In this document: piece by piece, positions 1 to 64,000 of the stretch | How the letters are laid out: every line of letters begins with the position of its first letter | Numbering within the stretch: the stretch's first letter is position 1 | Source of the DNA: Acidilobus saccharovorans 345-15 | GTDB taxonomy: Archaea; Thermoproteota; Thermoprotei_A; Sulfolobales; Acidilobaceae | Length of the DNA stretch: 64,000 bases | Direction of reading: 5' to 3' | Assembly: GCF_000144915.1 (NCBI RefSeq) | Contig: NC_014374.1 | Span: 1,426,001-1,490,000 of the forward strand | Translations under genes and position numbers: made by a program | The notes under the pieces: model-generated | The model's database searches: none | What the model was told of the DNA's origin: nothing | The model's input: only the letters and a program-made list of their open reading frames with translations

Positions 1-463
1 TCCTCTGGTACCTCTGCGCCTGTCCCCCGACGCTCAGGGCCAGGTCAGCTGGGCCGTAGGTTATGGCCGCCACCCCCTCGGAGGTCACCAGGTCCTCGAT
101 CCTCGCGAGCCCCCTGGCGGTCTCAACTATGGGCTCCAGGCTGACCCCCAGGGACCTGTGTATGAAGCTCAGGTCCCCCTCCGCCTTAGGTATGACGACC
201 AGGTCTACGTCGAGCTCAGAGAGCAGGGCAAGGTCCTTGAGGCCCTCCTTGGTAGAAGGCGAGTTTACCCTGACGGCCAGCTCCCTCCTGCCCCAGTCAA
301 GCTCCTTGACCAGCCTCCTGAGCAGGTCCCTCGCCTCGTCCTTCTTGTCGGGCGGCACCGCGTCCTCAAGGTCTATTATCACGCTGTCCGCCTCCAGCTC
401 GGTGCTCTTCCTTATCATGTGCTCGTTGTTCCCGGGCACGTAGAGCTGGGACCTCCTCCTCAA
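1..463 (-). CDS. HpcH/HpaI aldolase / citrate lyase beta-like (CitE) protein, 3' part outside window
   Basis: Reading the minus strand from a TTG at 463 gives 154 codons with no stop before the window edge, so the C-terminal half is missing. The N-terminus is typical of CitE/malyl-CoA lyase-type TIM barrels: RSQLYVPGNNEHMIRKS at residues 4-20, then DSVIIDLEDAVPPDKKDEAR, RVNSP, VDLVVIPKAEG, and a strand with EPIVETARGL. Family members cleave or form C-C bonds in acyl-CoA thioesters such as citryl-, malyl- or methylmalyl-CoA, with Mg2+ held by acidic residues. The exact substrate cannot be told from this part. The TTG was chosen because the conserved LYVPG strand follows closely; an AT-rich TATA-like stretch (ATAAACGCTT, 491-500) lies about 30 bp upstream. 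Confidence 0.8.
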   Translation of the reverse strand, partial: MRRRSQLYVPGNNEHMIRKSTELEADSVIIDLEDAVPPDKKDEARDLLRRLVKELDWGRRELAVRVNSPSTKEGLKDLALLSELDVDLVVIPKAEGDLSFIHRSLGVSLEPIVETARGLARIEDLVTSEGVAAITYGPADLALSVGGQAQRYQR

Positions 464-548
464 GCCCGGCACCGCCGCTGTCTCGCTGAGAAGCGTTTAT
501 TACGCACAGGCCCTTTTGCTTTAATTATAACTTTCGTCTAAAGTCTAC

Positions 549-572
549 TTGACAATTGTCTATACTTTTAAT
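549..572 (+). promoter_or_regulatory. Palindrome GACAATTGTC abutting a TATA-like element
   Basis: A perfect 10-bp palindrome, GACAATTGTC (551-560), directly precedes TATACTTTTAA (561-571), about 45-50 bp ahead of the MFS start at 616. In archaea a site just upstream of TATA is where activators, or repressors blocking TFB, bind. That it is an operator is inference. Confidence 0.35.
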
Positions 573-615
573 CCTGCCGCAGCTCAGCCTCAGGCAATAG
601 CTCAGGTGGCGCAGG

Positions 616-1905
616 TTGAGTGGGTCCAGCAAGAGCCTGGGCGAGGCCCTTAAGCTGGCTATATCCGCGAACCTGGGGTGGGGCTTTGAGCTCTTCGACT
701 TCGTCGTATACCTTTACGCTGGAACCACTATGGCTGAGCTCTTCTTCCCGTCAAGCGTTAAGATAGCAAGCCTCCTGGAGTTCTACTTGACCCTTGTCAT
801 AGGCTACCTCGCAAGGCCCGTAGGCGGCGTCATATTCGGCCACTACGGCGACAGGCTGGGCAGGAAGAGGCTCTGGTTCGTCTCGCTCCTGGGCATGGGC
901 ATCTCCACGATAGCCATAGGCTTCCTGCCGACCTACGCAGCCATAGGCATAGCGGCGCCCATTGCAATAGTGCTCCTCAGGGTGGTCCAGGGGCTCTTCG
1001 TGGCGGGCGAGTGGAGCGGCGGGATGACTTTTGTCGTTGAGAACGCCCCTGACCACCTCCGCGGCCTCCTGGGCGGGATACAGCAGGGAGGGGCTGCCCT
1101 CGGCCTCATATTTGCGGCCATAGCCTCCGAGGTCGCAAGCTACTTCGCCCCGACGCCGGCGCAGTTCGCGTCATATGGCTGGAGGGTAATGTTCTGGTTC
1201 GGCGCTATCCCCCTAGCAATAGCCCTCGCCGTGAGGTGGAGGGTCTCGGAGAGCGTGGAGTGGCTGGCCAAGGCCAGGGGCGACCCGGAGAAGGTGCCAA
1301 TACTCACCGTGTTCAGGAGGTGGTGGAGCCTCGTGATAATTTCGACCCTAATAATAGTTGGCGAGGCCACCGTCTACTACGGGGTGGTCGCCTTCATGCC
1401 CGACTTCCTCCAGAACAACGTCGGTATGCCATCCGGCGAGATCGCCATGGTTGTCCTCGTCACAAACATCGTCTGGTTCGTGACCTCACCCCTCTTCGGC
1501 TACATAAGCGACATAATAAGGTCCAGGAAGCTTTACCTGGCGGCTGCCTACGCGCTGATAGCGGCTACTTCCTATCCAGTGCTCCGCATGCTCTACAGCG
1601 GCAGCTACGCGGCCGCCCTGGCGGCGGGCGCAGTCGTGGGCCTGCTGTTCTCATGGCAGTACGCCGTCCTGCCGGCGTTCCTGGGCGAGAACATAAGCAC
1701 GAGGGTGAGGTACTCCTACATAGCCTTCGTCATAAACGTTGGCGTGGCCCTCTCGTCCCTAGCGCCGTTCGCGGTGACTTACCTGGGCTACAGGATTAAC
1801 AACACGCCCCTCGCAAACATACTGGTTGCCATCGGGGCGGCCGTGCTCGCCATGACATTCACCCTGGCGTCGCCCAGGGACAGGATAGGGGCCCCGCTCA
1901 TGTAA
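616..1905 (+). CDS. MFS transporter, metabolite:H+ symporter (MHS)-like family
   Basis: This 429-residue, 12-TM protein has the MFS motif A in the loop after TM2 (GHYGDRLGRKR, residues 75-85). In TM4 it has GLFVAGEWSGG (about 126-136), very like the QGxxxGGEW block of the MHS branch, whose members (ProP, KgtP, shikimate and citrate carriers) move organic acids or zwitterions with protons. The substrate cannot be assigned. The start is TTG preceded by GGTGGCGCAGG, which gives a short leader. The gene is divergent from the CitE-like gene, so a link to organic-acid metabolism is possible but unproven. It runs tail to tail with mevalonate kinase, whose stop codon follows immediately (1906). Confidence 0.88.
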   Translation: MSGSSKSLGEALKLAISANLGWGFELFDFVVYLYAGTTMAELFFPSSVKIASLLEFYLTLVIGYLARPVGGVIFGHYGDRLGRKRLWFVSLLGMGISTIAIGFLPTYAAIGIAAPIAIVLLRVVQGLFVAGEWSGGMTFVVENAPDHLRGLLGGIQQGGAALGLIFAAIASEVASYFAPTPAQFASYGWRVMFWFGAIPLAIALAVRWRVSESVEWLAKARGDPEKVPILTVFRRWWSLVIISTLIIVGEATVYYGVVAFMPDFLQNNVGMPSGEIAMVVLVTNIVWFVTSPLFGYISDIIRSRKLYLAAAYALIAATSYPVLRMLYSGSYAAALAAGAVVGLLFSWQYAVLPAFLGENISTRVRYSYIAFVINVGVALSSLAPFAVTYLGYRINNTPLANILVAIGAAVLAMTFTLASPRDRIGAPLM

Positions 1906-2880
1906 TTAGTAGCTGGCCTCCACGACCCTAGCCCCCTCGGCCCCGGCCTCGAGGGCCCTGACCCAGCGCGAGTGGGCCGAGAGGGCACTAACCACGTCGT
2001 TTGTTTTCTCAGGCTGCGCAATGGCTATTATCGAGCCTCCCCACCCGGCCCCCGTGAGCTTGGCGCCCAGGGCCCCGGCCCTCCTGGCGGCGTGTACCAG
2101 CTCCTCAAGCTCAGGCGTAGAGACGCCTATTGCCGAGAGGAGCCCGTGGTTTATGTTCATGAGGTTCCCGATGTCCTCCAGTGAGCCCTTCCTGATGGCG
2201 TCAGAGGCCAGGTCTATGATCTGCTCCACGAGGCCTATCATGGAGTCCCTGAGGCCCCCTATCCTGTCGAGGAACCTTATCACTGAGAGCACCGGCGCGC
2301 TGGTGCTCCTCCTCGCGCCGGAGTCAGCTACTATCAGGGGCACGCTGAGGCCAGGGCTTATGGTTCCTACCACGCCGGCCCCCTTCCTGAAGACAATGGT
2401 GCCGCCGTATATCACCGCGGCCGGGTCGACGCCGCTCGGGTTCCCGTGGGCCGCCCTCTCGCCCTCCATGACGACCCGGTAGAGCTCCTCCTTGCTCAGG
2501 CCTGCCCCGGCGAGCTCCGCCAGGGCCGAGGCGAGGGCCGCTGACGATGAGGCGCTGGAGCCGAGCCCAGCCGAGGCCGGCGCCTCGCTGCTTATTATAA
2601 CCCTGGCAGGGGGCACGTCAACGTCAGCGCCCCTCAGGGCCTTCACAACCGCCAGCAGCGGGGTGGCCTCCCTCGAGCTGCAGGAGAGCTCAGGCCCGGT
2701 GGCGCACCTGAGCCCAAGGGCTGGGGACTCCACCTCAATGGGCCAGGAGGGCTTCTCGTACGCTATTGCCTGGGTCCAGAGGCCGAGGGCCGTGGCTATG
2801 GCCCTTGAGCCGTTGACCACGAAGTGCTCCCCGAAGAGTATTGCCTTGGCCGGGGCTACTGCCTTGGCGTACCTCGTGAT
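1906..2880 (-). CDS. mvk: Mevalonate kinase (GHMP kinase family)
   Basis: Phosphorylates mevalonate in isoprenoid lipid synthesis. The GHMP ATP loop is PASAGLGSSAS, the Mg/catalytic region is NPSGVDPAA, and the C-terminal motif is AKLTGAGWGGS. The first ATG, GTG or TTG in frame is the GTG at 2820, but codons above it encode APAKAILFGEHFVV, the conserved N-terminal strand-turn of mevalonate kinases. The true start must therefore lie upstream, where the frame holds only rare codons such as ATC (2880) or ATT. A TATA-like TTAAATATT (about 2908-2916) lies about 30 bp before the ATC. I place the start at 2880 as a probable AUC start, although a sequencing error is possible. The upstream trmI gene ends at 2918, so the pair is close but this gene seems to have its own promoter. 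Confidence 0.85.
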   Translation of the reverse strand: MTRYAKAVAPAKAILFGEHFVVNGSRAIATALGLWTQAIAYEKPSWPIEVESPALGLRCATGPELSCSSREATPLLAVVKALRGADVDVPPARVIISSEAPASAGLGSSASSSAALASALAELAGAGLSKEELYRVVMEGERAAHGNPSGVDPAAVIYGGTIVFRKGAGVVGTISPGLSVPLIVADSGARRSTSAPVLSVIRFLDRIGGLRDSMIGLVEQIIDLASDAIRKGSLEDIGNLMNINHGLLSAIGVSTPELEELVHAARRAGALGAKLTGAGWGGSIIAIAQPEKTNDVVSALSAHSRWVRALEAGAEGARVVEASY

Positions 2881-2917
2881 TGTCCCTAGGGGAGCCGTGG
2901 GCCCAGGAATATTTAAG

Positions 2918-3697
2918 CTAGGCCAGGGCCCTTAGCACAGTTATGAAGCCCGTGTGGCCTATCATCCTCACGGCGGGCCTGAGGGCCTCTGGCCTGGCCT
3001 CCCACTCCCTCTTTATGAGCTCGCTCACCTCCTGCACGGCGTAGCCTCCTATGGACTTCAGGGCGTCGAGAAGCTTAATGACCTGGTTCACGGTGGGCGT
3101 GAAGACCACCACCGGGGCCGAGGGCTTGAGCGAGGGCCTTATGGGGCCCAGGGCCTCCCAGGGGTCAGGCATGTCAAGGAACGCCGCGTCCAGCTCCCTC
3201 TCCTCAGCCCCCTTCCTTATGTCGCCCTCCTTTATTGTGACGCAGCCCTCAAGCCCAGCGGCCCTCACGTTTGAGGCGGCCAGCTCCCTCATGTCGCTCC
3301 TCACCTCATATGTGTAGACAGCTCCCCCCGGGCACACGTGGGCTGCTAGCCATATTGTCAGGAAGCCGCTCCCGGCCCCGGCCTCAAGGACCCTCATGCC
3401 GGGCAGGAGGCCCGCCGCGGACGCTATGTAGCCCGCGTCCTTAGGATATATGACCTGGCTCCTCCTCGGGAGGACGTGCATCATTAAGTCGTAAAGGTTG
3501 GGCTTCAGCACGTAGGCGACCCCCTTGCCGAGCTCCACCCTTGAGCCCCAGGGGATCCCCACGAGCTGGGACCCCCTCAGGCTGCCGGCGAACGTGGTGT
3601 AGGAGGCCTTGGACCTGACCCTGAAGACGTAGCTCTTCCTCCTCTCCCTGCCCTCAACTATCAGCAGCGCCCAGTCGCCCTCGCCGACGGCTGACAT
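2918..3697 (-). CDS. trmI: tRNA (adenine-N1)-methyltransferase, archaeal TrmI
   Basis: SAM-dependent enzyme that methylates N1 of A57/A58 in the T-loop of tRNA, aiding thermostability. The 259 residues comprise an N-terminal beta domain (about 1-75), the TrmI hallmark RRSQVIYPKDAGYI (about 79-92), the SAM loop VLEAGAGSGFLT (103-114), an acidic ribose-binding residue in YTYEVR, and the motif IV region AAFLDMPDPWEA (D and P at the active site). Length and motif order match archaeal TrmI, which acts as a tetramer. The start ATG at 3697 follows an AT-rich stretch. The TAG stop overlaps the promoter region of the downstream mevalonate kinase. Confidence 0.93.
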   Translation of the reverse strand: MSAVGEGDWALLIVEGRERRKSYVFRVRSKASYTTFAGSLRGSQLVGIPWGSRVELGKGVAYVLKPNLYDLMMHVLPRRSQVIYPKDAGYIASAAGLLPGMRVLEAGAGSGFLTIWLAAHVCPGGAVYTYEVRSDMRELAASNVRAAGLEGCVTIKEGDIRKGAEERELDAAFLDMPDPWEALGPIRPSLKPSAPVVVFTPTVNQVIKLLDALKSIGGYAVQEVSELIKREWEARPEALRPAVRMIGHTGFITVLRALA

Positions 3698-3743
3698 GGA
3701 TGGCCCCAGCTAGAGCTAGGCCCTCAGGCTTATAGGACTTAGG

Positions 3744-3768
3744 ACTAAGGGAAAAGAAAAGGGGAAGG
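3744..3768 (-). terminator. T-rich terminator after sdhB
   Basis: On the minus strand the bases just after the sdhB stop read CCTTCCCCTTTTCTTTTCCC, a pyrimidine tract with two T4 runs. This is typical of archaeal intrinsic termination, and no hairpin is needed. Confidence 0.5.
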
Positions 3769-3777
3769 TTAAGACGC

Positions 3778-4689
3778 TCAGTAGTCCTCGGGCAGCTTGA
3801 TTACTACAGGCTCCTCCTCGAGCTTCTTGAGGTCAACCCCTGGCAGCAGGGTGGCCTCGGGCGGCAGCGGCACCTTCTCGCCCTTCTCCGGCGGCGGCCC
3901 AATGATCTTGCTGACCCTCCTCTTGTAGAGCCCAAGCCTGAACCTGAACAGCTTGCTCCTCAGCGACTGTATGGCGCCCGCGGGGTCGACTGCCTTCGGG
4001 CACACGGCGCTGCAGGAGGCGGCGAAGTGGCACCTGTGGCAGCCGTGCTCGGTGTCCACTATCAGGAACCTCTCCTTCCAGCCCTCGTCCCTGACGTCAT
4101 TGACGAACCTCAGGGCGTACATAAGCGCCTGCGGCCCAAGGAACTCCGGGTCGGCGGCGACCACTGGGCAGGCCGCGTAGCAGAGGCCGCAGTAGACGCA
4201 GTTGGTGTACTGGTAAATCTGCAGGTACTCGTCGGGGTACATGTCGTACTGTCCCTTGGGGTTCTCCTGCTCCTCCTTGTCGTTCCTTATCAGGTATGGC
4301 TTGACGCTCCTGTGCTTGTTGAAGAAGTCCGTGAAGTCAGTCATGAGGTCCCTTATGACTGGGAAGTTGTAGAGCGGCTCAATTGTCATAACAGGGTTTG
4401 CATCACTCACGACCTCTGTCAGCTGGGTCTGGCACGCCAGCCTCGGGGTGCCGTTGACCACCACGCCGCAGCTGCCGCATATGCCCTGCCTGCAGCTGTA
4501 CCTCATCACTATCGTGTGATCCACGTCCTCCTTTATCTTAAGCAGTGCGTCGAGCACTGTCATGCCCCTGTGGGCCTCTATCTTGTACTCCTGCCACCAC
4601 GTCTTCTTGGTCTCGGGGTCGTACCTCCTTATCCTCACGGTCACCTGCTTGGGAGGAGACCTCCTCGCAGCCTCCATGTCCATTGCCAT
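3778..4689 (-). CDS. sdhB: Succinate dehydrogenase/fumarate reductase iron-sulfur subunit
   Basis: Carries electrons from the flavin of SdhA to quinone. The cysteine sets are all present: [2Fe-2S] C66, C71, C74, C86 (CRQGICGSC...C); [4Fe-4S] C164, C167, C170 (CVYCGLC) with C174; and the third cluster with C217/C220, C226 and C230. The 303 residues are longer than bacterial SdhB (about 240) because of an N-terminal extension and a charged, Pro-rich C-tail of about 50 residues. The gene is last in sdhA-C-D-B, 11 bp after sdhD. The ATG at 4689 is followed by a second in-frame ATG (4683). This is the classical SDH type, not the SdhE-containing Sulfolobus type. Confidence 0.95.
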   Translation of the reverse strand: MAMDMEAARRSPPKQVTVRIRRYDPETKKTWWQEYKIEAHRGMTVLDALLKIKEDVDHTIVMRYSCRQGICGSCGVVVNGTPRLACQTQLTEVVSDANPVMTIEPLYNFPVIRDLMTDFTDFFNKHRSVKPYLIRNDKEEQENPKGQYDMYPDEYLQIYQYTNCVYCGLCYAACPVVAADPEFLGPQALMYALRFVNDVRDEGWKERFLIVDTEHGCHRCHFAASCSAVCPKAVDPAGAIQSLRSKLFRFRLGLYKRRVSKIIGPPPEKGEKVPLPPEATLLPGVDLKKLEEEPVVIKLPEDY

Positions 4690-4700
4690 TGGCTCTCACC

Positions 4701-5069
4701 TCACGGGTAAGCAGGCAGCTTTACCACAGTTAGTGTGGCTATAGCGGCGAACACGATAAACACTATCCAGAAGAGGGCGTTTATGGTTGCCGTGTACATC
4801 CTGCCCTGCCTGAGCTCAAGCAACATGCCCCTGACGCCGTTGAGGCCGTGGAAGAGCGCAACGTAGGCCAGGAGGAGCAGCGCCCAGCCGAAGTGCACGT
4901 AGTCACTGTAGACGAAGGCGGCGGTCAGGGTCTGGTCCATCGTAGACACGCCCCAGATCCAGGGCACCCTCTCAAGCAGGTGGAAGCCAAGCAGCCCTAT
5001 GAGCAGTATGGCAGTTATGTACTGCCAGATCTGAACGCTCGAGGCCTTACCGCTCGACATTCCCATCAC
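4701..5069 (-). CDS. sdhD: Succinate dehydrogenase membrane anchor subunit D
   Basis: A 122-residue protein with three predicted TM helices (about 13-31, 56-76, 95-117). The HFGWALLLLAYVALFHGLNGVRG region matches the haem b and quinone site of classical SdhD, in which a His four residues before N-G-[IV]-R ligates haem. With SdhC it anchors the SdhAB head in the membrane. It starts with ATG ATG three bases after the sdhC stop, indicating translational coupling. Confidence 0.85.
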   Translation of the reverse strand: MMGMSSGKASSVQIWQYITAILLIGLLGFHLLERVPWIWGVSTMDQTLTAAFVYSDYVHFGWALLLLAYVALFHGLNGVRGMLLELRQGRMYTATINALFWIVFIVFAAIATLTVVKLPAYP

Positions 5070-5072
5070 CCC

Positions 5073-5573
5073 TCACGTGAATATTATCACCCCAGCTATG
5101 ATCCAGAGCACTATCCACACCACAAAAACAGCGTAGAGCCACTGCCTCTGCGCCGCAGTGAAGGTGAAAGGCACGTAGGGCGGCTTCGGGTCGCCGGGCC
5201 TGCCGACGCCGACGCCGAAGAACTCGGTGAGCAGCAGCCTTATGCCGTTGGGGGCGTGGAAGAGCACCGCCCCGGCCACTATGAACTCGCCAATCCTGAA
5301 GGCCAGCCCGCTCTCAATGCCCATTATGTGGTTCCAGAAGGCCCAGCCGTTCACGTGGTAGACTATCTGAGACCAGACGGGCGAGTCAGTCTCAAGTATG
5401 TGCGCCAGGAGGAAGGCCAGAATTATGAAGCCCGTCACCCTGTGAAGCACGAAGGCCACCCTCTCCGGGTTGTTCTTAGTCCTGACAGTCCACGGGTTGA
5501 GGCTCGACCTCCAGAAGCCGGGCCTGTTCTCCTTCTCCACCGCCCCTCCCTGTTCCCTGGCCATTGTAACCAC
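5073..5573 (-). CDS. sdhC: Succinate dehydrogenase cytochrome b556 subunit C
   Basis: A 166-residue membrane protein with three TM helices. The diagnostic segment is FVLHRVTGFIILAFLLAHI (about 42-60), the HRxTG signature of SdhC, followed by AGAVLFHAPNGIRLLLTEFFG, which supplies another candidate haem/quinone His and an N-G-[IV]-R. Gene order and the three-base gaps to sdhA and sdhD place it in the SDH operon. The start could be GTG at 5573 or the in-frame ATG at 5564 (MAREQGG). Confidence 0.88.
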   Translation of the reverse strand: MVTMAREQGGAVEKENRPGFWRSSLNPWTVRTKNNPERVAFVLHRVTGFIILAFLLAHILETDSPVWSQIVYHVNGWAFWNHIMGIESGLAFRIGEFIVAGAVLFHAPNGIRLLLTEFFGVGVGRPGDPKPPYVPFTFTAAQRQWLYAVFVVWIVLWIIAGVIIFT

Positions 5574-5577
5574 CCCT

Positions 5578-7329
5578 TCAGTAGTGCCTCTCGACGGGCT
5601 TCCACGTGGTTATGGTGACAGGCCAGTATGAAAAGCCGACGCCTAGGTTTGTACTGGCGTCCCTTATAGCTATGGTGTGCTTCAGCCAGTTCACGTCGTC
5701 CCTCTGCGGGTAGTCGGTCCTGTAGTGCGCTCCCCTGCTCTCCGTCCTGTTGAGGGCTGCGGCGGCCACCACCACGGCGTTCTGGAGCATGTTGTACGTC
5801 TCAAGGGCCTGCACTAGGTCAGTGTTGTAGATCCTCTCCTTGTCCTCAAGGTAGACCTCGTTGAGGTAGGAGTCCCTGAGCTTTATGAGCTGCGAGAGGC
5901 CCTCGCTCATGTCCGTGCCGTTCCTGAAGACGTAGAAGTCCTTCATCATTATGTTGTGCATCTGCCTCCTTATCTGATATGACGGCGTGCCACTCTCCTT
6001 CTTCACCAGGCCCCACACGAAGTCCTCCTCCTTCTTGGCGACGTCAGGCTCTGGGCTGGAGGGCTCGCCCAGCTTGAGGGCGTACTCGCCCGCGAGCATC
6101 CCAGTTATCCTTCCGCTCACCAGGCACTCAGCTGTCGCGTTGCCCCCGAGCCTGTTGGCCCCGTGCACCGATGCCGCGGCGGCCTCGCCGGCCGCGAAGA
6201 GGCCCTTGACCCACTTGTGGTCAGGCGTCATGACGCGGTAGTATATGTCGGTTGCTATGCCTCCCATGTGGTAGTGCGCCGCTGGGAAAACGGGCAGCGG
6301 CTCCTCGACTGGGTCTATGCCCACGTACCTTATGCCTATCTCCCTTATCGCTGGTAGCTTCTCGTTTATCTTCTCCTCGCCCAGGTGAGTCATGTCAAGC
6401 TGCACGTATGGCATCCCTGTGGCCTCGTCAATGAACGCCCTGCCCTGCAGGTACTCCGTGTATATTGACCTTGAGACCACGTCCCTCGGGGCCAGGTCGA
6501 GGAACTTGGGCGCGTACCTGGCCATGAACCTCTCGCCGTTCTTGTTCTTCAGTATAGCTCCGTCGCCCCTGGCCCCCTCAGTTATGAGGATCCCGTTGGG
6601 CACCAGGCCGGTTGGGTGGAACTGCACCATCTCAGGGTCCTTTATAGCGAGCCCCGCCCTGTAGGCAGCCGCCATGCCGTCGCCCGTCACCGTGTGGGCG
6701 TAGGTGGTGAACGGGTAGAGCCTCCCCAGGCCCCCCATGGCTATTATGGCGGCCTTGCTCCTGAACATGTAGAGGTTGCCGTCCTTGAGGTTTATGGCGA
6801 AGAACCCCTTGTACGTGTTGTTCTCAATTATGAAGTCCGTGACGAACCACTCGTCGTACCTCTCCCAGCCGTCGTACTGGAGCAGCTTGTTGTAGAGGGT
6901 CCTCATCACGGCGTGCCCCAGCCTGTCGGCCGCCATGGTGGTCCTCGGGAAGCTGTGGCCCCCGAAGGGCCTCTGCATTATCCTCCCGTCGGGCCTCCTG
7001 GACCACTGTATGCCCCAGTGGTCCAGCAGCAGGATCTCCTCGGGCATCAGCTTCACGAAGTTCCAGACGACGTCCTGATCGGCAAGGAAGTCAGAGCCCT
7101 TAATCGTGTCCCAGGCATGCAGGGCGAAGCTGTCCCCCTCCTGGGGGTAGAGGGCGGCCGCCGTGCCTCCCTCGGCGGCCACGCTGTGGCTCCTCATGAG
7201 CTGTACCTTGCTTACTATTCCAACGTTGAGCTTATCGCCGTACCTTCTCTTGAGCTCAACTGCGGCCCTCAGCCCCGCGATGCCGGACCCTATGACTACA
7301 ACATCGTGATAAATAGTCTCAACCGGCAT
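5578..7329 (-). CDS. sdhA: Succinate dehydrogenase/fumarate reductase flavoprotein subunit
   Basis: Oxidises succinate to fumarate with covalently bound FAD. From the N-terminus one sees the dinucleotide fold VVVIGSGIAGLRAA, the FAD-linking region SHSVAAEGGTAA (the His in SHS is the covalent site), HPTGL, RGDGAIL, HYHMGGI, and the GEAAAASVHGANRLGGN block, all canonical. I start at ATG 7329 (PVETIYHDVVV follows) instead of the TTG at 7389, because the upstream bases include a TATA box (TTTATATT, about 7378-7386) that would lie inside the longer frame. A short inverted repeat, ACAGC-TT-GCTGT, lies in the 50-bp leader. First gene of sdhA-C-D-B. Confidence 0.95.
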   Translation of the reverse strand: MPVETIYHDVVVIGSGIAGLRAAVELKRRYGDKLNVGIVSKVQLMRSHSVAAEGGTAAALYPQEGDSFALHAWDTIKGSDFLADQDVVWNFVKLMPEEILLLDHWGIQWSRRPDGRIMQRPFGGHSFPRTTMAADRLGHAVMRTLYNKLLQYDGWERYDEWFVTDFIIENNTYKGFFAINLKDGNLYMFRSKAAIIAMGGLGRLYPFTTYAHTVTGDGMAAAYRAGLAIKDPEMVQFHPTGLVPNGILITEGARGDGAILKNKNGERFMARYAPKFLDLAPRDVVSRSIYTEYLQGRAFIDEATGMPYVQLDMTHLGEEKINEKLPAIREIGIRYVGIDPVEEPLPVFPAAHYHMGGIATDIYYRVMTPDHKWVKGLFAAGEAAAASVHGANRLGGNATAECLVSGRITGMLAGEYALKLGEPSSPEPDVAKKEEDFVWGLVKKESGTPSYQIRRQMHNIMMKDFYVFRNGTDMSEGLSQLIKLRDSYLNEVYLEDKERIYNTDLVQALETYNMLQNAVVVAAAALNRTESRGAHYRTDYPQRDDVNWLKHTIAIRDASTNLGVGFSYWPVTITTWKPVERHY

Positions 7330-7440
7330 CCAGGCTTTCGCCTCTACACCACGTGTACAGCAAGCTGTGCTGGGAGGAATATAAAGCAAGCAGAGTTGGC
7401 TATATTAGTTCAAATAGTAATGCTTTTTAGAAGCTTCAGT

Positions 7441-7875
7441 TCACTTGCTCCTTGACTTGACGTTGTTGACGTACGCCTGGTGGTCAAGGAACTTAGATTT
7501 GTCGAGGCCTCCCTTGACCTCTATGACCGCTATCCAGCCGCCGTCGTATGGCTCCTTGTTTATCAGCTCGGGCCTGTCAAGCAGGGCCTCGTTGACCTCC
7601 TTGACGACCCCGTTAACCGGCGAGTACACCTCGGCCGTGGCCTTGACAGACTCCAGCACTGCAAGGTCCATGTTCTCGTGGACCTCCTGGCCGACCTTTG
7701 GCAGGTCGACGCCAACTATGTCCTTGAGCTGCCTCTGGGCGTAGTCCGTTATCCCCACCCTCACGCTGTCGCCCTCAACCTTGACCCACTCGTCGCTCTG
7801 CGTGTAGAGCAGGGAGTCATCAACCGTGAACGTGGTCTTGCCGACCGTGACCTGGTACCTTGCCAAGCCCAACAC
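7441..7875 (-). CDS. gcvH: Glycine cleavage system H protein
   Basis: Lipoyl carrier protein of glycine cleavage; in archaea H proteins can also serve as lipoyl scaffolds. The 144 residues carry the lipoyl site LESVKATAEVYSPVNG with K78, an N-terminal SDEWVKVEGDSVRVGITDYA and the C-terminal P(Y)DGGWIAVIEV, all standard. The start is GTG at 7875 (a TTG follows at 7872), about 30 bp downstream of an AT-rich promoter shared with divergent tldD. No P, T or L protein lies nearby. sdhA begins 112 bp downstream with its own TATA box, so gcvH is probably a separate unit. Confidence 0.93.
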   Translation of the reverse strand: MLGLARYQVTVGKTTFTVDDSLLYTQSDEWVKVEGDSVRVGITDYAQRQLKDIVGVDLPKVGQEVHENMDLAVLESVKATAEVYSPVNGVVKEVNEALLDRPELINKEPYDGGWIAVIEVKGGLDKSKFLDHQAYVNNVKSRSK

Positions 7876-7914
7876 CGCGCCTTGGTGCGCTCACAAATAT
7901 TAATGCTTTAAATC
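7876..7914. promoter_or_regulatory. Divergent gcvH / tldD promoter
   Basis: Only 39 bp separate two divergent starts (gcvH 7875 minus, tldD 7915 plus). The centre, AAATATTAATGCTTTAAAT (7895-7913), contains TATA-like elements readable on both strands. At such spacing the two pre-initiation complexes would compete, so mutually exclusive transcription is possible (inference). Confidence 0.5.
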
Positions 7915-9285
7915 TTGGCAACACGTAGGCCTACAGGCAGGCGCGGGGAAGTGGAGGTCATAGATGAGGCCCTTAGGCTTGGCGCTTCCTTCGCCGACCT
8001 GAGGTACTACAGGGCCAAGACGCTCGTCGTCACCAGCAGCGAGGCCAGGGACCTGGTCAACAACTACGGCATATCAGAGGGCTACGCCCTCAGGGCCCTG
8101 GTCAACGGCTCCTGGGGCTACTACACCACCTCCTCGGAGGTCACCAGGGAGGCGGCAGGGGAGGCCGTGAGGTCCGCCTCGGGCCAGGGGAACGCCAAGG
8201 TGTACCTCCTCAGCCCCCTGAGGGACAGGGTCAGGGTCAGGGAGAAGTACCCGCTTGACAGGGACCCGCTTGAGGTGATGAACGAGCTGAGGAAGGTAAG
8301 GGAGCAGGTGAGGGCTGCGGAGCCGAGGGTCAAGTCGATCACTGTCAGCTACGCCCACGTCCAGTACGACAAGGGCTACTGGAGCAGCGACGGCAGGGAC
8401 CTGGAGCTGAGCTACTCAATATCGAGGGTCTCGCTCACCGCCGTGGCCCGAGAGGGCGACATTGTGGCCTCGGCGTACGCCTCGGCCTCCACGTACCTGG
8501 GCTACGCCCTTGAGGCCTTTGACGTCAGCGAGCTCGTGGACACCCTGCTCAGGAGGCTCAGGGCCCAGCTCAGGGGCGTGGCCGTGAAGCCTGGGCAGTA
8601 CCAGGTTGTGCTCAGCCCCGACGTCTCCGGCGTGTTCGCCCACGAGGCCCTGGGGCACCTGGCGGAGGCGGACCTGGCGGTTAACGGGATACTTGGGAAG
8701 CTCAGGGGCAAGAGGATAGGGGCCGAGTTCGTCAACGTCTCAGACTCGCCTCAGCTTGACGAGCCCATGGCGATAGGCATAACCCCCTACGACGACGAGG
8801 GCGTCAGGGGGAGGGAGGTCAAGATAATAGAGGGCGGCGTCGTGAAGGAGCTCATGAACGACAGGTCATACGCGGCGTCCCTGGGGGAGGAGCCCACGGG
8901 CAACGGGAGGGCCGAGGACTTCAGGAGCAGCGTGATAGTCCGCATGAGGAACACCTACTTCAAGCCAGGGGACATGACGCTCGACGAGCTCCTGGAGGAC
9001 GTCAAGGACGGCTTCCTTATGGAGTCAGTCATGGGAGGGCAGACTAGCAGCGACGGCACGTTTCAGTTCGGCATACAGGAGGGCTACCGGGTTGTTAACG
9101 GTGAGGTGAGGGAGCCCATAAGGGGCGCGGGCATAGCGGGCTACACCATAGAGACCATAGGCAACATAGACGGGGTCTCGAGGGACTTCAGAGTGTGGCC
9201 GGGGGTCTGCGGCAAGTCGGGCCAGAGCGTCTTCGTCGGCACAGGGGGGCCCTACGTTAGGGTGTCGAAGCTCAAGGTGGGGTGA
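7915..9285 (+). CDS. tldD: TldD metalloprotease subunit
   Basis: The TldD/TldE heterodimer is a metallopeptidase that trims modified or unfolded peptides. The 456-residue product has the TldD zinc motif HEALGH (243-248), the following LAEADL, and the C-terminal conserved Cys in PGVCGKSGQ, expected as the third ligand. This identifies the catalytic subunit, not TldE. The start is TTG at 7915 and may be leaderless. pmbA/tldE follows after 4 bp, the usual arrangement. Confidence 0.93.
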   Translation: MATRRPTGRRGEVEVIDEALRLGASFADLRYYRAKTLVVTSSEARDLVNNYGISEGYALRALVNGSWGYYTTSSEVTREAAGEAVRSASGQGNAKVYLLSPLRDRVRVREKYPLDRDPLEVMNELRKVREQVRAAEPRVKSITVSYAHVQYDKGYWSSDGRDLELSYSISRVSLTAVAREGDIVASAYASASTYLGYALEAFDVSELVDTLLRRLRAQLRGVAVKPGQYQVVLSPDVSGVFAHEALGHLAEADLAVNGILGKLRGKRIGAEFVNVSDSPQLDEPMAIGITPYDDEGVRGREVKIIEGGVVKELMNDRSYAASLGEEPTGNGRAEDFRSSVIVRMRNTYFKPGDMTLDELLEDVKDGFLMESVMGGQTSSDGTFQFGIQEGYRVVNGEVREPIRGAGIAGYTIETIGNIDGVSRDFRVWPGVCGKSGQSVFVGTGGPYVRVSKLKVG

Positions 9286-9289
9286 CAGC

Positions 9290-10549
9290 ATGCAGCTGAG
9301 CCCTGAGGACATTCTGAGGAAGGCCTCAGCCAGCGGCGCCCAGGCTGAGGTGCTGTTCGTCAGGTCGCGCTCCGTGGAGCTCTCGTGGGAGAAGATGAGC
9401 CAGTACGGCATGACCTACGTCGAGGAGGGGTGCGGCCTCAGGGTGATAAAGGACGGCAGGGTGGGCTTCGCGTACTCTAACAGGTGCACTGAGGAGCTGG
9501 TCAACATGGCCCTGTCCTCCATGGAGGCCTCGCAGCCCGACCTCGCCAACGCGCTCCCGGGCCCGGAGCCCGTGAGCCCCCTGGAGGACTCCTACGACAG
9601 CTCCCTGGAGGAGCCGTGGGGCCTGCTGAGGGACCTCATGGAGGCCGTCCTCTCCTACTCCGGCAGGGGGCTGAACATAATATCGGCGAGGGCGTGGGGC
9701 GGCACGGCAACAGTGACGGTCAAGAACACGGAGGGCGTTGACGTGAGCTCCACCACGTCGTTCGTGGGGGCCGCGGCCACCGGCAACTACATGAGCGAGA
9801 GCTACGTCGGCCCTGAGGTTTACGAGTACGGCGACTCCAGGACGGCGAGGGGGGTCAGCGTGGACCCCTTTATGAAGGAGCTCCTGAGGAAGGTCGAGCT
9901 CACCAGGAGCAGGAACCCGCTTAAGCAGGTCGACAGGCCCGTGGCCCTGACAGCTAAGGCGGTGTCTGAGCTCCTCTTCCCCCTGCTCAACCACGCCGTG
10001 AGCCTTGAGAACGTCTACAGGGGCAGGTCGCCCCTGAGGCCCGGCGACGCCTTGGGGAGCAGGGTGACGGCGGTTGACAACCCCAGGCTGCCAGGCGGCG
10101 CATGGTCAAGGGCTTTTGACGGCGAGGGCCTCCCGACCAAGGAGGTCACCCTGATAGACTCGGGCACTTTCAGGACGCCGCTCTCCAACACTTTCTGGGC
10201 CAGGAAGGCCGGCGGCGTCAACACACACTCCTCCTGGAGGACCTTCATGACGCTGCCCTCGATATCCATGAGCTACCTGGTGCTGGACGCCCCCTCGGCA
10301 GGCGACCTGGGCGACGCGGTGTTCATAGACCAGGTCCAGGGGGTGCACACGAGCAACTTCGACACGGGCGAGTTCGCCGTGAGCGCCGCCCTGGCCTGGG
10401 ACTCCGACGGCGGCCTCAGGGAGTTCGTGCTCTCGGGCGACCTGAGGTCCCTGCTGGGAGGGGTCATAGGCATGGCCCCCGACAGGTCAAGGTTTGGCAG
10501 GGTCGTCAGCGGCACCCTGCTAGTGAGGGGCCTCAGGCTCTCGCCCTGA
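9290..10549 (+). CDS. pmbA: TldE/PmbA protein, non-catalytic partner of TldD
   Basis: A 419-residue member of the PmbA/TldD family that lacks the HExxxH zinc motif, as expected for the TldE/PmbA half of the heterodimer. The C-terminal LxNTFWARKAGGVNTHSS-like region and GIMAPDRSRFGR resemble PmbA. The ATG at 9290 lies 4 bp after the tldD stop and is preceded by GGTGGGGTGACAGC, so the pair is cotranscribed and translationally coupled. The GC content and codon use match tldD. Confidence 0.9.
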   Translation: MQLSPEDILRKASASGAQAEVLFVRSRSVELSWEKMSQYGMTYVEEGCGLRVIKDGRVGFAYSNRCTEELVNMALSSMEASQPDLANALPGPEPVSPLEDSYDSSLEEPWGLLRDLMEAVLSYSGRGLNIISARAWGGTATVTVKNTEGVDVSSTTSFVGAAATGNYMSESYVGPEVYEYGDSRTARGVSVDPFMKELLRKVELTRSRNPLKQVDRPVALTAKAVSELLFPLLNHAVSLENVYRGRSPLRPGDALGSRVTAVDNPRLPGGAWSRAFDGEGLPTKEVTLIDSGTFRTPLSNTFWARKAGGVNTHSSWRTFMTLPSISMSYLVLDAPSAGDLGDAVFIDQVQGVHTSNFDTGEFAVSAALAWDSDGGLREFVLSGDLRSLLGGVIGMAPDRSRFGRVVSGTLLVRGLRLSP

Positions 10550-10597
10550 GCCCTAGCGAATTTTAACTAATGACCCTTCACAGCCCTGGGGAGAGGC

Positions 10598-11101
10598 TTG
10601 GCGCTTTCCAGGGCGTTCGCAGCCATAGTGATAGCCATATTTCTCCTCGCCATGTTCTCGGCAGGTTACTACGCGCTATTCCAGCCGCGGCAGCACAGGG
10701 CCTCACCGGCCGCCACCTCCACGCGCGCCAGGGCCATGACAACTACCTCTTCACAGGGCCTCACCACCACAACAACTTCAACGACCTCAGCGGCCACCTA
10801 CACACCCTCCTTCCTGGTCTTCGTGACCGCGGTGCCGGTTAACGCGGACGGCAGGCTCAACGTCAGCGCCATAGTGTTCTACGACGGCACCCCAAACGTC
10901 ACCCTGACCTACGCCGCGCTGAGGTGGCCCAACGGCACCGTGGCATGCTACAGGGAGCTTAACATAACTATGAAGTACTACTCCGACGCCAGGGTCTGGG
11001 TGAGCTGCGACAGCGTGCCCTTCAGGCCGGGCGAGCAGGTCTACATAATTGTTATGGACTCTGCCAACGAGACCGCGTCCTACGAGGTCACGGTGCCCTA
11101 G
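10598..11101 (+). CDS. Membrane-anchored extracytoplasmic protein with Ser/Thr-rich linker
   Basis: A family I do not recognise. The 167 residues comprise one N-terminal hydrophobic helix (about 5-26, signal-anchor), a Ser/Thr/Ala-rich linker (about 38-70, probably glycosylated) and a beta-rich outer domain with several N-glycosylation sequons (NVS, NVT, NGT, NIT, NET) and two Cys that could pair. The TTG start is preceded by GGGGAGAGGC and by a TTTTAACTA TATA-like stretch about 30 bp upstream. It overlaps nothing and ends one base before the next transporter gene, suggesting an operon. It may be a periplasmic accessory to that transporter, or a pilin-like surface protein. Confidence 0.7.
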   Translation: MALSRAFAAIVIAIFLLAMFSAGYYALFQPRQHRASPAATSTRARAMTTTSSQGLTTTTTSTTSAATYTPSFLVFVTAVPVNADGRLNVSAIVFYDGTPNVTLTYAALRWPNGTVACYRELNITMKYYSDARVWVSCDSVPFRPGEQVYIIVMDSANETASYEVTVP

Positions 11102-11102
11102 G

Positions 11103-12773
11103 GTGTTGCCCTTGCTCACAGTAAAGGCCTACGAGGCCCTCGCGATCCTTGCGTTCTCGGTGGCCCTGCTGATATCAAGGAGGCTGAGACACGACATAGT
11201 TGGCGTCATAACCGCCCTGGCCCTGGTGGCCCTCGGGCTGGTCAGCCCCTCGCAGGCGCTCTCTAACCTGTCCTCGGTGGCTGTCATAGTGCTGGCCTCA
11301 GCCATGATAATAGCTGGCGTGGTGGCCGACTCCGGAGTCCTTGACGTGGTGGGGGACAGGATAGCCTCGAGGGTGAGGGGCGGCCTCCTGGTTATAGTCA
11401 TAGTGCTGCTCATATCGCTGTTCAGCTCGGGCTTCGTGAGCGACGTGGCCCTGACGCTCATGTTCATGCCGCTGATCTACAGCGTCGCCTCGCGGATGAA
11501 GAGGCCGGCCTCGAGGTACCTGATGCTCCTCTCCTACGCCGCCATACTGGGCGGGAGGTACACGATAATTGGCACCTCCTCAAACATCGTGCTCGAGGGC
11601 CTCTGGACCCAGAGGTTCGGGACCCCCTTAGGCATATTTTCGACGCTCCCAGTGGGCCTCGCGGCCGCCCTGGCGGGCCTGGGGGTCGCCGTAGCCCTGG
11701 TGCCGCTGCTTGTCAGGGGGAGCGCCGGGGGCGCTGCAAGCCTTGAGGCCGTCGGAAGGCACGAGATACTTATTGAGGCCAGCGTCGAGGAGGGAAGCGA
11801 TATAGCGGGCCTCACCATAAGGCAGGCCGAGGAGAAGCTCGGGGCCAGGATAAGGCTGCTCAGGGGCAGGTTCTCTATATATTCAAGGCGCATCATAAGG
11901 GCCGGGGACACGCTCATACTTTCCGTGGAGAGGGACAGGCTGCCCATCGTAATGAGCGTCAAGGGCCTCAGGACTGAGCTTGGCCAGGGCCCCTTCTACG
12001 AACTCATGGTGACCGGGGACTCGGCAGTCGTGGGGAACACTGTATATGAGGTCAACCTGAGGCTCAGAGACGTCAAGGTTGTTGGCGTGGCCACCAGGAA
12101 CAGCCTCAGGAGCATAAGGAGCTACGCCCTGTCGCCGGGCGACATAATCCTCGTTGAGGGCGACGAGAAGGCCGTGGCGCGGGCGGCCGAGGCCTTCAGG
12201 CTCACGCCGCTGACCACAACGCCCGTGAGGTCGCTCAACGTCAGGGCAGCGGCCTCCGGCCTCCTTGGCCTGTCCGCCGCCCTGGCCGCCTCGGCGGCCG
12301 GGCTTAACATGGCGCTCAGCTTCCTGGCCGGGGCCCTGCTGGCCATCCTCCCGCAGCCCGGGTCGCTGAGGAAGGTCTACTCCTACGTGGACTGGCCCGC
12401 GATAGTCTTCGTTGGCACCTACCTCTCCATGGGTGAGGCGCTGCTCAGCTCGGGGCTTGGAAAAGCCATGGGCTTCCTGGCCTCCTCGCCGCTCCTGCTC
12501 ATGGTTGCCGGCGTGGTCCTCGCTAACCTGGTGGGCAACGTGGCCTCGGCGATAATACTTGGGCCCCTGGCCATCAGCTCGCCCCACCCGCTCACCTCCG
12601 TGCTGGCACTCTCAATGGCGGCCTCCTCGACTTTCATAACCCCGTTCTCACACCCCGCCAACCTGGTAGTCTACTCAGCTGGGGGCTACACGCCCAAGGA
12701 CTTCGCCAAGGCGGGCGTGCCAGTGGCTATCGCAGTGATCGCGGTCACCGCCCTAATGCTTCACCTGCTCTAA
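11103..12773 (+). CDS. SLC13/ArsB-type ion transporter with two RCK_C (TrkA-C) domains
   Basis: About 556 residues in three parts: an N-terminal transport half (TMs to about residue 205) with the family motif IIGTSSNIV near 156-163; a soluble middle with two tandem TrkA-C-like beta domains (about 218-285 and 297-365; each ends in a GDTLIL or GDIILVEG strand); and a C-terminal membrane half with GNVASA and TFITPFSHPAN loops. This is the architecture of bacterial SLC13/citrate-Na+ family permeases with regulatory RCK_C inserts. The substrate is a dicarboxylate, sulfate or an inorganic anion, and cannot be assigned. I use GTG 11103 directly after the upstream stop (TTG 11106 is equally possible). 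A longer frame from 11049 overlaps the upstream gene and looks unlikely. Confidence 0.85.
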   Translation: MLPLLTVKAYEALAILAFSVALLISRRLRHDIVGVITALALVALGLVSPSQALSNLSSVAVIVLASAMIIAGVVADSGVLDVVGDRIASRVRGGLLVIVIVLLISLFSSGFVSDVALTLMFMPLIYSVASRMKRPASRYLMLLSYAAILGGRYTIIGTSSNIVLEGLWTQRFGTPLGIFSTLPVGLAAALAGLGVAVALVPLLVRGSAGGAASLEAVGRHEILIEASVEEGSDIAGLTIRQAEEKLGARIRLLRGRFSIYSRRIIRAGDTLILSVERDRLPIVMSVKGLRTELGQGPFYELMVTGDSAVVGNTVYEVNLRLRDVKVVGVATRNSLRSIRSYALSPGDIILVEGDEKAVARAAEAFRLTPLTTTPVRSLNVRAAASGLLGLSAALAASAAGLNMALSFLAGALLAILPQPGSLRKVYSYVDWPAIVFVGTYLSMGEALLSSGLGKAMGFLASSPLLLMVAGVVLANLVGNVASAIILGPLAISSPHPLTSVLALSMAASSTFITPFSHPANLVVYSAGGYTPKDFAKAGVPVAIAVIAVTALMLHLL

Positions 12774-12867
12774 GCGCTCAGGCAGCTCGTGCTCCGGTCA
12801 CCGCCGCCCCAGGCTCTCCAGAGGTGCATCCTCCTCATCGCGCGCCCTCCCTGTTGTACTGGGCCCT

Positions 12868-14055
12868 TTAATGCCTGTACACCTCCGGGCCCCTGAGGTA
12901 CCAGGCGACGCCGGCCGCGGCCCCCACGGCCCAGAGGCCCACGTTGTAAAGCATGTACTCCCCCGTCGTCACGTTGGCCAGGTAGAAGACTGAGGCCGCG
13001 TAGAGCGCGTAGGGCACCACCCTGACTATCGCTATTGCCGTGCCCCTGTAGTGCACCGGGAAGGCCAGGGGCTCCAGGAGGACCCTGGCCGCCCAGGCCA
13101 TCTCGCCGAAGATGCCGTTTATCAGGAGTATGTAGACGAACAGGGTGAAGCTGTTCCTAAGGAGGCCCAGGGCGACCGCGGCCACTGCCATGGTAATGGC
13201 GCCGCCGAGGTAGCTCACCAGGGCCAGGCCCCTGCTCCTGCCCCATGGGAGCACCGCCAGCGCTATCGGCCCCCCGACGAGCTCGCCCACATTATAGAGG
13301 ACCAGCAGCAGGCCGGTCTTAGAGGGGAAGAGGTAGGGGCCTATTGTAAGCGCCAGGAAGGCGTAGGTCAGGGCCGTGGCTATCACAAAAGCCGTCAGCG
13401 CCGTTACCCTGAACGCTATGCCCGGCCCCTCCCCCGGGCTCGTGACCCTGCCCCTGGACTCCCTCGGCACGGACTGCCACTCGGGCGACTCCGGCATCAT
13501 AAACCTCATGACAAGTATGACCGCTATGGTCACGCCGAGCACGGCGCCGAGCGCGTCGACCGCAACAGAGACTGGTATGGTGCTGCTCTGGTAGAGCATC
13601 ATTATCAGGCCGTCTATCAGGACGCCCAGGTTCGACACGTCAGTTATCAGTATGAGCGCGGCCGCCCTCCACCTGGGCTCTATCACCTCCGCCAGGTACG
13701 CCAACATGGCTGGCATCTCTCCCCCGAGGCCAACCTGGGCCACCGCAAGGCCCGCGAGGAGGACGTAGACACTGCCCCTGACGCTCAGCAGCGTTACGAG
13801 CGAGCCCACGCCGTAGAGGGCCAGGGTGACTATGAACGACGGCTTCCTGCCTATGATGTCCGTGAGCCTCCCTATTATCAGGTTGCCGGCCAGCGTCCCG
13901 ACCGGTATGGTCAGGTACATGACGCTCACCGCCCAGGAGGGCGCCGAGGACCATATGGCCGCCACGGGCACCAGGCCGAGCACCAGGCCGTAGACTACCA
14001 TGGACACCGTTGTCGAGGCCACTATCAGGCCCTGCCTTGAGTCCAAGCCCGACAC
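12868..14055 (-). CDS. MFS transporter
   Basis: A 395-residue, 12-TM major facilitator. Motif A is GRLTDIIGRKPS in the TM2-TM3 loop, and the TM4-TM5 region GLGGEMPAMLAYLAEVIEPRWR resembles sugar-porter/MHS-like carriers with an acidic EVIEPRxR loop. It could carry sugars, organic acids or drugs. It stands alone between the convergent SLC13 gene and the co-directional aminotransferase. The ATG at 14055 is 46 bp downstream of the aminotransferase stop, so cotranscription is possible. Confidence 0.85.
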   Translation of the reverse strand: MSGLDSRQGLIVASTTVSMVVYGLVLGLVPVAAIWSSAPSWAVSVMYLTIPVGTLAGNLIIGRLTDIIGRKPSFIVTLALYGVGSLVTLLSVRGSVYVLLAGLAVAQVGLGGEMPAMLAYLAEVIEPRWRAAALILITDVSNLGVLIDGLIMMLYQSSTIPVSVAVDALGAVLGVTIAVILVMRFMMPESPEWQSVPRESRGRVTSPGEGPGIAFRVTALTAFVIATALTYAFLALTIGPYLFPSKTGLLLVLYNVGELVGGPIALAVLPWGRSRGLALVSYLGGAITMAVAAVALGLLRNSFTLFVYILLINGIFGEMAWAARVLLEPLAFPVHYRGTAIAIVRVVPYALYAASVFYLANVTTGEYMLYNVGLWAVGAAAGVAWYLRGPEVYRH

Positions 14056-14081
14056 CTGCCCCTGAACCAGCGCCCTGGAGG

Positions 14082-14104
14082 AAAACGGCCTGCTGAACGT
14101 TCAG
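14082..14104 (-). repeat. Stop-codon-linked 23-bp repeat, copy 1
   Basis: On the minus strand it reads CTGAACGTTCAG (a perfect 12-bp palindrome) followed by CAGGCCGTTTT. The TGA inside it is the stop codon of the class V aminotransferase. It matches 21 of 23 bases of the element at 15294-15316. The dyad followed by T4 looks like a short termination or 3'-end processing signal. Confidence 0.6.
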
Positions 14105-15267
14105 TACCTGAAGGACTCCAGTGCGGCCCTGGCGGCCTCCTCTGGGCTCACCCTGAGGCCCAGGTCCCTCATGGCGCTGCCAAGGGCCAGGAACGCCCTG
14201 GCCAGCTTCTCGGGCGAGGCCTGAACCCCCATGTGGCCAACCCTTATCACCTTGCCCTGCAGCGGCCCCCAGCTGCCGGCTATCATGGTGTTGTACTTCC
14301 TCCAGGCCAGGTCCCTGAGCCTGGCCTCGTCGACCCCTTCAGGAACCTCGGCGGCGGTGACCGTGGGCGAGCTGTGCTCCATCAAGTCTGGGTAGTGCCT
14401 GAGCCCCAGGGCCTCAAAGCCGGCCCAGGCGGCCCTCCTGGCGGCCAGGTGCCTTGAGTAGACTTTGTCAAGGCCCTCCTCAAGCACCATGTTTATGGCC
14501 TCTGAGACCGCGTAGAGGAGCGGCTCGCTCACGGTGTAGGGGAACACGCCCTTGGAGTCAAGCCACGAGTCCCACTGCAGGAGGCTCATGTAGAAGCCCT
14601 GGTAGCTGACCCTCCTGGCCCTCTCCATGGCCTCCTCGCTGACGCTCATCAGCGTGACCCCGGCGGGCGCGTTAAGGGCCTTCTGGCTCCCCCCTATAGC
14701 TATGTCGACGCCCCAGCTGTCCACCTGGAGCGGCACTGCCCCTATAGTTGAGACCACGTCAGCTATGACGAGCGCCCCGAAGGACTTGGCCACCCTGGCC
14801 ACACCGGCCAGGTCGTTTAACATGGCTGAGGGCGTGTCGCAGTGCACCACGGTCACGGCAACTGCGTCCCTGTTCCTCTCGAGGGCCCTCTCTAGGTCCC
14901 CCAGGTCCACGGCCCTCCTCCAGCTGGCGCCAAGCTTAACTGGGACCCCTCCGTAGGACCTGACGAGGTCGGCGAAGGCGTCACCGTAGACACCGTTGTC
15001 AACGACTATTACCTTGTCGCCCCTGCTCACCGTGTTGGCTATAGCTGACTCCAGGCCTAGCATGGCCTCACCTATCATGAGGTAGACCCTGGACCTGGCG
15101 GCCCCGAAGAGCCTGGCGGCCCTGGACCTGAGGTCCTGGTAGAAGCTAAGGAAGTCGGGGTCAAGGTCTGAGTTGGTCTCCTGCCTAGTCATAGCCATCA
15201 TGACCCTGTAGGGGACCTCAGTGGGGCCGGGGGTCATTATGAGCCTCTCGCTGAACAAGGCTTCCAC
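14101..15267 (-). CDS. Class V aminotransferase (serine-pyruvate / alanine-glyoxylate type)
   Basis: PLP enzyme transferring the amino group of alanine or serine to glyoxylate or pyruvate. The 388 residues start with the family signature MTPGPTEVPYRVM (11-23). They include the PLP-Asp region VIADVVSTIGAVPL (about 167-180) and the Schiff-base lysine in AIGGSQKALNAPAG (K196), then the C-terminal domain with VIRVGHMG, which carries the substrate-carboxylate Arg. The length is normal. The ATG was taken as start because LIMTPGPTEV follows closely. It sits with a peptidase and an amino/organic-acid symporter, consistent with peptide and amino-acid catabolism. Confidence 0.93.
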   Translation of the reverse strand: MEALFSERLIMTPGPTEVPYRVMMAMTRQETNSDLDPDFLSFYQDLRSRAARLFGAARSRVYLMIGEAMLGLESAIANTVSRGDKVIVVDNGVYGDAFADLVRSYGGVPVKLGASWRRAVDLGDLERALERNRDAVAVTVVHCDTPSAMLNDLAGVARVAKSFGALVIADVVSTIGAVPLQVDSWGVDIAIGGSQKALNAPAGVTLMSVSEEAMERARRVSYQGFYMSLLQWDSWLDSKGVFPYTVSEPLLYAVSEAINMVLEEGLDKVYSRHLAARRAAWAGFEALGLRHYPDLMEHSSPTVTAAEVPEGVDEARLRDLAWRKYNTMIAGSWGPLQGKVIRVGHMGVQASPEKLARAFLALGSAMRDLGLRVSPEEAARAALESFRY

Positions 15268-15293
15268 AGGGCCTGCCTTTGGCCGCCCAAGTA

Positions 15294-15316
15294 AAAACGG
15301 CTTGCTGAACTTTCAG
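15294..15316 (-). repeat. Stop-codon-linked 23-bp repeat, copy 2
   Basis: The minus strand reads CTGAAAGTTCAGCAAGCCGTTTT. The TGA is the stop of the M28-like peptidase gene, in the same register as in copy 1 (14082-14104), with two substitutions. The arms are CTGAA/TTCAG. Confidence 0.6.
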
Positions 15317-17010
15317 CCCAGCTCTAAGAGCTTCACGTCCGCCAGCAGGTTGACGAGCTCCGTGAGCCTCTCAGCGGAGACCGAGGCGGTGCCGTACTCA
15401 GCTGCAAGAAGGGCCACCACCTCCCCCAGGGGCCTCTCGGGCGCGGCGAGCATGAGGCCCTCCCTGAGGTAGACAGTGCTGGCCATGGGTCCCGAGGTGG
15501 CCAGCAGCTCCTCGACCCTTATGGCTGCGTCCAGCGACCTCCTGGCTATGACCCTCGGGCCCTCTATCATCGGGGGCTTCACCTTTACAACTGTGTCCAC
15601 CTTGGGCGGCCAGCCCTCGGGAGGCGCTGAGGCCTCCTGCAGTCCCAGGGCCCCGGACATCAGGCTGGCCGCGAGGGAGGCCGCGACCTGGTCCCCGTTG
15701 AGGTAGTGCCTCCGCGACAGGGTTGACACGAGCCTTGACCTGAAGGCCATCGGGTCGGGGGGCGACTTGGCGAGGATGTACAGCGAGGAGGAGGCTATAA
15801 GCGACGACAGCCTCAGCATGCGCCTCGAGACGCTGTCAAGGTCGTCGACGTCAGTGTGGTAGTTCACGTCCGGCCAGCCGTTGAGCATAGCTGAGGGAAT
15901 GCCAAGGGCGGAGGCCACGTCGTGGTCGCTCCCGCCCTCGTAGGGCACCAGCCTCAGGGAGTCAAAGCCAAGGAGCTCGGCGGAGGCCTCCGCTGCCTCC
16001 TGAAGCGCGGCGTCGGCCTGCCCGAGGGCGGACAGGCTGCTGGCCACGACCCTCAGGGGGCCGTTGCCGCCGCCAGGCTCGACGCCAACCATGTCAAAGT
16101 TAAGGAGCTGGGTGACCTGCCCCTTGAGCGTCTTCGTCAGGGCCACGGCGCTCCCCGTGTACTCTGGCACCCAGACGAACCTGACCGTGGCCTCCGGCTG
16201 GGGCAGCTGGCCCCTGTCAATCAGCCTTGAGAGTGCCACCGCGGCCTCCACGAGGGATGCTGAGCCGCTGCCGTTGTCGTTGGCTCCCGGCGTGGGGTGG
16301 CACACGTGGGCCATGGCTGCCGGCCCCTTCCCGTCCTTGTCGCCCAGCCACGCTATGACTATGGGGAACCCCGGGTCCCTCCTCACGTCCGAGTCCACCA
16401 CAACCGACAGCTTCCTGCCGTGCCTCAGGGGCTCAACCATGGAGCGAGGTATTGAGACGGCCGGCAGGGAGCCGTTGGCGGCCTCGCCCCTGCTCAGGAA
16501 GAGGCTCTTGTAGGGCACGGCGTCCGGGGGAGCGGACTCGCTGTAGAAGGCCACTGCCGCCGCGCCGGCGTCGCCTGCTAACCTATATACTATATATGGG
16601 TCCCCGGGGCTCACCACGACCTTCCCCTTGGCCGAGGAGTAGGACTCAGGCCTCCACCAGTACCTGTCTATGACTATTGCCTCCGCCTCGGCGCTGCCCG
16701 GGGGCGAGTGGGCGGCAGCCAGGGTGGGGTGGGACTCAAGGGTGAGCTCCTGGCCCCCCTCGACCTTCACCCTGGCCTCGTGTATGGCCCAGCCCGTGGG
16801 GGAGGAGACCCAGTCGGGGACGTTGGTGCCCCCGAACTTTACCAGCTCCACCTCGAGCGAGTCCCCCGCCTCCTCCAGGAGCACCTCCTGGACGTGCTTC
16901 GCGGCGTCGACAAGCTCTATGGTGCCCTGCACCCTGTTGTATGCCGTCAGCGAGGCCAGGACCCTCATGGCCCTGTGGTCGCTTATGGCCGAGCTCAGGG
17001 CCCTGACCAC
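15313..17010 (-). CDS. M28-type aminopeptidase-like protein (Iap / COG4882-like)
   Basis: A 565-residue two-zinc peptidase-fold protein. Visible ligand candidates are H235/H238 and D245 in AHVCHPTPGANDNGSG, E283 in VWVPEYTGS, D306 in NFDMVGVEPGG, and a late His in NYHTDVDDLD. A PA-like insertion (about 110-210) precedes the catalytic core. In classical M28 enzymes the third motif is EE; here it is PE, as in a subgroup related to DUF4910 proteins, so catalysis may differ or be absent. There is no signal peptide, so it is probably cytosolic and finishes oligopeptides. The start GTG 17010 is the first possible codon after an in-frame stop. Confidence 0.75.
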   Translation of the reverse strand: MVRALSSAISDHRAMRVLASLTAYNRVQGTIELVDAAKHVQEVLLEEAGDSLEVELVKFGGTNVPDWVSSPTGWAIHEARVKVEGGQELTLESHPTLAAAHSPPGSAEAEAIVIDRYWWRPESYSSAKGKVVVSPGDPYIVYRLAGDAGAAAVAFYSESAPPDAVPYKSLFLSRGEAANGSLPAVSIPRSMVEPLRHGRKLSVVVDSDVRRDPGFPIVIAWLGDKDGKGPAAMAHVCHPTPGANDNGSGSASLVEAAVALSRLIDRGQLPQPEATVRFVWVPEYTGSAVALTKTLKGQVTQLLNFDMVGVEPGGGNGPLRVVASSLSALGQADAALQEAAEASAELLGFDSLRLVPYEGGSDHDVASALGIPSAMLNGWPDVNYHTDVDDLDSVSRRMLRLSSLIASSSLYILAKSPPDPMAFRSRLVSTLSRRHYLNGDQVAASLAASLMSGALGLQEASAPPEGWPPKVDTVVKVKPPMIEGPRVIARRSLDAAIRVEELLATSGPMASTVYLREGLMLAAPERPLGEVVALLAAEYGTASVSAERLTELVNLLADVKLLELG

Positions 17011-17099
17011 GTCCTCAGCCCTTAGGCTCAGACCTCCTCACCGCCTTGGCAGGAGGCTATTAACAAGATATGCATTGTTGCCGCAGGCGGCCCTGCGGC

Positions 17100-18593
17100 T
17101 CAGGGGGCGCCGCGGGCAAGGAGCGAGGCCGCCGCGGAGCCCGCTAAGACAACGACAAGGTTTACTGCCAGGGCTATGAGCCCAACGAAGACAGGCACGC
17201 CCCCGACTGCTATTGAGGTGGTCCTTATGGGCCCGAACCTGTTGGCGAGGAGGGTCAGGTAGACCCCTGACGCCAGGCCCGCGGCGAGGCCCGCCAGGAG
17301 TGCCCTTGGGTCGAGCCTCCTGATGACAAGGCTTAGCATGACAGGGGGCAGGGTCTGGAGCACTATTATGCCGCCGAGCAGCTGGAGCTGAATCGCATAC
17401 GTCAGCGGGGTCACGAACACGAAGCCCAGGGCTAGGAACTTGAAGAGCACGGATGCCCACTTGGCTGCGGCCTCCTCACCCTCCGGGCTGAGCCTCGCCA
17501 GGGGCCTCACTATGCCCCTCACCAGCAGGTTCGACTGGGCTATGGCCATTATGGCAGCCGGCACCATGCCGCCTATGAATATGCCCGCGAGGATCACAGC
17601 CGCAAGCGGGCTGGGGAGGAGGAGCTGGGCCATGGCAGGGACGACGAGGAGCCCCCTCTGGGACGCCGGGAACTGGGACACGAACCTGAGCACGCCAGGC
17701 ATGAGGTAGGCCGCGAAGCCAAGGAAGGAGAACACGCCAACAGCTATGACGTAGAGGGGCAGCAGGGCCGTGGAGGTCCTTATAGTCTTTGGCGACTGGG
17801 AGCTCATGACTCCGTTGATTACGTGTGGGTAGAGGTAGAGGGCCAGGGCGCTGCCCAGGGCCAGGCTGAGGTAGTCAACGTAGAGGTCGCTCCTGAGCGT
17901 CAGCGTGCCCGTGGGCAGCGGGTCCCTGGAGAGCCCTGAGAAGAGGCCCTGGAAGCCCCCGACCCTGGATATCACCACCGCGGCCATTACAACCACCGTG
18001 AGCCAGAGGAGCGCGTCCTTGAGCACAGCCCCAAGGGCCGAGCCCCTGAGGCCGCTCCTGTATGTGAAGGCCGCCAGGACGGCGAAGGCAAGCAGGAGGG
18101 AGAGCTCAGACACGAGGCCCGGGCTTGAGACGCCCTGGAGCAGGACCTCCAGCACGGCTCTCATGCCGTCTATCTGCACGGCCATGTAAGGCAGCACGGC
18201 GACTATGCCCGTCACCGCGACGGCCACCCCGAGGGCCCTGCTGCCGTAGATGTCGGCCACGAGCTCCGCGGCAGTGAGGTGCCCCCTCCTCCTGGCCTCG
18301 GACCAGAGCCTAGGCATGGCAGCGTAGGCCACCAGGAACGTGACGGCGTAGGGTACGGTGAAGAACACTATAGCGCCTGAGGCGAAGGCCAGCGAGGGCA
18401 CGCTGACAAGCGTGTAGGCCGTGAACACGTCAGCGCCGAGCAGGAACCAGATTATGACTGGCCCGAACCTCCTGCCGGCTATGGCCCACTCCTCGAGCCC
18501 CCCGCCCGACCTCCTGAACCTGTGGCCCAGGAAGCCCAGGGCCGAGAGGGCCGCCACAACCGCAGTGAACATCGCTAGCTCAGCGGCGTTCAA
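17100..18593 (-). CDS. Sodium:solute symporter (SSS/SLC5 family)
   Basis: A 497-residue, about 13-TM member of the SSS family. The N-terminal EEWAIAGRRFGPVIIWFLLGADVFTAYT and the TM3 region AMPRLWSEARRRGHLTAAELVADIYGSR are typical. The monocarboxylate/proline branch is the nearest by feel, but the substrate is not proven. Its TTG start overlaps the stop of the DUF3311 gene (TTGA), giving tight coupling. The DUF3311-SSS pair is a recurrent two-gene unit in prokaryotes. Confidence 0.9.
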   Translation of the reverse strand: MNAAELAMFTAVVAALSALGFLGHRFRRSGGGLEEWAIAGRRFGPVIIWFLLGADVFTAYTLVSVPSLAFASGAIVFFTVPYAVTFLVAYAAMPRLWSEARRRGHLTAAELVADIYGSRALGVAVAVTGIVAVLPYMAVQIDGMRAVLEVLLQGVSSPGLVSELSLLLAFAVLAAFTYRSGLRGSALGAVLKDALLWLTVVVMAAVVISRVGGFQGLFSGLSRDPLPTGTLTLRSDLYVDYLSLALGSALALYLYPHVINGVMSSQSPKTIRTSTALLPLYVIAVGVFSFLGFAAYLMPGVLRFVSQFPASQRGLLVVPAMAQLLLPSPLAAVILAGIFIGGMVPAAIMAIAQSNLLVRGIVRPLARLSPEGEEAAAKWASVLFKFLALGFVFVTPLTYAIQLQLLGGIIVLQTLPPVMLSLVIRRLDPRALLAGLAAGLASGVYLTLLANRFGPIRTTSIAVGGVPVFVGLIALAVNLVVVLAGSAAASLLARGAP

Positions 18594-18814
18594 CTGGGCT
18601 CACCCCCGCACCTGGAGGCCATGACAAGGCAGGCGCTGAGCACTAGTAGCCAGGCGAGCTGGTACCAGTAGAAGAAGGGAATCCCCAGGAGCTCAGGGGA
18701 CGCCCTGTTGTAGAGGGGGACCGGAAGTATCATTACCAGGGGCGCCAGGAGGAGCAGCACCTCTACGAGGCGTCCCCTGCGCCCCCTACATATTCCCATT
18801 CCATCACCGCGCAC
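18590..18814 (-). CDS. DUF3311 small membrane protein, partner of SSS symporter
   Basis: A 74-residue protein with two TM helices. Its core, PVPLYNRASPELLGIPFFYW, has the DUF3311 hallmark (xxLYNRxxPxxxGxPFFYWYQ). DUF3311 proteins usually sit immediately before an SSS symporter gene, as here, and are presumed accessory subunits. The first in-frame GTG is 18814; ATG 18799 or a downstream GTG give a shorter and perhaps truer N-terminus. Confidence 0.85.
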   Translation of the reverse strand: MRGDGMGICRGRRGRLVEVLLLLAPLVMILPVPLYNRASPELLGIPFFYWYQLAWLLVLSACLVMASRCGGEPS

Positions 18815-18965
18815 CTCGCTCTCGGCTAATCCAAGGCCTCAGGCATTTAAGTGTTAGCCCAGTGGGAACGCGTTATGGCTGTATACATCCTCCGGCCCCG
18901 GCAGCGGTGTTACTCGCCCCTCCCTGCGAAAGCCCCCTTTAAGCTAAGGAGCTAAGGGGCGAAGC

Positions 18966-19532
18966 TTGAGCCAGCAGTCTGAGAGGGCAGTGAGCAAGGA
19001 GACGCTGGAGGCCTACCTGAAGAAGAGGATACAGGAGCTCGAGGAGGAGCTGTCAGCGCTCAAGGCGCTTCTCGACTACATAGAGGACGCGGGCAAGGCC
19101 AGCCCGGCTGAGAGGCCCGAGGACATAAAGGTAGGCAGGAGGAGGGTGGCGAGGCTCCTCAGGGGCGAGGGCTACGTGAGGGTCGTGCCGGAGGTGCCCA
19201 TGGCCCTCCCCAAGGAGGTCAGGGAGTACCTCAGCACCGTTGAGGCCGAGATAAGGGCCTACCAGGGCAGGGAGGGGAGCGACGAGGGCGGAGGGGTCAA
19301 GCTTACCATAAGGGACAGGCCCGACGGCAGCGTGGCTGAGATCAAGTTCGACGGCCTCTACTCCACCCTGGAGTTCCTCAAGGCCAAGGCGGCGCTGAAG
19401 TATGCGATGGAGGTCTCATACGAGGTCTACAGGGCCCAGATGAAGGGAGGCGCCGAGGAGGAGGGAGAGGGGAAGGAGGAGGGCGGCGAGGAGGGCGAGG
19501 AAAGTAATAGTGAAGACAACGAGGAAGCTTAA
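18966..19532 (+). CDS. Uncharacterised coiled-coil protein with acidic tail
   Basis: No named family recognised. The 188 residues fall into an N-terminal helix of heptads (about 8-45, KKRIQELEEELSALKALLD), a basic stretch DIKVGRRRVARLLRGEGYVRVVP (about 54-76), a globular middle with strands (about 110-135), a helix-rich part with Tyr residues, and a 30-residue Glu/Gly tail. The gene for a flavin-reductase-fold protein starts three bases after its stop, so they form an operon. It could be a crenarchaeal nucleic-acid or ribosome-associated factor, but nothing decisive is visible. The start is TTG at 18966, with a CTTTAAGC TATA-like box about 25 bp upstream. Confidence 0.75.
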   Translation: MSQQSERAVSKETLEAYLKKRIQELEEELSALKALLDYIEDAGKASPAERPEDIKVGRRRVARLLRGEGYVRVVPEVPMALPKEVREYLSTVEAEIRAYQGREGSDEGGGVKLTIRDRPDGSVAEIKFDGLYSTLEFLKAKAALKYAMEVSYEVYRAQMKGGAEEEGEGKEEGGEEGEESNSEDNEEA

Positions 19533-19534
19533 TT

Positions 19535-20050
19535 TTGTACTTCGGCCTCCTTAGCCAGGTGCAGGCCTTGGACGCCGGGGAGCTGATAAAGCAGTTCATG
19601 AGGTCGGCCGCCCAGCAGGTCTACGTTGTCACGGCGAGGGACCTGGGGGGCTCCTACGCGGCCCTGACCGTGAGCTCGATGACAAGCCTGAGCATAAGCC
19701 CTCCCCTGATACTGATATGCATAGACAGGTCCAGCAGGAGCCACGAGGTCCTGACCCAGACGCCTTACTTCATAGTAACCATGCTCTCCAAGGACGACGA
19801 GTGGGTGTCCCGCTTAATGGCTGAGCCGGGCGACGCCCTTGACAAGCTCAGGAGGGTGAACTACGTGGAGAGCAGGTATGGTCCCATGCTTCCCGGCGAC
19901 AGGCCCTACCTGGTGGCCAGGAGGTGGGCCGTCTACGACGGAGGGGACCACTCAATAATTGTCGGGGAGGTAGTTGACGGCAGCGCCCCTCCCATGAGGT
20001 GCCCCCTGCTTTACCAGAACAGGGCGTACACCACTGTTAAAGGGTGTTAA
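19535..20050 (+). CDS. Flavin reductase-like, FMN-binding split-barrel protein
   Basis: The 171 residues match the flavin reductase-like domain: FMRSAAQQVYVVTARDLGG, AALTVSSMTSLSISPPLILICI (the phosphate/isoalloxazine contact region with TVSS), a mid SHEVL stretch, and a C-terminal HSIIVGEVVDG. Such proteins bind FMN and either reduce free flavin with NAD(P)H for a monooxygenase or act as haem/flavin-dependent oxidoreductases. The partner is unknown. The TTG start follows the upstream stop by three bases. Confidence 0.88.
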   Translation: MYFGLLSQVQALDAGELIKQFMRSAAQQVYVVTARDLGGSYAALTVSSMTSLSISPPLILICIDRSSRSHEVLTQTPYFIVTMLSKDDEWVSRLMAEPGDALDKLRRVNYVESRYGPMLPGDRPYLVARRWAVYDGGDHSIIVGEVVDGSAPPMRCPLLYQNRAYTTVKGC

Positions 20051-20149
20051 GGGCTCAGCAAGTTAGCTTAAATCAAATGACACCAGTCAACACGTATAAG
20101 GGTACCCACCACGGGTGACCAGGAGGAGTTAGACCTAGGGTGGATAGCG

Positions 20150-20638
20150 ATGGCGTTCGGAGGGCCTTCGGTTCCGTTCGTGCCTACCAGGCCTGAGGTC
20201 CTTGACCTGGTGTTCCAGGCGCTGGACCTCAAGGAGGGCGACGTCCTCTACGACCTCGGCTGCGGCGACGGCAGGATAGTCATAGAGGCCGCCAAGAGGT
20301 ACCCGATAAAGAAGGCAGTCGGCGTTGAGCTCAGGGACGAGCTCTACAAGGAGGCCAGCGAGAGGGTCAAGAGGGAGGGGCTCGACGGAAAGGTTGAGAT
20401 AGTTCATGGGGACTTCTTCAGGGTCCCGATAGGCGAGGCCACCGTGGTCTACATGTACCTGCTGACCAGCGTCAACGAGGCCCTGAAGCCGAAGCTCAAG
20501 CAGGAGCTGAAGCCGGGGACCAGGGTGGTGACCCTGGACTTCCAGATACCCGGGTGGAAGCCAGTCAAGATAATAGGGGACAGGGGAGGCTGGCAGAGGA
20601 CCCTGTACGTCTATGTCATAGGAGACTCCGACTCGTAG
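20150..20638 (+). CDS. Protein-lysine N-methyltransferase, aKMT family
   Basis: A 162-residue SAM methyltransferase. The N-terminal VPFVPTRPEVLDLV and the SAM loop YDLGCGDGRI (34-43), then AVGVELRDELY, the motif-IV position ATVVYMYLLTSVNE, and KPKLKQELKPGTRVVTLDFQIPGW match, from memory, the crenarchaeal aKMT enzymes, which methylate lysines of Cren7 and many other proteins non-specifically. A hypothermostability role is suggested for the family. The ATG at 20150 follows GGTGGATAGCG; a TATA-like GTATAAGGG lies near 20094. Confidence 0.88.
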   Translation: MAFGGPSVPFVPTRPEVLDLVFQALDLKEGDVLYDLGCGDGRIVIEAAKRYPIKKAVGVELRDELYKEASERVKREGLDGKVEIVHGDFFRVPIGEATVVYMYLLTSVNEALKPKLKQELKPGTRVVTLDFQIPGWKPVKIIGDRGGWQRTLYVYVIGDSDS

Positions 20639-20645
20639 CTCTAGG

Positions 20646-20661
20646 TTATCTCCCCTTTTTG
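20646..20661 (+). terminator. T5 terminator after aKMT gene
   Basis: TATCTCCCCTTTTTG follows the stop codon within 10-20 bp; a pyrimidine run ending in T5 is a usual archaeal termination signal. It lies between convergent genes. Confidence 0.45.
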
Positions 20662-23160
20662 TTAGAAGTCGTCAAAGCCCAGGGCCTGCAGCGAGCCCTC
20701 TCCAATGCCGTAGTACTTGGCCGCCAGCTTCCTTATTGCCGTCTTAACTAGGGACAGGGCGTCCTCGAAGCCCACGCCGAGCTCCCTCGAGGCCTCTGGC
20801 CACGGCCTCCCCTGCATCACCTTGACGGTTATGGCCAGCTCCTCCTCGCGGCTCAGCAGGCCCCTGTCCAGGGGCGCCCTCTCCCAGTACGTCATGACCA
20901 CGTCCCTTATGACGTCGTTGCTCGTCTCGTAGGTCATGGTGCCGTAGAGGTAGGCCCAGAGCCTCTGGAGCCTCAGCTTGTTCATGGGCGGCACGTCGTC
21001 CCTCAGGGGCGCCGTGGCGTTGAGCATCGCAACCGCTATGTCAGGCTCCATGCCCCTGTAAGTGTCCTGGAGGCTGTTGAGGAGCTTGTACTTGAACTCC
21101 CTGTTGGCCGCTGCCGTGAGCCTGGAGGCCTGCTCGCTTATGGGCTTGAGCACCAGCACCGTGAACTCGCCGCTCACGGGGTTCCTGTCAGGGCTTATGT
21201 GGATGAGCTGGAAGCCGTTCCTGGCCCAGAACCTGACCAGCTTCTCGTTGACGCCGAAGCCGCTGCCCACCCAGTCGTAGCCCCTCTTGACGGCCTCCTC
21301 GTATATGCCCCTGAGGAGGGCCGAGCCTATGCCCTTGTCCTGCACCTTGGGGTGGGTCGCTATCCTGACTATCCTCCAGCCCCTCAGCCTTCCGAAGGGA
21401 GGGACCCTCAGGTGCTTTATCACCCTGTCGGGTATTATGTTGCCCTTGGTCTTGTCCTGGTTGAGGAGCGTGTTGCTCAGCTCCTCGTCCAGCCCTCCCT
21501 CCTCGGCCAGGAGCGCCGCTGAGACCACTTTGCCCGAGGACGTGGCCATGGCCCTTATGCTGTAGTGGGGGGCGTCGGCTATTAGGGCGAGGTCGTCGGG
21601 CTCGTTCCTGTAGTGGGCCTGCACGTATATCCCGAAGGCCTGCCTGAGCAGGTCCTCCCTCTTTGAGAAAAGCTCCTCGGGCTCCAGCGCCAGGTACTGC
21701 AGCCTCCCCTCCCTTATGTCCCTCAGGTCAGCGTCGTCCAGGTCCGCGGGCTCAGCGTCTAGGAGCAGGACATCGAACAGCCACCTCTCGACCGGGTCGT
21801 TGGCGGAGTACCTGATGGGCTCGCTCATCTCGAACTCCCTCAGGTCCGTGTCGGGGTCCTGCCTCACCTCGCCGAGGAACCTGACGCTGAAGCCCCTTCC
21901 TGCGCCCTCGTAGCCGTGGATCGTCGAGGCCACGAGGACCCTCGAGTGGCTCCTCCATATCTTGTGCAGCAGGGGGACGGGGAGGCCGCTGGCCTCGTCT
22001 ATTATCACCAGGTCAGCGTCCACCTCTGGCACGTCGTCGGGACTCACGTACTTTATTCTGATCCCCTTGCCCCTGAAGCCGGCTATGAGCCCCCTGTCAA
22101 CTATGGGCTCAACGTCGAGGCCCTCTGCCTTGAAGGCGCTCTCGGCCAGCTGCATGAGGCTCTGCGTGTTCTCAAGGTCGGGGGACGTGACGACGGCCCT
22201 GAAGGTCCTCTCCCTGGAGAGGACCTTTGCCAGGCCGGCCATGGCTATGCCTGCGGCGCAGCTCTTGCCCCTGCCCCTGTCGGCGGTTATCACCAGCAGC
22301 TTCCTCCTGCCCCTCTTCGGCGACTCTATGAGCCACTCCGCCTGCTTTATGGCGTTGACCTGGTCCTGGGTGAGGGCCAGGGAGTACAGCTCCCTTGGGA
22401 ACTCCGCCTCCTCGGGCGGCGTCACCTTCCTCTCAGCGGCGGCCGGTAGCTTGGTAGGCTGCCCGCTTACTATGCTGTCGTTATCAAGGTCAACTACGAA
22501 TATGTTCTCCTGGTGCTCCAGCAGCTTCCTCTTGAACCAGCCTATGAAGACGTACCTTGGCTGGTCGTGGCCTGGGACCAGCAGGTTCTTCCTGAAGTCC
22601 GTGAGCTGCTGGTCCCACGAGCTCCACGAGGGTGCCTGGAATATTATTATGCCCCCTCCCTCGACGACGCCGACCAGGATGCCTACCCTGTTGGGCCTGA
22701 GGTCGTTGACCAGGTCAAGCACCAGGCCCTGGAAGGTGGTCCCGAGGTACCTCCTCGAGTCCTCGGACTTTATTATGGTCAGCTTGAGAAGGTTGCCCCT
22801 CTCCTTGACTGACCTCTTGACGAGCTCCTTCCTCAGCTGCGAGTCCTCGTAGTCCTGGTTGAAGGCATAGAGTACCCTGAGCTGGGGCCTTAACTTCAGG
22901 GACCTCATGACCTGCTCGTAGGTTATCAGCGCGCTGGCCGTGGCAACCCCGACCTTTACTGGGTCGGAGCCGCTGAGGACCACCATGACCCTCGTGTTGG
23001 ATGCCACTGCGTACTTTATGGCCCTCCTAAGCAGCCTCCTTAGCCTGAGCACGGACTCCGGCAGCTCCTTACCGAGCTCGTAGGAGGCCTCCTCGGCCTG
23101 CCTCTTGACCCTCTCCCTCTCCTCAGGGCTCCTCCTCAAGTCGGGACACCACGGCCACAA
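20662..23160 (-). CDS. tmcA: tRNA(Met) cytidine acetyltransferase TmcA
   Basis: Makes N4-acetylcytidine in RNA using acetyl-CoA and ATP. The 832 residues show the family order: an N-terminal TmcA/DUF1726 domain (about 1-240), an RNA-helicase module with Walker A TADRGRGKSCAAG (292-304) and Walker B DLVIIDEASGLP, a GNAT domain (about 515-660) whose acetyl-CoA loop is QDKGIGSALL, and a C-terminal tRNA-binding tail. Archaeal homologues (TmcA/Nat10 group) acetylate tRNA and, in some hyperthermophiles, rRNA. A TTG at 23160 opens the frame; TTG 23139 (RRSPEERERVK follows) fits better with the TATA-like CTTAATAGG centred near 23182. Confidence 0.95.
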   Translation of the reverse strand: MWPWCPDLRRSPEERERVKRQAEEASYELGKELPESVLRLRRLLRRAIKYAVASNTRVMVVLSGSDPVKVGVATASALITYEQVMRSLKLRPQLRVLYAFNQDYEDSQLRKELVKRSVKERGNLLKLTIIKSEDSRRYLGTTFQGLVLDLVNDLRPNRVGILVGVVEGGGIIIFQAPSWSSWDQQLTDFRKNLLVPGHDQPRYVFIGWFKRKLLEHQENIFVVDLDNDSIVSGQPTKLPAAAERKVTPPEEAEFPRELYSLALTQDQVNAIKQAEWLIESPKRGRRKLLVITADRGRGKSCAAGIAMAGLAKVLSRERTFRAVVTSPDLENTQSLMQLAESAFKAEGLDVEPIVDRGLIAGFRGKGIRIKYVSPDDVPEVDADLVIIDEASGLPVPLLHKIWRSHSRVLVASTIHGYEGAGRGFSVRFLGEVRQDPDTDLREFEMSEPIRYSANDPVERWLFDVLLLDAEPADLDDADLRDIREGRLQYLALEPEELFSKREDLLRQAFGIYVQAHYRNEPDDLALIADAPHYSIRAMATSSGKVVSAALLAEEGGLDEELSNTLLNQDKTKGNIIPDRVIKHLRVPPFGRLRGWRIVRIATHPKVQDKGIGSALLRGIYEEAVKRGYDWVGSGFGVNEKLVRFWARNGFQLIHISPDRNPVSGEFTVLVLKPISEQASRLTAAANREFKYKLLNSLQDTYRGMEPDIAVAMLNATAPLRDDVPPMNKLRLQRLWAYLYGTMTYETSNDVIRDVVMTYWERAPLDRGLLSREEELAITVKVMQGRPWPEASRELGVGFEDALSLVKTAIRKLAAKYYGIGEGSLQALGFDDF

Positions 23161-23270
23161 GTCTAGGGCTGGGTCGGCCCTATTAAGGACGGGCCTTGCA
23201 ACGAAGGCCTTAAGCGGCAGCTTTCAGCGCTATCTATTGCTATGCAATATCTCAGCCCTAGTTCATGACC

Positions 23271-23299
23271 GTAATACTGTGCAGGACCTGAGGTATTAC
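23271..23299. promoter_or_regulatory. 29-bp dyad upstream of archaellin gene, left copy
   Basis: Outer arms GTAATAC (23271-23277) and GTATTAC (23293-23299) enclose inner arms CAGG/CCTG. The same 29 bp, differing at one central base and inverted, stands at 34272-34300. In both cases the dyad edge is 93 bp from the archaellin ATG. It may also affect tmcA, which diverges to the left. Confidence 0.7.
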
Positions 23300-23334
23300 A
23301 GGAAAACACTTCATACCGTAGTTCTATCCTCATT

Positions 23335-23597
23335 GTCCCACGTAAATCCCTATATCTTACGGGGGCGCCTTAACATTCCTTGGTCTGAGACATGCCCAGG
23401 AGAAGCAGGAGAGGCATGGTGGGCATAGACACGGCCATAATCCTCATAGCGTTCGTCCTCGTGGCCGCGGCAGTGGCCTTCGTGGTCCTCGACATGGGCA
23501 TGACGTCGGCCCAGAAGGCCAAGCAGACCATGGAGAGCGGCCTCCAGGAGTCGTCCACGGCCCTCCAGGTTGACGGCAACGTCATGGCTTACGTGAA
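23335..23597 (+). repeat. 263-bp inverted repeat, left arm (archaellin promoter and 5' coding part)
   Basis: Identical, but for one base, to the reverse complement of 33974-34236. It covers the TATA box (CCTATATCTTACG, 23349-23361), the leader, and the first 206 bases of the archaellin gene. Identity stops sharply both upstream and downstream. Confidence 0.95.
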
Positions 23598-24051
23598 TGG
23601 CAGCGGCTACGTCCAGGACATATTCATACCGCTCGGTGTGACGCCAGGCACGGGCTACGTCAGCTTCGCCCCGAGCCTGATGGAGGTGTCAATTATAACG
23701 TCAAAGGGCAGCTACCCCGACATATACATTGGCGTCAGTAACGTAAGCCTGGGCGCGCACCCCAACGTGAACCTCACTGCAATAGCGTTTAACTTCACCT
23801 CAGCGGCCACCGCCAAATACCCCAAGTATCAGAGCATGGCTGCCGCGGTGGTCTACTTCATACACGGCAACATAACTCCCTACGTCCTGGGCCCCTACGG
23901 CCAGGCCCTGCTGGTGATACACCTGCCATACGGGCTGCCGGCTTACTCGAGCTTCACCGTGACCATATCGCCAAGCATAGGAGGGGCTATAACTGTAGCC
24001 AGGATCATACCGCCTGACAACGTGAGCAGCACGATAATAGACCTTGGGTGA
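23392..24051 (+). CDS. arlB: Archaellin (archaeal flagellin) 1
   Basis: Major filament subunit of the archaellum. The 219 residues begin with a class III signal peptide, PRRSRRG/MVGIDTAI, cleaved after Gly8 by the prepilin peptidase (not in this window), then a hydrophobic polymerisation helix to about residue 33. The outer beta domain carries several Asn sequons (NGS, NVS, NLT, NFT). The first 69 residues are identical to archaellin 2 and the last 65 nearly so, while residues about 70-150 differ. A TATA box lies about 38 bp ahead of the ATG, and a hairpin and T7 tract follow the stop. It heads the archaellum gene set. Confidence 0.96.
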   Translation: MPRRSRRGMVGIDTAIILIAFVLVAAAVAFVVLDMGMTSAQKAKQTMESGLQESSTALQVDGNVMAYVNGSGYVQDIFIPLGVTPGTGYVSFAPSLMEVSIITSKGSYPDIYIGVSNVSLGAHPNVNLTAIAFNFTSAATAKYPKYQSMAAAVVYFIHGNITPYVLGPYGQALLVIHLPYGLPAYSSFTVTISPSIGGAITVARIIPPDNVSSTIIDLG

Positions 24052-24052
24052 G

Positions 24053-24101
24053 GTGCGCAACTTTGCGCACTGAGAGGCCAACAACACAAAGGTCTTTTTT
24101 T
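24053..24101 (+). terminator. Hairpin plus T7 tract between archaellin and downstream operon
   Basis: GTGCGCAA-CT-TTGCGCAC (24053-24070) is a perfect 8-bp stem starting two bases after the archaellin stop. A T7 run follows at 24095-24101, leading straight into the GTG of the next gene. Partial termination here would give abundant archaellin mRNA with lower read-through into the motor genes. Confidence 0.65.
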
Positions 24102-24440
24102 GTGGTTGAGGGCTCCGCCAGGGAAGTGAGCAACGTCTCAGCGGCCCTGACGGGGCTCTTCCTTGCGATTGGCGTCCTGGGGGCATTTATAATCGTCGAG
24201 GGTCGCGGACCCCTGTACTCAGCTGCGGGCATAGCCGCCCTGGTAGTTGCGGCCCTCGACGTTCCTGTGCCCCTTTCGCTGATTACCAGCGTCAAGGGGA
24301 ACTGTGATCTTTCCGGTTTTTTCCTCTCGGCGCTGGCACCCTCAGGGAAGAGCTCGGCCCCGCTGGGTTCACGCCGGCTGGAGCCCTGGAGTCCCTCCTC
24401 CTCAGAAAGGTCAGGCTTGCGAGGAGGTGTGTTGCCATGA
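24102..24440 (+). CDS. Small membrane protein in archaellum operon
   Basis: Not recognised. From GTG 24102 the product is 112 residues with two TM helices (about 14-33 and 37-57) and a Ser/Pro/Arg-rich tail of about 50 residues. It fills the position between archaellin and the motor genes where Sulfolobales carry arlX, whose product has an N-terminal TM followed by a coiled coil. Its stop overlaps the ATG of the next gene (ATGA), so the two may be a split equivalent of a membrane-anchored scaffold; that is speculative. The start is uncertain because the T7 tract abuts it. Confidence 0.55.
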   Translation: MVEGSAREVSNVSAALTGLFLAIGVLGAFIIVEGRGPLYSAAGIAALVVAALDVPVPLSLITSVKGNCDLSGFFLSALAPSGKSSAPLGSRRLEPWSPSSSERSGLRGGVLP

Positions 24441-25108
24441 GTGAACAGAAGCCACAGGAGCAGAGGCCACAGGAAGCTCCCACAGAGCTCAGGGACGTGG
24501 CAGAGATGCTCAGGGACGCCGCCGCTCAGCTCAGGTCAATTATAGACAGCCTCAACAACCCGCTAGCTGCAATAGCGGCCAACGCCATGCAGAGCCAGCA
24601 GGCGGCCCCTCAGCAGCCACAGCCCAGGGAGCAACATAGCCAGGAAGCGCCACAGGAGGCGAAGCGCGCAGAGCAGGAGGACGTCGTTAGACCCCAGCCT
24701 CGCCCTGAGGCGACCAGCACGGAGGTGGTAAAGGCCCAGCCGATGGCCTCCCAGGCGGTAGGTCCTAGCAGGGCCGCCGCGCCTGTAATCCCTGTGACTA
24801 ACGTTGAGAGGGTAATGAAGCTCCTCAACCTCTTCGCCGACATGAACATACTCTCAAATGACTTCTTCGAGAGCGTGGTTAAGGCCATGAGCTCCCTCGG
24901 GGTGCTCAGCGACGGCGAGAGGGACGCCCTAGTCTACCTCCTGAACACGATGAAGCTCGGCGTCGAGAAGGGCCTCTCTCCCCAGGAGGTGGTATCCCTC
25001 CTGGCAATAATATTCAGCGAGGCCGGGGTTGACAACGACGAGGTGATAAGGAGCGGCCTTGCCAAGGTGATACTGTCTAAGCTGAGGAGGCAGGACGAGT
25101 CGAGGTGA
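24437..25108 (+). CDS. Archaellum-operon soluble protein, Gln/Pro-rich, unknown family
   Basis: A 223-residue protein with no TM helix: an N-terminal amphipathic helix (about 18-45, DVAEMLRDAAAQLRSIID), a Gln/Pro/Glu low-complexity linker (about 50-115), and a conserved-looking helical C-domain (about 120-220) containing LLNLFADMNILSNDFFESVV and LLAIIFSEAGVDNDEVIRSG. Position and overlap with flanking genes (ATGA upstream; arlG TTG seven bases after the stop) make it part of the motor operon. A ring or scaffold role like ArlX, or an adaptor like ArlCDE, is possible by position only. The ATG is preceded by a good GAGGTG ribosome site. Confidence 0.75.
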   Translation: MSEQKPQEQRPQEAPTELRDVAEMLRDAAAQLRSIIDSLNNPLAAIAANAMQSQQAAPQQPQPREQHSQEAPQEAKRAEQEDVVRPQPRPEATSTEVVKAQPMASQAVGPSRAAAPVIPVTNVERVMKLLNLFADMNILSNDFFESVVKAMSSLGVLSDGERDALVYLLNTMKLGVEKGLSPQEVVSLLAIIFSEAGVDNDEVIRSGLAKVILSKLRRQDESR

Positions 25109-25114
25109 GAGGCC

Positions 25115-25609
25115 TTGAGCGAGGTCGCGATAAGTCACACGGTCTTCATTATAGTCACTGTAATACTCGTGTCGGCCGTGAGCGCCGCTGTCATACTTAA
25201 AACATATCAGATAATGAGCGCTTACTCGCAGAGGTCTAGCGCCGAGGCCCAGGCCCTTGAGACGCAGCTTACGCCGGTCTACGCCTACTACAACTCCACT
25301 GACTCCTCTTACTACGTCTTCATAAGGAACAGCGGGTACACCACGATAAGCAGAGCCGAGCTGAGCTATGTCGAGGTCTTCCTGGGACCTGCCAACGGGA
25401 CGCTGAACATGTACCTCTACTCCCAGTCGGGCGGCCAGGGGACCTGGGGGCTCGTGGCCATGTACGGTTCCCAGGGAGGCCAGCTGAGCCCCGGAGCCAT
25501 GGCAGAGATAGTTGTGAGGACCGGGGTTAACTTCGGCAACACCGTGCACGTGGTCATATCTCTCCCCGACGGCCAGGACTTCAGCGCGTACCTCCAGTCG
25601 TCCCCTTAG
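25115..25609 (+). CDS. arlG: Archaellum stator protein ArlG (FlaG)
   Basis: A 164-residue protein with one N-terminal TM (about 6-28, VAISHTVFIIVTVILVSAVS) and an outer beta-sandwich domain, the standard FlaG layout. ArlG pairs with ArlF and binds the S-layer to hold the motor in the envelope. The start is TTG, seven bases after the upstream stop; the stop is followed at once by arlF. Confidence 0.88.
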   Translation: MSEVAISHTVFIIVTVILVSAVSAAVILKTYQIMSAYSQRSSAEAQALETQLTPVYAYYNSTDSSYYVFIRNSGYTTISRAELSYVEVFLGPANGTLNMYLYSQSGGQGTWGLVAMYGSQGGQLSPGAMAEIVVRTGVNFGNTVHVVISLPDGQDFSAYLQSSP

Positions 25610-26107
25610 GTGGATCCCATGGGGCTTGAGGTAGCCGTCGGCATGGCAATAGCCGCCGTGGCCCTGGTCGTGGTCCTGGGCTCACTTGCAGGGATGATAC
25701 TCACTGCCTACCGCGCGGTCCCGCAGCCCCAGGCCCTCAGCCCTCCCCCCTACATCAGGGTGACCTCGGCCTACCTGGAGTCCAACAACAGGACCCTGCT
25801 GGTAAACGTTACAAACTATGGCCAGGAGCCGCTGTACCTGGTCGGCGAGACCTACGTGATAGTGCTCTACAGCACCTCCCTGGGGGAGAGGGTCCAGGTG
25901 TTTAACCTGACCTCGAGCCCTCCCGTGTTCAAGTTCGTGGGGGACTACGCGGCCCCCTATTCCCCTGGCTCCGGCCTCATGCCGGGCGAGACCATAGAGC
26001 TGAACCTGACCCTGACGTACCAGGCCATTAGGTCGCAGCCGATGAGCGTTACAGTAATACCCCTTAAAGCACCTCCCGCCCAGTATTCCTTTACACCGGG
26101 CCCCTAG
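25610..26107 (+). CDS. arlF: Archaellum stator protein ArlF (FlaF)
   Basis: A 165-residue protein with a single N-terminal TM (about 8-30) and a beta-sandwich domain with sequons NRT, NVT, NLT. FlaF binds S-layer protein in Sulfolobus, and the pairing with arlG directly upstream supports the call. It starts at GTG 25610 abutting the arlG stop, or ATG 25619. Confidence 0.85.
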   Translation: MDPMGLEVAVGMAIAAVALVVVLGSLAGMILTAYRAVPQPQALSPPPYIRVTSAYLESNNRTLLVNVTNYGQEPLYLVGETYVIVLYSTSLGERVQVFNLTSSPPVFKFVGDYAAPYSPGSGLMPGETIELNLTLTYQAIRSQPMSVTVIPLKAPPAQYSFTPGP

Positions 26108-26108
26108 A

Positions 26109-26798
26109 GTGATACTTAGCACTGGCAACGAGGAGATAGACTCAAGGTTGGGGGGAGGGATACCCCACCCGAGCCTCATAGCTGTCGAGGGCGACAACGG
26201 CTCGGGCAAGACCAGCATCGCGCTCCTCCTGGCGCAGACATACCTCAGGGCGGGCCTCTCGGTGGTCTACTTCACAAACGAGGGGGGCAGCTACACCTTC
26301 GTGAACAAGGCGAAGGAATCAGGCTTTGACCTCTTCGACTACTTCCTGAGGGGCTCCCTGAGGGTCTACACTATGAACGTGGGCGTCCCAGTAACGAGGA
26401 ACACCGCTGAGAAGCTCCTGGGCGCCCTGTCCTACATATTCACCTCGGGCAGGCTGGGCTTCGACGCCGCCGTGATAGACACGCTCTCCTACCTTTCCTC
26501 GGCGGCCCCCGAGAGCTCAATAAAGATGCTGTTTGAGGCCCTCAGGAAGTCAGCGGACAGGGGCATGAGTGTGGTTGTCACATTTCACCCGAACACCTTG
26601 CCCAAGGCTCTCTCGGAGCCCATAAAGGCCACGTGTGACGGCTACATAAAGCTCAGCGAGGCCAGCCTTGGGGGCAGGAGGCTCAAGGTGCTCACAATAG
26701 TTAAGCTCAAGGGCCTCCCCTCGGGGGCCCAGAGCTCCATAACGTTTGACGTGGACCCAGCCTTCGGGATCAAGGTCATACCAATAGTGTTGTCCTGA
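26109..26798 (+). CDS. arlH: Archaellum motor regulator ArlH (FlaH), RecA/KaiC-like ATP-binding
   Basis: A 229-residue KaiC-like fold with Walker A GDNGSGKTS (28-36) and Walker B FDAAVIDTLS (near 118-127). ArlH binds ATP, forms a ring and interacts with ArlI and ArlX in the motor. The length is normal. GTG start; the stop is followed one base later by arlI (TGAGGTG). Confidence 0.94.
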   Translation: MILSTGNEEIDSRLGGGIPHPSLIAVEGDNGSGKTSIALLLAQTYLRAGLSVVYFTNEGGSYTFVNKAKESGFDLFDYFLRGSLRVYTMNVGVPVTRNTAEKLLGALSYIFTSGRLGFDAAVIDTLSYLSSAAPESSIKMLFEALRKSADRGMSVVVTFHPNTLPKALSEPIKATCDGYIKLSEASLGGRRLKVLTIVKLKGLPSGAQSSITFDVDPAFGIKVIPIVLS

Positions 26799-26799
26799 G

Positions 26800-28509
26800 G
26801 TGCTTGCCTTGAGGTTTAGCCTTCTGCCGAGGAGGTCGAAGGGCCAGGGGCCTCCTGAGGTAAAGGAGCCTGACTTCGGCGAGAGGCCCCAGTACCTCCA
26901 GGAGTACATCTCAAAGGTGAGCGGGGAGCTCGGGGAGCCCGTCTACATGGAGAAGCTGGACTCCTCGCTTAAGAAGCGGAGGGAGTACAACGTCATCTAC
27001 CCTGTGGGAGGGGGCGTCTTCATTCACGCGCACTCCGTCAGGGGCAGCGACATGGGCAGGTACATAGTTATAGAGCCCCCGAGGCCCCCGCCCGAGCTCC
27101 TTAGGGCAATAGACGTCGCCCTGGCCAACGTGATAAGCGGCGAGGCCCCAGAGTCTGCGGAGGAGAGGAGGAGGCTCCTCCTCTCGCTCCTGGACAGGAT
27201 ACTTGAGCCTGCCAGCTCGGACGTGGACTACTCCTCGCTCTCCAGCGACCTGGAGCTGAGGAAGGTGCCTGTTAAGAGGGAGTGGGTCGACTACATAAAG
27301 TACCACGTGGTCAGGGACAAGATAGGCGTCGGGGTACTTGAGCCCTTCCTCAGGGACCCGTACCTCGAGGACATCTCGGCCAGCGGCGTCGGCAACATAT
27401 ACCTGGTGCACAAGATATTCAACAGGATGGAGAGCACCGTGAGCTTCTCCTCTGAGGACGAGCTGGACTCCTTCGTGCTCAGGCTGGGGGAGAAGATAGG
27501 CAAGCCCATAACGAGGGCGAGGCCCATAGTCGACGCCACGCTGCCCGACGGGAGCAGGATAAACATTGTCTTCGGGAGCGACGTGAGCCTCAGGGGCACG
27601 AACTTCACCATAAGGAAGTCGTCGAAGGTGCCCATAAGCGTCACCCAGCTCATAGACTGGGGCACGATAGACGAGAGGGTCGCGGCCTACTCCTGGATGC
27701 TGCTGAGGGAGGGCATGAGCGGCTTCATATGCGGCGAGACGGCCTCAGGCAAGACAACAGCTTTAAACGCGATAGCCGTCTTCATAAGGCCCACCTACAA
27801 GATAGTCACAATCGAGGACACGGCCGAGGTCCAGCTTCCCCACCCCAACTGGACCAGGGAGCTGGCGAGGGACACCGGAAGGCCTGAGACCAGCGTGACC
27901 CTCTTCGACCTGCTGAGGGCAGCTCTGAGGCAGAGGCCCGACTACATAATAGTGGGTGAGATAAGGGGTGCTGAGGGCGCAGTCGCATTCCAGGCCATGC
28001 AGACTGGCCACCCGGTGCTCTCAACGTTTCACGCGGGCGACTTCACGAGGCTCATACAGAGGCTCACGGGCCACCCCATAGACATACCCAAGCCCTACAT
28101 GGACAACCTTAACTTCGCCTGGTTCCAGGCCTCGACCTACTCTAAGACGGGCCTCCTGGTCAGGAGGATGACCGCGCTTTACGAGATAGTCGGCTACGAC
28201 CCCAACAGCGACTCGGTGAGCGCAATACCCGTGTTCACCTGGGACCCCTCCACTGACCGCTTCATATTCTCAGGCAGGGGCTCAAGCTACCTGCTGGAGG
28301 AGAAGATAGCGAGGATGAGGGGACTCTCGAGGAGGGACTACAGGCTGATATATGACGAGCTTGAGCTGAGGGCCTCCTTCCTGAGGGAGCTGGTGAACAG
28401 GAAGGTCTTCGACTACTTCCAGGTCTTCAAGGCCGTGGTCAAGACAGAGAGCATGGGCATAGAGAAGGCCCTGGCGGAGCTGAGGGCAGGGAGGCTTGAC
28501 CTGTCTTGA
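26800..28509 (+). CDS. arlI: Archaellum motor ATPase ArlI (FlaI)
   Basis: Hexameric type II/IV secretion-type ATPase that powers both assembly and rotation. The 569 residues hold an N-terminal domain (to about 250), Walker A CGETASGKTT (311-320), an Asp box around VTIEDTAE, Walker B DYIIVGEIRG (381-390) and a His box TGHPVLSTFHAGD (402-414). It starts with GTG just after arlH, and its stop overlaps the arlJ start (TTGA). Confidence 0.96.
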   Translation: MLALRFSLLPRRSKGQGPPEVKEPDFGERPQYLQEYISKVSGELGEPVYMEKLDSSLKKRREYNVIYPVGGGVFIHAHSVRGSDMGRYIVIEPPRPPPELLRAIDVALANVISGEAPESAEERRRLLLSLLDRILEPASSDVDYSSLSSDLELRKVPVKREWVDYIKYHVVRDKIGVGVLEPFLRDPYLEDISASGVGNIYLVHKIFNRMESTVSFSSEDELDSFVLRLGEKIGKPITRARPIVDATLPDGSRINIVFGSDVSLRGTNFTIRKSSKVPISVTQLIDWGTIDERVAAYSWMLLREGMSGFICGETASGKTTALNAIAVFIRPTYKIVTIEDTAEVQLPHPNWTRELARDTGRPETSVTLFDLLRAALRQRPDYIIVGEIRGAEGAVAFQAMQTGHPVLSTFHAGDFTRLIQRLTGHPIDIPKPYMDNLNFAWFQASTYSKTGLLVRRMTALYEIVGYDPNSDSVSAIPVFTWDPSTDRFIFSGRGSSYLLEEKIARMRGLSRRDYRLIYDELELRASFLRELVNRKVFDYFQVFKAVVKTESMGIEKALAELRAGRLDLS

Positions 28510-30131
28510 GGAGGCCAGGGAGGCCTAAGGTTAGCCTGCTGCACGTCTCAGCCCTGGTGATAGCTGCCGGCCTCCTGCTGCTTGCGGTGGGCAGGACGAG
28601 GCTGGAGGCGCCGTCGCTGCTGATAATTATGGCGGGCGGCGGCGCGCTCCTTTACTGGCTGCTCTCCCACAGGACGTACATAAAGCTAGACGTGGACTTC
28701 CTTTACTCCCTGCTTCACATGTACGTGGTCTCCACAGGCTCCCAGCCGCCAGGTGAAATAGTCAGGAGCGCGTCCAAGGGGCCCTACGGGCACTACTCGA
28801 AGACCTACAAGAAGGCCGCCGAGCTCTCGAAGAGGTGGGGCTACACAGTACCCGAGGCCCTGTCGCTCTCCTCAAGGGGGGAGAGGAACAAGGCGTTCAA
28901 GGAGTTCATGGAGAGGTTCGCTGTCATCTCAGCAGTGGGCGAGGAGGTGACGTCGTTCCTCAAGGTAGAGTACGAGACCATAAAGTTCAACTACCAGAAC
29001 TTCTACAACAGGAGCCTTGACTCGCTCAACGTGCTGTACGGCGCCTACGCGTCAACCATGGTCTCGGTGATATTTGCAGTCACAACGATGATGCTGCTGT
29101 TCTTCTTCTTTGGGGGCACCAGCCTCAGGATAGTTATACTGAGCTACGTGGCCGCCCTGGTAGCGATTTCCGTGCTTGGGGTGCTGGTGATACTGAAGGC
29201 CCCAAAGGACCTATTCGAGGCCAAGAGGTCCAGGAACCCCACGGCGCTCCTCGCCGACATCCTTGCCGCTGCCGGGTTCGTGCTGGGCGTCATAATATCA
29301 TACCTGGTGCTGTCGCACGGCGTCAACTACGTTACCGTGGGCATATCATTCATAGTCTTCGGCCTCCTCTTCGTCCCCGCGGGCTACGTGATAAACAACA
29401 TGGAGAACCTGATAGACGACTACGACAAGTTCTTCCCAGTCATGATAAGGAGCCTTGGAATATACCTGTCCCAGGTGCCCGACCTGAGGCAAGCGGTCAA
29501 GGAGCTCTCCAAGATAGAGCTCGGCAGGCTGAGGAAGCTGCTCGAGAACCTCCAGGCTTCCCTCGCCATGGGGGTCGACAAGGGCATAGCTATGGCCAAG
29601 TTCGCCGTGCAGACGGGCAGCGAGAACATATACAGGTCGCTTCAGGTCTTCACTGACGTCATGGACCACGGAGGGGACCTGAGCGAGGCGGGCGTGGCCC
29701 TCTCTGATCACATGAACCTGCTGCTCACCCTGAGGGAGAGGAAGCTCCAGGTCACAGGGAACTTCCTGTCAACGCTCATACTTATGCACGCCAGCGTCAT
29801 AGCGATAATGGTGTTCATGGCAGAGATGATGTACTACTTCTCACAGCTGCTGATACCCCTGAGGGCCAGCATAAGCGATTCCTTTGCAAACATCTTCGTC
29901 TTCGGCAACATAAACGTGCCCCTGCTGGAGTCCTCAACGCTCATATTTGCAGCAGTGATAACGCTCATAAACGCCTACATACTCGCGGTCACCAAGGTGG
30001 GGAGCCCGAGGTCCTTCTACCTCTTCCTGGCAATACTCTCAATAATGACGGGAGGCGCCATAGTTGGGGTAGCCGCCCTGATGTCGTACCTGTTCCACAT
30101 ATTCCCAGTGACGGCAGCCGGCCTCCCCTAG
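28506..30131 (+). CDS. arlJ: Archaellum membrane platform protein ArlJ (FlaJ)
   Basis: A polytopic T2SF-family protein of 541 residues with about nine TM helices and two cytoplasmic T2SF-type domains (about 65-170 and 295-400) that contact ArlI. The second includes PDLRQAVKELSKIELGRLRK. It starts with TTG overlapping the arlI stop, and is the last motor gene. A 55-bp gap leads to the DUF2079 gene on the same strand. Confidence 0.95.
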   Translation: MRRPGRPKVSLLHVSALVIAAGLLLLAVGRTRLEAPSLLIIMAGGGALLYWLLSHRTYIKLDVDFLYSLLHMYVVSTGSQPPGEIVRSASKGPYGHYSKTYKKAAELSKRWGYTVPEALSLSSRGERNKAFKEFMERFAVISAVGEEVTSFLKVEYETIKFNYQNFYNRSLDSLNVLYGAYASTMVSVIFAVTTMMLLFFFFGGTSLRIVILSYVAALVAISVLGVLVILKAPKDLFEAKRSRNPTALLADILAAAGFVLGVIISYLVLSHGVNYVTVGISFIVFGLLFVPAGYVINNMENLIDDYDKFFPVMIRSLGIYLSQVPDLRQAVKELSKIELGRLRKLLENLQASLAMGVDKGIAMAKFAVQTGSENIYRSLQVFTDVMDHGGDLSEAGVALSDHMNLLLTLRERKLQVTGNFLSTLILMHASVIAIMVFMAEMMYYFSQLLIPLRASISDSFANIFVFGNINVPLLESSTLIFAAVITLINAYILAVTKVGSPRSFYLFLAILSIMTGGAIVGVAALMSYLFHIFPVTAAGLP

Positions 30132-30186
30132 GCCTTGCCTCCCGCCCTAAATACCTGCCCCAGGCAAGGCACCCTCGGGGTCCTGC

Positions 30187-32160
30187 TTGAGGCGGAACGT
30201 CGCCTTCTACCTCGTGCTGTTAGCGGCTTACGCTGCATACTCGGCCGCGTGGTCCTACATAGCCCTGGCCAAGGTGTATGGCCTCAGGGTGACCTTAGGG
30301 GACCTGGGCATAATAGTGCAGGGCGCCTGGGACTCCGTGCACTCGGGCGTCCAGGGCTTCGTTAACTACCTCACGGGCCAGGCGGCGCTCCTAATATATG
30401 CCTTGTTCCTGCCCCTCGGCCCCCACATGATAGAGGCCCTGGTGATCTTCCAGACGCTGTGGCTGGGGGCCGCGGCCTTCCCGATATTTGCGATAGCCAG
30501 GAGGTACCTCAGGAGCGACGTCGCCGCCCTCATGCTAGCTATCTCATACCTCATATACTTCCCCCTGGCGGGCGTTAACTGGTTCGACGTTCACAGGCAG
30601 GCCCTCTTCCCGACCCTCTTCATAACCTCATACTACCTTTACCTGAGGGGAGGCAGATCCAGGTACGTCTCGGTGCCCCTGATGATATTCTCTTCGATGC
30701 TCAGGTTCGGCTACGAGGTCTACCCCCTGTGGTTCGGCGTGACGCTAGTTGGCTACTGGGCCCTCAGGGACAGGAGGGAGAGGTTCGGCCTTGCCGCGGG
30801 CCTCACGCTCATAGTCGCCTCCCTCCTGCTGGCGGCGTATAACGTAGGAATCCTGACGTCGCTCTTTACGTCGCCCACTAAGGCGATCCAGGCGGCCCCC
30901 GCCTCGGTGAGCTCAACGGCGTCCACGTATCTAAGGCTGACTCCAGGCCTGTCGCAGCTGCTCTCGATAAACATAGTGGCGCCCCCGGTGGCCGAGCCCG
31001 GCCACGTGCAGCTGCTCTACGTGAGGGGCTACGTGGTTGACGCCCTGACCATCGGGCTCTCCCTCCTGCCTGTGCTCTTCCTGCCGCTGCTCTCGTGGAG
31101 GTGGGCCCCCGCGCTGCTGCCGTTTATAGCGCTCCTGGCGTTCTCATCCTACTGGGGCTACCACTACCCCTACTTCTTCAGGTTCGAGTACCCCTCGATA
31201 ATCATGGCTCCCGTCTGGCTCGGCACGGTAGAGGGCGCAGCCGTGATATCCAGGGGGTCGCGGAGGGTCGCCACCTACGTGGCAGCTGGCGTGCTCGTCA
31301 TGTCAGCTGTGACTGCCGCCTTCTTTGAGCCCTACGGGCCGCTCAACTACATGTCCTTCACGGACTACCAGCTCTCCCAGTGGACAAGCTTCAACGTGAC
31401 CTACTATGAGAGCATGATAGACGTCATAAATATGGTGCCGCGCAACGCCACAATGATAGCGGCCCAGGACAACATGCCTGAGCTGCTGCCCAGGCCCAAC
31501 GGCGACGTCCTCCTGGGCTGCATAGAGGCCAACCAGAGCCAGTACATAGTCGTTAACGTAATCCACGGCCTCTACCTATATTACGATAACACTGACGTCT
31601 GCGGCAAGAGCATGCTTGAGGTCGCGGACTGGGCCCTCAGGTCAGGCTACGGCATAGTGGCCGAGGAGGGCGGCACCATGCTGCTTGAGAGGAACTACTC
31701 GGGCGGCGTGGTCGCCTTCAGGCCGTACTCCTACAGCTACGGGGCCGGCGACCTCTGGCCCCTCTTCACGGCATGGTATGGAAAGGGCTACATAAATGTG
31801 ACCAGCTTCCATTACGGCAGGCTTGAGGGGCTCTTCGCGGAGCCCCACGCGCTGAACTTCCTGCCGGGAAGGTACAACGTGACCTTCTACGTAATGAACG
31901 ACGGCCTCTCGCCGTCAACGAGGCTCTACGCCGTGGTCACAGGCTACTACATAAGCGGCGACGGCCTCCTGACCCAGATAACGCTCCTCAACGAGAGCGT
32001 GCCCGTCTCACTGCTGCCCCAGGGAAGGTGGGTGAGGCTTACTCTAAGCTTCTACTCGCCGACGTTAGTGGGCTTGGGCTCAGTGACGCTGCTCTCTGAC
32101 GACGTGAACGGCACCCTGCTGATAAGGGGCTTCTCCATTGCCCAGACTTCGCCTTCTTAG
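30187..32160 (+). CDS. DUF2079 polytopic membrane protein (GT-C-like fold)
   Basis: A 657-residue protein with about 10-11 TM helices over residues 1-410, then an outer domain with many N-glycosylation sequons. The first loop, VTLGDLGIIVQGAWDSVHSG, has the acidic D-x-G pattern typical of DUF2079 and GT-C glycosyltransferases, which use lipid-linked sugars. FDVHRQALFPTLFI in the next loop also fits DUF2079. It follows arlJ on the same strand by 55 bp, so a role in glycosylating archaellin or surface protein is plausible but not shown. TTG start (TTGAGGCGG). Confidence 0.75.
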   Translation: MRRNVAFYLVLLAAYAAYSAAWSYIALAKVYGLRVTLGDLGIIVQGAWDSVHSGVQGFVNYLTGQAALLIYALFLPLGPHMIEALVIFQTLWLGAAAFPIFAIARRYLRSDVAALMLAISYLIYFPLAGVNWFDVHRQALFPTLFITSYYLYLRGGRSRYVSVPLMIFSSMLRFGYEVYPLWFGVTLVGYWALRDRRERFGLAAGLTLIVASLLLAAYNVGILTSLFTSPTKAIQAAPASVSSTASTYLRLTPGLSQLLSINIVAPPVAEPGHVQLLYVRGYVVDALTIGLSLLPVLFLPLLSWRWAPALLPFIALLAFSSYWGYHYPYFFRFEYPSIIMAPVWLGTVEGAAVISRGSRRVATYVAAGVLVMSAVTAAFFEPYGPLNYMSFTDYQLSQWTSFNVTYYESMIDVINMVPRNATMIAAQDNMPELLPRPNGDVLLGCIEANQSQYIVVNVIHGLYLYYDNTDVCGKSMLEVADWALRSGYGIVAEEGGTMLLERNYSGGVVAFRPYSYSYGAGDLWPLFTAWYGKGYINVTSFHYGRLEGLFAEPHALNFLPGRYNVTFYVMNDGLSPSTRLYAVVTGYYISGDGLLTQITLLNESVPVSLLPQGRWVRLTLSFYSPTLVGLGSVTLLSDDVNGTLLIRGFSIAQTSPS

Positions 32161-32170
32161 GCATAAGTAA

Positions 32171-32190
32171 GTGTTCCCCCCTTTTACCTT
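32171..32190 (+). terminator. Pyrimidine-rich terminator after the archaellum/DUF2079 run
   Basis: TGTTCCCCCCTTTTACCTTCCC follows the stop by about 10 bp, ending in C6T4; likely the end of the archaellum-DUF2079 transcript. Confidence 0.4.
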
Positions 32191-32219
32191 CCCTATTCAA
32201 CTTCTGGCTGGGGAGAGGC

Positions 32220-33056
32220 TTGACCGCGCTGAGGTTCGGTCCAGCGGGGAAGCCCACGAACTTCAGTGGGGACTACGAGGACGTGCCCCCGGTGCTGAGG
32301 CAGATGGGCCTTGACGCCCTCGAGTATGAGGCCGTCAGGGGCGTTAGGGTGACCAAGGAGAAGGCTGAGAAGATAAGGGAGGCGGCGCAGCAGTACGACA
32401 TAACGCTCAGCATGCACGCCCCCTACTTCATAAACCTGGCCAGCCCCGAGGAGGAGACCGTCAGGAAGAGCGTGGAGAGGCTCAGGGAGGCGGCCCAGGC
32501 CTCCGAGTGGATGGGCGCCTACGCGGTGGTCTTTCACCCAGGCTACATAAAGGGGAACTCCAGCAGAGAGGAGGCCCTGAACAGGGTCATTGAGGCCCTC
32601 AAACAGGTCTTCGACGGACTTGAGCTCAGGGTGGCCTGGCTGGCCCCCGAGACCACTGGCAAGGAGTCCCAGGTGGGCGACGTGGAGGAGACCATAAGGA
32701 TATGCCAGTCCCACGACAGGCTCAGGCCTGCCGTTGACTGGGCCCACCTCCACGCCAGGACGGAGGGGGCTGACATAAACAGCGAGGACGACGTCATTAA
32801 GGTGATTGACAGGATAGAGAAGGAGCTCGGCACGTGGGCTGTAAGGCCGCTGCACACGCACTTCTCAAAGATAGAGTACGGCAAGGGCGGCGAGAGGGAG
32901 CACCACACGCTGGGCGAGAGGGACTTCGGGCCCGAGTGGGAGTACGTCTGCAAGGCCTACGTGGACACAGGAATTGACGGGGTCATAATAAGCGAGAGCC
33001 CTATACTTGAGCAGGACGCGCTCCTGATGAAGAGGGTCTGCGAGAAGTACCTTTAG
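32220..33056 (+). CDS. nfo: Endonuclease IV-like AP endonuclease
   Basis: A 278-residue TIM-barrel (xylose isomerase-like/AP endonuclease 2) protein. Metal-ligand-bearing strands are MHAPYFINLA, VVFHPGYI, APETTGK (E), PAVDWAHLHAR (D and H), HTHFSK, and the C-terminal IISESPI (E). These match endonuclease IV, which incises DNA 5' of abasic sites with a trinuclear zinc centre. The TTG start is preceded by CTGGGGAGAGGC, like other starts in this window. Its last four bases overlap the convergent zinc-ribbon gene. It lies between the two archaellin genes yet is unrelated to motility. Confidence 0.9.
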   Translation: MTALRFGPAGKPTNFSGDYEDVPPVLRQMGLDALEYEAVRGVRVTKEKAEKIREAAQQYDITLSMHAPYFINLASPEEETVRKSVERLREAAQASEWMGAYAVVFHPGYIKGNSSREEALNRVIEALKQVFDGLELRVAWLAPETTGKESQVGDVEETIRICQSHDRLRPAVDWAHLHARTEGADINSEDDVIKVIDRIEKELGTWAVRPLHTHFSKIEYGKGGEREHHTLGERDFGPEWEYVCKAYVDTGIDGVIISESPILEQDALLMKRVCEKYL

Positions 33057-33355
33057 CCTGTCCCAGCCGCGGCCAACCCCTTAACCTCGGGACTTATTTC
33101 GCTCAGCAGCTTAGCCTTCTCAACCACCGCCATGGCCTCCGGGACCAGCAGGTACCTCAGCCTGTAGAGGCCCTCCAGGGGCACGTACACGGTTCCCTCC
33201 TCAACGTGGCCGCAGGCCTCGCACCTGAAGTGGTGTTTAACCTCTATGAACGCCTGCCCGTCCCTGACCACGGGGCCCGAGACTTCGTAGTGGTACTCGC
33301 CCAGGGCTCCACAGGATGGGCACACGGCAGGCTTAACTATCGACCTCGTCTCCAC
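33053..33355 (-). CDS. Small zinc-ribbon protein
   Basis: A 100-residue protein with two zinc knuckles, CPSCG (residues 12-16) and CEACG (about 45-49), joined by a beta stretch, then a Leu-rich helical tail. It is possibly a crenarchaeal transcription- or translation-associated ribbon; no family is certain. ATG start; it overlaps the endonuclease IV gene tail to tail by four bases. Confidence 0.75.
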   Translation of the reverse strand: METRSIVKPAVCPSCGALGEYHYEVSGPVVRDGQAFIEVKHHFRCEACGHVEEGTVYVPLEGLYRLRYLLVPEAMAVVEKAKLLSEISPEVKGLAAAGTG

Positions 33356-33466
33356 GCTGGCCCCCGTACTACTCTTGTAAAGCGACTATAAAGGGGGCAG
33401 AGGCTGGCAGGAGCCCTTTGCTGCAGATGCACATGCGACATACTGGACTTAGCTTAGAAGACGTAG

Positions 33467-33497
33467 AAAAAGGTAATAAAAGAAAAAAAGGAGATGG
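33467..33497 (-). terminator. T-tract terminator of archaellin 2
   Basis: On the minus strand the region about 50 bp after the archaellin 2 stop reads CTCCTTTTTTTCTTTTATTACCTTTTTC, three T runs in 30 bp, a strong archaeal terminator without a hairpin (unlike archaellin 1). Confidence 0.6.
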
Positions 33498-33543
33498 AAT
33501 AGAGCTAGGTATAGCTCAGATATTAGTCGTTAGGGCCCGATTC

Positions 33544-34179
33544 TCATCCAAGGTCTATTGTGGTGTTAGTCACGTTGTCAGGCGGTATGATCCTGGCTAC
33601 AGTTATAGCCCCTCCTATGCTTGGCGATATGGTCACGGTGAAGCTCTTGTAGGCAGGCAGCCCCGAGGGCAGGTAAATCACCAGCAGGGCCTGGCCGTAG
33701 GGGCCCAGGACGTAGGGAGTTATGTTGCCGTGTATGAAGTAGACCACCGCGGCAGTACTGGTCGTATACGCGGTTTGCATATCAGTAGCAATAGTGTATA
33801 AGGGGGTTGAGGGGTTCATCTCCAGTAGGTTACTGACGCCCCTGTATATGTTAGCGTAGCTGCCGCTTGGAGTTATAATTGACACCTCCATCAGGCTCGG
33901 GGCGAAGCTGACGTAGCCCGTGCCGGGGGTCACTCCGAGCGGTATGAATACGTCCTGCACCTCACCGTTACTGTTCACGTAAGCCATGACGTTGCCGTCA
34001 ACCTGGAGGGCCGTGGACGACTCCTGGAGGCCGCTCTCCATGGTCTGCTTGGCCTTCTGGGCCGACGTCATGCCCATGTCGAGGACCACGAAGGCCACGG
34101 CCGCGGCCACGAGGACGAACGCTATGAGGATTATGGCCGTGTCTATGCCCACCATGCCTCTCCTGCTTCTCCTGGGCAT
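33544..34179 (-). CDS. arlB: Archaellin (archaeal flagellin) 2
   Basis: A 211-residue paralogue of archaellin 1 in opposite orientation. The class III signal (PRRSRRG/MVGIDTAI) and the polymerisation helix are identical. Residues about 70-135 are shorter and differ (for example NLLEMNPSTPLYTIATDMQT), and the last 65 residues again match nearly perfectly. It has its own promoter, a copy of that of archaellin 1, and its own terminator, so it is monocistronic. It may serve as an alternative or minor filament subunit. Confidence 0.95.
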   Translation of the reverse strand: MPRRSRRGMVGIDTAIILIAFVLVAAAVAFVVLDMGMTSAQKAKQTMESGLQESSTALQVDGNVMAYVNSNGEVQDVFIPLGVTPGTGYVSFAPSLMEVSIITPSGSYANIYRGVSNLLEMNPSTPLYTIATDMQTAYTTSTAAVVYFIHGNITPYVLGPYGQALLVIYLPSGLPAYKSFTVTISPSIGGAITVARIIPPDNVTNTTIDLG

Positions 34180-34236
34180 GTCTCAGACCAAGGAATGTTA
34201 AGGCGCCCCCGTAAGATATAGGGATTTACGTGGGAC
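33974..34236 (-). repeat. 263-bp inverted repeat, right arm
   Basis: Reverse complement of 23335-23597 with a single substitution (GCGGCC versus GCGGCA in codons near residue 26). Includes TATA box, leader and 206 coding bases. Confidence 0.95.
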
Positions 34237-34271
34237 GGCTTGCCAAGTGTGAGGAGCCTAGGCTGACCCCT

Positions 34272-34300
34272 GTAATACCTCAGGCCCTGCACAGTATTAC
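34272..34300. promoter_or_regulatory. 29-bp dyad upstream of archaellin 2 and a divergent pilin-like gene
   Basis: Arms GTAATAC (34272-34278) and GTATTAC (34294-34300), with CAGG/CCTG inside; the inverse of 23271-23299 with one central difference. It lies 93 bp from the archaellin 2 start and only 10 bp ahead of the TTG start at 34311, so it overlaps the core promoter of the rightward gene. Confidence 0.7.
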
Positions 34301-34310
34301 GGTCCTGGAC

Positions 34311-34757
34311 TTGAGGAGGCCAAGGCTGCCAGGGCTCCCCGTGAGGGAGAACTTGGCTGCCATAGCAATGTTCGCCGCGGCGGTGCTCATAGCCCTGATG
34401 TTGGCCAGGCTGTCGCCCATAATAGCCTCAAGGATAGGGGCCCCTGGGATAGCGATAACGCAGCAGAGGGTCACGCTGCTCTCCTGCGGCGCTGTGGCCA
34501 CGCAGCAGGGCATGCTCCAGGTCTACGCTATAGCTTATAACAACGGGACCTCGGGCGTCGAGGTCTCAAGCGCTTACCTTTACGACAGCGCCGGCTTTGA
34601 GGACGCCTCGAACACCACTCAGGTATACATACCTCCCAAGCACTACGTGCCCATAACCATGTATGTCATGGCACTTAACCAGTATGAGCCCTACACGGTG
34701 ACCGTCTTCACGGCCTCCGGCTACCAGGCCAGCTGCCAGTTCACCTACGGCGGCTAG
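34311..34757 (+). CDS. Single-TM surface protein divergent from archaellin 2
   Basis: No family recognised. From TTG 34311 (TTGAGGAGG, a start type common here) the product has 148 residues: basic N-terminus RRPRLPGLPVREN, TM helix about 17-36, then a beta-rich outer domain with two Cys (about 62 and 143), Tyr-rich strands and sequons NGT and NTT. The layout resembles ArlF/ArlG or a pilin without a clear class III site. An open frame extends up to GTG 34230, but that would run through the dyad and archaellin promoter. The shared dyad suggests co-regulation with archaellin. Its stop overlaps the convergent DUF711 gene. Confidence 0.65.
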   Translation: MRRPRLPGLPVRENLAAIAMFAAAVLIALMLARLSPIIASRIGAPGIAITQQRVTLLSCGAVATQQGMLQVYAIAYNNGTSGVEVSSAYLYDSAGFEDASNTTQVYIPPKHYVPITMYVMALNQYEPYTVTVFTASGYQASCQFTYGG

Positions 34758-35848
34758 ATAGCAATCACCGGGGCCTCGCCGAAGCGGCCCAGGTCCACCT
34801 TGTCCCCGGGCTCAGCGCCGTCAACCGGTATGAGCCTCACCCCGAGGGTCCTTCCCTTGGCCCTCGAGTACGAGGCCACGTCAAGTATGAGGCCCGCCAG
34901 CCCCTGCAGGTCCGCCGGGACAGCGACCATGTCAAGGCCAGCCACGCAGGCCCCGCTGAGCATCGCAAGGTACCTGGCGTTAACGTCGCCCTCGCTGGCC
35001 CTTGCCTTGAGCTTGGAGTCCTCGCCCACGGGTAGCATGACCTCGTTGAACCCTATAGTCCTGAGCCCCCTGGAGGCCTCTGCTATGGCCTCGTTGACCA
35101 GCCTCACGCCGACCACGAAGCCCGGCTTCGGCATCCTGACCCCGGCCACCTCCTCCACAAGGCCAAGGGATGAGTCCTCCATCCACGGGGAGACGCTGAG
35201 GTCCACGCCCATGTACTCCGCCCCCAGGTAGCTGGCGACCGCCTTGGCCAGCGACTCAGCCCTGCCGTGGGCCTCGGCTATGGCCTTGACTAGGCCCTTG
35301 ATTCCGCCAGACCTGTAGGCCGAGGCGAGGTACGAGGGGTAGGTGAGGGCCGCCGTGACCCCAACCCTGCCGGGTATCGCGGACGCGAGCGGGTAGTAGG
35401 GCGTGACGAAGTGCCTCTCGCCGGAGACGTTAACTGCCACCCTCGTGGCGAGGGTGGGGTCCTCGGAGGCTATGCCCGCTATGAGGGAGGCGGCGGCCCT
35501 GGCCTCACTCCATGAGGGCTCCCTGAGCAGCAGGGAGGCGTAGAGCCCCGCCGAGGCCAGCGCCTTCAGGTCGTCCTGGCTGACGCTCAGCTCGAGCTGC
35601 CCGACGCTTATTGACGCCTGCGAGGTCAGGTGCTCAAGCTCCTTTGCCAGGCCGCCCAGCCCGGCGCCACCTGGGTCAGGTATGGCTACCCTCACGTACG
35701 TCGGCCTGACGCCGAGCTGGGAGGCGGCGGAGTCCACAGCGTCAAGCAGCCTGCTCACGGCGTCCTCGAGCGACTCTGCAACCTCATCGCCCTCCACCGT
35801 GCCAAGGTGAAGGGTTACGGCCCTCACCTCGAAGCTCACGGCCTGCAC
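34754..35848 (-). CDS. DUF711 / UPF0210 family protein
   Basis: From GTG 35848 about 364 residues. The opening SFEVRAVTLHLG, the middle LGAEYMGVDLSVSPWMEDSS, ARYLAMLSGACVAGLDMVAVP and the C-terminal TLGVRLIPVDGAEPGDKVDL match DUF711, a family of known structure but no settled reaction. The fold resembles glycyl-radical PFL-like barrels without a radical site, and some members work with an ACT-domain protein, absent here. An upstream frame to 35968 would overlap the SRP54 gene and has no family sequence. A TATA-like TAATAACC centred near 35874 supports a leaderless GTG at 35848. Confidence 0.85.
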   Translation of the reverse strand: MQAVSFEVRAVTLHLGTVEGDEVAESLEDAVSRLLDAVDSAASQLGVRPTYVRVAIPDPGGAGLGGLAKELEHLTSQASISVGQLELSVSQDDLKALASAGLYASLLLREPSWSEARAAASLIAGIASEDPTLATRVAVNVSGERHFVTPYYPLASAIPGRVGVTAALTYPSYLASAYRSGGIKGLVKAIAEAHGRAESLAKAVASYLGAEYMGVDLSVSPWMEDSSLGLVEEVAGVRMPKPGFVVGVRLVNEAIAEASRGLRTIGFNEVMLPVGEDSKLKARASEGDVNARYLAMLSGACVAGLDMVAVPADLQGLAGLILDVASYSRAKGRTLGVRLIPVDGAEPGDKVDLGRFGEAPVIAI

Positions 35849-35865
35849 CTGGGCCTGTGGAGGCC

Positions 35866-35884
35866 TTGAGGTTATTAGCCTCAA
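35866..35884. promoter_or_regulatory. Dyad TTGAGG-N7-CCTCAA in the DUF711/SRP54 divergent promoter
   Basis: A perfect 6-bp inverted repeat (35866-35871 and 35879-35884) centred on the TATA-like TTATTAG of the leftward gene, 29 bp from the SRP54 TTG. It could be an operator; also possible by chance in a purine-skewed region. Confidence 0.3.
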
Positions 35885-35912
35885 TCGCTGGGGAAACCAA
35901 GGGAAAGCTGCC

Positions 35913-37250
35913 TTGGTGCTCGAGGGCCTCAGGGAGGCTGTGAGGAAGTTCCTCGGCGGAGGCTCCACCTACAAGGACTCGGTCGAGGAGTTCATAAGGG
36001 ACCTGCAGAGGGAGCTCATAAGGGCGGACGTCAACGTCGCACTTGTAAAGAGGCTCAGCGACGCCATAAGGCAGAGGGCCCTCGAGCAGGAGCCGCCCCC
36101 GGGCGTCAGCAGGAGGGACTGGTTCCTGAAGATAGTCTATGAGGAGCTTGTCAAGGTGTTCGGGGGAGAGGAGCCGCCGAGCGTGGAGCCGAGGAAGGTG
36201 CCCTGGGTGATCCTCCTCGTGGGCGTGCAGGGCTCGGGGAAGACCACAACGGCGGGCAAGCTCGCCAGGTTCTACAGCGCCAGGGGCTACAGGGTAGGCC
36301 TGGTGGAGACCGACACCTACAGGCCCGGGGCCCTCGAGCAGCTGAGGACCCTGGCCCAGATGTCAGGGGCCCTCTTCTACGGGGAGCCCGCTGGGAGGGC
36401 CGAGGAGATAGCCTCCAGGGGGGTCAAGGAGCTCGAGTCCAGGGGGGCCCAGGTCATCATAGTTGACACCGCCGGGAGGCACGGCTACGGCGACGAGCAG
36501 GCGCTCCTGGACGAGATGAGGAGGATAGCCGACGCCGTGAGCCCCGACGAGGTGGCCCTCGTGGTTGACGCCGCCATAGGCCAGAGGGCCTTCGACCTTG
36601 CAAGGAGGTTCCACGAGGCCACACCGATCGGCACAATAATAGTGACAAAGCTTGACGGCACGGCCAAGGGCGGAGGGGTTCTCTCGGCCGTCGCGGCCAC
36701 GGGGGCGAGGGTTAAGTTCGTGGGCACGGGCGAGAAGGTGGACGAGCTGGAGCCCTTCGACCCCCAGGGCTTCGTCTCAAGGATCATGGGCCTCGGCGAC
36801 ATAAGGTCGCTGCTGGAGAGGGTCAGGGAGGCCGAGGCCGAGGAGAGGGCTGTAAAGGTAGTGGAGGAGGACATAGAGAAGGGCAGGGTCAACATGAGGA
36901 CCATATACGCCCAGCTCAAGTCAATAAGGAGGCTGGGCCCGCTGAGCAGGGTCCTGGAGATGCTGCCCCTGTCCACGCTCCCTGTCAAGGTTGGCGACGA
37001 GCAGGTGAAGCTCGGGGAGGAGAAGATCAACAAGTGGCTTCACATAATAGAGAGCATGACTTACGAGGAGCTTGACGACCCGGACATAATAGACAGGTCG
37101 AGGATGAGGAGGATAGCTGTGGGCAGCGGGACCACGGTTAACGACGTCAAGGAGCTGCTGGCCTACTACAAGTCAGTCAAGGCGGTGGTCAAGAGGCTGA
37201 AGAGGGACAGGTCCCTCCTCAGGAGGTTTGGCCTGCAGGCTGGGGAGTAG
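35913..37250 (+). CDS. srp54: Signal recognition particle 54 kDa protein
   Basis: GTPase of the SRP that binds signal peptides and 7S RNA. The 445 residues hold an N domain (1-95), a G domain with G1 GVQGSGKTTT (104-113), DTYRPGALEQL, G3 VDTAGRHGYGDE and G4 TKLDGTAKGGG, and a Met-bearing M domain from about 320, ending in GSGTTVNDVKELLAYYKSVK (the conserved GSG RNA-contact motif). Standard archaeal length. TTG start; its 3' end overlaps the convergent alba gene by 32 bp. Confidence 0.97.
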   Translation: MVLEGLREAVRKFLGGGSTYKDSVEEFIRDLQRELIRADVNVALVKRLSDAIRQRALEQEPPPGVSRRDWFLKIVYEELVKVFGGEEPPSVEPRKVPWVILLVGVQGSGKTTTAGKLARFYSARGYRVGLVETDTYRPGALEQLRTLAQMSGALFYGEPAGRAEEIASRGVKELESRGAQVIIVDTAGRHGYGDEQALLDEMRRIADAVSPDEVALVVDAAIGQRAFDLARRFHEATPIGTIIVTKLDGTAKGGGVLSAVAATGARVKFVGTGEKVDELEPFDPQGFVSRIMGLGDIRSLLERVREAEAEERAVKVVEEDIEKGRVNMRTIYAQLKSIRRLGPLSRVLEMLPLSTLPVKVGDEQVKLGEEKINKWLHIIESMTYEELDDPDIIDRSRMRRIAVGSGTTVNDVKELLAYYKSVKAVVKRLKRDRSLLRRFGLQAGE

Positions 37251-37545
37251 GCTGGGAGCCCTGCGGGGCGAGGGCCACCGTTATCTCCACGGCCGGGAGC
37301 TTCACCTTGCCTTTGTCTGTGTCGACCTCCTCGTAGTCCGCCGAGAAGGACTTGACATAGAGGTTCGTGAAGTACCTGGCCTTCACGGCGCTTATCACGT
37401 CAACGGCCTTGCATATGGCCTTCCCCCTGGCCTTAACCTTGACCTCGGCCGAGGGGGACGAGTTGAAGACCTCTATGAGGGCAAGCATGTAGTTAACTAC
37501 GGGCTTCTTGCCTATGAGCACCACGTTCTCCTGGCCCTGCGACAT
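37219..37545 (-). CDS. albA: Alba family chromatin protein
   Basis: DNA- and RNA-binding dimer that coats archaeal chromatin and, in several species, associates with RNase P. The 108 residues show IGKKPVVNYMLALIEVFN (1st helix; the first Lys of KK is the acetylated/deacetylated residue in Sulfolobus Alba), KARGKAICKAVDVISAVKAR, and the C-terminal strand KLPAVEITVAL. The last 15 residues are a Gln/Pro tail not present in shorter Albas. It overlaps the SRP54 gene tail to tail by 32 bp. Confidence 0.95.
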   Translation of the reverse strand: MSQGQENVVLIGKKPVVNYMLALIEVFNSSPSAEVKVKARGKAICKAVDVISAVKARYFTNLYVKSFSADYEEVDTDKGKVKLPAVEITVALAPQGSQPTPQPAGQTS

Positions 37546-37587
37546 ATACTTCGCCTCAAGGTGGGTGGGGGCTTGGCAATAAAAGCG

Positions 37588-38205
37588 TTAGGCAGCCCTC
37601 CTGAGGAGGTCGTAGGCCAGCGAGGCCACCACGAGGACCGCTGCCCCGGCGGCCGCCCCCAGGTTTGAGAGCCTCCCGTAGCCCGTCACCCTGTAGTCCA
37701 CGCTGACCCCCACGCTTGAGCTGGAGTTGCTGGGCACTGCCACCACCACGAGGTAGCTGGAGCTGTTCACATTGCCCCTCACGGTGTAGACGCCGTTCAC
37801 CGGCCTGGAGTACTTCACCGCGTTCTGGAAGGCCTCCTCCACGAATATGGGGTTGCCCTGGAGGCCGGCAACCTCCACTATCACTCCGGCCCTGAAGTCC
37901 TCGTCCGTCGAGAGCGTGACGACCTTGAGCCCGAGGCCCTTGACCTGGGGCAGGAGGGCTATCGGGTTTGCCTGAAGGCTCAGGTAGAGCACCTGGGAGG
38001 CCCCGATGATCCTCATGGTGGCGACTCCCTGGGACGTAGTCGGCATAACCACTGCAACTGCCGCGCCCACCTGTGACGAGGGCACTGCGGTCGAGTAAGA
38101 GGTTCCCAGCTGGACGCCGTAGTAGGTGGCCACCAGGCTCGATATTATCAACGCGACACCGACGAAGAACAGCAGCCTTGACACGGCTGTCCTGTACCAC
38201 CTCAA
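37588..38205 (-). CDS. Membrane protein of ABC transporter operon
   Basis: Unknown family. The 205 residues have a TM helix near each end (about 9-29 and 182-200) enclosing an outer domain of about 150 residues with sequons NSS. The TTG start overlaps the stop of the ABC-2 permease (TTGA-type), so it is the third gene of ATPase-permease-accessory. It may be an extracytoplasmic partner of the exporter. Confidence 0.7.
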   Translation of the reverse strand: MRWYRTAVSRLLFFVGVALIISSLVATYYGVQLGTSYSTAVPSSQVGAAVAVVMPTTSQGVATMRIIGASQVLYLSLQANPIALLPQVKGLGLKVVTLSTDEDFRAGVIVEVAGLQGNPIFVEEAFQNAVKYSRPVNGVYTVRGNVNSSSYLVVVAVPSNSSSSVGVSVDYRVTGYGRLSNLGAAAGAAVLVVASLAYDLLRRAA

Positions 38206-38960
38206 GTCGGCTCGAACCTCCTCTCAAAGTAGTAGAAGTAGAGGCCTAATAGAACAGCGTACGAGAGCGGCACCACAAGGTACTGCCATGCGCTGACGGC
38301 CTGCCCAGTGAGGCCGTAGTAGACGTCGAAGTAGAACCCCATGGAGTTCGAGGCGTTCACGAGCGACTGTATGTTGTCAAGGAGCCCTATCAGGTAGAGC
38401 ACCCCCGAGAGGGCCACGTAGCCGAAGTAGAAGGATATGCTTGCAATTATAGCGGTGCCCGTAGACCTGAACCTGCTGGCCAGCAGAAGGAAGACTGTGC
38501 CGTAGAGCTGGCTCTGCACCAGGTACGAGGCCCACATGGCCGCGTACTGGGCGGGGCCCCTGAGCACCACGGGGTAGAGCATTACGGCCGTCACTATGGC
38601 CGGCACCCCAAGGAGCATGGCCGCCGGGAGCAGCGACCTGGTTATGTAGAGCACCGCCGCCACCGCCCTCCTCGAGATGGGGTAGCTCATGTAGACCTGC
38701 ATTATCCCCCCTTGCACTATGTTCACGAGGTCTGACGAGGCCCTTATCGCGATGTATATCGTTGTCACGAAGAGCGCCAGCGACTCTGGGCTGAAGGTGA
38801 AGCCGGGCCCCAGGGCGGCCACGGGGCTTGATATTGGCTGAAGCACTGAGAGGGCGCCGCCCATGGCCGCTACCACGAGGAGCATTATGTCAAAGCCGGG
38901 CGGCCTGAGGGCGTCCCAGAGGTCCAGGTAAAGCAGTTCAAGGCTCCTCCTTATGGACAT
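38202..38960 (-). CDS. ABC-2 type permease
   Basis: A 252-residue protein with six TM helices and an amphipathic N-terminal segment (RRSLELLYLDLWDALRPPG), the size and layout of ABC-2 permeases. It is adjacent to, and one base from, the ATPase gene at 38961. The substrate (drug, lipid or surface polymer) is unknown. Confidence 0.85.
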   Translation of the reverse strand: MSIRRSLELLYLDLWDALRPPGFDIMLLVVAAMGGALSVLQPISSPVAALGPGFTFSPESLALFVTTIYIAIRASSDLVNIVQGGIMQVYMSYPISRRAVAAVLYITRSLLPAAMLLGVPAIVTAVMLYPVVLRGPAQYAAMWASYLVQSQLYGTVFLLLASRFRSTGTAIIASISFYFGYVALSGVLYLIGLLDNIQSLVNASNSMGFYFDVYYGLTGQAVSAWQYLVVPLSYAVLLGLYFYYFERRFEPT

Positions 38961-39881
38961 TCAGCTCACCTCCCTCAGGAGCTCCTCGAGGCCAGGCTCC
39001 ACCAGGTCTATGCCGTAGTACCTTATGCCGGAGCTCACTGCGTCCGCAAGCGCCAGCAGGAGGGCCCTCTCGTCGTCAGGCCCCCTGAGCCTGACCGTGA
39101 CCTCCTGGACCCCGGCCTCCGCGTTGAGCCCCCTCCCGATGAGCGCCTTTGCCAGCGCCTGGGGGTCAGGCGCCCTGACCCTGGCGACCTTGATGGACCC
39201 TATGACCTCGTCGGGGGCCCCTTGGGCCACCACAGAGCCCTGCTTTATCACGACTATCCTGTCGACGACCCTCAGCACCTCGGAGAGCACGTGGCTTGAG
39301 AGCAGTATCGTCACCCCCCTCTCCTTCTTTAGCCTTGAGAGCGTCTCGAGCACGGAGGCCCTCTCGACGGGGTCAAGGTTGCTGGTGGGCTCGTCGGCCA
39401 CAAGAAACTTTGGGGAGGCCACGAGGGCGTGGGCTATGGCTGCCCTCTGCTTGAGGCCTGCCGAGAGCTGGCCGAAGGGCCTGGACTCGTGGCCCTCGAG
39501 GCCTGCCAGCTTAACCGCCTCCCTCACGTCAGACTCGGGCACCCCGTAGATCCTGGCAGCCCTCCTCAGCAGCTCTATGACCGGCATGGTCGCCGGGAGG
39601 GAGGGCCTCTCAAATATGACCCCCACGCTCTCCCTCGCCGTGGGGTCAAGGAAGGGGTCCCTGCCGAACAGCCTGACGTCGCCCGAGTCCCTCCTCAGGA
39701 GGCCCAGGGAGACCCTTATGAGGGTTGTCTTGCCCGCGCCGTTGGGGCCCACGAGGCCCAGGAACTCGCCCTCCCCAATGCTCACGCTGACGCCCCTCAG
39801 GGCCTCCCTGTCCCCGAACCTCTTCCGCACGTCCCTGAGCTCCAGCACGGCCTGGCCCAAAGCCTTAGCTCCCAGCCCCAC
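38961..39881 (-). CDS. ABC transporter ATP-binding protein
   Basis: A 306-residue ATPase: Walker A GPNGAGKTT (45-53), Q-loop region FERPSLP, signature LSAGLKQR (about 139-146), Walker B FLVADEPTS, and H-loop LSSHVLSE. The C-terminal extension of about 90 residues with APDPQALAKAL and a GIDLVEPGLEEL end is typical of ABC-2 exporter ATPases (DrrA/CcmA-like). The start could be GTG 39881 or an in-frame TTG/GTG up to 11 codons later, nearer VLELRDVRKRFG. Confidence 0.93.
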   Translation of the reverse strand: MGLGAKALGQAVLELRDVRKRFGDREALRGVSVSIGEGEFLGLVGPNGAGKTTLIRVSLGLLRRDSGDVRLFGRDPFLDPTARESVGVIFERPSLPATMPVIELLRRAARIYGVPESDVREAVKLAGLEGHESRPFGQLSAGLKQRAAIAHALVASPKFLVADEPTSNLDPVERASVLETLSRLKKERGVTILLSSHVLSEVLRVVDRIVVIKQGSVVAQGAPDEVIGSIKVARVRAPDPQALAKALIGRGLNAEAGVQEVTVRLRGPDDERALLLALADAVSSGIRYYGIDLVEPGLEELLREVS

Positions 39882-39931
39882 TGTGGGCGCGGGCTTAATT
39901 TTCCTTTAATACAGGGAAGACCGGGGTCGGG

Positions 39932-40696
39932 TTGAGCTGCAACGCAATAGTCACAGGGGCCAGCAGGGGCATAGGCCTCGAGGCGGCCAGGGCCCTGGCC
40001 TCGAGGGGCTGCGACGAGCTCCTGGTCGCAAGGGACAGGGCGGGGCTCGAGGAGGCCTCCAGGGAGCTGTCATCGAAGTACGGGGTTAAGGCCATACCAA
40101 GGCCCGCCGACATGACGTCAAGGGAGTCGGAGGCCATAGTTGACGAGGCCAGGTCCCTCCTGGGCGACATAGACGTGGCATTTGTGAGCTACGGCAACCC
40201 CCCGTGCGAGCCCTGCGAGCCCGCCGACGCCAGCTGGGACGACTGGCAGTACGCCGCCTCCATGTACCTCGTGTTCCCCGCCAGGCTCCTGGGGAGGCTT
40301 GCCAGGGTCAACGGGAGGAAGGCCACAGTGATACTGGTCTCCAGCTTCTCCTCCAGGTCGCCCATGTGGCCCACCGGGGTAAGCGACGTCGTGAGGGCCG
40401 GCCTCCCGGCCATGGCGAAGCTCTTCTCAAGGGCCTACCCGGGGTCGCTCAGGGTCATAGTCCTTGAGCTGGGCAGCTTCAGGACCCCCGGGGCTGAGAG
40501 GCTCATAGGTGAGCTCGCGAGGAGGGAGGGCGTGAGCGCCGAGGACTACTGGTCAAGGGTCGCCTCCATGTCGCCCCTGAGGAGGCTCGGGAGGCCGGAG
40601 GAGCTGAGGGAGCTCATAGCGTGGCTCGCCTTCTCGCCCGAGTACCTCACCGGCGTCACCGTGCTCTTCGACGGGGCCACGCTGCAGTCCCTCTAG
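39932..40696 (+). CDS. SDR-family oxidoreductase lacking the usual YxxxK motif
   Basis: A 254-residue Rossmann protein. TGASRGIGLEAA near the N-terminus and the PADMTS and SYGNPP segments fit the NAD(P) site, and the substrate-side Ser is in LVSSFSS. Where classical SDRs have Tyr-x-x-x-Lys this one has GVSDVVRAGL, so Tyr and Lys are replaced; some archaeal SDR-like proteins share an SNVVR-type motif, and catalysis may differ. The C-terminal segment SPEYLTGVTVLFDGA is standard. TTG start, with TATA-like CTTTAATAC about 30 bp upstream. Confidence 0.85.
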   Translation: MSCNAIVTGASRGIGLEAARALASRGCDELLVARDRAGLEEASRELSSKYGVKAIPRPADMTSRESEAIVDEARSLLGDIDVAFVSYGNPPCEPCEPADASWDDWQYAASMYLVFPARLLGRLARVNGRKATVILVSSFSSRSPMWPTGVSDVVRAGLPAMAKLFSRAYPGSLRVIVLELGSFRTPGAERLIGELARREGVSAEDYWSRVASMSPLRRLGRPEELRELIAWLAFSPEYLTGVTVLFDGATLQSL

Positions 40697-40700
40697 CCAC

Positions 40701-40734
40701 GATATGGATTCCCGTTACATGAGGAATCCATATC
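40701..40734. repeat. 12-bp perfect inverted repeat with 10-nt loop
   Basis: GATATGGATTCC (40701-40712) and GGAATCCATATC (40723-40734) lie just after the SDR stop and 57 bp ahead of the DUF1152 start. The arms are much more AT-rich than their surroundings. No T-tract follows at once, though CCTTTTAAG stands 20 bp on and doubles as TATA for the next gene. It could be a regulatory dyad or a 3'-end hairpin. Confidence 0.75.
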
Positions 40735-40791
40735 ATAGGGCCCTGGTGGAGCCTTTTAAGAGCAAGGGCACAGGCCTCGCTGGGGCCTAGG

Positions 40792-41826
40792 TTGAAGTTC
40801 AAGAGCCTTGAGGAGGCTGTGGCCAACAGGAAGGTCCTGGTGCTCGGCATAGGCGGAGGGGGAGACGCCGCTGGGGCCCTCTACCTCTACCAGAAGGTCA
40901 GGAGGTTCGGCGGGAGGCCAATACTAGGCTCAGTGGTCTGGGAGAGGTACGCCATAGACCCCTACCCAGGGCCCATACCGCTTGAGGCCATGGTGGACGT
41001 CGACATACTCGGGGACTCCGCCGCCCTGGTCAGCGGGAGCTCATATGCAGTAAGGTTTGGGAGGCAGCTCAGGCCCCAGATAGTCAGGGCCGCCGAGCTC
41101 CTGGGCGAGAAGGCCCTCTTCGTCGACATAAGCAAGGGGAGCGAGGGGGTTAGGAGGGCCCTTGAGGCAGCCAGGGACCAGCTCGGGGTTGAGCTCGTCA
41201 TAGGGGTTGACGTGGGAGGGGACGCGCTCGCCCTCGGGTGCGAGGAGAACCTCTGGAGCCCGCTGGCCGACTCCGTCTCGCTGGCCGGCCTCGGCTCGGC
41301 CGGCGTCGACTCCCTCATAGCTGTGCACGGCCCGGGCGCTGACGGGGAGCTCTCGACGGACCAGGTGCTCTCCTACATAGCTGACGTGGCCGCCCAGGGA
41401 GGCCTGCTGGGCATATACGGCATAAACGAGGAGGAGGCGGAGCTGCTCGACAGGGCAACTAAGGCCATCGAGACTGAGGCCTCCCTGATGCCCCTGCTGG
41501 CCTTCAGGGGAAGGAGGGGGGACCAGAGGATAAGGGGAGGCACGAGGACCGTCAGGCTCTCGCCCGTCCTGGCCACCACCTACGTTATGGATGCGCTGAC
41601 CGTCTACAACAGGAGCCCGCTGGCCAGGGCCGTCTCAGGCACCATGGGGATCTCGCAAGCCAGGCAGATACTCAACTCCATGTGCATCTACACTGAGCTT
41701 GACCTTGAGTACGACCTCTTTAACATGAGGGGCTCCACCAGCTCCAGGCCCATGAGCCTCGAGGACATCAGGAGGGAGGGCATAGGAAGGCTCGTGAGGC
41801 AGGGCTGCAGGCCGGTTAAGTGTTGA
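40792..41826 (+). CDS. DUF1152 family protein
   Basis: A 344-residue protein with an N-terminal nucleotide-binding-like turn VLVLGIGGGGDAAGAL (14-29), then VDISKGSEGVRRAL, VIGVDVGGDAL, and the C-terminal GTRTVRLSPVLATTYVMD, all fitting DUF1152, an archaeal and bacterial family without a settled function. It was called by overall pattern. TTG start (TTGAAGTTC) preceded by CTGGGGCCTAGG and a TATA-like CTTTTAAG about 35 bp upstream. Its stop overlaps the convergent RHH gene by 11 bp. Confidence 0.82.
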   Translation: MKFKSLEEAVANRKVLVLGIGGGGDAAGALYLYQKVRRFGGRPILGSVVWERYAIDPYPGPIPLEAMVDVDILGDSAALVSGSSYAVRFGRQLRPQIVRAAELLGEKALFVDISKGSEGVRRALEAARDQLGVELVIGVDVGGDALALGCEENLWSPLADSVSLAGLGSAGVDSLIAVHGPGADGELSTDQVLSYIADVAAQGGLLGIYGINEEEAELLDRATKAIETEASLMPLLAFRGRRGDQRIRGGTRTVRLSPVLATTYVMDALTVYNRSPLARAVSGTMGISQARQILNSMCIYTELDLEYDLFNMRGSTSSRPMSLEDIRREGIGRLVRQGCRPVKC

Positions 41827-42175
41827 CGCTCTCCTGCTCAACGCCAAGCGCCTTCTTAGCCTTGACCTCCCCTATCAGGTCCTCAAGGGCGTCAAGCCTC
41901 TGGAGTATGTAGTCAAGCGCCTCCTCCAGCTGCCTGTACCTGCCCTCCATCATGGTCACCTTGAGCTTCAGGTCCCTCTCAACCTTGTCAAGCCTGTTCG
42001 ACAGGTTGGCGACCATCACCTCTGAGGCGCCCTCCTGCCTGGCAGCGAGGCCGCCCTGCAGGCCCATCTTTATGTAGAGCTTTATCAGGTCCGTTATCTG
42101 TATGCCTATCTCGTCGCTCTTCTCCTTCAGCTGCTTGTACATGGCGTCGCTCAGCGACAGGTGCACTGTGGGCAC
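41816..42175 (-). CDS. RHH-type regulator with C-terminal coiled coil
   Basis: The 119 residues start with a ribbon-helix-helix-like segment (PTVHLSLSDAMYKQLKEKSD, helix 2 ITDLIKLYIKMGL), then a long coiled coil (about 55-105, NLSNRLDKVERDLKLKV...). The strand TVHLSL would fit in the DNA major groove, and the coil would join dimers. ATG start. It diverges from a second, smaller RHH gene with matching promoter elements. Confidence 0.75.
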   Translation of the reverse strand: MPTVHLSLSDAMYKQLKEKSDEIGIQITDLIKLYIKMGLQGGLAARQEGASEVMVANLSNRLDKVERDLKLKVTMMEGRYRQLEEALDYILQRLDALEDLIGEVKAKKALGVEQESVNT

Positions 42176-42198
42176 TGCTGTCTCCCCGTTGTAAGAGG

Positions 42199-42208
42199 AG
42201 TACTGCAG
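42199..42208. promoter_or_regulatory. AGTACTGCAG operator candidate, leftward promoter
   Basis: Ten-mer AGTACTGCAG between the leftward TATA box (AGTATATTAG, centred about 42221) and the predicted transcript start of the RHH-coiled-coil gene. The same 10-mer occurs at 42296-42305. Confidence 0.55.
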
Positions 42209-42295
42209 GAGGCCTAATATACTCTTATGTTACATAGAGTCCTATTGCAGGTTTCCTCTTGTAGTCCGAGAGGGACTTTCAATAAAGCCTCCAGT

Positions 42296-42305
42296 AGTAC
42301 TGCAG
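42296..42305. promoter_or_regulatory. AGTACTGCAG operator candidate, rightward promoter
   Basis: Second copy, within a TACTGCAGTA palindrome (42298-42307), about 17 bp downstream of a rightward TATA-like CAATAAAGCC (centred about 42283). Its offset from TATA equals that of the left copy. Confidence 0.55.
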
Positions 42306-42350
42306 TAGTATCGGAGCCCTGTTGGAGGGTGAAGACAGGAGGTGGAACGC

Positions 42351-42521
42351 ATGAAGGTGCTCAGCTTCAAGCTCGAGGACGACCTCCTCGAGCTCCTTGA
42401 GGAGTACTCAAGGAAGAGGAACATACCCAAGTCCGAGGTCATAAGGAGGGCCCTGAGGCAGTACATAAGCGCGGACAGGGACAGGCCCTACGTGGGTAAG
42501 TACATAAAGATCTACACGTGA
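42351..42521 (+). CDS. Small ribbon-helix-helix (CopG-like) regulator
   Basis: A 56-residue RHH protein: strand MKVLSFKLEDDLLELLEEY, turn RKRNIPKSEVIRRALRQYI (helix 2 with KSEVIRRAL, typical), then a short Tyr/Lys tail. Such proteins bind operator half-sites as dimers. The ATG is set by a strong Shine-Dalgarno, AGGAGGTG, 6 bp upstream. It diverges from the RHH-coiled-coil gene across 175 bp. Confidence 0.88.
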   Translation: MKVLSFKLEDDLLELLEEYSRKRNIPKSEVIRRALRQYISADRDRPYVGKYIKIYT

Positions 42522-42604
42522 GCCCTGAGCCCCTTTAGTCCCGGCCCCTCCTCCTTGTGATTGAAGGTTAAGAGCTAGGCCTCAGCCAGCTTCCTGGGGA
42601 GAAA

Positions 42605-43120
42605 GTGTCGCTGGAGTACGGCGGCTTTGAGGTCATAGGCGCGGAGGACGTGCACAGGGACATGCTGGAGAGGGCCAGGCACATTCAGAGGCCCGACGTC
42701 AGCCAGGCCATTAAGGAGAAGCAGGAGGTGATCATGGCCACCAGCAGGTGGTCCCCGAGGGAGGTCAGGGTCGGGTCCGAGATGCCGAAGCTTGAGGCCA
42801 GGCTGAGCAGGGCCTCAGCCCTCATAATAGTCATGCCTCCCAGGCACACGATGCTCGCAGTTGAGGCAAGCAAGGAGATGGAGGACCTGCTCGAGTGGGC
42901 CGAGGGCGCGGAGGGCAAGGCGATATTAGTCTACTACTCGAGGAAGGGCGCCATGACCACGGCCGCCTACCTCTACCTGGGCAACGTGATGGAGGAGGCT
43001 GACGTGGGCATACTCTTTGTCAACGGCCCGCCATCGGAGGTGGCCGAGGTCTTCAGCACCCTCGAGTCGAGGGGAGAGTACACCCCGGCCGAGGGGGGCT
43101 ACATAGACATAAACTTCTGA
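42605..43120 (+). CDS. Conserved-looking hypothetical protein
   Basis: Not recognised. The 171 residues form an alpha/beta protein: Met-rich helix at 15-30 (EDVHRDMLERARHIQR), strand SALIIVMPPRHTMLAVEASKE (about 71-91), AILVYYSRKGAMTTAAYLYLG (about 106-126), VGILFVNGPP. The strands and glycines suggest a small Rossmann-like or receiver-like fold. Codon use is normal for the window. GTG start preceded by CCTGGGGAGAAA. The last 22 bp overlap the convergent PPDK-N-like gene. Confidence 0.75.
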   Translation: MSLEYGGFEVIGAEDVHRDMLERARHIQRPDVSQAIKEKQEVIMATSRWSPREVRVGSEMPKLEARLSRASALIIVMPPRHTMLAVEASKEMEDLLEWAEGAEGKAILVYYSRKGAMTTAAYLYLGNVMEEADVGILFVNGPPSEVAEVFSTLESRGEYTPAEGGYIDINF

Positions 43121-43848
43121 CGGGGCAGCGGCCTGGCCCCCAGGGCCCAGGGGCCTGAGCTGTAGGCCCACTCGAGCTCCAACGGCCCTCCGACGGCCTC
43201 CTCAGCCCTCAAAGCATACGAGGCTACCTCCCTGGCCTCCTCGTCGCTCAGGGACTGCGTCCAGGGGTCGGCCATGGGGATGGCCACGACCCCCCTGCCT
43301 GGCACGTACCGCCTCGCGCTGGCCTTCCTCATGACCCTCCTCTCCACAAGCCTCAGGGAGAGGTCAAAGGTGAAGCTGTCGTGCGGGGAGCCGACGCTCA
43401 TGAACTCGTCCCCGAGGCCCGGCACCGCCTCAACTATCAGCCTCCTGAACCAGGTTATCGGGCTGACCGTGTAGGCCGCCCCAGAAGCCTTGGGGGAGGC
43501 CACCAGGCTCTGGACTATTATCATGCTCCCCGCGGCGGCCGGCGTTACCTCTGCGGCCCTTGAGATGAGCCAGGTCGCCAGGTATGGCACGTCCTCCGGC
43601 CCCTCCGCGACCCTGAGGCCTATGGCAGAGAGGGCGAACTCCGCCAGCCCCACCTCGGGAGGGCTTATCCTCACAGCCGCCGGGAAGGAGCAGCCAGAGG
43701 AGGAGCAGGCCTCCTCGACGGCCCTCGGGGTCACCTCGCTGACGCTCATGACGAACCCTGGGGGCACCCTGAGGCCAGCGTCGATGAGGAGCCTGAGCCT
43801 GTAGGCCTTGACGCCGCCTGACCTGGTGGCATCGCTCAGGGGCATCAT
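43099..43848 (-). CDS. Short PEP synthase / PPDK N-terminal-domain-like protein
   Basis: A 249-residue stand-alone piece resembling the ATP-grasp N-terminal domain of phosphoenolpyruvate synthase/PPDK. It has SGGVKAYRLRLLIDAGLRVP with PPGF following (the S/G-G-K-A..L..AG..VP-PGF signature), a shortened middle, VQSLVASPKASGAAYTVSP, and PLELEWAYSSGPWALGARPL (the E-x-A..ARP end of the domain). It lacks the phospho-His and PEP-binding domains, and the middle is shorter than the usual 330 residues. It may be a degenerate relative or a regulator. Translation is coupled to hisS (ATG overlaps the hisS stop). Confidence 0.65.
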   Translation of the reverse strand: MMPLSDATRSGGVKAYRLRLLIDAGLRVPPGFVMSVSEVTPRAVEEACSSSGCSFPAAVRISPPEVGLAEFALSAIGLRVAEGPEDVPYLATWLISRAAEVTPAAAGSMIIVQSLVASPKASGAAYTVSPITWFRRLIVEAVPGLGDEFMSVGSPHDSFTFDLSLRLVERRVMRKASARRYVPGRGVVAIPMADPWTQSLSDEEAREVASYALRAEEAVGGPLELEWAYSSGPWALGARPLPRQKFMSM

Positions 43849-45146
43849 CAGCTCAGCAGCCTCTCCAGGGCCTGCCTCGCCTCCTCAAGCCTTACGGTGA
43901 GCCTCTCGCCCTTGGATGGCGAGTACAGGGTCACCGAGCCGGAGGCCTCCTCCTGGGGGCCGACGAAAGCCACGACAGGGACGCCCAGCTTTAGCGCCCT
44001 CCTCCTCTGCTCGTCCTGCCCCGACCTGTTGAGGTCAACCCTCACGCTGAAGCCCCAGGACCTGAGGACGTCCGCCACCCTCCAGGCGTAGGCGTAGCTC
44101 TCGGGCCTCACGTTGACAACCATGACCTGGGTGTAGGTCCTCCTGTCGGCCCTGAAGAGCCCGACCTCCAGGCCAGCGTCTATCAGCCTGTCTATGCCTA
44201 TGCTCGCGCCGGTAGCAGGGACCTCCCTCTTGGCGAACAGAGATATCAGGTTGTCGTACCTGCCTCCCCCGGCCACGCTGCCTATCCTGGGCCTGTCAAG
44301 CACGACCTCAAGTATCGGCCCGGTGTAGTAGTCAAGGCCCCTCACGAGCGACATGCTGAACTCCAGGGCCTGGGGCCTCCTGACCAGCTGGGCCACCTGC
44401 CTCAGGTGCTCCACCCCCTTCATGAGCGTGGCGTTGGAGCCGTGCTCCCTGGAGAGCCTGTCCAGCGAGTCCGCCACGTCGCCCTTAATTGAGATGACCT
44501 CCATCACCTTGGAGGCGGCCGGGGCGCCCAGGAGCCTCTCAAGCTCGGCCCTGACCCCCTCCTCGCCCACCTTGTCGAGCTTGTCTATAATCCTGTAGAC
44601 GGCCAGCGGGTCCTTAAGGGAGAGCTCCTCCTCGAATATGCCCGCCAGTATCCTCCTGTCGTTTATGAGAACCCTGAAGCCCGACCCAACCCCAAGGGCG
44701 TCCAGGGCGTCAACTATGACGTTTATGATCTCGGCGTCGGCCTCTGGGTAGGGGCTCCCGACCACGTCAACGTCTGCCTGGTAGAACTCCCTGTACCTGC
44801 CCCTCTGGGGCTCGTCGTGCCTCCACACTGGGGCTATCTGGTACCTCTTGAACGGCATCGGTATCTCCGGGTGGGACGCTATGTACCTAGCAAGGGGCAC
44901 CGTGAGGTCATACCTGAGGGCGTACTCCCTGTCGCTCCAGGGGTCCTTGAACCTCCATATGAGCCTGCCCTCCGCCTCCTCGCCGTACTTGCCCGCCAGG
45001 ACCTCCCAGCTCTCAACGGCCGGGGTCTCGAGCGGGTCGAAGCCGTACCTCCTGTAGACGGCCTCCACCCTGCCCATTAGCTCCTTCCTTAGTATCGCTA
45101 GGTCGGGCGGTATGTCCCTGAAGCCCCTCGGGGGCCTGAGGTCCAA
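43848..45146 (-). CDS. hisS: Histidyl-tRNA synthetase
   Basis: Charges tRNA-His. The 432-residue class II enzyme has RPPRGFRDIPP (N-term), motif 2 QIAPVWRHDEPQRGRYREFY, the histidine A and B motifs SLVRGLDYYTGPIL and AGGGRYDNL, motif 3 ATGASIGIDRL, and a C-terminal anticodon-binding domain (about 340-432). Typical archaeal length. ATG start at 45146. Confidence 0.97.
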   Translation of the reverse strand: MDLRPPRGFRDIPPDLAILRKELMGRVEAVYRRYGFDPLETPAVESWEVLAGKYGEEAEGRLIWRFKDPWSDREYALRYDLTVPLARYIASHPEIPMPFKRYQIAPVWRHDEPQRGRYREFYQADVDVVGSPYPEADAEIINVIVDALDALGVGSGFRVLINDRRILAGIFEEELSLKDPLAVYRIIDKLDKVGEEGVRAELERLLGAPAASKVMEVISIKGDVADSLDRLSREHGSNATLMKGVEHLRQVAQLVRRPQALEFSMSLVRGLDYYTGPILEVVLDRPRIGSVAGGGRYDNLISLFAKREVPATGASIGIDRLIDAGLEVGLFRADRRTYTQVMVVNVRPESYAYAWRVADVLRSWGFSVRVDLNRSGQDEQRRRALKLGVPVVAFVGPQEEASGSVTLYSPSKGERLTVRLEEARQALERLLS

Positions 45147-45180
45147 GCGCTTCCCCAGGCGGCTGGGGAGAGGCTATAAC

Positions 45181-45951
45181 TTAAGCCTTAGCCCTGGAGG
45201 CCAGCCACCTGGTCAGGCTTATGTCGTCTATGCCCCCGCACGGCCTGGGGCCGCAGAAGACGACGGCCACGTCGGAGCCCAGGGACTCCATCACGTCAGC
45301 TGCCTCGCCCACCGTGGCGCCCTCGTCTATGTAGGCCGCGGGCGACATGGGCAGGTCCTCCACCTTGGCCGACATGGCCTGGCCCCCGGCGGAGGCGTAG
45401 GCCTGGAGCACGTCCCTCACGGTGACTATTCCCAGGAAGCTGTCGCCGTCAACAATTAGGACGCCGCTCGTCCCCCTGGAGCTTATCACCGAGGCAGCCT
45501 CGAGCAGCGTGGCCCCCGGGTCGAGCACGGGGTAGTCGGGGACCAGCGCCTCGTGGAGCGAGGCAGACCCGGCGGCGCCGTAGGGCAGGTATGAGACCAC
45601 GTCGTGGGTCGTCAGTATTCCCTGGGGCGAGCCCTCGGGGCCCACCAGCACGGCCGTGACGTCCCTTGAGGCCATAACCTTCGCCGCCTCGATCACGGGC
45701 GTGGTGGGCTCCACGTAGACGGGCACGTCAAGGCCTGCCCTGGACAGGGGCCTCGAGGAGGGGTCAGTGCCCGTGGCCAGCATCCTTATCAGGTGGAAGG
45801 CGCTGAAGACGCCTATGGCCCTGCCCTCCTCCGTGACGAGGAGCCTCCTTACGTTGTGGGACACCATGTACTCCGCCGCGTCCTTCACGCTGGTCTCCGA
45901 GGACACCGAGAGCACGGGCCTCGAGGCGACCTCTATGACGTTCTCGCTCAC
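45181..45951 (-). CDS. Four-CBS-domain protein
   Basis: A 256-residue protein made of two Bateman modules. Repeats can be seen from strands such as PVLSVSSETSVKDAAEYM, VYVEPTTPVIEAAKVMAS, PVLDPGATLLEAASVISS and AYIDEGATVGEAADVMES. CBS pairs bind adenine nucleotides and regulate partner proteins. It starts with GTG overlapping the stop of the MDR dehydrogenase gene (GTGA), so they form an operon. Confidence 0.92.
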   Translation of the reverse strand: MSENVIEVASRPVLSVSSETSVKDAAEYMVSHNVRRLLVTEEGRAIGVFSAFHLIRMLATGTDPSSRPLSRAGLDVPVYVEPTTPVIEAAKVMASRDVTAVLVGPEGSPQGILTTHDVVSYLPYGAAGSASLHEALVPDYPVLDPGATLLEAASVISSRGTSGVLIVDGDSFLGIVTVRDVLQAYASAGGQAMSAKVEDLPMSPAAYIDEGATVGEAADVMESLGSDVAVVFCGPRPCGGIDDISLTRWLASRAKA

Positions 45952-46964
45952 TCCTCACCCACCAGCATTATTCTTCCGTCCCTCTCCCTCGAGAAGAGGA
46001 GCCTTAAAGCGTCCTTGGCCTGCGACATTGGCAGCTTCCTCCAGACCTTGACCTTCAGGAGTCCTCTCGAGGCCATGTCTATGAGCTTAGCCATCTCGGC
46101 CCTGGTGCCCCCGGTCGTCCCTATGACCCTCACCTCCCTGTTGTAGAGCTCTGGCACCGAGAAGGTCACGGTCTCGCCCCTCAGGGCACCGAATATGGCC
46201 AGCCTCCCCCTCCTGTCCAGGAGCTTCATGCTCACCGGCAGGGTGGGGGTGCCTATGGCGTCTATCACTACATCAGCCAGCTTGCCGCCGGTCATCTTGA
46301 TGAGGGCGTCGTAGCTCTGCTCCACCGGGGCCACGGCGTCGGCCCCGAGCTCCAGGGGCCACTTCTTGGTGCTCACGGCCAGGACCCTGGCGCCCATGAT
46401 CTTTGCAAGCTGGAGGGCGAACTGGCCGGTGTTGCCCGAGGCGCCCACTATTGCCACCACGTCGCCAGGCCCCACGCCGGCCTCGAGGAGGGCGTGGAAG
46501 GAGGTTAGAGCCGCCACCGGCAGCGACGCGGCCAGGTCCCAGGGCACGTTGTCGGGCAGCCTGAACAGGTTGGCCTCGTTAACCACTGCCTTCTCCGCGA
46601 AGCCCCCGTGGGTTATCATCCCAACTATGCCGCCGAACCTGCAGAGGTGCTCGTGGCCGCCCATGCACATGTCGCACCTGCCGCAGAAGACCCTGGGGTA
46701 CACGACGACCCTGTCCCCCGGCCTGAAGTCCTTTACCCCGGGGCCCACCTCCTCCACGATGCCCGCGAACTCGGCCCCAGGGATGTGGGGCATGGGCTCA
46801 ACCCTCCTCATGCCGCTCACGACAAAGTAGTCAACTGGGTTGACGCCGGCCTCGACCACCTTCACCACGACCTGGCCGTAGCCCGGCCTGGGGTCGTCGA
46901 AGTCAACGTAGCTGAGCGAGTCTACGCCGAAGGCCTTCATCAGGTTGGCCTTCAACAGGACCAC
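45948..46964 (-). CDS. Zinc-type medium-chain dehydrogenase/reductase
   Basis: A 338-residue MDR protein. Structural zinc cysteines are present in CGRCDMCMGGHEHLC (near 98-112), and the coenzyme fold is VAIVGASGNTGQFALQLAK. The usual catalytic-zinc Cys after the first strand is replaced by Asn in AGVNPVDYFVVSG, whereas HIPGAEFAG retains the His and Glu region, so catalytic zinc may be lost, as in quinone/enoyl reductases. NADPH-dependent reduction of an enoyl or quinone-like substrate is plausible. It has a good TATA (TTTTATACAT, near 46985), and the GTG lies about 26 bp downstream. Confidence 0.88.
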   Translation of the reverse strand: MVLLKANLMKAFGVDSLSYVDFDDPRPGYGQVVVKVVEAGVNPVDYFVVSGMRRVEPMPHIPGAEFAGIVEEVGPGVKDFRPGDRVVVYPRVFCGRCDMCMGGHEHLCRFGGIVGMITHGGFAEKAVVNEANLFRLPDNVPWDLAASLPVAALTSFHALLEAGVGPGDVVAIVGASGNTGQFALQLAKIMGARVLAVSTKKWPLELGADAVAPVEQSYDALIKMTGGKLADVVIDAIGTPTLPVSMKLLDRRGRLAIFGALRGETVTFSVPELYNREVRVIGTTGGTRAEMAKLIDMASRGLLKVKVWRKLPMSQAKDALRLLFSRERDGRIMLVGEE

Positions 46965-47028
46965 CGTGGTTATATGTAAGGGAATGTATAAAAGCTTAAG
47001 CTTGAGCCGCTCGCCTTAAAAACTAACT

Positions 47029-47059
47029 ATTTAAATTCCTGGATACCGTGTCCAGGTAT
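47029..47059 (+). promoter_or_regulatory. Promoter of DHPS-like gene
   Basis: TATTTAAA (47029-47036) is centred 26 bp ahead of the TTG at 47059, the spacing expected for a leaderless archaeal transcript. A nearby AAGCTTAAGCTT palindrome (46992-47003) lies between the two divergent genes. Confidence 0.55.
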
Positions 47060-48549
47060 TGGGAACGCGGTTGAGGTTCGGCATCATAACCAGCAGGCCC
47101 GCCGAGCCAGTGGTCAGGGAGGTGCTGCAGGAGGGGGGACTTAAGGACTTCGTCATAGTCGCGCTCCCGGTGCCCGCAATATCGCTCCTTACGACTACCG
47201 CCATAGCCTCGGTGCTCAGCTCCAGGAGGGACCTCCTCTCGGGCCTCTCGGACGTCGACGTGGTCGTGCTGCCTGGCACTGTGAGGGGGGACGCCTCCGA
47301 GGTCGCCAAGGTCACGGGGAAGCCCGCCTTCAAGGGCCCCAGGAGCCTCGGGGAGCTGCCGGTCACGCTGAAGTACGTGAGCCAGGGGGCCAGGCTTGAC
47401 ACCGTTAAGGCTGCCGACGAGGTGCTGGGCTCCCTGGCGCCCAGCATAAGCTACGAGGAGGCCTTCAGGATAGGCCAGGTCCCTGTGCCGAGGAGGGGGC
47501 CCCCAGTGCTGCTCTTCTCCGAGGTGGACCCCAGGGCCCAGGACTTCACGGCGACCGCGAGGAGGTACGCAGGCGAGGGAGCTCAGGTCATAGTGGTTGG
47601 GGCCGAGGACGGCATGAGCCTCGGGGAGCTTCGCCGCAGGGTCAGGGAGGCCAAGGGGCTCGGGCTCCCAGTTATAGCAGAGGCGCCATCGAGGGCCTAC
47701 GCCGAGGAGGCCATAGCCGCCGGGGCCGACGGGCTCAGCGTGGCCGACTACCAGGTCCTCGAGCTCGAGGACCTGCTGTCCAAGGACCTGGCGCTCCTGG
47801 TGGGCGGTGACAGCCTAGACAGGCTCAGGGACGTTGAGAGGGAGCTGGCGGGGAGGGCGAAGCTCATAGTTGACCCCTCCCTGGCCGTTCCCCCGCTGGG
47901 CCTGTCGCAGAGCGTGGAGAGGTACCTCAGGGCCTCCAGGGAGCTGTCGTCGCCGCTCCTCTTCTCAGCGGCTAACGTCACCGAGGAGGTTGAGGCCGAC
48001 ACGGCGGGGGTGCACGCGGTCCTGGCCCTGATGGCCGTCGAGGTCAGGGCCTCCGCGTACCTTGTTGTTGAGGAGACCTACAAGTCAGTGCACGGCACCT
48101 CCGAGGCCAGGGAGGCCATAAGGCTGGCCGAGAGCGCCTACGCCGCCAGGGCCAGCGAGAGGGGCATGTTCAGCAGGCTCCTGGTGCTAAAGCAGGACTA
48201 CCCGCCCCCTCCGCAGCCCCAGGAGGAGGTCAGCGCTGAGCCGGTGGGCTACGTGGAGCCGCAGGTCTCGGCCAGCGAGTACGTCAGGGTATCAGCCGAC
48301 CCGGCGAGGGGGGTGATGAGGGTCACGCTCTACAGGGACGGCAGGGCCGTCGGGAGCCTCGAGGGGTCCCACGCGCTCAGCCTCGCCAGGGCCCTGGTCA
48401 GGAGGTTTAACGTGAGCGCGGAGCACGCGGCCTACATAGGCTACGAGCTCAGCAAGGCGGAGCTCTCGCTTAAGCTGGGCAGGACATACGTCCAGGACGA
48501 GCCCATCATAGTGACGCCCTGGGAGAAAAACGGGAACTCGCACTGCTGA
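47059..48549 (+). CDS. Archaeal dihydropteroate synthase-like protein
   Basis: A 496-residue protein of the archaeal DHPS-related family (methanogen homologues exist). An N-terminal domain (about 1-150) precedes a TIM-barrel-like part with LLFSEVDPRAQDFTATARRY, GLPVIAEAPSRAYAEEAIAAG, and LLFSAANVTEEVEADTAGVHA, then a C-terminal domain (about 400-490) with RVSADPARGVMRVTLYRDGR and HAAYIGYELSKAELSL. A pterin role is inferred only from family name; no folate genes are near. The start is TTG 47059 or TTG 47071 (RFGIITSRPAE). Confidence 0.85.
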   Translation: MGTRLRFGIITSRPAEPVVREVLQEGGLKDFVIVALPVPAISLLTTTAIASVLSSRRDLLSGLSDVDVVVLPGTVRGDASEVAKVTGKPAFKGPRSLGELPVTLKYVSQGARLDTVKAADEVLGSLAPSISYEEAFRIGQVPVPRRGPPVLLFSEVDPRAQDFTATARRYAGEGAQVIVVGAEDGMSLGELRRRVREAKGLGLPVIAEAPSRAYAEEAIAAGADGLSVADYQVLELEDLLSKDLALLVGGDSLDRLRDVERELAGRAKLIVDPSLAVPPLGLSQSVERYLRASRELSSPLLFSAANVTEEVEADTAGVHAVLALMAVEVRASAYLVVEETYKSVHGTSEAREAIRLAESAYAARASERGMFSRLLVLKQDYPPPPQPQEEVSAEPVGYVEPQVSASEYVRVSADPARGVMRVTLYRDGRAVGSLEGSHALSLARALVRRFNVSAEHAAYIGYELSKAELSLKLGRTYVQDEPIIVTPWEKNGNSHC

Positions 48550-48561
48550 AAAAACTGGAAG

Positions 48562-50094
48562 TCACTTGCCCTTCCTGGCCTCCTGCCCCCTCATCTCAGG
48601 TATCGTGTACCTGTTCCAGAATATCTTGTAGAGCCTCAGGTAGTCCGGCAGGTTCCTCAGCCCGGGTATCCAGGGCAGGAACAGCACTATGAGGAAGAAC
48701 ACCATGGCTATTGATGCGTTGTAGAGCGTGTGCCACCAAGGTATGTGGTCGCCCCAGGCCTCGAGGGCGTCGTAGGGGGCCAGCCAGTAGCTGCCTATCT
48801 GCCACGGCTCAACGTTGAACTTCGTCATTCCCATGAAGTACTCGTGCAGGTGGTACTTGAAGCCCTCTATGGTGTGCATGAGGCCCGTGTCGGCTATCAG
48901 CCTTATCTCATACAGCTGGTCCAGGCTGCTGTGGTCCCAGGTCTCCTGGCTCAGGGCCCCGTCGTAGAGGCCAGACTGGGCCATCACGGTCAGCTGGGCC
49001 GCCACGACCTCTATCGGGTTTGACGTGTTGTGGAGGGCGGCGGTTATGGAGCCGTTGTCACTGAAGTAGTTGTAGGCCGCGTTGAGCTGCTCAAGCTGCA
49101 CTGACGGCGGCTCGGCCTGGAACTCGGCGAGGTAGTTGGTTCCGTCGGTGGAGTTTATGAGCATCTCGTAGGGCTTCACCACGTAGACCTCCCTCGTGTT
49201 GACGTAGGTTATGTTGTCCCACCTGAAAGAGTACGGGTTTATGAAGCCGAATATCGAGAACTTCTGGTAGGTCGCGGTCCCCGAGGTGTAGTTGTACTCC
49301 TGCAGCAGCGTGGCGGCGAAGAGGTCCGGGTAGTGCTGGGCCGCCCACTGGGCGTCAAGGGCTGGTATGAACGGGTAGGCCCAGAGGGGCCCAAGTATGA
49401 GGCCAAGGGCTATAACTATGACCACGAGGACGCCCGCCCCTATGAACATCTTCCTGTGGTCGGCCTTAACCACGGAGTACCTTATCTCCGGCCTGTGCGG
49501 CTTGCTGAGCCCCCTCCTCCAGGCGAGCATGAAGTGGGCCCCGGCCAGGAGCATGAGTATGCCTGGCACAACTATGGCGTGCCAGCCCAGGACGGCCCCG
49601 AAGTTCTCTGGGTTGACGAACCAGCCGAGGCCGAGGGCGTTCCAGAGGCCGGCGCCGCTTTTGTCGTTGTACTGTGCCACTATGTTGTTGTTAAGCCCTA
49701 TGCCGAAGGCGTACTGTATGAGCACCAGGAGCAGCATTATGGTCCCGAGGACCCACATGTCCTTCCTCTTCTCGTAGGCCTTGGTGGAGAAGTTGACGAA
49801 CATGTGGACGAACAGCAACGTCACCAGTATTTCAGCGGCCCAGAAGTGTATCTGGCTAACGTACATGCCCGCGACGCTGTAGTTCCACCAGTAGGGGCCG
49901 AAGAACATCATTATCGCGCCGGTGACGGCCAGCACTATGGCAAGCACCAGCAGGTAGAACCCTATCTGGAACCAGAAGCTGTTGCCATACGAGGGCACCG
50001 TCTCTATGTAGAACATGTGAAATATGTCGCTCAGGTCCTTGAATATGTCCCTGAACTTCGAGCCCCTCTCGCCAGGCTCCTGTTTACTTCCCAC
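48562..50094 (-). CDS. Cytochrome b (b6-like) with a large extracytoplasmic insertion
   Basis: Membrane cytochrome of a quinol-oxidising complex, 510 residues. The two haem-binding His pairs sit in HFWAAEILVTLLFVH (spacing 14) and GWHAIVVPGILMLLAGAH (spacing 15), the b6-type pattern. An N-terminal amphipathic and TM1 segment comes first; after TM5 (about 220-245) there is an insert of roughly 220 residues rich in sequons (NYT, NIT, NST, NGS, NTS), before a last TM near the C-terminus. No Rieske protein, cytochrome c or cytochrome-oxidase gene is adjacent. ATG start; a TATA-like CTTAAAAAG and an inverted repeat are upstream. Confidence 0.88.
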   Translation of the reverse strand: MGSKQEPGERGSKFRDIFKDLSDIFHMFYIETVPSYGNSFWFQIGFYLLVLAIVLAVTGAIMMFFGPYWWNYSVAGMYVSQIHFWAAEILVTLLFVHMFVNFSTKAYEKRKDMWVLGTIMLLLVLIQYAFGIGLNNNIVAQYNDKSGAGLWNALGLGWFVNPENFGAVLGWHAIVVPGILMLLAGAHFMLAWRRGLSKPHRPEIRYSVVKADHRKMFIGAGVLVVIVIALGLILGPLWAYPFIPALDAQWAAQHYPDLFAATLLQEYNYTSGTATYQKFSIFGFINPYSFRWDNITYVNTREVYVVKPYEMLINSTDGTNYLAEFQAEPPSVQLEQLNAAYNYFSDNGSITAALHNTSNPIEVVAAQLTVMAQSGLYDGALSQETWDHSSLDQLYEIRLIADTGLMHTIEGFKYHLHEYFMGMTKFNVEPWQIGSYWLAPYDALEAWGDHIPWWHTLYNASIAMVFFLIVLFLPWIPGLRNLPDYLRLYKIFWNRYTIPEMRGQEARKGK

Positions 50095-50184
50095 AGAATT
50101 TTCACCTCGTCCAAGGGGACTAACGTCTGGGGCTGTGTATGTACAAGTCTTTTTAAGCGTTGGTATTGATTTGACAGATGCTTA

Positions 50185-50204
50185 AAACGTGGACATACAC
50201 GTTT
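50185..50204. promoter_or_regulatory. Dyad AAACGTG-N6-CACGTTT upstream of cytochrome b
   Basis: A 7-bp perfect inverted repeat (50185-50191 and 50198-50204), with a 6-bp spacer, about 90 bp upstream of the cytochrome b ATG and 30-40 bp above its TATA-like element. It could be a redox or oxygen regulator site. The rest of 50095-50377 shows no gene. Confidence 0.45.
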
Positions 50205-50377
50205 ATGATATCGGATACTAGATGTAAAGCGTTACTGCCAGAAAAGGCTGCCAGGGACCGCCCGTGACGCGCTTACGTAACCCTAAAAAGCGTAATTTAC
50301 CTCGGGGCCAACCATAGCCTGGGATGAGCGGGCCGACATAGGCCGAGGAAACGATGAGGAGGGGTTGATTGGGCGAC

Positions 50378-50839
50378 CTAGAGGGGCCCGGAGCCCTTAA
50401 GCTCTGCGGCCGCGACTACCGCGTTGGCTATCAGCATCACATGCATTGTGGTGCAGTAGACGCAGATGGCGTGTATCCTGAAGAGCTCAAGGTAGACCAG
50501 GTACGGCACGAAGGAGACGCCGAGGAACCTCCAGGCCGCCTGGGCGACCCTCAGGGCCCTCGGGAGCCCCGTGGCTATTGTCAATGCTGAGAGCGCCAGG
50601 TCCGCCGAGAACCACGCTATCGCGAGCTCGTCAAGGCTGAAGCTGTAGACCCTCGAGTAGCCGCTCGAGAGCACGTCGAGGCAGTTCACTGCAACGCCGG
50701 AGACCCTGACCGGGTATGTGCAGGCCAGCGGGGCCGACCTGTGGAGGTAGAAGCTGTTGTAGACCTCCAGGGCCGCCGCCAGGCCCACGGCTGAGAAGGC
50801 CAGCAGGAGGAGGGCCGCGGCTAAGGTCCTCTGCCTCAC
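50378..50839 (-). CDS. Vitamin K epoxide reductase (VKOR)-family protein
   Basis: A 153-residue, four-TM thiol oxidase-type protein. C40 and C53 (VNCLDVLSSGYS) with Ser near 58, and the active-site pair C126-VY-C129 (AICVYCTTMH) match VKOR. It would reoxidise a DsbA-like partner, passing electrons to quinone. The start is GTG 50839, which overlaps the stop of the YbaK gene (GTGA); a longer frame reading through that gene is a shadow. Confidence 0.9.
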   Translation of the reverse strand: MRQRTLAAALLLLAFSAVGLAAALEVYNSFYLHRSAPLACTYPVRVSGVAVNCLDVLSSGYSRVYSFSLDELAIAWFSADLALSALTIATGLPRALRVAQAAWRFLGVSFVPYLVYLELFRIHAICVYCTTMHVMLIANAVVAAAELKGSGPL

Positions 50840-51312
50840 TGCGAGACGTCCGCGACTATCGGCCTGAGCGCCCTTAAAAGATCTCTTACTGACACGTTGG
50901 CCAGGGCGTTCATCGAGCCTCCCCCGGTCCAGACCCTCTCCTTGGAGGCTATGCTCCCGTCCACTATAACCTTCAGGCCCCTTATGCACTCCGAGAGCGG
51001 CGTGAGCCCTCCTGGCATCAGGCCTGTGAGCTCCTCTATCTCGTCGGGCGACGCCATCCTTATCTTCGAGGCCTTGGTCAGCTCCGAGAGCTTCCTGTAG
51101 TCAAGCTTTCTGTCCCCCGGCAGCAGGACCGCCATGGGCCTCCCGTCCACTATGAGGAGCAGGGTCTTCACTATGTCGCTCGGCGGCGCCCCCGCGGCCC
51201 TGGCCGCGGCCTCGACAGTCTCAACGCTCTCCTCGAACTCGACAATCTTGGCGTCAACTCCGTACCTCCTTATGAAGTCGCTGGGCGAGTCCACGCAGGC
51301 CAGGGTGCTCAC
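50836..51312 (-). CDS. YbaK/aminoacyl-tRNA editing (deacylase) domain protein
   Basis: A 158-residue stand-alone editing domain; the family hydrolyses mischarged aminoacyl-tRNAs such as Cys- or Ala-tRNA-Pro. PPSDIVKTLLLIVDGRPMAV, LPGDRKLDYRKL, TGLMPGGLTPL and the C-terminal GGGSMNALANVSVRDL region fit the family, with the catalytic-type Lys in VKTL. It is followed by VKOR in an overlapping pair whose products have no clear link. Confidence 0.9.
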   Translation of the reverse strand: MSTLACVDSPSDFIRRYGVDAKIVEFEESVETVEAAARAAGAPPSDIVKTLLLIVDGRPMAVLLPGDRKLDYRKLSELTKASKIRMASPDEIEELTGLMPGGLTPLSECIRGLKVIVDGSIASKERVWTGGGSMNALANVSVRDLLRALRPIVADVSQ

Positions 51313-51374
51313 CGGAGCTTATAGTGGAGCGCGACACTTTTAGCCTAAGCACTCACGAGGGGCGGGGGGCCGCC

Positions 51375-51488
51375 TTGAGCCTCATAGCCTGGGGATCACT
51401 CTTGTTAGCCCTGGCGGCCCTGGCCATATCCCTGTACAGGGCGGTGAGGTCCCGTTGGAGTGGTCGCTCTGCGCGAGCTCAACGGTGA
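51375..51488 (+). CDS. Possible 37-residue membrane peptide
   Basis: TTG 51375 opens MSLIAWGSLLLALAALAIS, one TM helix, then a basic tail (LYRAVRSRWSGRSARAQR). It overlaps the following gene start by 34 bp in another frame. The helix and positive-inside tail are credible, but so short a frame can occur by chance. Confidence 0.35.
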   Translation: MSLIAWGSLLLALAALAISLYRAVRSRWSGRSARAQR

Positions 51489-51790
51489 GCGTGGCCATGA
51501 GGCTGGAGAGCATGGGCTACGGCCTCCACGGCCACGACGTTGAGGTCACCGCCTGCTACTGCTACGGGGAGGGGGAGGCCAGGGACGACCTGGAGGCCAT
51601 AGGGGCCGCCCTCGACTCCGCGCTGAGCAGGGCCAACAGGAGGCCCCTCTGGGAGGTCACGGGGAGGGAGGGGACGCTGGAGGACCTTCTAGAGTACGTG
51701 GCCAGGTCGCTCTCGGCCTCGGGCCTGAGGGGGAGGCTCTGCTACCTCAGGGCCAGGGTGCCAGGCAGGGAGGTGGAGCTCAGGCTCTAG
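51455..51790 (+). CDS. 6-pyruvoyltetrahydropterin synthase/QueD-like protein
   Basis: A 111-residue T-fold protein. LHGHDVEVTACYCYG (24-38) matches the PTPS zinc-binding HGH; the first His of the usual triplet, in the FxAxH stretch, seems replaced by ASSTVS, so zinc chemistry may be altered. Strand order with EARDDLEAIGAALDSAL and ENLAxYVA-like LEDLLEYVARSL agrees with the family (C-terminal Glu helix). A role in queuosine/archaeosine or pterin synthesis is inference. TTG start (TTGGAGTGG). Confidence 0.7.
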   Translation: MEWSLCASSTVSVAMRLESMGYGLHGHDVEVTACYCYGEGEARDDLEAIGAALDSALSRANRRPLWEVTGREGTLEDLLEYVARSLSASGLRGRLCYLRARVPGREVELRL

Positions 51791-52017
51791 CCGCCGCCGG
51801 TCTCGGGCAGCAGCACAACCGTGCTCCCCGGCCTGACCGGGGTGTCGGGCTCAGCTCCCTTGCCGTCCACCAGGAGCACGTAGTCGGACCTCCTCAGCTT
51901 CCTTATGACCGGGGCGATGTCCTCTACCTTGGCCTCGCCGTTGACCTCCACTTGGGCCTCATTGGTGCCGGCAAGGTCGGCCAGGAAGCCCAGGTACTTG
52001 ACCCTGACCTTGCCCAT
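51787..52017 (-). CDS. MoaD/ThiS-like ubiquitin-fold sulfur carrier
   Basis: A 76-residue beta-grasp protein with a C-terminal Gly-Gly (ETGGG) as used for thiocarboxylate or protein conjugation (MoaD, SAMP or Urm1-like). GKVRVKYLGFLADLAGTNEA and RPGSTVVLLPE match the family. It is convergent with and overlaps the PTPS-like gene by four bases. No MoaE or E1-like gene is adjacent. Confidence 0.9.
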   Translation of the reverse strand: MGKVRVKYLGFLADLAGTNEAQVEVNGEAKVEDIAPVIRKLRRSDYVLLVDGKGAEPDTPVRPGSTVVLLPETGGG

Positions 52018-52118
52018 CCTCCCCTTCCCCTGATAGCTGATGCCCAGGGGGCTCTAACGCTTTAGCACTTACCTCCCAGGGCCTCATTGTAATATACCGT
52101 CCAGGCACAACCACGTCG

Positions 52119-52823
52119 GTGAGCGGCTTGTACAGGCTCGAGGAGCTCAGCTCCGCCCAGGCCAGGGAGCTCATGTCAAGGGAGGACGCGATAGTTATCA
52201 TACCGGTGGGCAGCGTTGAGCAGCACTGCGAGGGCCCCCTGGGCACAGACCTCATGATAGCCCAGGGCGTCGCGGAGGCGGCGTGCGAGAGGGTGAGCGG
52301 GCCCTGCGTCCTCGCTCCCCCCATAGCTTACGGCTTCTCCGCCGAGTGGTCCCTGGCCCCGGGCACGGTGTCCCTCTCGCTCCAGGCCCTCCAGCTGCTC
52401 CTCAGGGACGTCATAACGTCGCTGGTGAGGTCCGGGGCCAGAAACGTGGTCATAGTGAACGGTCACTACGGCAACTCCCCGGCGGTCGAGGCTGCCCTCA
52501 GGGACATGATGCCCTCCCTGCCGCCCGAGGTCGCGGTGGTGCAGGTCAACTACTGGGAGGCCCTGGAGCTCGACGTGGGCCATGCCAGCGACGCCGAGGC
52601 TGAGGTCATGAAGGCCCTGGGCTACAGCGTTGACTTCGGCAGGTGCGAGTGCCTCCAGGGCTCGCCGAGGGGCGCGAAGGTCTACGTGAGGCCGGGCGAG
52701 GGGCCCGCCACGCTTAGGTCCCCCGCCAGGGGGCTCACCAGGGACTTCATAGGGTCGGCCGTGGCTGAGGCCATAGAGGCCGCCCTGGGGGCAGCCAGGG
52801 GCTCAAGGAGGCCCCTGCCGTAG
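52119..52823 (+). CDS. Creatininase-family amidohydrolase
   Basis: A 234-residue metal-dependent amidohydrolase. The metal motif is VGSVEQHCEGPLGTD (E34, H36, D44), with NGHYGN near residue 115 and a DVGHASDAEAE site near 150 in place of the usual HAGxxE. Family members include creatininase and the archaeal ArfB formamide hydrolase of riboflavin/F420 synthesis; ArfB is a reasonable possibility given nearby pterin-like genes. GTG start (VSGLYRLEEL). Confidence 0.85.
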   Translation: MSGLYRLEELSSAQARELMSREDAIVIIPVGSVEQHCEGPLGTDLMIAQGVAEAACERVSGPCVLAPPIAYGFSAEWSLAPGTVSLSLQALQLLLRDVITSLVRSGARNVVIVNGHYGNSPAVEAALRDMMPSLPPEVAVVQVNYWEALELDVGHASDAEAEVMKALGYSVDFGRCECLQGSPRGAKVYVRPGEGPATLRSPARGLTRDFIGSAVAEAIEAALGAARGSRRPLP

Positions 52824-53314
52824 GCCCTTGGCCTTGTTGGCCACTGTCCGCTGAGGGTGGTCAGGCACGTCAGGGCCGCAGTTGTAGATGCTTATGACTG
52901 CTCTCATTTCTTCGCTTTTTCTATAGAAGCCCTGAGAAGAAGCTGTGGAGCTCGGTCAAGAAGATGGCCACAACAGCCCAACATGCATAGACAACACTAG
53001 GATAACCGTGGCTAGGAGCCAGTTTGATACTCCAGCAATTATCCTAGTCCTTTCACTGGTCTCCATTAGGCTAGTCTTGGGCCCACCTGGCCAGCCCCAC
53101 GTAGCTGGCACTGCTAACTCATAGATAGACCATGCCGGAGAGGTCAAGCTGGCCCTTTGACTGATCCTGCTGCGGGGTCCCCAAGTCTAAGGCGTGTTCT
53201 GTATGGATAGGGAAAACTCAGGCTTCCACTGTAAGTATAGGCCTTGCTTGACCGTAGAGCCCTTATGTTTACTTAGGATTGCGCGATGAGTAACTATATG
53301 AATAACTACATTAG
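52824..53314. other. Gene-poor, lower-GC stretch with a decayed ORF
   Basis: Between the creatininase and phosphoglycerate mutase genes the GC content drops visibly to near 48%, against about 60-67% around it. No intact gene is clear. It holds the broken membrane-protein remnant listed next. Confidence 0.6.
52920..53147 (-). pseudogene. Remnant of a membrane-protein gene
   Basis: A TTG-start frame at 53147 reads 63 codons with TM helix IAGVSNWLLATVILVLSM then a stop. Shifting one frame near 52985 gives VYACWAVVAIFLTELHSFFS and then a stop near 52920, as if a helix were cut by a frameshift. Family unknown. It may equally be noise. Confidence 0.3.
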
Positions 53315-53959
53315 CTACCTTAAAACGCTCTTAGATCTTATCTTCAGCATATGGGCCTCTTGGTCCCAGTAGACATCATAAACTATGGGTTGGCCTGTTG
53401 GTATCTCCAGCTGAGGTACTTTATCCTCAGGTACGTCCTCAAGGTACATTATTATTGACCTTAGGCTGTTGCCGTGCGCTACCACTAAGACGTTCTTGCC
53501 ATTAACAAGGTCCAACAGTATAGTATTCTTGAAGAACGGCACTGTCCTCCTCTGAGTGTCCTCTAGGCTCTCCCCGTTGGGAGGCCTTGCTCTGAAACTC
53601 CTCCTCCATAGCCTGACCTGCTCTTCTCCATATGTCTTGGCTATCTCATCCTTGTTTAGGCCTTGCAAGTCTCCGTAATGTCTTTCATTTAAGTGCTCGT
53701 CTTTAATTACTGGCACGCGATAGCCCATGGCTAGCATCACCAGCTCCAGGGTCTCAATAGCTCTCTCCAACCTGCTCGTGTAGGCCACATCAAACCTATA
53801 ACCTCTTAGAAGAAGCCCAGCCCTGATGGCCTCCTCCCTGCCCTTGTCGGTTAGTGGTACGTCAACCCAGCCAGTGAACCTGTTCTCCCTGTTCCACAGC
53901 GACTCCCCATGCCTTAACAGGCACAACGTAGGCACGCGGTTCGCCCCTACTCTAGTCAT
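53315..53959 (-). CDS. gpmA: 2,3-bisphosphoglycerate-dependent phosphoglycerate mutase
   Basis: Interconverts 3- and 2-phosphoglycerate. The 214 residues show the phospho-His loop LLRHGESLWN (H17), FTGWVDVPLT, the acid residue in DEHLNERHYGDLQG (E88 region), and VVAHGNSLRS (H162), matching bacterial-type dPGM, although slightly short (E. coli 250). Most archaea use iPGM/aPGM, and the codons are AT-richer than in neighbours, so horizontal transfer from bacteria is likely. ATG start. Confidence 0.93.
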   Translation of the reverse strand: MTRVGANRVPTLCLLRHGESLWNRENRFTGWVDVPLTDKGREEAIRAGLLLRGYRFDVAYTSRLERAIETLELVMLAMGYRVPVIKDEHLNERHYGDLQGLNKDEIAKTYGEEQVRLWRRSFRARPPNGESLEDTQRRTVPFFKNTILLDLVNGKNVLVVAHGNSLRSIIMYLEDVPEDKVPQLEIPTGQPIVYDVYWDQEAHMLKIRSKSVLR

Positions 53960-54394
53960 AATCAGAAAAGAAAGCCTTAAGCCCGTGACGTCGAAGAACT
54001 CACTTGAGTTTCTCGAGCTTCTTTGCTTCCTCTGCTGCCTAACCTATAGTCTAATTGCTGCTGTCGTTCCCCACTGATCGCTGGCCAGGCCGAAGCCCTC
54101 CAGACTATAAAAAGTCGCTAAGGGGCGCGCCAGCCTTAGCGGGAGGGCTTTGATAATGGCGTCTCCAGACAACTTCGCCATCTTGATAATGAAATGAGTG
54201 GGAAAAGGGAAGTAAAATAATAGAATCAAGGTAGTCCTTTGTCTCAGGAGGCCCCGCGTGGCGTAGCCGTCCCTCACGTATCATATGACCAGCGCCTCCC
54301 CTAACACGCCCTTCAGCTGGCCGAGGCCGCGCGGGGCCAAGGCGAGGGTCAGCATATATACCTGGCCGAACCCATGTACATGAGTTGACGGCTT
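53960..54394. other. Gene-free stretch with strong TATA and inverted repeat
   Basis: This 435-bp region has no convincing gene, only short frames on both strands (the longest, 54044-54277 minus, has no recognisable domain). It contains a rightward TATA with a dyad (next entry), an ATGGCG/CGCCAT hairpin (54156-54161 and 54176-54181), and, at the end, TATATA (54354-54359) as the promoter of the next gene. Confidence 0.5.
54106..54141 (+). promoter_or_regulatory. TATA box and 8-bp inverted repeat covering the predicted start site
   Basis: TATAAAAAG (54106-54114) is followed by CGCTAAGG (54116-54123), a GGCGCGCC core, and CCTTAGCG (54134-54141). The right arm falls at the predicted transcription start. 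The only coding downstream is a 13-codon ATG frame at 54155-54196, so the transcript may be an RNA or leader. Confidence 0.5.
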
Positions 54395-54985
54395 ATGAGC
54401 CAAGGTTACGCCAAGGCTGCCGCGGAGCAGCTGAAGGAGGGGTCCCTCTGGGCCTTCATATCCCTGCTGCTGGCTGCGATAGGGGCGGGGATCCCCGTCG
54501 TGGGCTTCCTCGTCACGGGCGTCGGGGCCTACCTCTTCCTGACAAGGTCCAGGGGGAGCCTCGAGGCCTCCCTGAGGGACCTCCGCTCCTCAGGCCTCAG
54601 CCAGTACGACGGCTCCGGCTGGGTCAGGTACGTTCCGTATGCCCTTGGGGCCGTGGCGCTCGGGGAGCTGATAATGGCGGCCGCCGCGCTGATGGCTTTG
54701 GCCTCCATCCCGGGGCCCGGCGCCCTGATAGCTGTAATCGTTGTCAGGGAGCTCGGCTATGCCGTGGCGGCCCTGGGCTGGGTCGGCGTGCTCCTGGCCT
54801 CCATATTCCCCGGCCTTGAGGTCTATGACGTCGGCAGCAGGCTCAACGACGACCTCCTGAGGGTGGCCGGGATATTGATAATAGTCCCCTTCGCGGACGT
54901 GGTGGGCTGGATAATTACCTTCGTGGAGGCCGACCCCCTTGCCCAGAGGCTCGGAGGGGGAGGCCAGCAGCCGGGGCCCTCGTGA
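54395..54985 (+). CDS. Membrane protein, DUF996-like
   Basis: A 196-residue protein with about five TM helices (for example FISLLLAAIGAGIPVVGFLV, ALGAVALGELIMAAAALMAL), a short cytoplasmic N-terminus and a Gly/Gln tail. Similar in pattern to archaeal DUF996 membrane proteins; function unknown. The ATG lies about 38 bp after a TATATA box. A T5 run at 55058-55064 (CCTTTTTGTATC) may end it. Confidence 0.6.
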   Translation: MSQGYAKAAAEQLKEGSLWAFISLLLAAIGAGIPVVGFLVTGVGAYLFLTRSRGSLEASLRDLRSSGLSQYDGSGWVRYVPYALGAVALGELIMAAAALMALASIPGPGALIAVIVVRELGYAVAALGWVGVLLASIFPGLEVYDVGSRLNDDLLRVAGILIIVPFADVVGWIITFVEADPLAQRLGGGGQQPGPS

Positions 54986-55306
54986 GGCCGCGGCCTGCCA
55001 AGGTCGCCTGAGAATCAGGCCAAGCCCTGGGCTGAACCATTTCTCATGCTAACAGAAACCCTTTTTGTATCTGTTTACAAAACAAAATATTGACAAAGGA
55101 TGAGCTCCCGCCAGCGTGGGCTGTGCCCAGAAGGGCGGGCGAGGGCCGCCGCGGTGATATGCGAGCCCCGCGCCGCTGAGCTCGGCAGGTGGCCGAGGGC
55201 AGTCCCTACACTCGATCACGAGTGAACGTAAAATGACCGAGGTGAAAGCGCAGGGACGAACGGAAATAAAAAAGACCAAGTTAAGGCCTAGGCCGCCCTT
55301 CAGGTC
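54986..55306. other. Convergent intergenic region
   Basis: It separates two genes read toward each other. It holds a T5 tract (55058-55064) for the left gene and, on the minus strand, CTTTTTTTATTTCC (55263-55276) after the transporter gene: two terminators. Nothing else stands out. Confidence 0.55.
55263..55276 (-). terminator. T7 terminator of APC transporter gene
   Basis: The minus strand reads TCTTTTTTTATTTCC about 30 bp after the stop: a T7 run plus T3, strong for archaea. Confidence 0.55.
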
Positions 55307-57343
55307 TCAGGAGCCCTTTCCTCCCCCGTCGGCCTGCACTGGGGCGACGCCGAGCTCCCTCAGCACGGCGTCGAGGTCCCTGGTGAAGATGCCGCTGTAC
55401 ACCGAGTAGAAGAACAGGGCCAGGGCCACCAGGGCGGTCACCACGGTGTCCCACGGGAACGGTATTATAGGCGACGTGAAGGGGCCGTACTGGCCGAGCC
55501 AGGAGAGCGTGTAGGCGCCGAACAGCACGGCGAGCACCCAGTAGCCAGCGTTGGTGTGGGCCCTGCCCTCCTCGTTCATCTCCCCCTTGAGCCACTCCGT
55601 GAGCCCAACGGCCGCGCCCAGGTTTACCACCACGAAGCCCACCAGGGAGCCGACGGTCCTGGCGTCGACGGGCACCGGGGCCACGGACATGACGTTCCTC
55701 CACACCAGGAAGTACGTGGTGGCCGCCAGTATTGCCCAGAATACCACGCCCGCCGCAACGCCGTGGGCCCTGCTGACGCCGAACCTGGACGGGGCGACCA
55801 TCATGTAGTAGAGGCTCACGCCGACAAGTATGAAGGTCGCCGCCAGCCAGAGCACCGAGAACGTGGACCAGTAAACTATCAGGAAGGAGGCTATGAACGC
55901 TATGGCAGCTATCACCCAGGCGACCCTGTCGCTCCCCACCCTGAAGGGCCTCGGCATGTTGGGAACCGTCCTCCTGAGCACCATGAGGGCGGAGCCGCCA
56001 ATTATGTAGGTCAGCACCGTGGTCAGCGATATGAAGCTGACCATGAGGGCCCAGCCGGAGTAGGGCACCATGAACAGGGCCCCGAGCAGCCACGAGGTTA
56101 TCAGGGCTATCCACGGTATCCTGTACTTGTTGAGCCTAAGGAACCACTCGGGCAGCACCCCGTCTGCAGCCATGCCGTAGAGCACCCTGGTCGTGGTGCC
56201 CTCGTATATCCAGCCGGTGCCGCTTGGCGAGACGACGGCGTCAATGAGCAGTATGAAGGCCCAGCCAAGCAGTATGCCGATGCCGCTCACCGCCAGCAGC
56301 TCGTAGAAGGGCCCTGAGGATAGCACGGTGTAGCCGAGGCCCTGCCAGTTGCCGGGCGAGAGCTGGACCACCTTGTAGACCGTGGTCCCGTTCGGGTAGG
56401 TGTAGGTCAGGTTCATCTGGTACCTGGACCAGTCTATGCCTCCCACGAAGGAGACCTGCAGGAGCACGTAGAGCACTATGGCTATTATGAAGCCGAGTAT
56501 CGTGCCGAGGGGCACGTCCCTCTGCGGGTTCTTGGCCTCGCCGGCGTACTCAAGGCCCTGCCTGAAGCCAAGGTAGGCGAACACTATGCCTGTTGTGGGC
56601 AGCGCGAAGAACACCGGGGCCCAGCCGTAGGGGGCGAAGCCGTGGGCCGGGGAGAACGAGTAGGTCTTGTTGCCAACCGTTATGTTTCCGCCCGAGTAAG
56701 CCAGCGAGGCGAAGTTGGCCGGGTGGAAAATGAGGACAAGTATCAGTATGACTGTGGCGAACGGTATGACCAGCTTCCACCAGCCGGCCCCGTGGGTCAC
56801 GGCGCCCAGCAGCCTGACGCCGAACCAGTTGAGCAGGAAGAACGCTGTGAGGAAGGCGAAGGCTATGGCGAAGCCCACGCCGGTGAGCAGGGTCACCGTG
56901 ACGCCGGCCACTGTAGTTGAGTAGGTCAGCGGGGGCCACTTGGAGGGCCACCAGGTGGAGAGGTAGGTCACAGCCGCCTCAGCCTCTGCTGGGGCCACTG
57001 TCACGGCGCTCAGGAAGTAGGCCCAGCCGAGCAGGGTCGAGGCGAAGCTCCCGTGGCTGTACTGCGGGTACCTGACTATCGCGCCGGTCTTAGGTATAGC
57101 GCCCGAGAGCTCGGCGAAGGCGAGGGCCACGAAGAGCAGGAGCACGCCCGCTATAATCCATGACGTTATGGCGGCCGGGCCTGCCATGGCGGCCGCGTAG
57201 AAGGAGCCGAAGAGCCAGCCGCTGCCTATTATGGCGCCGAGCACCAGGAACATTATCTCGAGGAGCCCTAGGGCCTTCCTCAGCTCCCTGTCGCTCGCCT
57301 GCGCCTTCTCTATGTAGGAGTTCGAGCTGCCCACCAGGATCAC
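55307..57343 (-). CDS. APC-family amino acid/polyamine transporter, long form
   Basis: A 678-residue, about 14-TM permease. The N-terminal MFLVLGAIIGSGWLFGSFYA (about 30-49) is the APC TM1 unwound Gly-rich segment, and FRQGLEYAGEAKNPQRDVP in TM6-7 is the APC G-E-x-x-NP signature. It is longer than usual (about 450) because of large outer loops (sequons NIT, NKT, NLT, NGT) and two extra C-terminal helices plus tail. It probably takes up amino acids from peptide growth. ATG/TTG-type start at 57343. Confidence 0.92.
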   Translation of the reverse strand: MILVGSSNSYIEKAQASDRELRKALGLLEIMFLVLGAIIGSGWLFGSFYAAAMAGPAAITSWIIAGVLLLFVALAFAELSGAIPKTGAIVRYPQYSHGSFASTLLGWAYFLSAVTVAPAEAEAAVTYLSTWWPSKWPPLTYSTTVAGVTVTLLTGVGFAIAFAFLTAFFLLNWFGVRLLGAVTHGAGWWKLVIPFATVILILVLIFHPANFASLAYSGGNITVGNKTYSFSPAHGFAPYGWAPVFFALPTTGIVFAYLGFRQGLEYAGEAKNPQRDVPLGTILGFIIAIVLYVLLQVSFVGGIDWSRYQMNLTYTYPNGTTVYKVVQLSPGNWQGLGYTVLSSGPFYELLAVSGIGILLGWAFILLIDAVVSPSGTGWIYEGTTTRVLYGMAADGVLPEWFLRLNKYRIPWIALITSWLLGALFMVPYSGWALMVSFISLTTVLTYIIGGSALMVLRRTVPNMPRPFRVGSDRVAWVIAAIAFIASFLIVYWSTFSVLWLAATFILVGVSLYYMMVAPSRFGVSRAHGVAAGVVFWAILAATTYFLVWRNVMSVAPVPVDARTVGSLVGFVVVNLGAAVGLTEWLKGEMNEEGRAHTNAGYWVLAVLFGAYTLSWLGQYGPFTSPIIPFPWDTVVTALVALALFFYSVYSGIFTRDLDAVLRELGVAPVQADGGGKGS

Positions 57344-57727
57344 CTCATGTATATCGGAGTTACAACAAATAGTGGGAAAAATAAAAATTTTACCTGTAAT
57401 TAAACCGCCTAAGTTCCCACTTTCTATTATTAGGAAGCATGAGGGCCCAGGAGGCCGAGCTAAGCCGTGGTGAGCGCCTAGCGCGGCCCTCAGCCCCAGG
57501 CCCTTTATCAGCCGGCAGGGCTGCTGAGCACGTAGACCAGGCCTCCTCGCTCAGGAGCTAAAGCCGTCGGTCGGGCCGCGGGGTCGGCCGGGCGAGATCG
57601 GGCAGGGCACGTGCTCCAGGATTTGAGCCATTTTCATAGCGAGCTGACTTTCAGCGCAGCAAGTTACCTAAGTACAGCTCTTTACTGAAAACAAAAATAA
57701 AAAAAGTGAAGAAAAGGCCGAGGGCAG
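57344..57727. other. Intergenic region upstream of APC gene, with inverted repeat
   Basis: AGTGGGAA (57371-57378) and TTCCCACT (57414-57421) bracket an A/T-rich stretch holding the leftward TATA region. Further right there is GC-rich sequence with no gene visible, ending in the T-tract terminator of the surface-protein gene (57690-57712 on the minus strand). Confidence 0.55.
57690..57712 (-). terminator. T-tract terminator of surface protein gene
   Basis: The minus strand downstream of the stop at 57728 reads CTTTTTTTATTTTTGTTTTC, three T runs. Strong termination expected. Confidence 0.6.
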
Positions 57728-60304
57728 CTAGGCGCGGCCGCGCCTCAGCCTATAGAGAATTGCAACGGCCGCGCCCGCCACTATTATGGCTATTGCCGCC
57801 GCTATCGGGGCCGTGCTGATCCTGACCCGTGAGTACGTAGCAGTTGTCGGCGTTGTGGTGTGGGTCGCGGTCGGCGTCCTGTAGGCGGTGCTGGTGATGG
57901 TGTAGGTCGTCGGGCTTGTCACGCGCACCGTTGTCGTGGTGGTGTAAGTTACGGTAGAGGGCGGAGGAGTAACAGTTGTCGTTGTGGTGGTCGTGGTCGT
58001 CTCGGTGGCAGTCGTAGTATAGTTGCTCGTGGTAGTGATAGTGCTTGTGACTGTAGTAGTTGAAGTCGCAGTAACGGTAGTCACAGTCGTAGAGGTGGAG
58101 GAAGACGACGGTGAGAAGCTCACGTAGACCGTCTGCCCGGTCTGGACCACCCCGCTCAAGGGGGAGGCGGTGAAGCTGGGCGGCGGCAGGACGCGGAACT
58201 CGTAGCTGCCGGGCGCCTCGGTGAAGGTTATGACGCCTGAGGTGGTGTTGCTAGTGAGGCCTGCGAGCTCAACGCCCCACAGGCTCCCGCCTGGGAGGCC
58301 CGCCTCGACAAAGGAAATAGTGCCCAGGGACGCCGACGCTGAGCCGCTCGGCTCCTCAACAGCGCCGAACTCTGAGGAGTTGGCGTAAAACGACTCCGCG
58401 CCTGAGCCGAAGCCCATGGCCGCCACGTAGACCGCTCCCCCCTCAGGCGTGAGGGCCGACATGACTGCCGTGGAGCCAGCTACCAGGGTAGGCATGGGCT
58501 CATACAGCGGGGGCCGCCCTCTGAAGATGATCACCACGCCCCCCATGTCAGTGGTGCCCGTGTCGCAGCTGGCGGAGAGCGCCAGCTGCCCGCTGACGTT
58601 GGGGTAGTACTCGAGTCCGGGGCCCTCCTCGCCGCCCGAGCCGAAGCGGTAGAGGCCGTTTACCTGCCGCCCCTGCTCGTAGAGCGTCACCCCTCCCCAG
58701 CCGTCGGACGTGAAGTAAAGCACCAGGGCCGAGGAGTTAGGCGGGGCGTAGCCTATGTCCTGCACCTGCGGGGAGCTGCCCACCCCAAGGAAGGAGAAGT
58801 TGTAGGACGCCAGCACCGTGTTGCCCTGAGGGAACACAAGCAGCATGGGGGCTGAGTACATGGCCGAGCCCTGGGGGGCCGAGGCCTCGACCGTCACGTT
58901 AAGGCCGGGCCCGCTGTCGACGGGCCCAAGGAGGCCCGCGGCGCCCTGGTGCGTCCCATCGGCCGGAAAGCTCCCGTAGGGGGCCAGCACGTTGAACGCT
59001 ATGTCAGCCACCAGGCTTGAGTTAATGAAGACCGAGGCGTGGCCGTCACCGTAGGCCGTGAGGAACAAGTAGTAGGGCCCTCCGGCCGGGAGGGTCTCAA
59101 GGCCCTCGTTTGACGGGATGTCGGTGAAGAAGTACAGGGGCATGACAGTTGGGGGCCCGCCCAGGTACTCTACCAGCCCCCCGCTGACGTTCGTGGCCCC
59201 CGAGGGGGACTCCACGTACACGGCCACGCTGCCCCTCAGGCCCGGTATGTAGACGTAGAATGGCACTATGTAGTTATAGTAGGTCCCCGACCAGACAAGG
59301 GCCCCGTTGTCATATACGTACGCGGTCAGGTTCCCCGTTGTGCTCACCAGGAACAGCACCGCGCCGCTTCCGGCCACGTCGGCCTCCATGACCTCGACGG
59401 GCGAGCTGCCCACGTCCTCATACGAGAAGGCGTATGAGCCCGCGTACGCGCTCCCCGAGGGGAACTCTGAGACCCCAGCGATGACGTACTCGTACCCGCC
59501 TCCGGTCAGCGCATAGGAGACGTTGAGCAGCAGGGGCGACGAGGACGGGGGCACGCCCACGAACTCGGCTGGCATGTTGGCCCAGCTCGTCCCCGAGCCC
59601 ACATACGCAACGAAGGCCTGCCTCCAGTAGTCCTGGTCCGTGGCCACCGGGGTGCCGCGGGGGTTTCCTATGTATGAGTAGGCCACTGGATACACGAAGT
59701 AGGCGCCGCCCGCCGACGGGGTGAAGGTGAAGTTGTATGCGTTGACGCCAGGCTCATAGGTGGCCTGCACGCTCAGGTTCGTCGCCCCCGCGAACTGCAT
59801 GTAGGGTGAGACCACGAGGAAAATCAGGCCCTGCACGGGCGAGCCCAGCGAGTTGTTAACATCAACTGTTATGGAGTAGCTGCCGTTGCCGAGGTATGAA
59901 GCCCGCCAGGAGGATATCCAAGGCGTGTCCCTGCGGAAGGCGTAGGCCGAGGTGACGCCTGAGGAGGCCGTCACCTGCATGGAGCCCCAGTACTCCGTCG
60001 CGTTCAGCCCGCTGTTGGGGTAGTGGTACACGTAGAGCTGGTAGGTCCCCGGGGGCACCCCGAGGAACGCCACCTGCGAGCTGGCGTTCATGTAGGCCGT
60101 GGCAACGACGTTGCCGTTTGACGGGCTCACCAGGACGCCGTAGGCCACCCCCGGAACTTCAGCTGCTGGCTCGCCGTTGACGTTATATATGGTCACCACA
60201 ATGTTGCCCTCCGCGGGCTCTGCGCCGCTGGCTCCCGGGTGAAGGGGGAGCAGGAGGACCGCTAGGACCGCCGCTAGGACGAACAGGACTAACCTGGACC
60301 TCAA
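57728..60304 (-). CDS. Large secreted, C-terminally anchored surface protein
   Basis: An 858-residue exported protein: Sec signal (about 1-27), beta-rich ectodomain with tens of sequons, a thermopsin-like repeat domain near residues 655-730 (SFVEAGLPGGSLWGVELAG ... SPLSGVVQTGQ), a Thr/Ser-rich stalk (about 735-815, TTTTTT runs), then a C-terminal TM helix (AAIAIIVAGAAVAILY) and basic tail. No protease motif is visible, so it is probably a surface adhesin or S-layer-associated protein. TTG start (TTGAGGTCC) with TATA-like TTATATTTC about 55 bp upstream. Divergent from the tubulin-like gene. Confidence 0.85.
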   Translation of the reverse strand: MRSRLVLFVLAAVLAVLLLPLHPGASGAEPAEGNIVVTIYNVNGEPAAEVPGVAYGVLVSPSNGNVVATAYMNASSQVAFLGVPPGTYQLYVYHYPNSGLNATEYWGSMQVTASSGVTSAYAFRRDTPWISSWRASYLGNGSYSITVDVNNSLGSPVQGLIFLVVSPYMQFAGATNLSVQATYEPGVNAYNFTFTPSAGGAYFVYPVAYSYIGNPRGTPVATDQDYWRQAFVAYVGSGTSWANMPAEFVGVPPSSSPLLLNVSYALTGGGYEYVIAGVSEFPSGSAYAGSYAFSYEDVGSSPVEVMEADVAGSGAVLFLVSTTGNLTAYVYDNGALVWSGTYYNYIVPFYVYIPGLRGSVAVYVESPSGATNVSGGLVEYLGGPPTVMPLYFFTDIPSNEGLETLPAGGPYYLFLTAYGDGHASVFINSSLVADIAFNVLAPYGSFPADGTHQGAAGLLGPVDSGPGLNVTVEASAPQGSAMYSAPMLLVFPQGNTVLASYNFSFLGVGSSPQVQDIGYAPPNSSALVLYFTSDGWGGVTLYEQGRQVNGLYRFGSGGEEGPGLEYYPNVSGQLALSASCDTGTTDMGGVVIIFRGRPPLYEPMPTLVAGSTAVMSALTPEGGAVYVAAMGFGSGAESFYANSSEFGAVEEPSGSASASLGTISFVEAGLPGGSLWGVELAGLTSNTTSGVITFTEAPGSYEFRVLPPPSFTASPLSGVVQTGQTVYVSFSPSSSSTSTTVTTVTATSTTTVTSTITTTSNYTTTATETTTTTTTTTVTPPPSTVTYTTTTTVRVTSPTTYTITSTAYRTPTATHTTTPTTATYSRVRISTAPIAAAIAIIVAGAAVAILYRLRRGRA

Positions 60305-60805
60305 CAGGCTAGCTCCGAAGCCAGCTGGCCTCGATTTCCTCTGTTAGCCCACTGAAATATAAGTATTGCCACAGGCCGCCTTTCCCAGGGGCCCACGGTA
60401 GGCGCTGAAAAGCGCGGGCTGCCGCTGCGGCATCGCACGCCCCGCGGCTCGCGGCTCCACCGCCATTAGTGGCGGCTGGCCCGTTGCAGCTTACTGGGCA
60501 AGGGACATGTAGTCATCGACAGCTCAGGGCAACCTCATCCTGGAGCCGCTCGGCTGCCTTTGTCGCGGTTGGCGGCCGCTCGGGCTATCTCACTTCCTTT
60601 TATAATATATAACAGCGGGCGGGGCCCGACGGCGCTGATCCCATGTTGTGAACTGATGAGCTGACCGCCGCTCAACCCTAAGCCCCTTTTGTAGTTTTAC
60701 GTTAACGCCTAATTCGGCAAGGCCCTGCCCTCGGGCACAAATATATAACATAAATTTATAGAAAATATCAAAAGTTTTTTATGCTAACATAAGCACACAA
60801 CTTAC
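60305..60805. other. 500-bp divergent region with strong TATA elements
   Basis: It separates the surface protein (leftward) from the tubulin-like gene (rightward). Its GC-rich left part carries a hairpin, CCGCCA-TTAG-TGGCGG (60459-60474). The middle has TTTTATAATATATAA (60598-60612) with sequence 26-90 bp downstream that could form a short RNA and then CCCCTTTTG. The right part is AT-rich with several TATA-like elements (60739-60780) for the 60806 gene. No protein gene seen. Confidence 0.6.
60625..60692 (+). ncRNA. Possible short RNA
   Basis: A strong TATA (60598-60612) would start transcription near 60630. The following bases hold complementary ends (GGCG ... CGCC), a TGATGA box at 60654-60659 and CTGA at 60661-60664, and a T4 run at 60687-60690. 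The box spacing does not fit a standard C/D guide RNA, so the identity is open. Confidence 0.25.
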
Positions 60806-63800
60806 TTGACAGGAAGTGGAAAACAGATGGGAAGCCTTTTAGTGCCGGTCCTCTTCTCCTACGCTGGAATAATAAGTATAGGCCTCGCCGCGCTGGAGTT
60901 CGTAGCCCTGTGGATGCTGACGGGCAAGATAATAACCAAGGAGTCAGGGATCAGCGTCATTAACATTGCCTACACCGTGGCCTGGTCCGTGCTCACTCTG
61001 CTGGGGGTGGCCATATACTCGTTCATGTCGCCGGGGCTCGCCGCGCTGCCCACCGTGCTGCTCTACGCCATCTACTCCGTGCTGCTCGGCATAAGCGTGG
61101 TGCTCCTGATAGTGCCCCTCGCCATGTTCTACGGCAAGTACAGGCAGTACCAGTCGCTGGCCAACAGGTACAACAACATAAAGCTGAGGAGCGACAAGGC
61201 CCTCGCGGACGCCTCCTCGCTGTCTGGCAAGCTGAAGAGGATAAGGGATGACATATCAAGCACGGAGGCGCTCATAGCTAAGGCCAGGCAGCTGAAGGAC
61301 ATAGCTGACAGGAACCCGGACGTGATCATCAAGGGCGTGAACGAGCGCCCAACCATGCCGGAGTTCTCAATACCCAAGGTGAATTACGTGATCGTCGGCA
61401 TAGGGGGCGGGGGGTCGGCCCTCCTGGAGAGCTACATAGAGTACCTGCGCTCGCAGGGGGCGATAAAGGACGAGCCCACCAACCCCTTCCTCTTCGTCTT
61501 CTTCGACCTTAACTCCTCCAACGCGGAGAGGCTGAGGAAGCAGTACGAGGGCACGGAGGTCGCGCCGAAGCTTTACGTCTTCAACCACTACGAGGCCATG
61601 ACGCCGGACTCCATAAGGTTCACCAACCCCTGGATATCGGGCCTCTACCAGGAGTCCGAGATACCAGTCCAGGCCGCAGGGAACCTCAGGTTCGCGGGCC
61701 TCGCGGCCTACAGCGCTATCAGGAGCGCGTTCATAGACGAGGTCAAGCACAGGCTGGAGTCACTCAAGTCGGCAACGGGGTACTCAGGCACCATGATTGT
61801 GGTCCTGACCTCGCTCGGAGGGGGAACAGGCTCGGGGTCGTTCCTCAAGATAACCATGGACCTCAAGAAGGCCGTCAAGGACCTGACAGGCGTAGACCCA
61901 ATAGTGGCAGGCGTGGGCGTCGTACCTAAGGAGGACGAGTCCGCGGTTAACCACGCTAACGCCTACGCGGCCATCAAGGAGCTTGTCTACCTCCTGAAGC
62001 ACGGCTCCTCGCAGGGCATGAACTACCCGTTCGACTTCTTCTTCCTGGTGAGCAGGGAGAAGCCGGTCAGGAACGTGGACCTCATGATAGGCCTCGCCCT
62101 CTCAAGGTTCCTGTTCGACCTGGGCACCTCAGGGGCGCCTAGGAAGGGCGAGGGCAAGGGGGTCGAGCAGGGGACGGCCTTCGCCCACACCTTTGACCTG
62201 GAGGACCTGAGGACGTACCTGCAGCCCATAGACCTCCTGACCTTCAGCAGGTATGAGATCTACTTCCCGGCGTCGAAGCTCTCGTGGCTCAAGCTTGTTG
62301 GCGAGCCCGTGCTCGGCGAGGTTGAGTCGAGGGAGAAGGGCATCAGGGACTCCCTCAGCGAAGCTGAGGCCTCGCTCAACGCCCTCAAGTCGGACGTGTC
62401 CGGCATACTAAATGACATAGACGCCCTTTACAGGGACATGCAGTCAGCGCTCATGTACCCCAGCTTCGAGAGGAGGAAGCAGGACATGATGAAGGACATG
62501 CTCTCCATCAAGTCAAACCTCTCGACGGGCACGATAACCGTGACGTCGCTGGAGGGCGACTACAAGAGGCTCATGTCGCAGTCCGAGCCCCTGGGATACC
62601 CAGAGCTGAGCAGGCAGGTGTCGGAGTTCAGGGCGGCCGTCTCGGACACGATAAGCTTCCTCAGGTCGCCGCCCATATCGTCAATCGAGTACGTGTTCCC
62701 CGTGAAGTCACCTGATGACATAGACGTAGGCCAGCTGCAGACTGCCAACCTCTACGGCATGATAACCAGGCTGGGGCTGCAGGACGCCTTCAAGTCGGCG
62801 CTCACCAACCTCTCGGGCACCCTGGCCGGGGTCGGGCAGACCATGGCCAACCTCAACTATGACCTAATAAAGGCCCCCATAGGGAGCACAAGCCCCTTCA
62901 TGGAGTTCGTGAGGAAGTACAACCCCGACCTGGCGAGGGAGGGCGTGGTCTACACTCCCCCCATAAGGAACATACTGCAGCTCGTCACCACAGCGCCTGA
63001 GAACGTGTCAACGGCCGACTTCCCTACCGAGAAGACCATAACCCTCGCCCTGCAGAGCAAGGCCTCCAACCCCGCCTTCAGGCTGGGCTACGTCCCCGCC
63101 AAGAAGTTCTCGATATCGTCTTACAGGATAATCCACGGGATATACCTGTGGAGCATAGCTGGGAGTGGGGACTACGTCTTCACCGACATCAGCTACCTGA
63201 AGAGGAGCTACGAGCAGCTGAAGCTCCAGAAGAACATAGGCCTTCACCACGCGCTCTTCTACGGCGACTTTAAGGACTTCGAGGACCTGACGGGCGTCAG
63301 GGTGAGCGGCATGTCGCCGGCGGAGGGCGTGAAGAGGATAGTTGACTTCTGGTCAAGCTACGACCCAGAGCTTGACTACATAGACATGTGGGGGGTCCTG
63401 AGGCTGGCGTTCGTCTACGAGGGGCTCGCCAAGATAAGGAACGCCTTCGACAACTACATGAAGGAGGTCTCAGGCGCCATTGAAATGCTTTCAAAGGGCG
63501 GCACCGCGGTCCCCATAGAGAAGATAGGCAGGCTGGCCGAGGACATAGCGTCGCTGGAGGTGCCCAAGGTTAAGGCTGACATAGACAAAATAGCCGAGGC
63601 CAACAGGGTCGCCAGGAGCGAGGTCATAGACAGGGCGCTCATGGGCATAAAGGAGACCGTGTCGGACGTCTACAACGTGCTCTCGAGCGCGTCCAACAGC
63701 CTGGAGGCCACGCTGACGAAGCTTTCCGAGGTCGAGGCGTCGAAGAAGGGGGACTACTTCGCCCTGAGGGAGCTCCAGGAGCTCAGGAACTCCATTATAA

Positions 63801-63856
63801 CGGTCCAGCGCAAGGCCTCCGAGATGGCCGAGGAGTTCATCAGCGCCTACGGCTGA
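60806..63856 (+). CDS. Membrane-anchored tubulin/FtsZ-superfamily GTPase
   Basis: A 1016-residue protein. Three N-terminal TM helices (about 12-38, 52-73, 80-109) and a coiled coil (about 112-170) precede a GTPase core. There VNYVIVGIGGGGSALLES (192-209) corresponds to the T1 phosphate loop, FLFVFFDLNSSNA (228-240) to the T2-T3 region, SLGGGTGSGSF (336-346) is the tubulin/FtsZ T4 signature, and GVVPKEDESAVNHANAYAAIKELVYLLK (371-398) the T5-T6 Asn helix, as in tubulin VVP...NA. The C-terminal half is mostly helical, with coiled coils about 515-600 and 930-1010. It resembles the Tubulin_2 type of FtsZ-like protein, larger than FtsZ (about 380). TTG start (ATG 60827 is possible); the next gene starts 16 bp after its stop. 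Confidence 0.85.
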   Translation: MTGSGKQMGSLLVPVLFSYAGIISIGLAALEFVALWMLTGKIITKESGISVINIAYTVAWSVLTLLGVAIYSFMSPGLAALPTVLLYAIYSVLLGISVVLLIVPLAMFYGKYRQYQSLANRYNNIKLRSDKALADASSLSGKLKRIRDDISSTEALIAKARQLKDIADRNPDVIIKGVNERPTMPEFSIPKVNYVIVGIGGGGSALLESYIEYLRSQGAIKDEPTNPFLFVFFDLNSSNAERLRKQYEGTEVAPKLYVFNHYEAMTPDSIRFTNPWISGLYQESEIPVQAAGNLRFAGLAAYSAIRSAFIDEVKHRLESLKSATGYSGTMIVVLTSLGGGTGSGSFLKITMDLKKAVKDLTGVDPIVAGVGVVPKEDESAVNHANAYAAIKELVYLLKHGSSQGMNYPFDFFFLVSREKPVRNVDLMIGLALSRFLFDLGTSGAPRKGEGKGVEQGTAFAHTFDLEDLRTYLQPIDLLTFSRYEIYFPASKLSWLKLVGEPVLGEVESREKGIRDSLSEAEASLNALKSDVSGILNDIDALYRDMQSALMYPSFERRKQDMMKDMLSIKSNLSTGTITVTSLEGDYKRLMSQSEPLGYPELSRQVSEFRAAVSDTISFLRSPPISSIEYVFPVKSPDDIDVGQLQTANLYGMITRLGLQDAFKSALTNLSGTLAGVGQTMANLNYDLIKAPIGSTSPFMEFVRKYNPDLAREGVVYTPPIRNILQLVTTAPENVSTADFPTEKTITLALQSKASNPAFRLGYVPAKKFSISSYRIIHGIYLWSIAGSGDYVFTDISYLKRSYEQLKLQKNIGLHHALFYGDFKDFEDLTGVRVSGMSPAEGVKRIVDFWSSYDPELDYIDMWGVLRLAFVYEGLAKIRNAFDNYMKEVSGAIEMLSKGGTAVPIEKIGRLAEDIASLEVPKVKADIDKIAEANRVARSEVIDRALMGIKETVSDVYNVLSSASNSLEATLTKLSEVEASKKGDYFALRELQELRNSIITVQRKASEMAEEFISAYG

Positions 63857-63871
63857 CAGAAGTGACAAGGG

Positions 63872-64000
63872 TTGTCCGCGCCCCTCAGCCTGGGCGAGGA
63901 GGAGGCGTTCCTGGAGTACCTTGACGATGTCCTTCACAACCCCCCTCCCTCCCTCAGCGCCGTCTTTAAGGACCGCATGAATGAGATGAGGGACCTCGTG
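63872..64000 (+). CDS. Start of a gene downstream of the tubulin-like GTPase, cut by window
   Basis: TTG 63872 opens 43 codons to the window end: SAPLSLGEEEAFLEYLDDVL, then HNPPPSLSAVFKDRMNEMRDLV. Acidic, helical, no known domain. The 15-bp gap after the tubulin-like gene suggests an operon; the product could be a partner of it. Confidence 0.6.
   Translation, partial: MSAPLSLGEEEAFLEYLDDVLHNPPPSLSAVFKDRMNEMRDLV

Follow-up and report, generated by a model that had tools for sequence, protein, structure and literature searches.

The window analysed here, a stretch of 64,000 nucleotides, corresponds to positions 1426001-1490000 of the 1,496,453-bp chromosome of the archaeon Acidilobus (genome coded G000). 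Two small genes, A on the minus and B on the plus strand, are separated by 175 bp and oriented away from each other according to the list of open reading frames of the window, which bears out the divergent arrangement given in a preliminary description of this DNA (Table 1). RHH proteins had been proposed there for both sides, which holds for B by Pfam and is likely for A, an RHH-like protein judging from a structural model and from a Foldseek ranking with E-values above 1. Gene A is convergent with a DUF1152 gene (40792-41826), resulting in a tail-to-tail overlap of 11 bp at 41816-41826. Downstream of gene B lies an ORF of 171 residues (42605-43120) without a Pfam match at E≤1.

Table 1. Genes and sequence features of the divergent locus (positions within the window).
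Feature	Position	Strand	Remarks
Gene A, 119 aa, RHH-like with long C-terminal helix	41816-42175	-	GTG start, stop codon included; ORF and conserved family
A-side conserved element AAGAGGAGTACTG	42193-42205	+	16.1 bits with own genus omitted, p 0.005 (200 shuffles); invariant columns
Left copy of the 10-mer AGTACTGCAG	42199-42208	+	Exact match; overlaps the conserved element AAGAGGAGTACTG
TATA box of A, GTATATTA	42215-42222	-	Conserved columns
Middle element AAGAGGAAACCTG	42248-42260	-	Weak, 7.4 bits; its CTCTTG invariant in 6 aligned genomes
TATA box of B, CAATAAAG	42280-42287	+	AATAAA invariant in 6 aligned genomes
B-side 11-bp tandem AGTAGTACTGC AGTAGTATCGG	42293-42314	+	Possible B site
Right copy of the 10-mer AGTACTGCAG	42296-42305	+	Exact match; unconserved
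Gene B, 56 aa, RHH protein, counterpart of aCcr1	42351-42521	+	Stop codon included

No Pfam or NCBIfam model scored above its cut-off with the product of gene A. Comparison within the family revealed the highest conservation over the first 40 residues, including the stretches MPTVHLSL and GIQVTDLIK. The model of the A monomer (mean pLDDT 76.9, pTM 0.37) is composed of helices 10-23, 27-42 and 50-109, with the strand left unassigned. In this monomer model of pTM 0.37, the first two helices are placed as the RHH fold expects, and the long third helix is in line with the coiled coil proposed earlier for one of the two proteins. VapB, ORF56, CopG and Arc ranked first in the Foldseek search with this model, every E-value being above 1, and the best 60 rows of a profile search against the PDB were coiled-coil cross-matches, for example to haemagglutinin stems, and thus uninformative. 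Judging from the model, A is very probably an RHH protein with a coiled coil. It represents a conserved partner gene that has no name in the libraries searched and that can be removed in genetic tests.

The product of gene B matches the Pfam family RHH_1 with an E-value of 1.2e-10 (41.4 bits, gathering cut-off 20.5), and its model displays the succession strand 5-8, helix 10-23 and helix 27-40. Profile matches in the PDB comprise NikR, CopG and ORF56. Within NCBIfam the best match is aCcr1_fam (NF053762), with 51.9 bits against a cut-off of 60. The repressor aCcr1 is 58 residues long, binds an AGTATTA-type motif situated between TATA box and start, and represses division genes. In all 20 of the 20 Sulfolobaceae genomes read, the B protein adjacent to A is encoded divergently from A and has exactly this length; the one of genome G142 reaches 78.2 bits against aCcr1_fam and thus exceeds the cut-off. 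A scan of 40 genomes yielded 19 A-adjacent B proteins above the cut-off, to which B of the window, with 51.5 bits, does not belong. Since its score lies under 60 bits, B is called aCcr1-like here: by profile and gene order it is the syntenic counterpart of the 58-residue aCcr1 of Sulfolobaceae, short of a named member of the family. A further aCcr1-like paralogue of the same genome (378138-378251, minus strand) scores slightly higher, with 57.2 bits.

With SIRV2gp21 the B proteins of six Sulfolobaceae genomes have 30-33 residues in common, and with a protein of ATV 33-44; for eight paralogues the figures are at most 21 and 22, respectively. B of the window shares 16 and 18 residues with these viral proteins and hence resembles them no more than the paralogues do, so that the profile and the shared locus, rather than pairwise identity to the viral proteins, tie it to aCcr1. 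Searched against phage records, the window protein gave no match at E≤1; a Sulfolobaceae B matched 86 records, ten of them Streptococcus entries.

The arrangement of the two genes was followed through a sample of 157 genomes of the order, whose members live mostly in hot springs. Strong orthologues of A, defined by a profile match at E≤6.2e-22, occur in 101 of them and B-like proteins (profile, E≤1e-3) in 154; a count of A at E≤1e-3 (128/157) was set aside, because many weak hits fall into longer frames and resemble cross-matches between coiled coils. In 97 of the 101 genomes with a strong orthologue, A is accompanied by a divergent B; in the other four (G036, G159, G129 and G114) A is located at a contig end. 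For 88 of the 101 the divergence is seen from the listed coordinates, with 140-213 bp between the matches of A and B; ten of the remaining 13 loci were fetched, and a divergent B is present in nine. Among the listed genomes of family f9, G068 alone holds A at E≤6.2e-22. Outside the order, A was also found in two genomes of the class (G161 and G162).

In order to characterize the shared promoter region, one A-B intergenic region per genus was collected from 28 genera, with G036 omitted due to its position at a contig start; for Sulfolobaceae, 20 genomes out of the 29 of f11 supplied the regions, together with G033. An unseeded motif search in this set returned.agTATTccTCTT, the reverse complement of AAGAGGAATACT, and the 13-bp element has the consensus AAGAGGAATACTG. 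The log-likelihood of the search was 302.4, whereas 12 shuffled sets gave 71.2-98.2. Sites scoring at least 8 bits numbered 107 (36-49 after shuffling) and were present in the intergenic regions of 28 of 28 genera (11-21 after shuffling). When each genus in turn was left out of the model, the best site reached p≤0.05 (200 shuffles) in 25 of the 28 genera, with G026, G029 and G148 failing this level. The leave-one-genus-out test and the unseeded search are the fair controls, another site count having relied on a model that had been trained on the sequences counted.

The elements are frequently paired. Inverted pairs 15 bp apart occur in 11 of 28 regions, while the shuffled sets gave at most five for any spacing, and those five were overlaps of 5-7 bp. 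In many genera such a pair amounts to an inverted repeat of 28 bp, CAGTATTCCTCTT-NN-AAGAGGAATACTG. The A-B region of G024 (L053) contains a perfect 32-bp palindrome, ATATGTCTTCCGCTTTAAAGCGGAAGACATAT, between the two promoters. The core AAGAR-N-ARKAY is found no more than 48 bp from A in 17 of 32 genera, where 0.1 would be expected, and in 27 of 54 genomes; in Sulfolobaceae it is mostly absent from that position. A second, shorter box, GTAATAC/GTATTAC, is present in the shared region of 10 out of 19 genera (0.6 expected), the largest count of any 7-mer in 200 shuffles being 7.

For the window itself, the intergenic region was aligned with those of five relatives (G001, G002, G003, G007 and G019), of which G002 belongs to the same genus. 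The A-side element is situated between the TATA box of A and the start of A, which is expected near 42192. Toward gene B, conservation covers the TATA box (CAATAAA) and a tandem of 11-bp units, AGTAGTAYYG, which is shared with G003 only (AGTAGTACCGA/AGTAGTACCGG in that genome) and absent from the other four aligned relatives. Another site, computed at 42326-42338 with 10.2 bits, was discounted, as it falls into poorly aligned DNA near the start of B. The pattern AAGAGNARKAYYG has three copies in the Acidilobus genome, a number equalled by its reversed control; the copy in the window is the only one outside an ORF, and the element therefore looks locus-specific in this genome. GTARTACYG was rejected as a marker of a wider regulon, since its 27 genome copies, almost all within ORFs, compare with 83 for the reversed control.

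Taken as a whole, the locus can best be regarded as the genes of an aCcr1-type repressor and of a second RHH-like protein, kept divergent across the order and sharing a conserved operator array, with a function predicted from sequence comparison. We consider it probable that the array is autoregulatory and specific to this locus, serving the aCcr1-type repressor and its conserved RHH partner. The 175-bp region would act as the shared promoter of A and B, the predicted operators being the 13-bp elements between the TATA box and start of A and between both promoters. Binding of A, B or both to these elements would block the promoters, and the pair would thereby limit its own level and set the ratio of A to B; any timing of the cell cycle by the pair would lie beyond this. 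The mutual or autoregulatory switch suggested in the preliminary description thus survives as the best reading, strengthened because the divergent pair is kept in 97/101 genomes and a repeated promoter element is conserved with it, while the operator named at that time, AGTACTGCAG, is unsupported. Several observations count against this reading, namely the score of the window B below the aCcr1_fam cut-off and under that of a paralogue, the 3 of 28 genera that fail the leave-out test, the weakness of the middle and B-side elements in the window, and the cdvA promoter of Acidilobus, which lacks both elements.

Which protein would occupy which site can be approached through aCcr1-like paralogues that have no A beside them. 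Upstream of 20 such genes the 13-bp element is at background (4/20, 3.4 expected), and the AGTATTA/GTAATAC box was detected in 8/20, with 0.94 expected. On these upstream counts, the 13-bp element would more likely be bound by A and the AGTATTA-type box by B. Four further B homologues for which no A neighbour was found include one with a marginal site of 8.5 bits. The paralogues carrying the box, which lies shortly before the start, are L213, L216, L227, L229, L230 and L231 in Sulfolobaceae and L219 and L225 in Acidilobaceae, and may be targets of the main repressor. Upstream of the Acidilobus paralogue at 378138-378251, neither the 13-bp element nor a GTAATAC-type box was found.

The same is true of the cdvA promoter of Acidilobus, so that repression of cdvA by this route is unsupported in this organism and cdvA was dropped as a target there. 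In the Sulfolobaceae genome G033, a GTAATAC box, GGAGTAATACC, directly precedes cdvA. Of 30 cdvA loci taken, four (G022, G036, G004 and G002) were dropped due to a wrongly chosen ORF or a cut locus; a site of 7 bits or more was present in 7 of the 26 read, a raw count without shuffle control.

The paralogue counts also bear on the possibility that control of the region lies with the aCcr1-type repressor B alone, A being no more than its target and acting elsewhere, for instance on the nucleoid. The box-type sites would fit this idea, since they occur both in the shared region and upstream of the paralogues, where a B-type site stands without A. However, the 13-bp element does not rise above background at those same paralogues, which ties it to the A locus, and control by B alone is accordingly rather unlikely.

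Less likely still is a third factor (a general regulator of chromatin or of the cell cycle, for instance) that would bind the elements while neither product binds its own promoter. Conserved sites alone do not name their binder, which leaves some room for such a factor; against it, the full element pattern lies outside ORFs only at this locus in the Acidilobus genome, unlike what a general factor would suggest, and DNA-binding proteins often have binding sites at the genes that encode them.

The 10-mer that the preliminary description had taken as the operator was found at both positions as two exact copies. The distance to the TATA boxes, put at about 17 bp there, is roughly 14.5 bp (A side) and 16.5 bp (B side) when counted from centre to centre. 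Its further attributes did not hold. With starts about 26 bp from the TATA centres, predicted near 42192 (minus) and 42310 (plus), the copies lie just upstream of the predicted starts and not over them, and instead of being placed symmetrically they form a direct repeat, in the same orientation on the plus strand, without mirror symmetry about the promoters. The proposed genome search for AGTACTGCAG yielded six exact copies compared with seven of the reversed control, and the four outside this locus are all located inside ORFs (two in a single ORF of 808 residues, one in an ORF of 295 residues and one in a long ORF); it was therefore rejected as a regulon marker. As an operator the 10-mer is unsupported: it is unenriched, and conserved surroundings are found at the left copy alone. 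The 808-residue ORF (L007, 502-2928) has a transmembrane-like end and contains the heptapeptide NLWNATN repeated in tandem.

That two identical 10-mers are a meaningless coincidence is another explanation, for which the absence of enrichment throughout the genome speaks. A repeated 10-mer arose in 36 of 3000 dinucleotide shuffles of the 175-bp region and is found in 232 of 2553 real segments of this length within the 64 kb, and the right copy, altered in all five aligned relatives, is unconserved. The left copy, in contrast, lies within a block of many invariant columns (AAGAG, A, TAC and G in the six-genome alignment), the same 10-mer is present at this position in G003 and G007, and the wider element around it is conserved across genera and families. 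Judged by sequence, the identical pair is weak evidence, the neighbourhood of the left copy is not, and AGTACTGCAG is a local, partly accidental view of a wider element. Chance is thus contradicted for the left copy and very improbable as a full account, and it may explain why the right copy matches exactly.

A role of A or B as antitoxin of a type II toxin-antitoxin pair, suggested by weak matches below cut-off (A with the CopG and BrnA antitoxin models, B with those for RelB and VapB), can practically be dismissed, since the conserved partner is an RHH protein and no toxin, and the ORF list and Pfam searches gave no adjacent toxin gene among the neighbours, which are the second RHH gene, the DUF1152 gene and the 171-residue ORF.

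A more far-reaching proposal, which is tentative and on the doubtful side, is that aCcr1, described to date as a single cell-cycle repressor, forms one half of an ancient two-RHH module, in which A as its constant partner binds the 13-bp array and opposes or completes aCcr1, the ratio of both, set at the shared promoter, timing entry into and exit from division across the order. If so, the viruses that encode only the aCcr1 half would circumvent the regulation of their host. The mechanisms behind the waves of gene expression in the archaeal cell cycle are still to be discovered, as stated in the accessible part of PMC7617429. The control of aCcr1 itself is part of this question, for which the conserved partner and the operator array provide a specific candidate, accessible to genetics in strains of Sulfolobus and Saccharolobus. 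The accessible parts of the literature covered describe no second RHH partner or neighbour of aCcr1; the two original papers on aCcr1 and a transcriptome of the cell cycle from 2025 lie outside this scope and may describe gene A.

Among known systems, the aCcr1 family (NF053762) of Sulfolobales and their viruses is the closest, its members being short RHH proteins that include the best NCBIfam match of B. According to the papers covered, among them PMC12284271 and PMC7617429, aCcr1 represses cdvA and cran1 and downregulates segAB. The window differs in its B protein of 56 residues, which scores below the family cut-off, and in the missing box at cdvA. CopG, ORF56 and other small autoregulatory RHH repressors resemble B in fold and presumably in autorepression through repeated elements; in contrast to these, the locus here combines two distinct RHH genes in back-to-back orientation, one of them with a 60-residue helix, and this arrangement is kept across the order. 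CdrS of haloarchaea is likewise a short RHH regulator of division genes (accessible part of PMC7617429) and resembles B in its connection to cell division, but its model matches a Sulfolobaceae B only weakly (18.8 bits, cut-off 100) and gives no match with B of the window. SegB, the RHH chromosome-segregation protein of Sulfolobales, belongs to the same order and likewise has sites near its own genes, as described in the accessible part of PMC12284271. Its 13-bp palindrome, TCTAGASTCTAGA, is unlike the 13-bp element found here, and its gene is paired with that of a ParA-type ATPase instead of an RHH gene.

Follow-up and report, generated by a model that had tools for sequence, protein, structure and literature searches.

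An intact FtsZ-like family 1 GTPase with a predicted membrane anchor, encoded beside a surface protein gene in Acidilobus saccharovorans

RESULTS

Organization of the locus

We analysed a stretch of 64,000 nt (the window) from the genome of Acidilobus saccharovorans 345-15. Towards its right end lie the gene Z, which encodes a tubulin-related GTPase, the divergently oriented surface protein gene S and the co-directional gene B. The features on which the analysis rests are as follows.

57728..60304, minus strand: S, divergent surface protein of 858 aa with a signal-like N-terminus, a Thr-rich stalk and a C-terminal TM segment
59600..60250, minus strand: N-terminal domain of S, also present in the surface proteins that adjoin Z in two genomes inferred to be Saccharolobus-like (38% identity, E about 1e-37; distribution)
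60770..60784, plus strand: BRE/TATA-like element (AAAAGTTTTTTATG) of a putative promoter, about 26 nt upstream of the Z start codon, read from the sequence
60806..63856, plus strand: Z, membrane-anchored FtsZ-like family 1 (Tubulin_2) GTPase, 1016 aa, TTG start (ORF list, Pfam, homology, AlphaFold2, structure search)
60845..61141, plus strand: N-terminal segment with three hydrophobic (TM) helices, residues about 14-112; the long helix after them extends to about residue 169 (hydropathy, AlphaFold2, charge pattern)
61394..61417, plus strand: T1 glycine loop VGIGGGGS, residues 197-204 (alignment, motif positions)
61817..61837, plus strand: T4 signature GGGTGSG, residues 338-344 (alignment, motif positions)
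61919..61963, plus strand: S5/H5 element VVPKEDESAVNHANA, residues 372-386 (hhalign alignment to FtsZ)
62189..62206, plus strand: candidate catalytic T7 loop TFDLED, residues 462-467 (conservation, motif spacing)
63872..64000, plus strand: start of B (TTG), 695 aa with C-terminal TMs, continuing past the window to L011:13959

The open reading frame of Z is as the first-pass annotation had read it from the letters, and the three motifs to which that annotation drew attention were correctly placed (VGIGGGGS at residue 197, GGGTGSG at residue 338 and GVVPKEDESAVNHANA at about residue 371). The position of the BRE/TATA-like element fits a leaderless transcript that would start at the TTG. Z is similar in base composition to the neighbouring genes and is the only tubulin-family match in the whole genome (1,496,453 bases, single contig).

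Three N-terminal TM helices had also been proposed, and here hydropathy, the structural model and the charge distribution are concordant. Hydrophobic helices were found at about residues 14-40, 48-70 and 80-112 by hydropathy, in agreement with AlphaFold2, and positive charge lies in the loops that would be cytoplasmic, the outer loop carrying none. Of the long coiled coils claimed at the same time, the long helices stand in the full-length AlphaFold2 model (residues 83-169, 489-547 and 922-979), with which a coiled-coil arrangement would be consistent. That model, built with 15 relatives, is mediocre (mean pLDDT 62), and the C-terminal half of Z is left uninterpreted because the model is too poor; a reading by eye of a coiled coil inserted in an FtsZ-like C-terminal domain was dropped.

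Family and fold of Z

Z matched Pfam Tubulin_2 with 61.3 bits (E = 1.3e-16; cut-off 27) and Pfam Tubulin with 34.1 bits (E = 4.4e-8), also above the cut-off. Profile comparison by hhalign further linked it to archaeal FtsZ of the same phylum, with E values of 8.9e-6 for a profile of its closest group (type A, below) and 4.5e-8 for that of the soluble group. For the GTPase domain, residues 186-522 were modelled by AlphaFold2 on 29 aligned domains. The pTM was 0.68, and block means were mostly 80-95 up to strand S6, with a weaker part at about 90-110, while the T6-H7-T7 region had low pLDDT. The best 50 PDB matches of this model were all FtsZ, CetZ, TubZ or tubulin (lowest E value 1.9e-7), and the 50 matches listed for the full-length model were all tubulin, FtsZ or TubZ. 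The tubulin-superfamily fold suspected from the motifs was thus borne out by both profiles and structure prediction. In the alignment, residues of the nucleotide loops are invariant. The overall layout, a GGGTG(S/T)G loop within an FtsZ-like domain followed by a long helical region in a protein of about 1000 aa, is that of FtsZ-like family 1, and on these sequence and model comparisons we assign Z to this family of tubulin-superfamily GTPases (Pfam Tubulin_2, PF13809). It is not a canonical FtsZ, as it falls outside the FtsZ clade in our tree and shows no match to the FtsZ C-terminal Pfam domain. The contrast that the first-pass annotation drew with Cdv-type division also holds, in that a CdvB (ESCRT-III)-type gene is present in the source genome and SepF was not found there.

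A candidate T7 loop

The T6-H7 and downstream elements could not be identified in FtsZ-like family 1 in 2010 (PMC2875224), and our hhalign alignments of the Z group and of the soluble group to FtsZ likewise end ahead of T7. Past strand S6, the only invariant columns among the 29 aligned type A and B domains are D464, D467 and one proline, an invariance somewhat favoured by the sampling, because a pattern containing the T7 motif was among the criteria by which these sequences were picked. The two aspartates belong to a motif, [FI]D[LVIM]xD, that lies 127 residues past GGGTGSG in Z and about 117 in type B; the archaeal FtsZ counterpart, NIDFED, lies 104 residues after the glycine motif. The surrounding residues are INIDFEDFKTV in an archaeal FtsZ (L067) and HTFDLEDLRTY in Z. 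Judged by motif, order, spacing and conservation, D464 and D467 are candidate counterparts of the FtsZ NxDxxD aspartates, and FDxxD is a new candidate T7 loop for the region that the 2010 work failed to identify. Two divergent members (L035, L045) have D-x-A-N at what by eye seems the same place, and type C members are without the FDxxD motif. The L045 protein, a soluble FtsZ-like protein of G448, has an AGGGTGS loop and DLAN replacing DxxD, its C-terminal half appearing Z-like by eye.

Distribution of Z and its relatives

In the first search of the order, close matches to Z were confined to two genomes, G050, with a full-length homologue (36% identity, E = 5.6e-198), and G136, with a transposon-broken copy 36-37% identical across both halves. 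Searching 214 genomes of the order with Tubulin_2 yielded 15 carriers, which fall mainly into three groups by gene content and sequence. Type A, with the TM anchor, occurs in four genomes, namely the source genome and G050, G136 and G208, the last three of which we infer to be Saccharolobus-like. Type B is soluble and about 880 aa long. Type C is divergent, and one of its members has a DO-GTPase-like gene downstream. Type A forms a clade (support 1.0) separate from both FtsZ and the soluble FtsZ-like group. In the Tubulin_2 search Z was missing from three further genomes of the genus, and the genes flanking Z were not syntenic when compared with two congeneric genomes. No type A member was found outside the order with a type A profile in about 400 sampled genomes of the phylum, and a scan of genome contigs, viral contigs and plasmids found no relatives of the subfamily.

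Type A Z is intact in the source genome and G050 and broken by insertion sequences (IS) in G136 and G208. In G136, IS copies lie inside both Z and the gene at the position of B; in G208 the insertion in Z is at a different site, with short flank overlaps resembling target-site duplications. Comparing G136 with G208, dN/dS was 0.12 for the C-terminal part of Z and 0.21 for its short N-terminal part, against 0.24-0.30 for other genes. Since Z was constrained and has been broken more than once, we consider it accessory rather than essential.

Several genomes of the order carry a second FtsZ-like family 1 locus of the soluble kind (L036:8706-16198, L038, L039, L041, L043, L014, L015), comprising a secreted/TM protein (about 315 aa), the soluble Z-type protein (about 880 aa), a coiled-coil protein with multiple TM segments (about 740-870 aa) and, in addition, small conserved genes. 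Another family of the phylum (f17) frequently has this locus too, and no description of its neighbourhood was found in the literature searched. In G125 its FtsZ-like gene is apparently split into ORFs of 417 and 454 aa (L039:9514-12170). Elsewhere, in a Sulfolobus-type family genome (L040:9515-15932), a type C protein (GGGFGSG) is followed by a DO-GTPase-like P-loop GTPase below the Pfam cut-off, a pair that represents the classic 2010 neighbourhood, and the FtsZ-like protein of G164 adjoins a 725-aa protein resembling an ion-channel regulatory protein by eye (L035:1109-5569).

Genes flanking Z

A large surface protein diverging upstream had been noted as a neighbour of Z; it is S, and its link to Z proved stronger than could be known from the window. 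The N-terminal domain of S is 38% identical (E about 1e-37) to that of the surface protein encoded upstream of Z in G136, and this arrangement recurs in G208. Of 211 genomes of the order searched with this domain, just four gave strong matches, and in three of them (the source genome, G136 and G208) it adjoins Z; the fourth, G090, has two copies in a 1736-aa surface protein (L100:8191-13401) with no Z nearby. The association of domain and Z has a hypergeometric probability of 1e-5, where two of the three co-carriers are close relatives and the lineages concerned number about two. These data suggest a new link of Z to a surface protein with an N-terminal domain that occurs almost exclusively in Z-carrying genomes.

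On the other side, B starts directly after Z as proposed, the spacing being 15 bp after the stop codon and not 16. The full gene (L011:11872-13959) matches no Pfam family. As a partner gene it has the place and topology of the Saccharolobus gene after Z but no demonstrable homology to it: the idea that the two are homologous was dropped when reversed-sequence controls scored equally well in hhalign and shuffle tests, and a search of 98 genomes of the order gave no convincing homologue of B. The Saccharolobus-like loci have a third gene, D, after the gene at the B position, which was not seen at the source genome locus. Bacterial members of the family adjoin vWA, kinase and GTPase genes, an association that is frequent and not universal (PMC2875224); among the neighbours of Z tested, Pfam recognised no vWA, kinase or P-loop GTPase gene. 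Past B (L011:14085-17846) lie a CARF3-like protein with an HTH-type C-terminus and then a second HerA, a paralogue of the HerA at G000:C1:961038; they are accompanied by a gene of 360 aa in the opposite orientation.

DISCUSSION

FtsZ-like family 1 (FtsZl1) was defined by Makarova and Koonin in 2010, who predicted a crenarchaea-specific subfamily and described SSO1376 of S. solfataricus as having N-terminal TM helices and being disrupted by a transposon (PMC2875224). Two Sulfolobales with FtsZL1 were mentioned again in 2022 (PMC9723716), and a 2023 study of FtsZ and tubulin equated the FtsZ-like sequences of this family with Tubulin_2 (PMC9871819). Z is thus not new as a kind. No functional study of the family was found in the literature searched. 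The 2010 authors left the filament question open because the catalytic region was unrecognisable and the crenarchaeal example was broken. With an intact Z and a candidate T7 loop, this question becomes directly testable through two aspartates.

Taking the evidence together, we give about even chances to the proposal that Z forms a GTPase scaffold at the cell cortex that is connected across the membrane with a surface protein and has an accessory role, not that of a division FtsZ. In this proposal Z would be inserted in the membrane and its GTPase domain would face the cytoplasm, the GTP-bound form would assemble head to tail, and the next subunit would supply D464 and D467 for the hydrolysis of GTP. 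An array formed in this way at the cortex, with its coiled-coil arms, may cluster or position S, and possibly B too, in a patch of the envelope; alternatively, its output may be bending of the membrane at that patch. Membrane remodelling by the Z system is an idea we take over by inference from the 2010 hypothesis, which the paper's own reviewer disputed (PMC2875224). The accessory role is suggested because Z is missing from its three genus-mates and from nearly all of the order, is IS-broken in two of the three Saccharolobus-like carriers, and coexists with a CdvB-type gene. More tentatively, Z may form a tubulin-type filament in which every subunit is membrane-integral and which has a physical connection through the membrane to its own dedicated surface protein. 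If this is true, a transmembrane linkage from cytoskeleton to surface layer would exist in archaea carrying Cdv-type division genes.

Among the alternatives, the strongest, albeit somewhat improbable in our judgement, casts Z as a membrane-bound GTP switch that does not polymerise and serves transport or signalling across the envelope. The 2010 reviewer, who questioned whether filaments were possible, made this proposal for the family, in which none of the known C-terminal filament elements was found (PMC2875224). Protofilament packing could also be hindered by the long anchor at the N-terminus of Z and by its C-terminal half. However, the T7 aspartates, which in FtsZ act on the neighbouring subunit, appear conserved, and all characterised members of the superfamily form filaments according to the 2010 authors (PMC2875224). 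It is less likely that Z is a dispensable, horizontally moving gene under weak selection whose surface-protein neighbourhood is incidental. The very patchy occurrence (4 of 214 genomes), the IS-broken copies, the lack of synteny within the genus and the failure of homology tests to demonstrate conservation of B would fit such a gene, but a frame of 1016 codons is intact in the source genome and full length in G050, dN/dS is as low as 0.12, the S domain accompanies Z in both lineages and the base composition is like that of the neighbours.

We regard two further readings as very unlikely. The tubulin-superfamily fold could suggest that Z acts in cell division, beside Cdv or in its place; the CdvB-type gene, the absence of SepF, the genus-mates without Z and the two broken copies argue against this. 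It is just as improbable that the locus belongs to a defence island, for which the CARF3-like and HerA matches in PADLOC just downstream (L011:14085-16762) might speak, given that no CARF or HerA was recognised next to Z at the Saccharolobus-like loci and that neither Z nor B matches any PADLOC family.

Through its link to Z, S becomes a first concrete candidate for the partner of a tubulin relative in an organism believed to manage without FtsZ. Z itself is a valuable intact example of a subfamily predicted in 2010 from a broken copy.

The closest known protein is SSO1376, which belongs to the same subfamily as Z and shares its N-terminal TM helices and tubulin GTPase domain; the G136 copy fits its description. 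SSO1376 is broken whereas Z is intact, and it is because Z is intact that alignment, modelling and motif analysis were possible. The soluble FtsZl1 (Tubulin_2) proteins resemble Z in the GTPase domain, the long helical or coiled-coil region, the size (about 880-1050 aa) and the FDxxD candidate T7, but lack the N-terminal TM segment and have other neighbours (cl15, cl17 etc.). CetZ of Haloferax (PDB 4b45), a soluble protein of under 400 aa with a non-division role in cell shape, is the best structural match of the Z domain model. Both are tubulin-superfamily GTPases; they are about 16% identical over the GTPase domain, and CetZ has neither TM helices nor the coiled-coil half. Archaeal FtsZ with SepF shares with Z the GTPase fold and the principle of membrane attachment; the anchor of FtsZ is the separate protein SepF, whereas that of Z lies within its own polypeptide.
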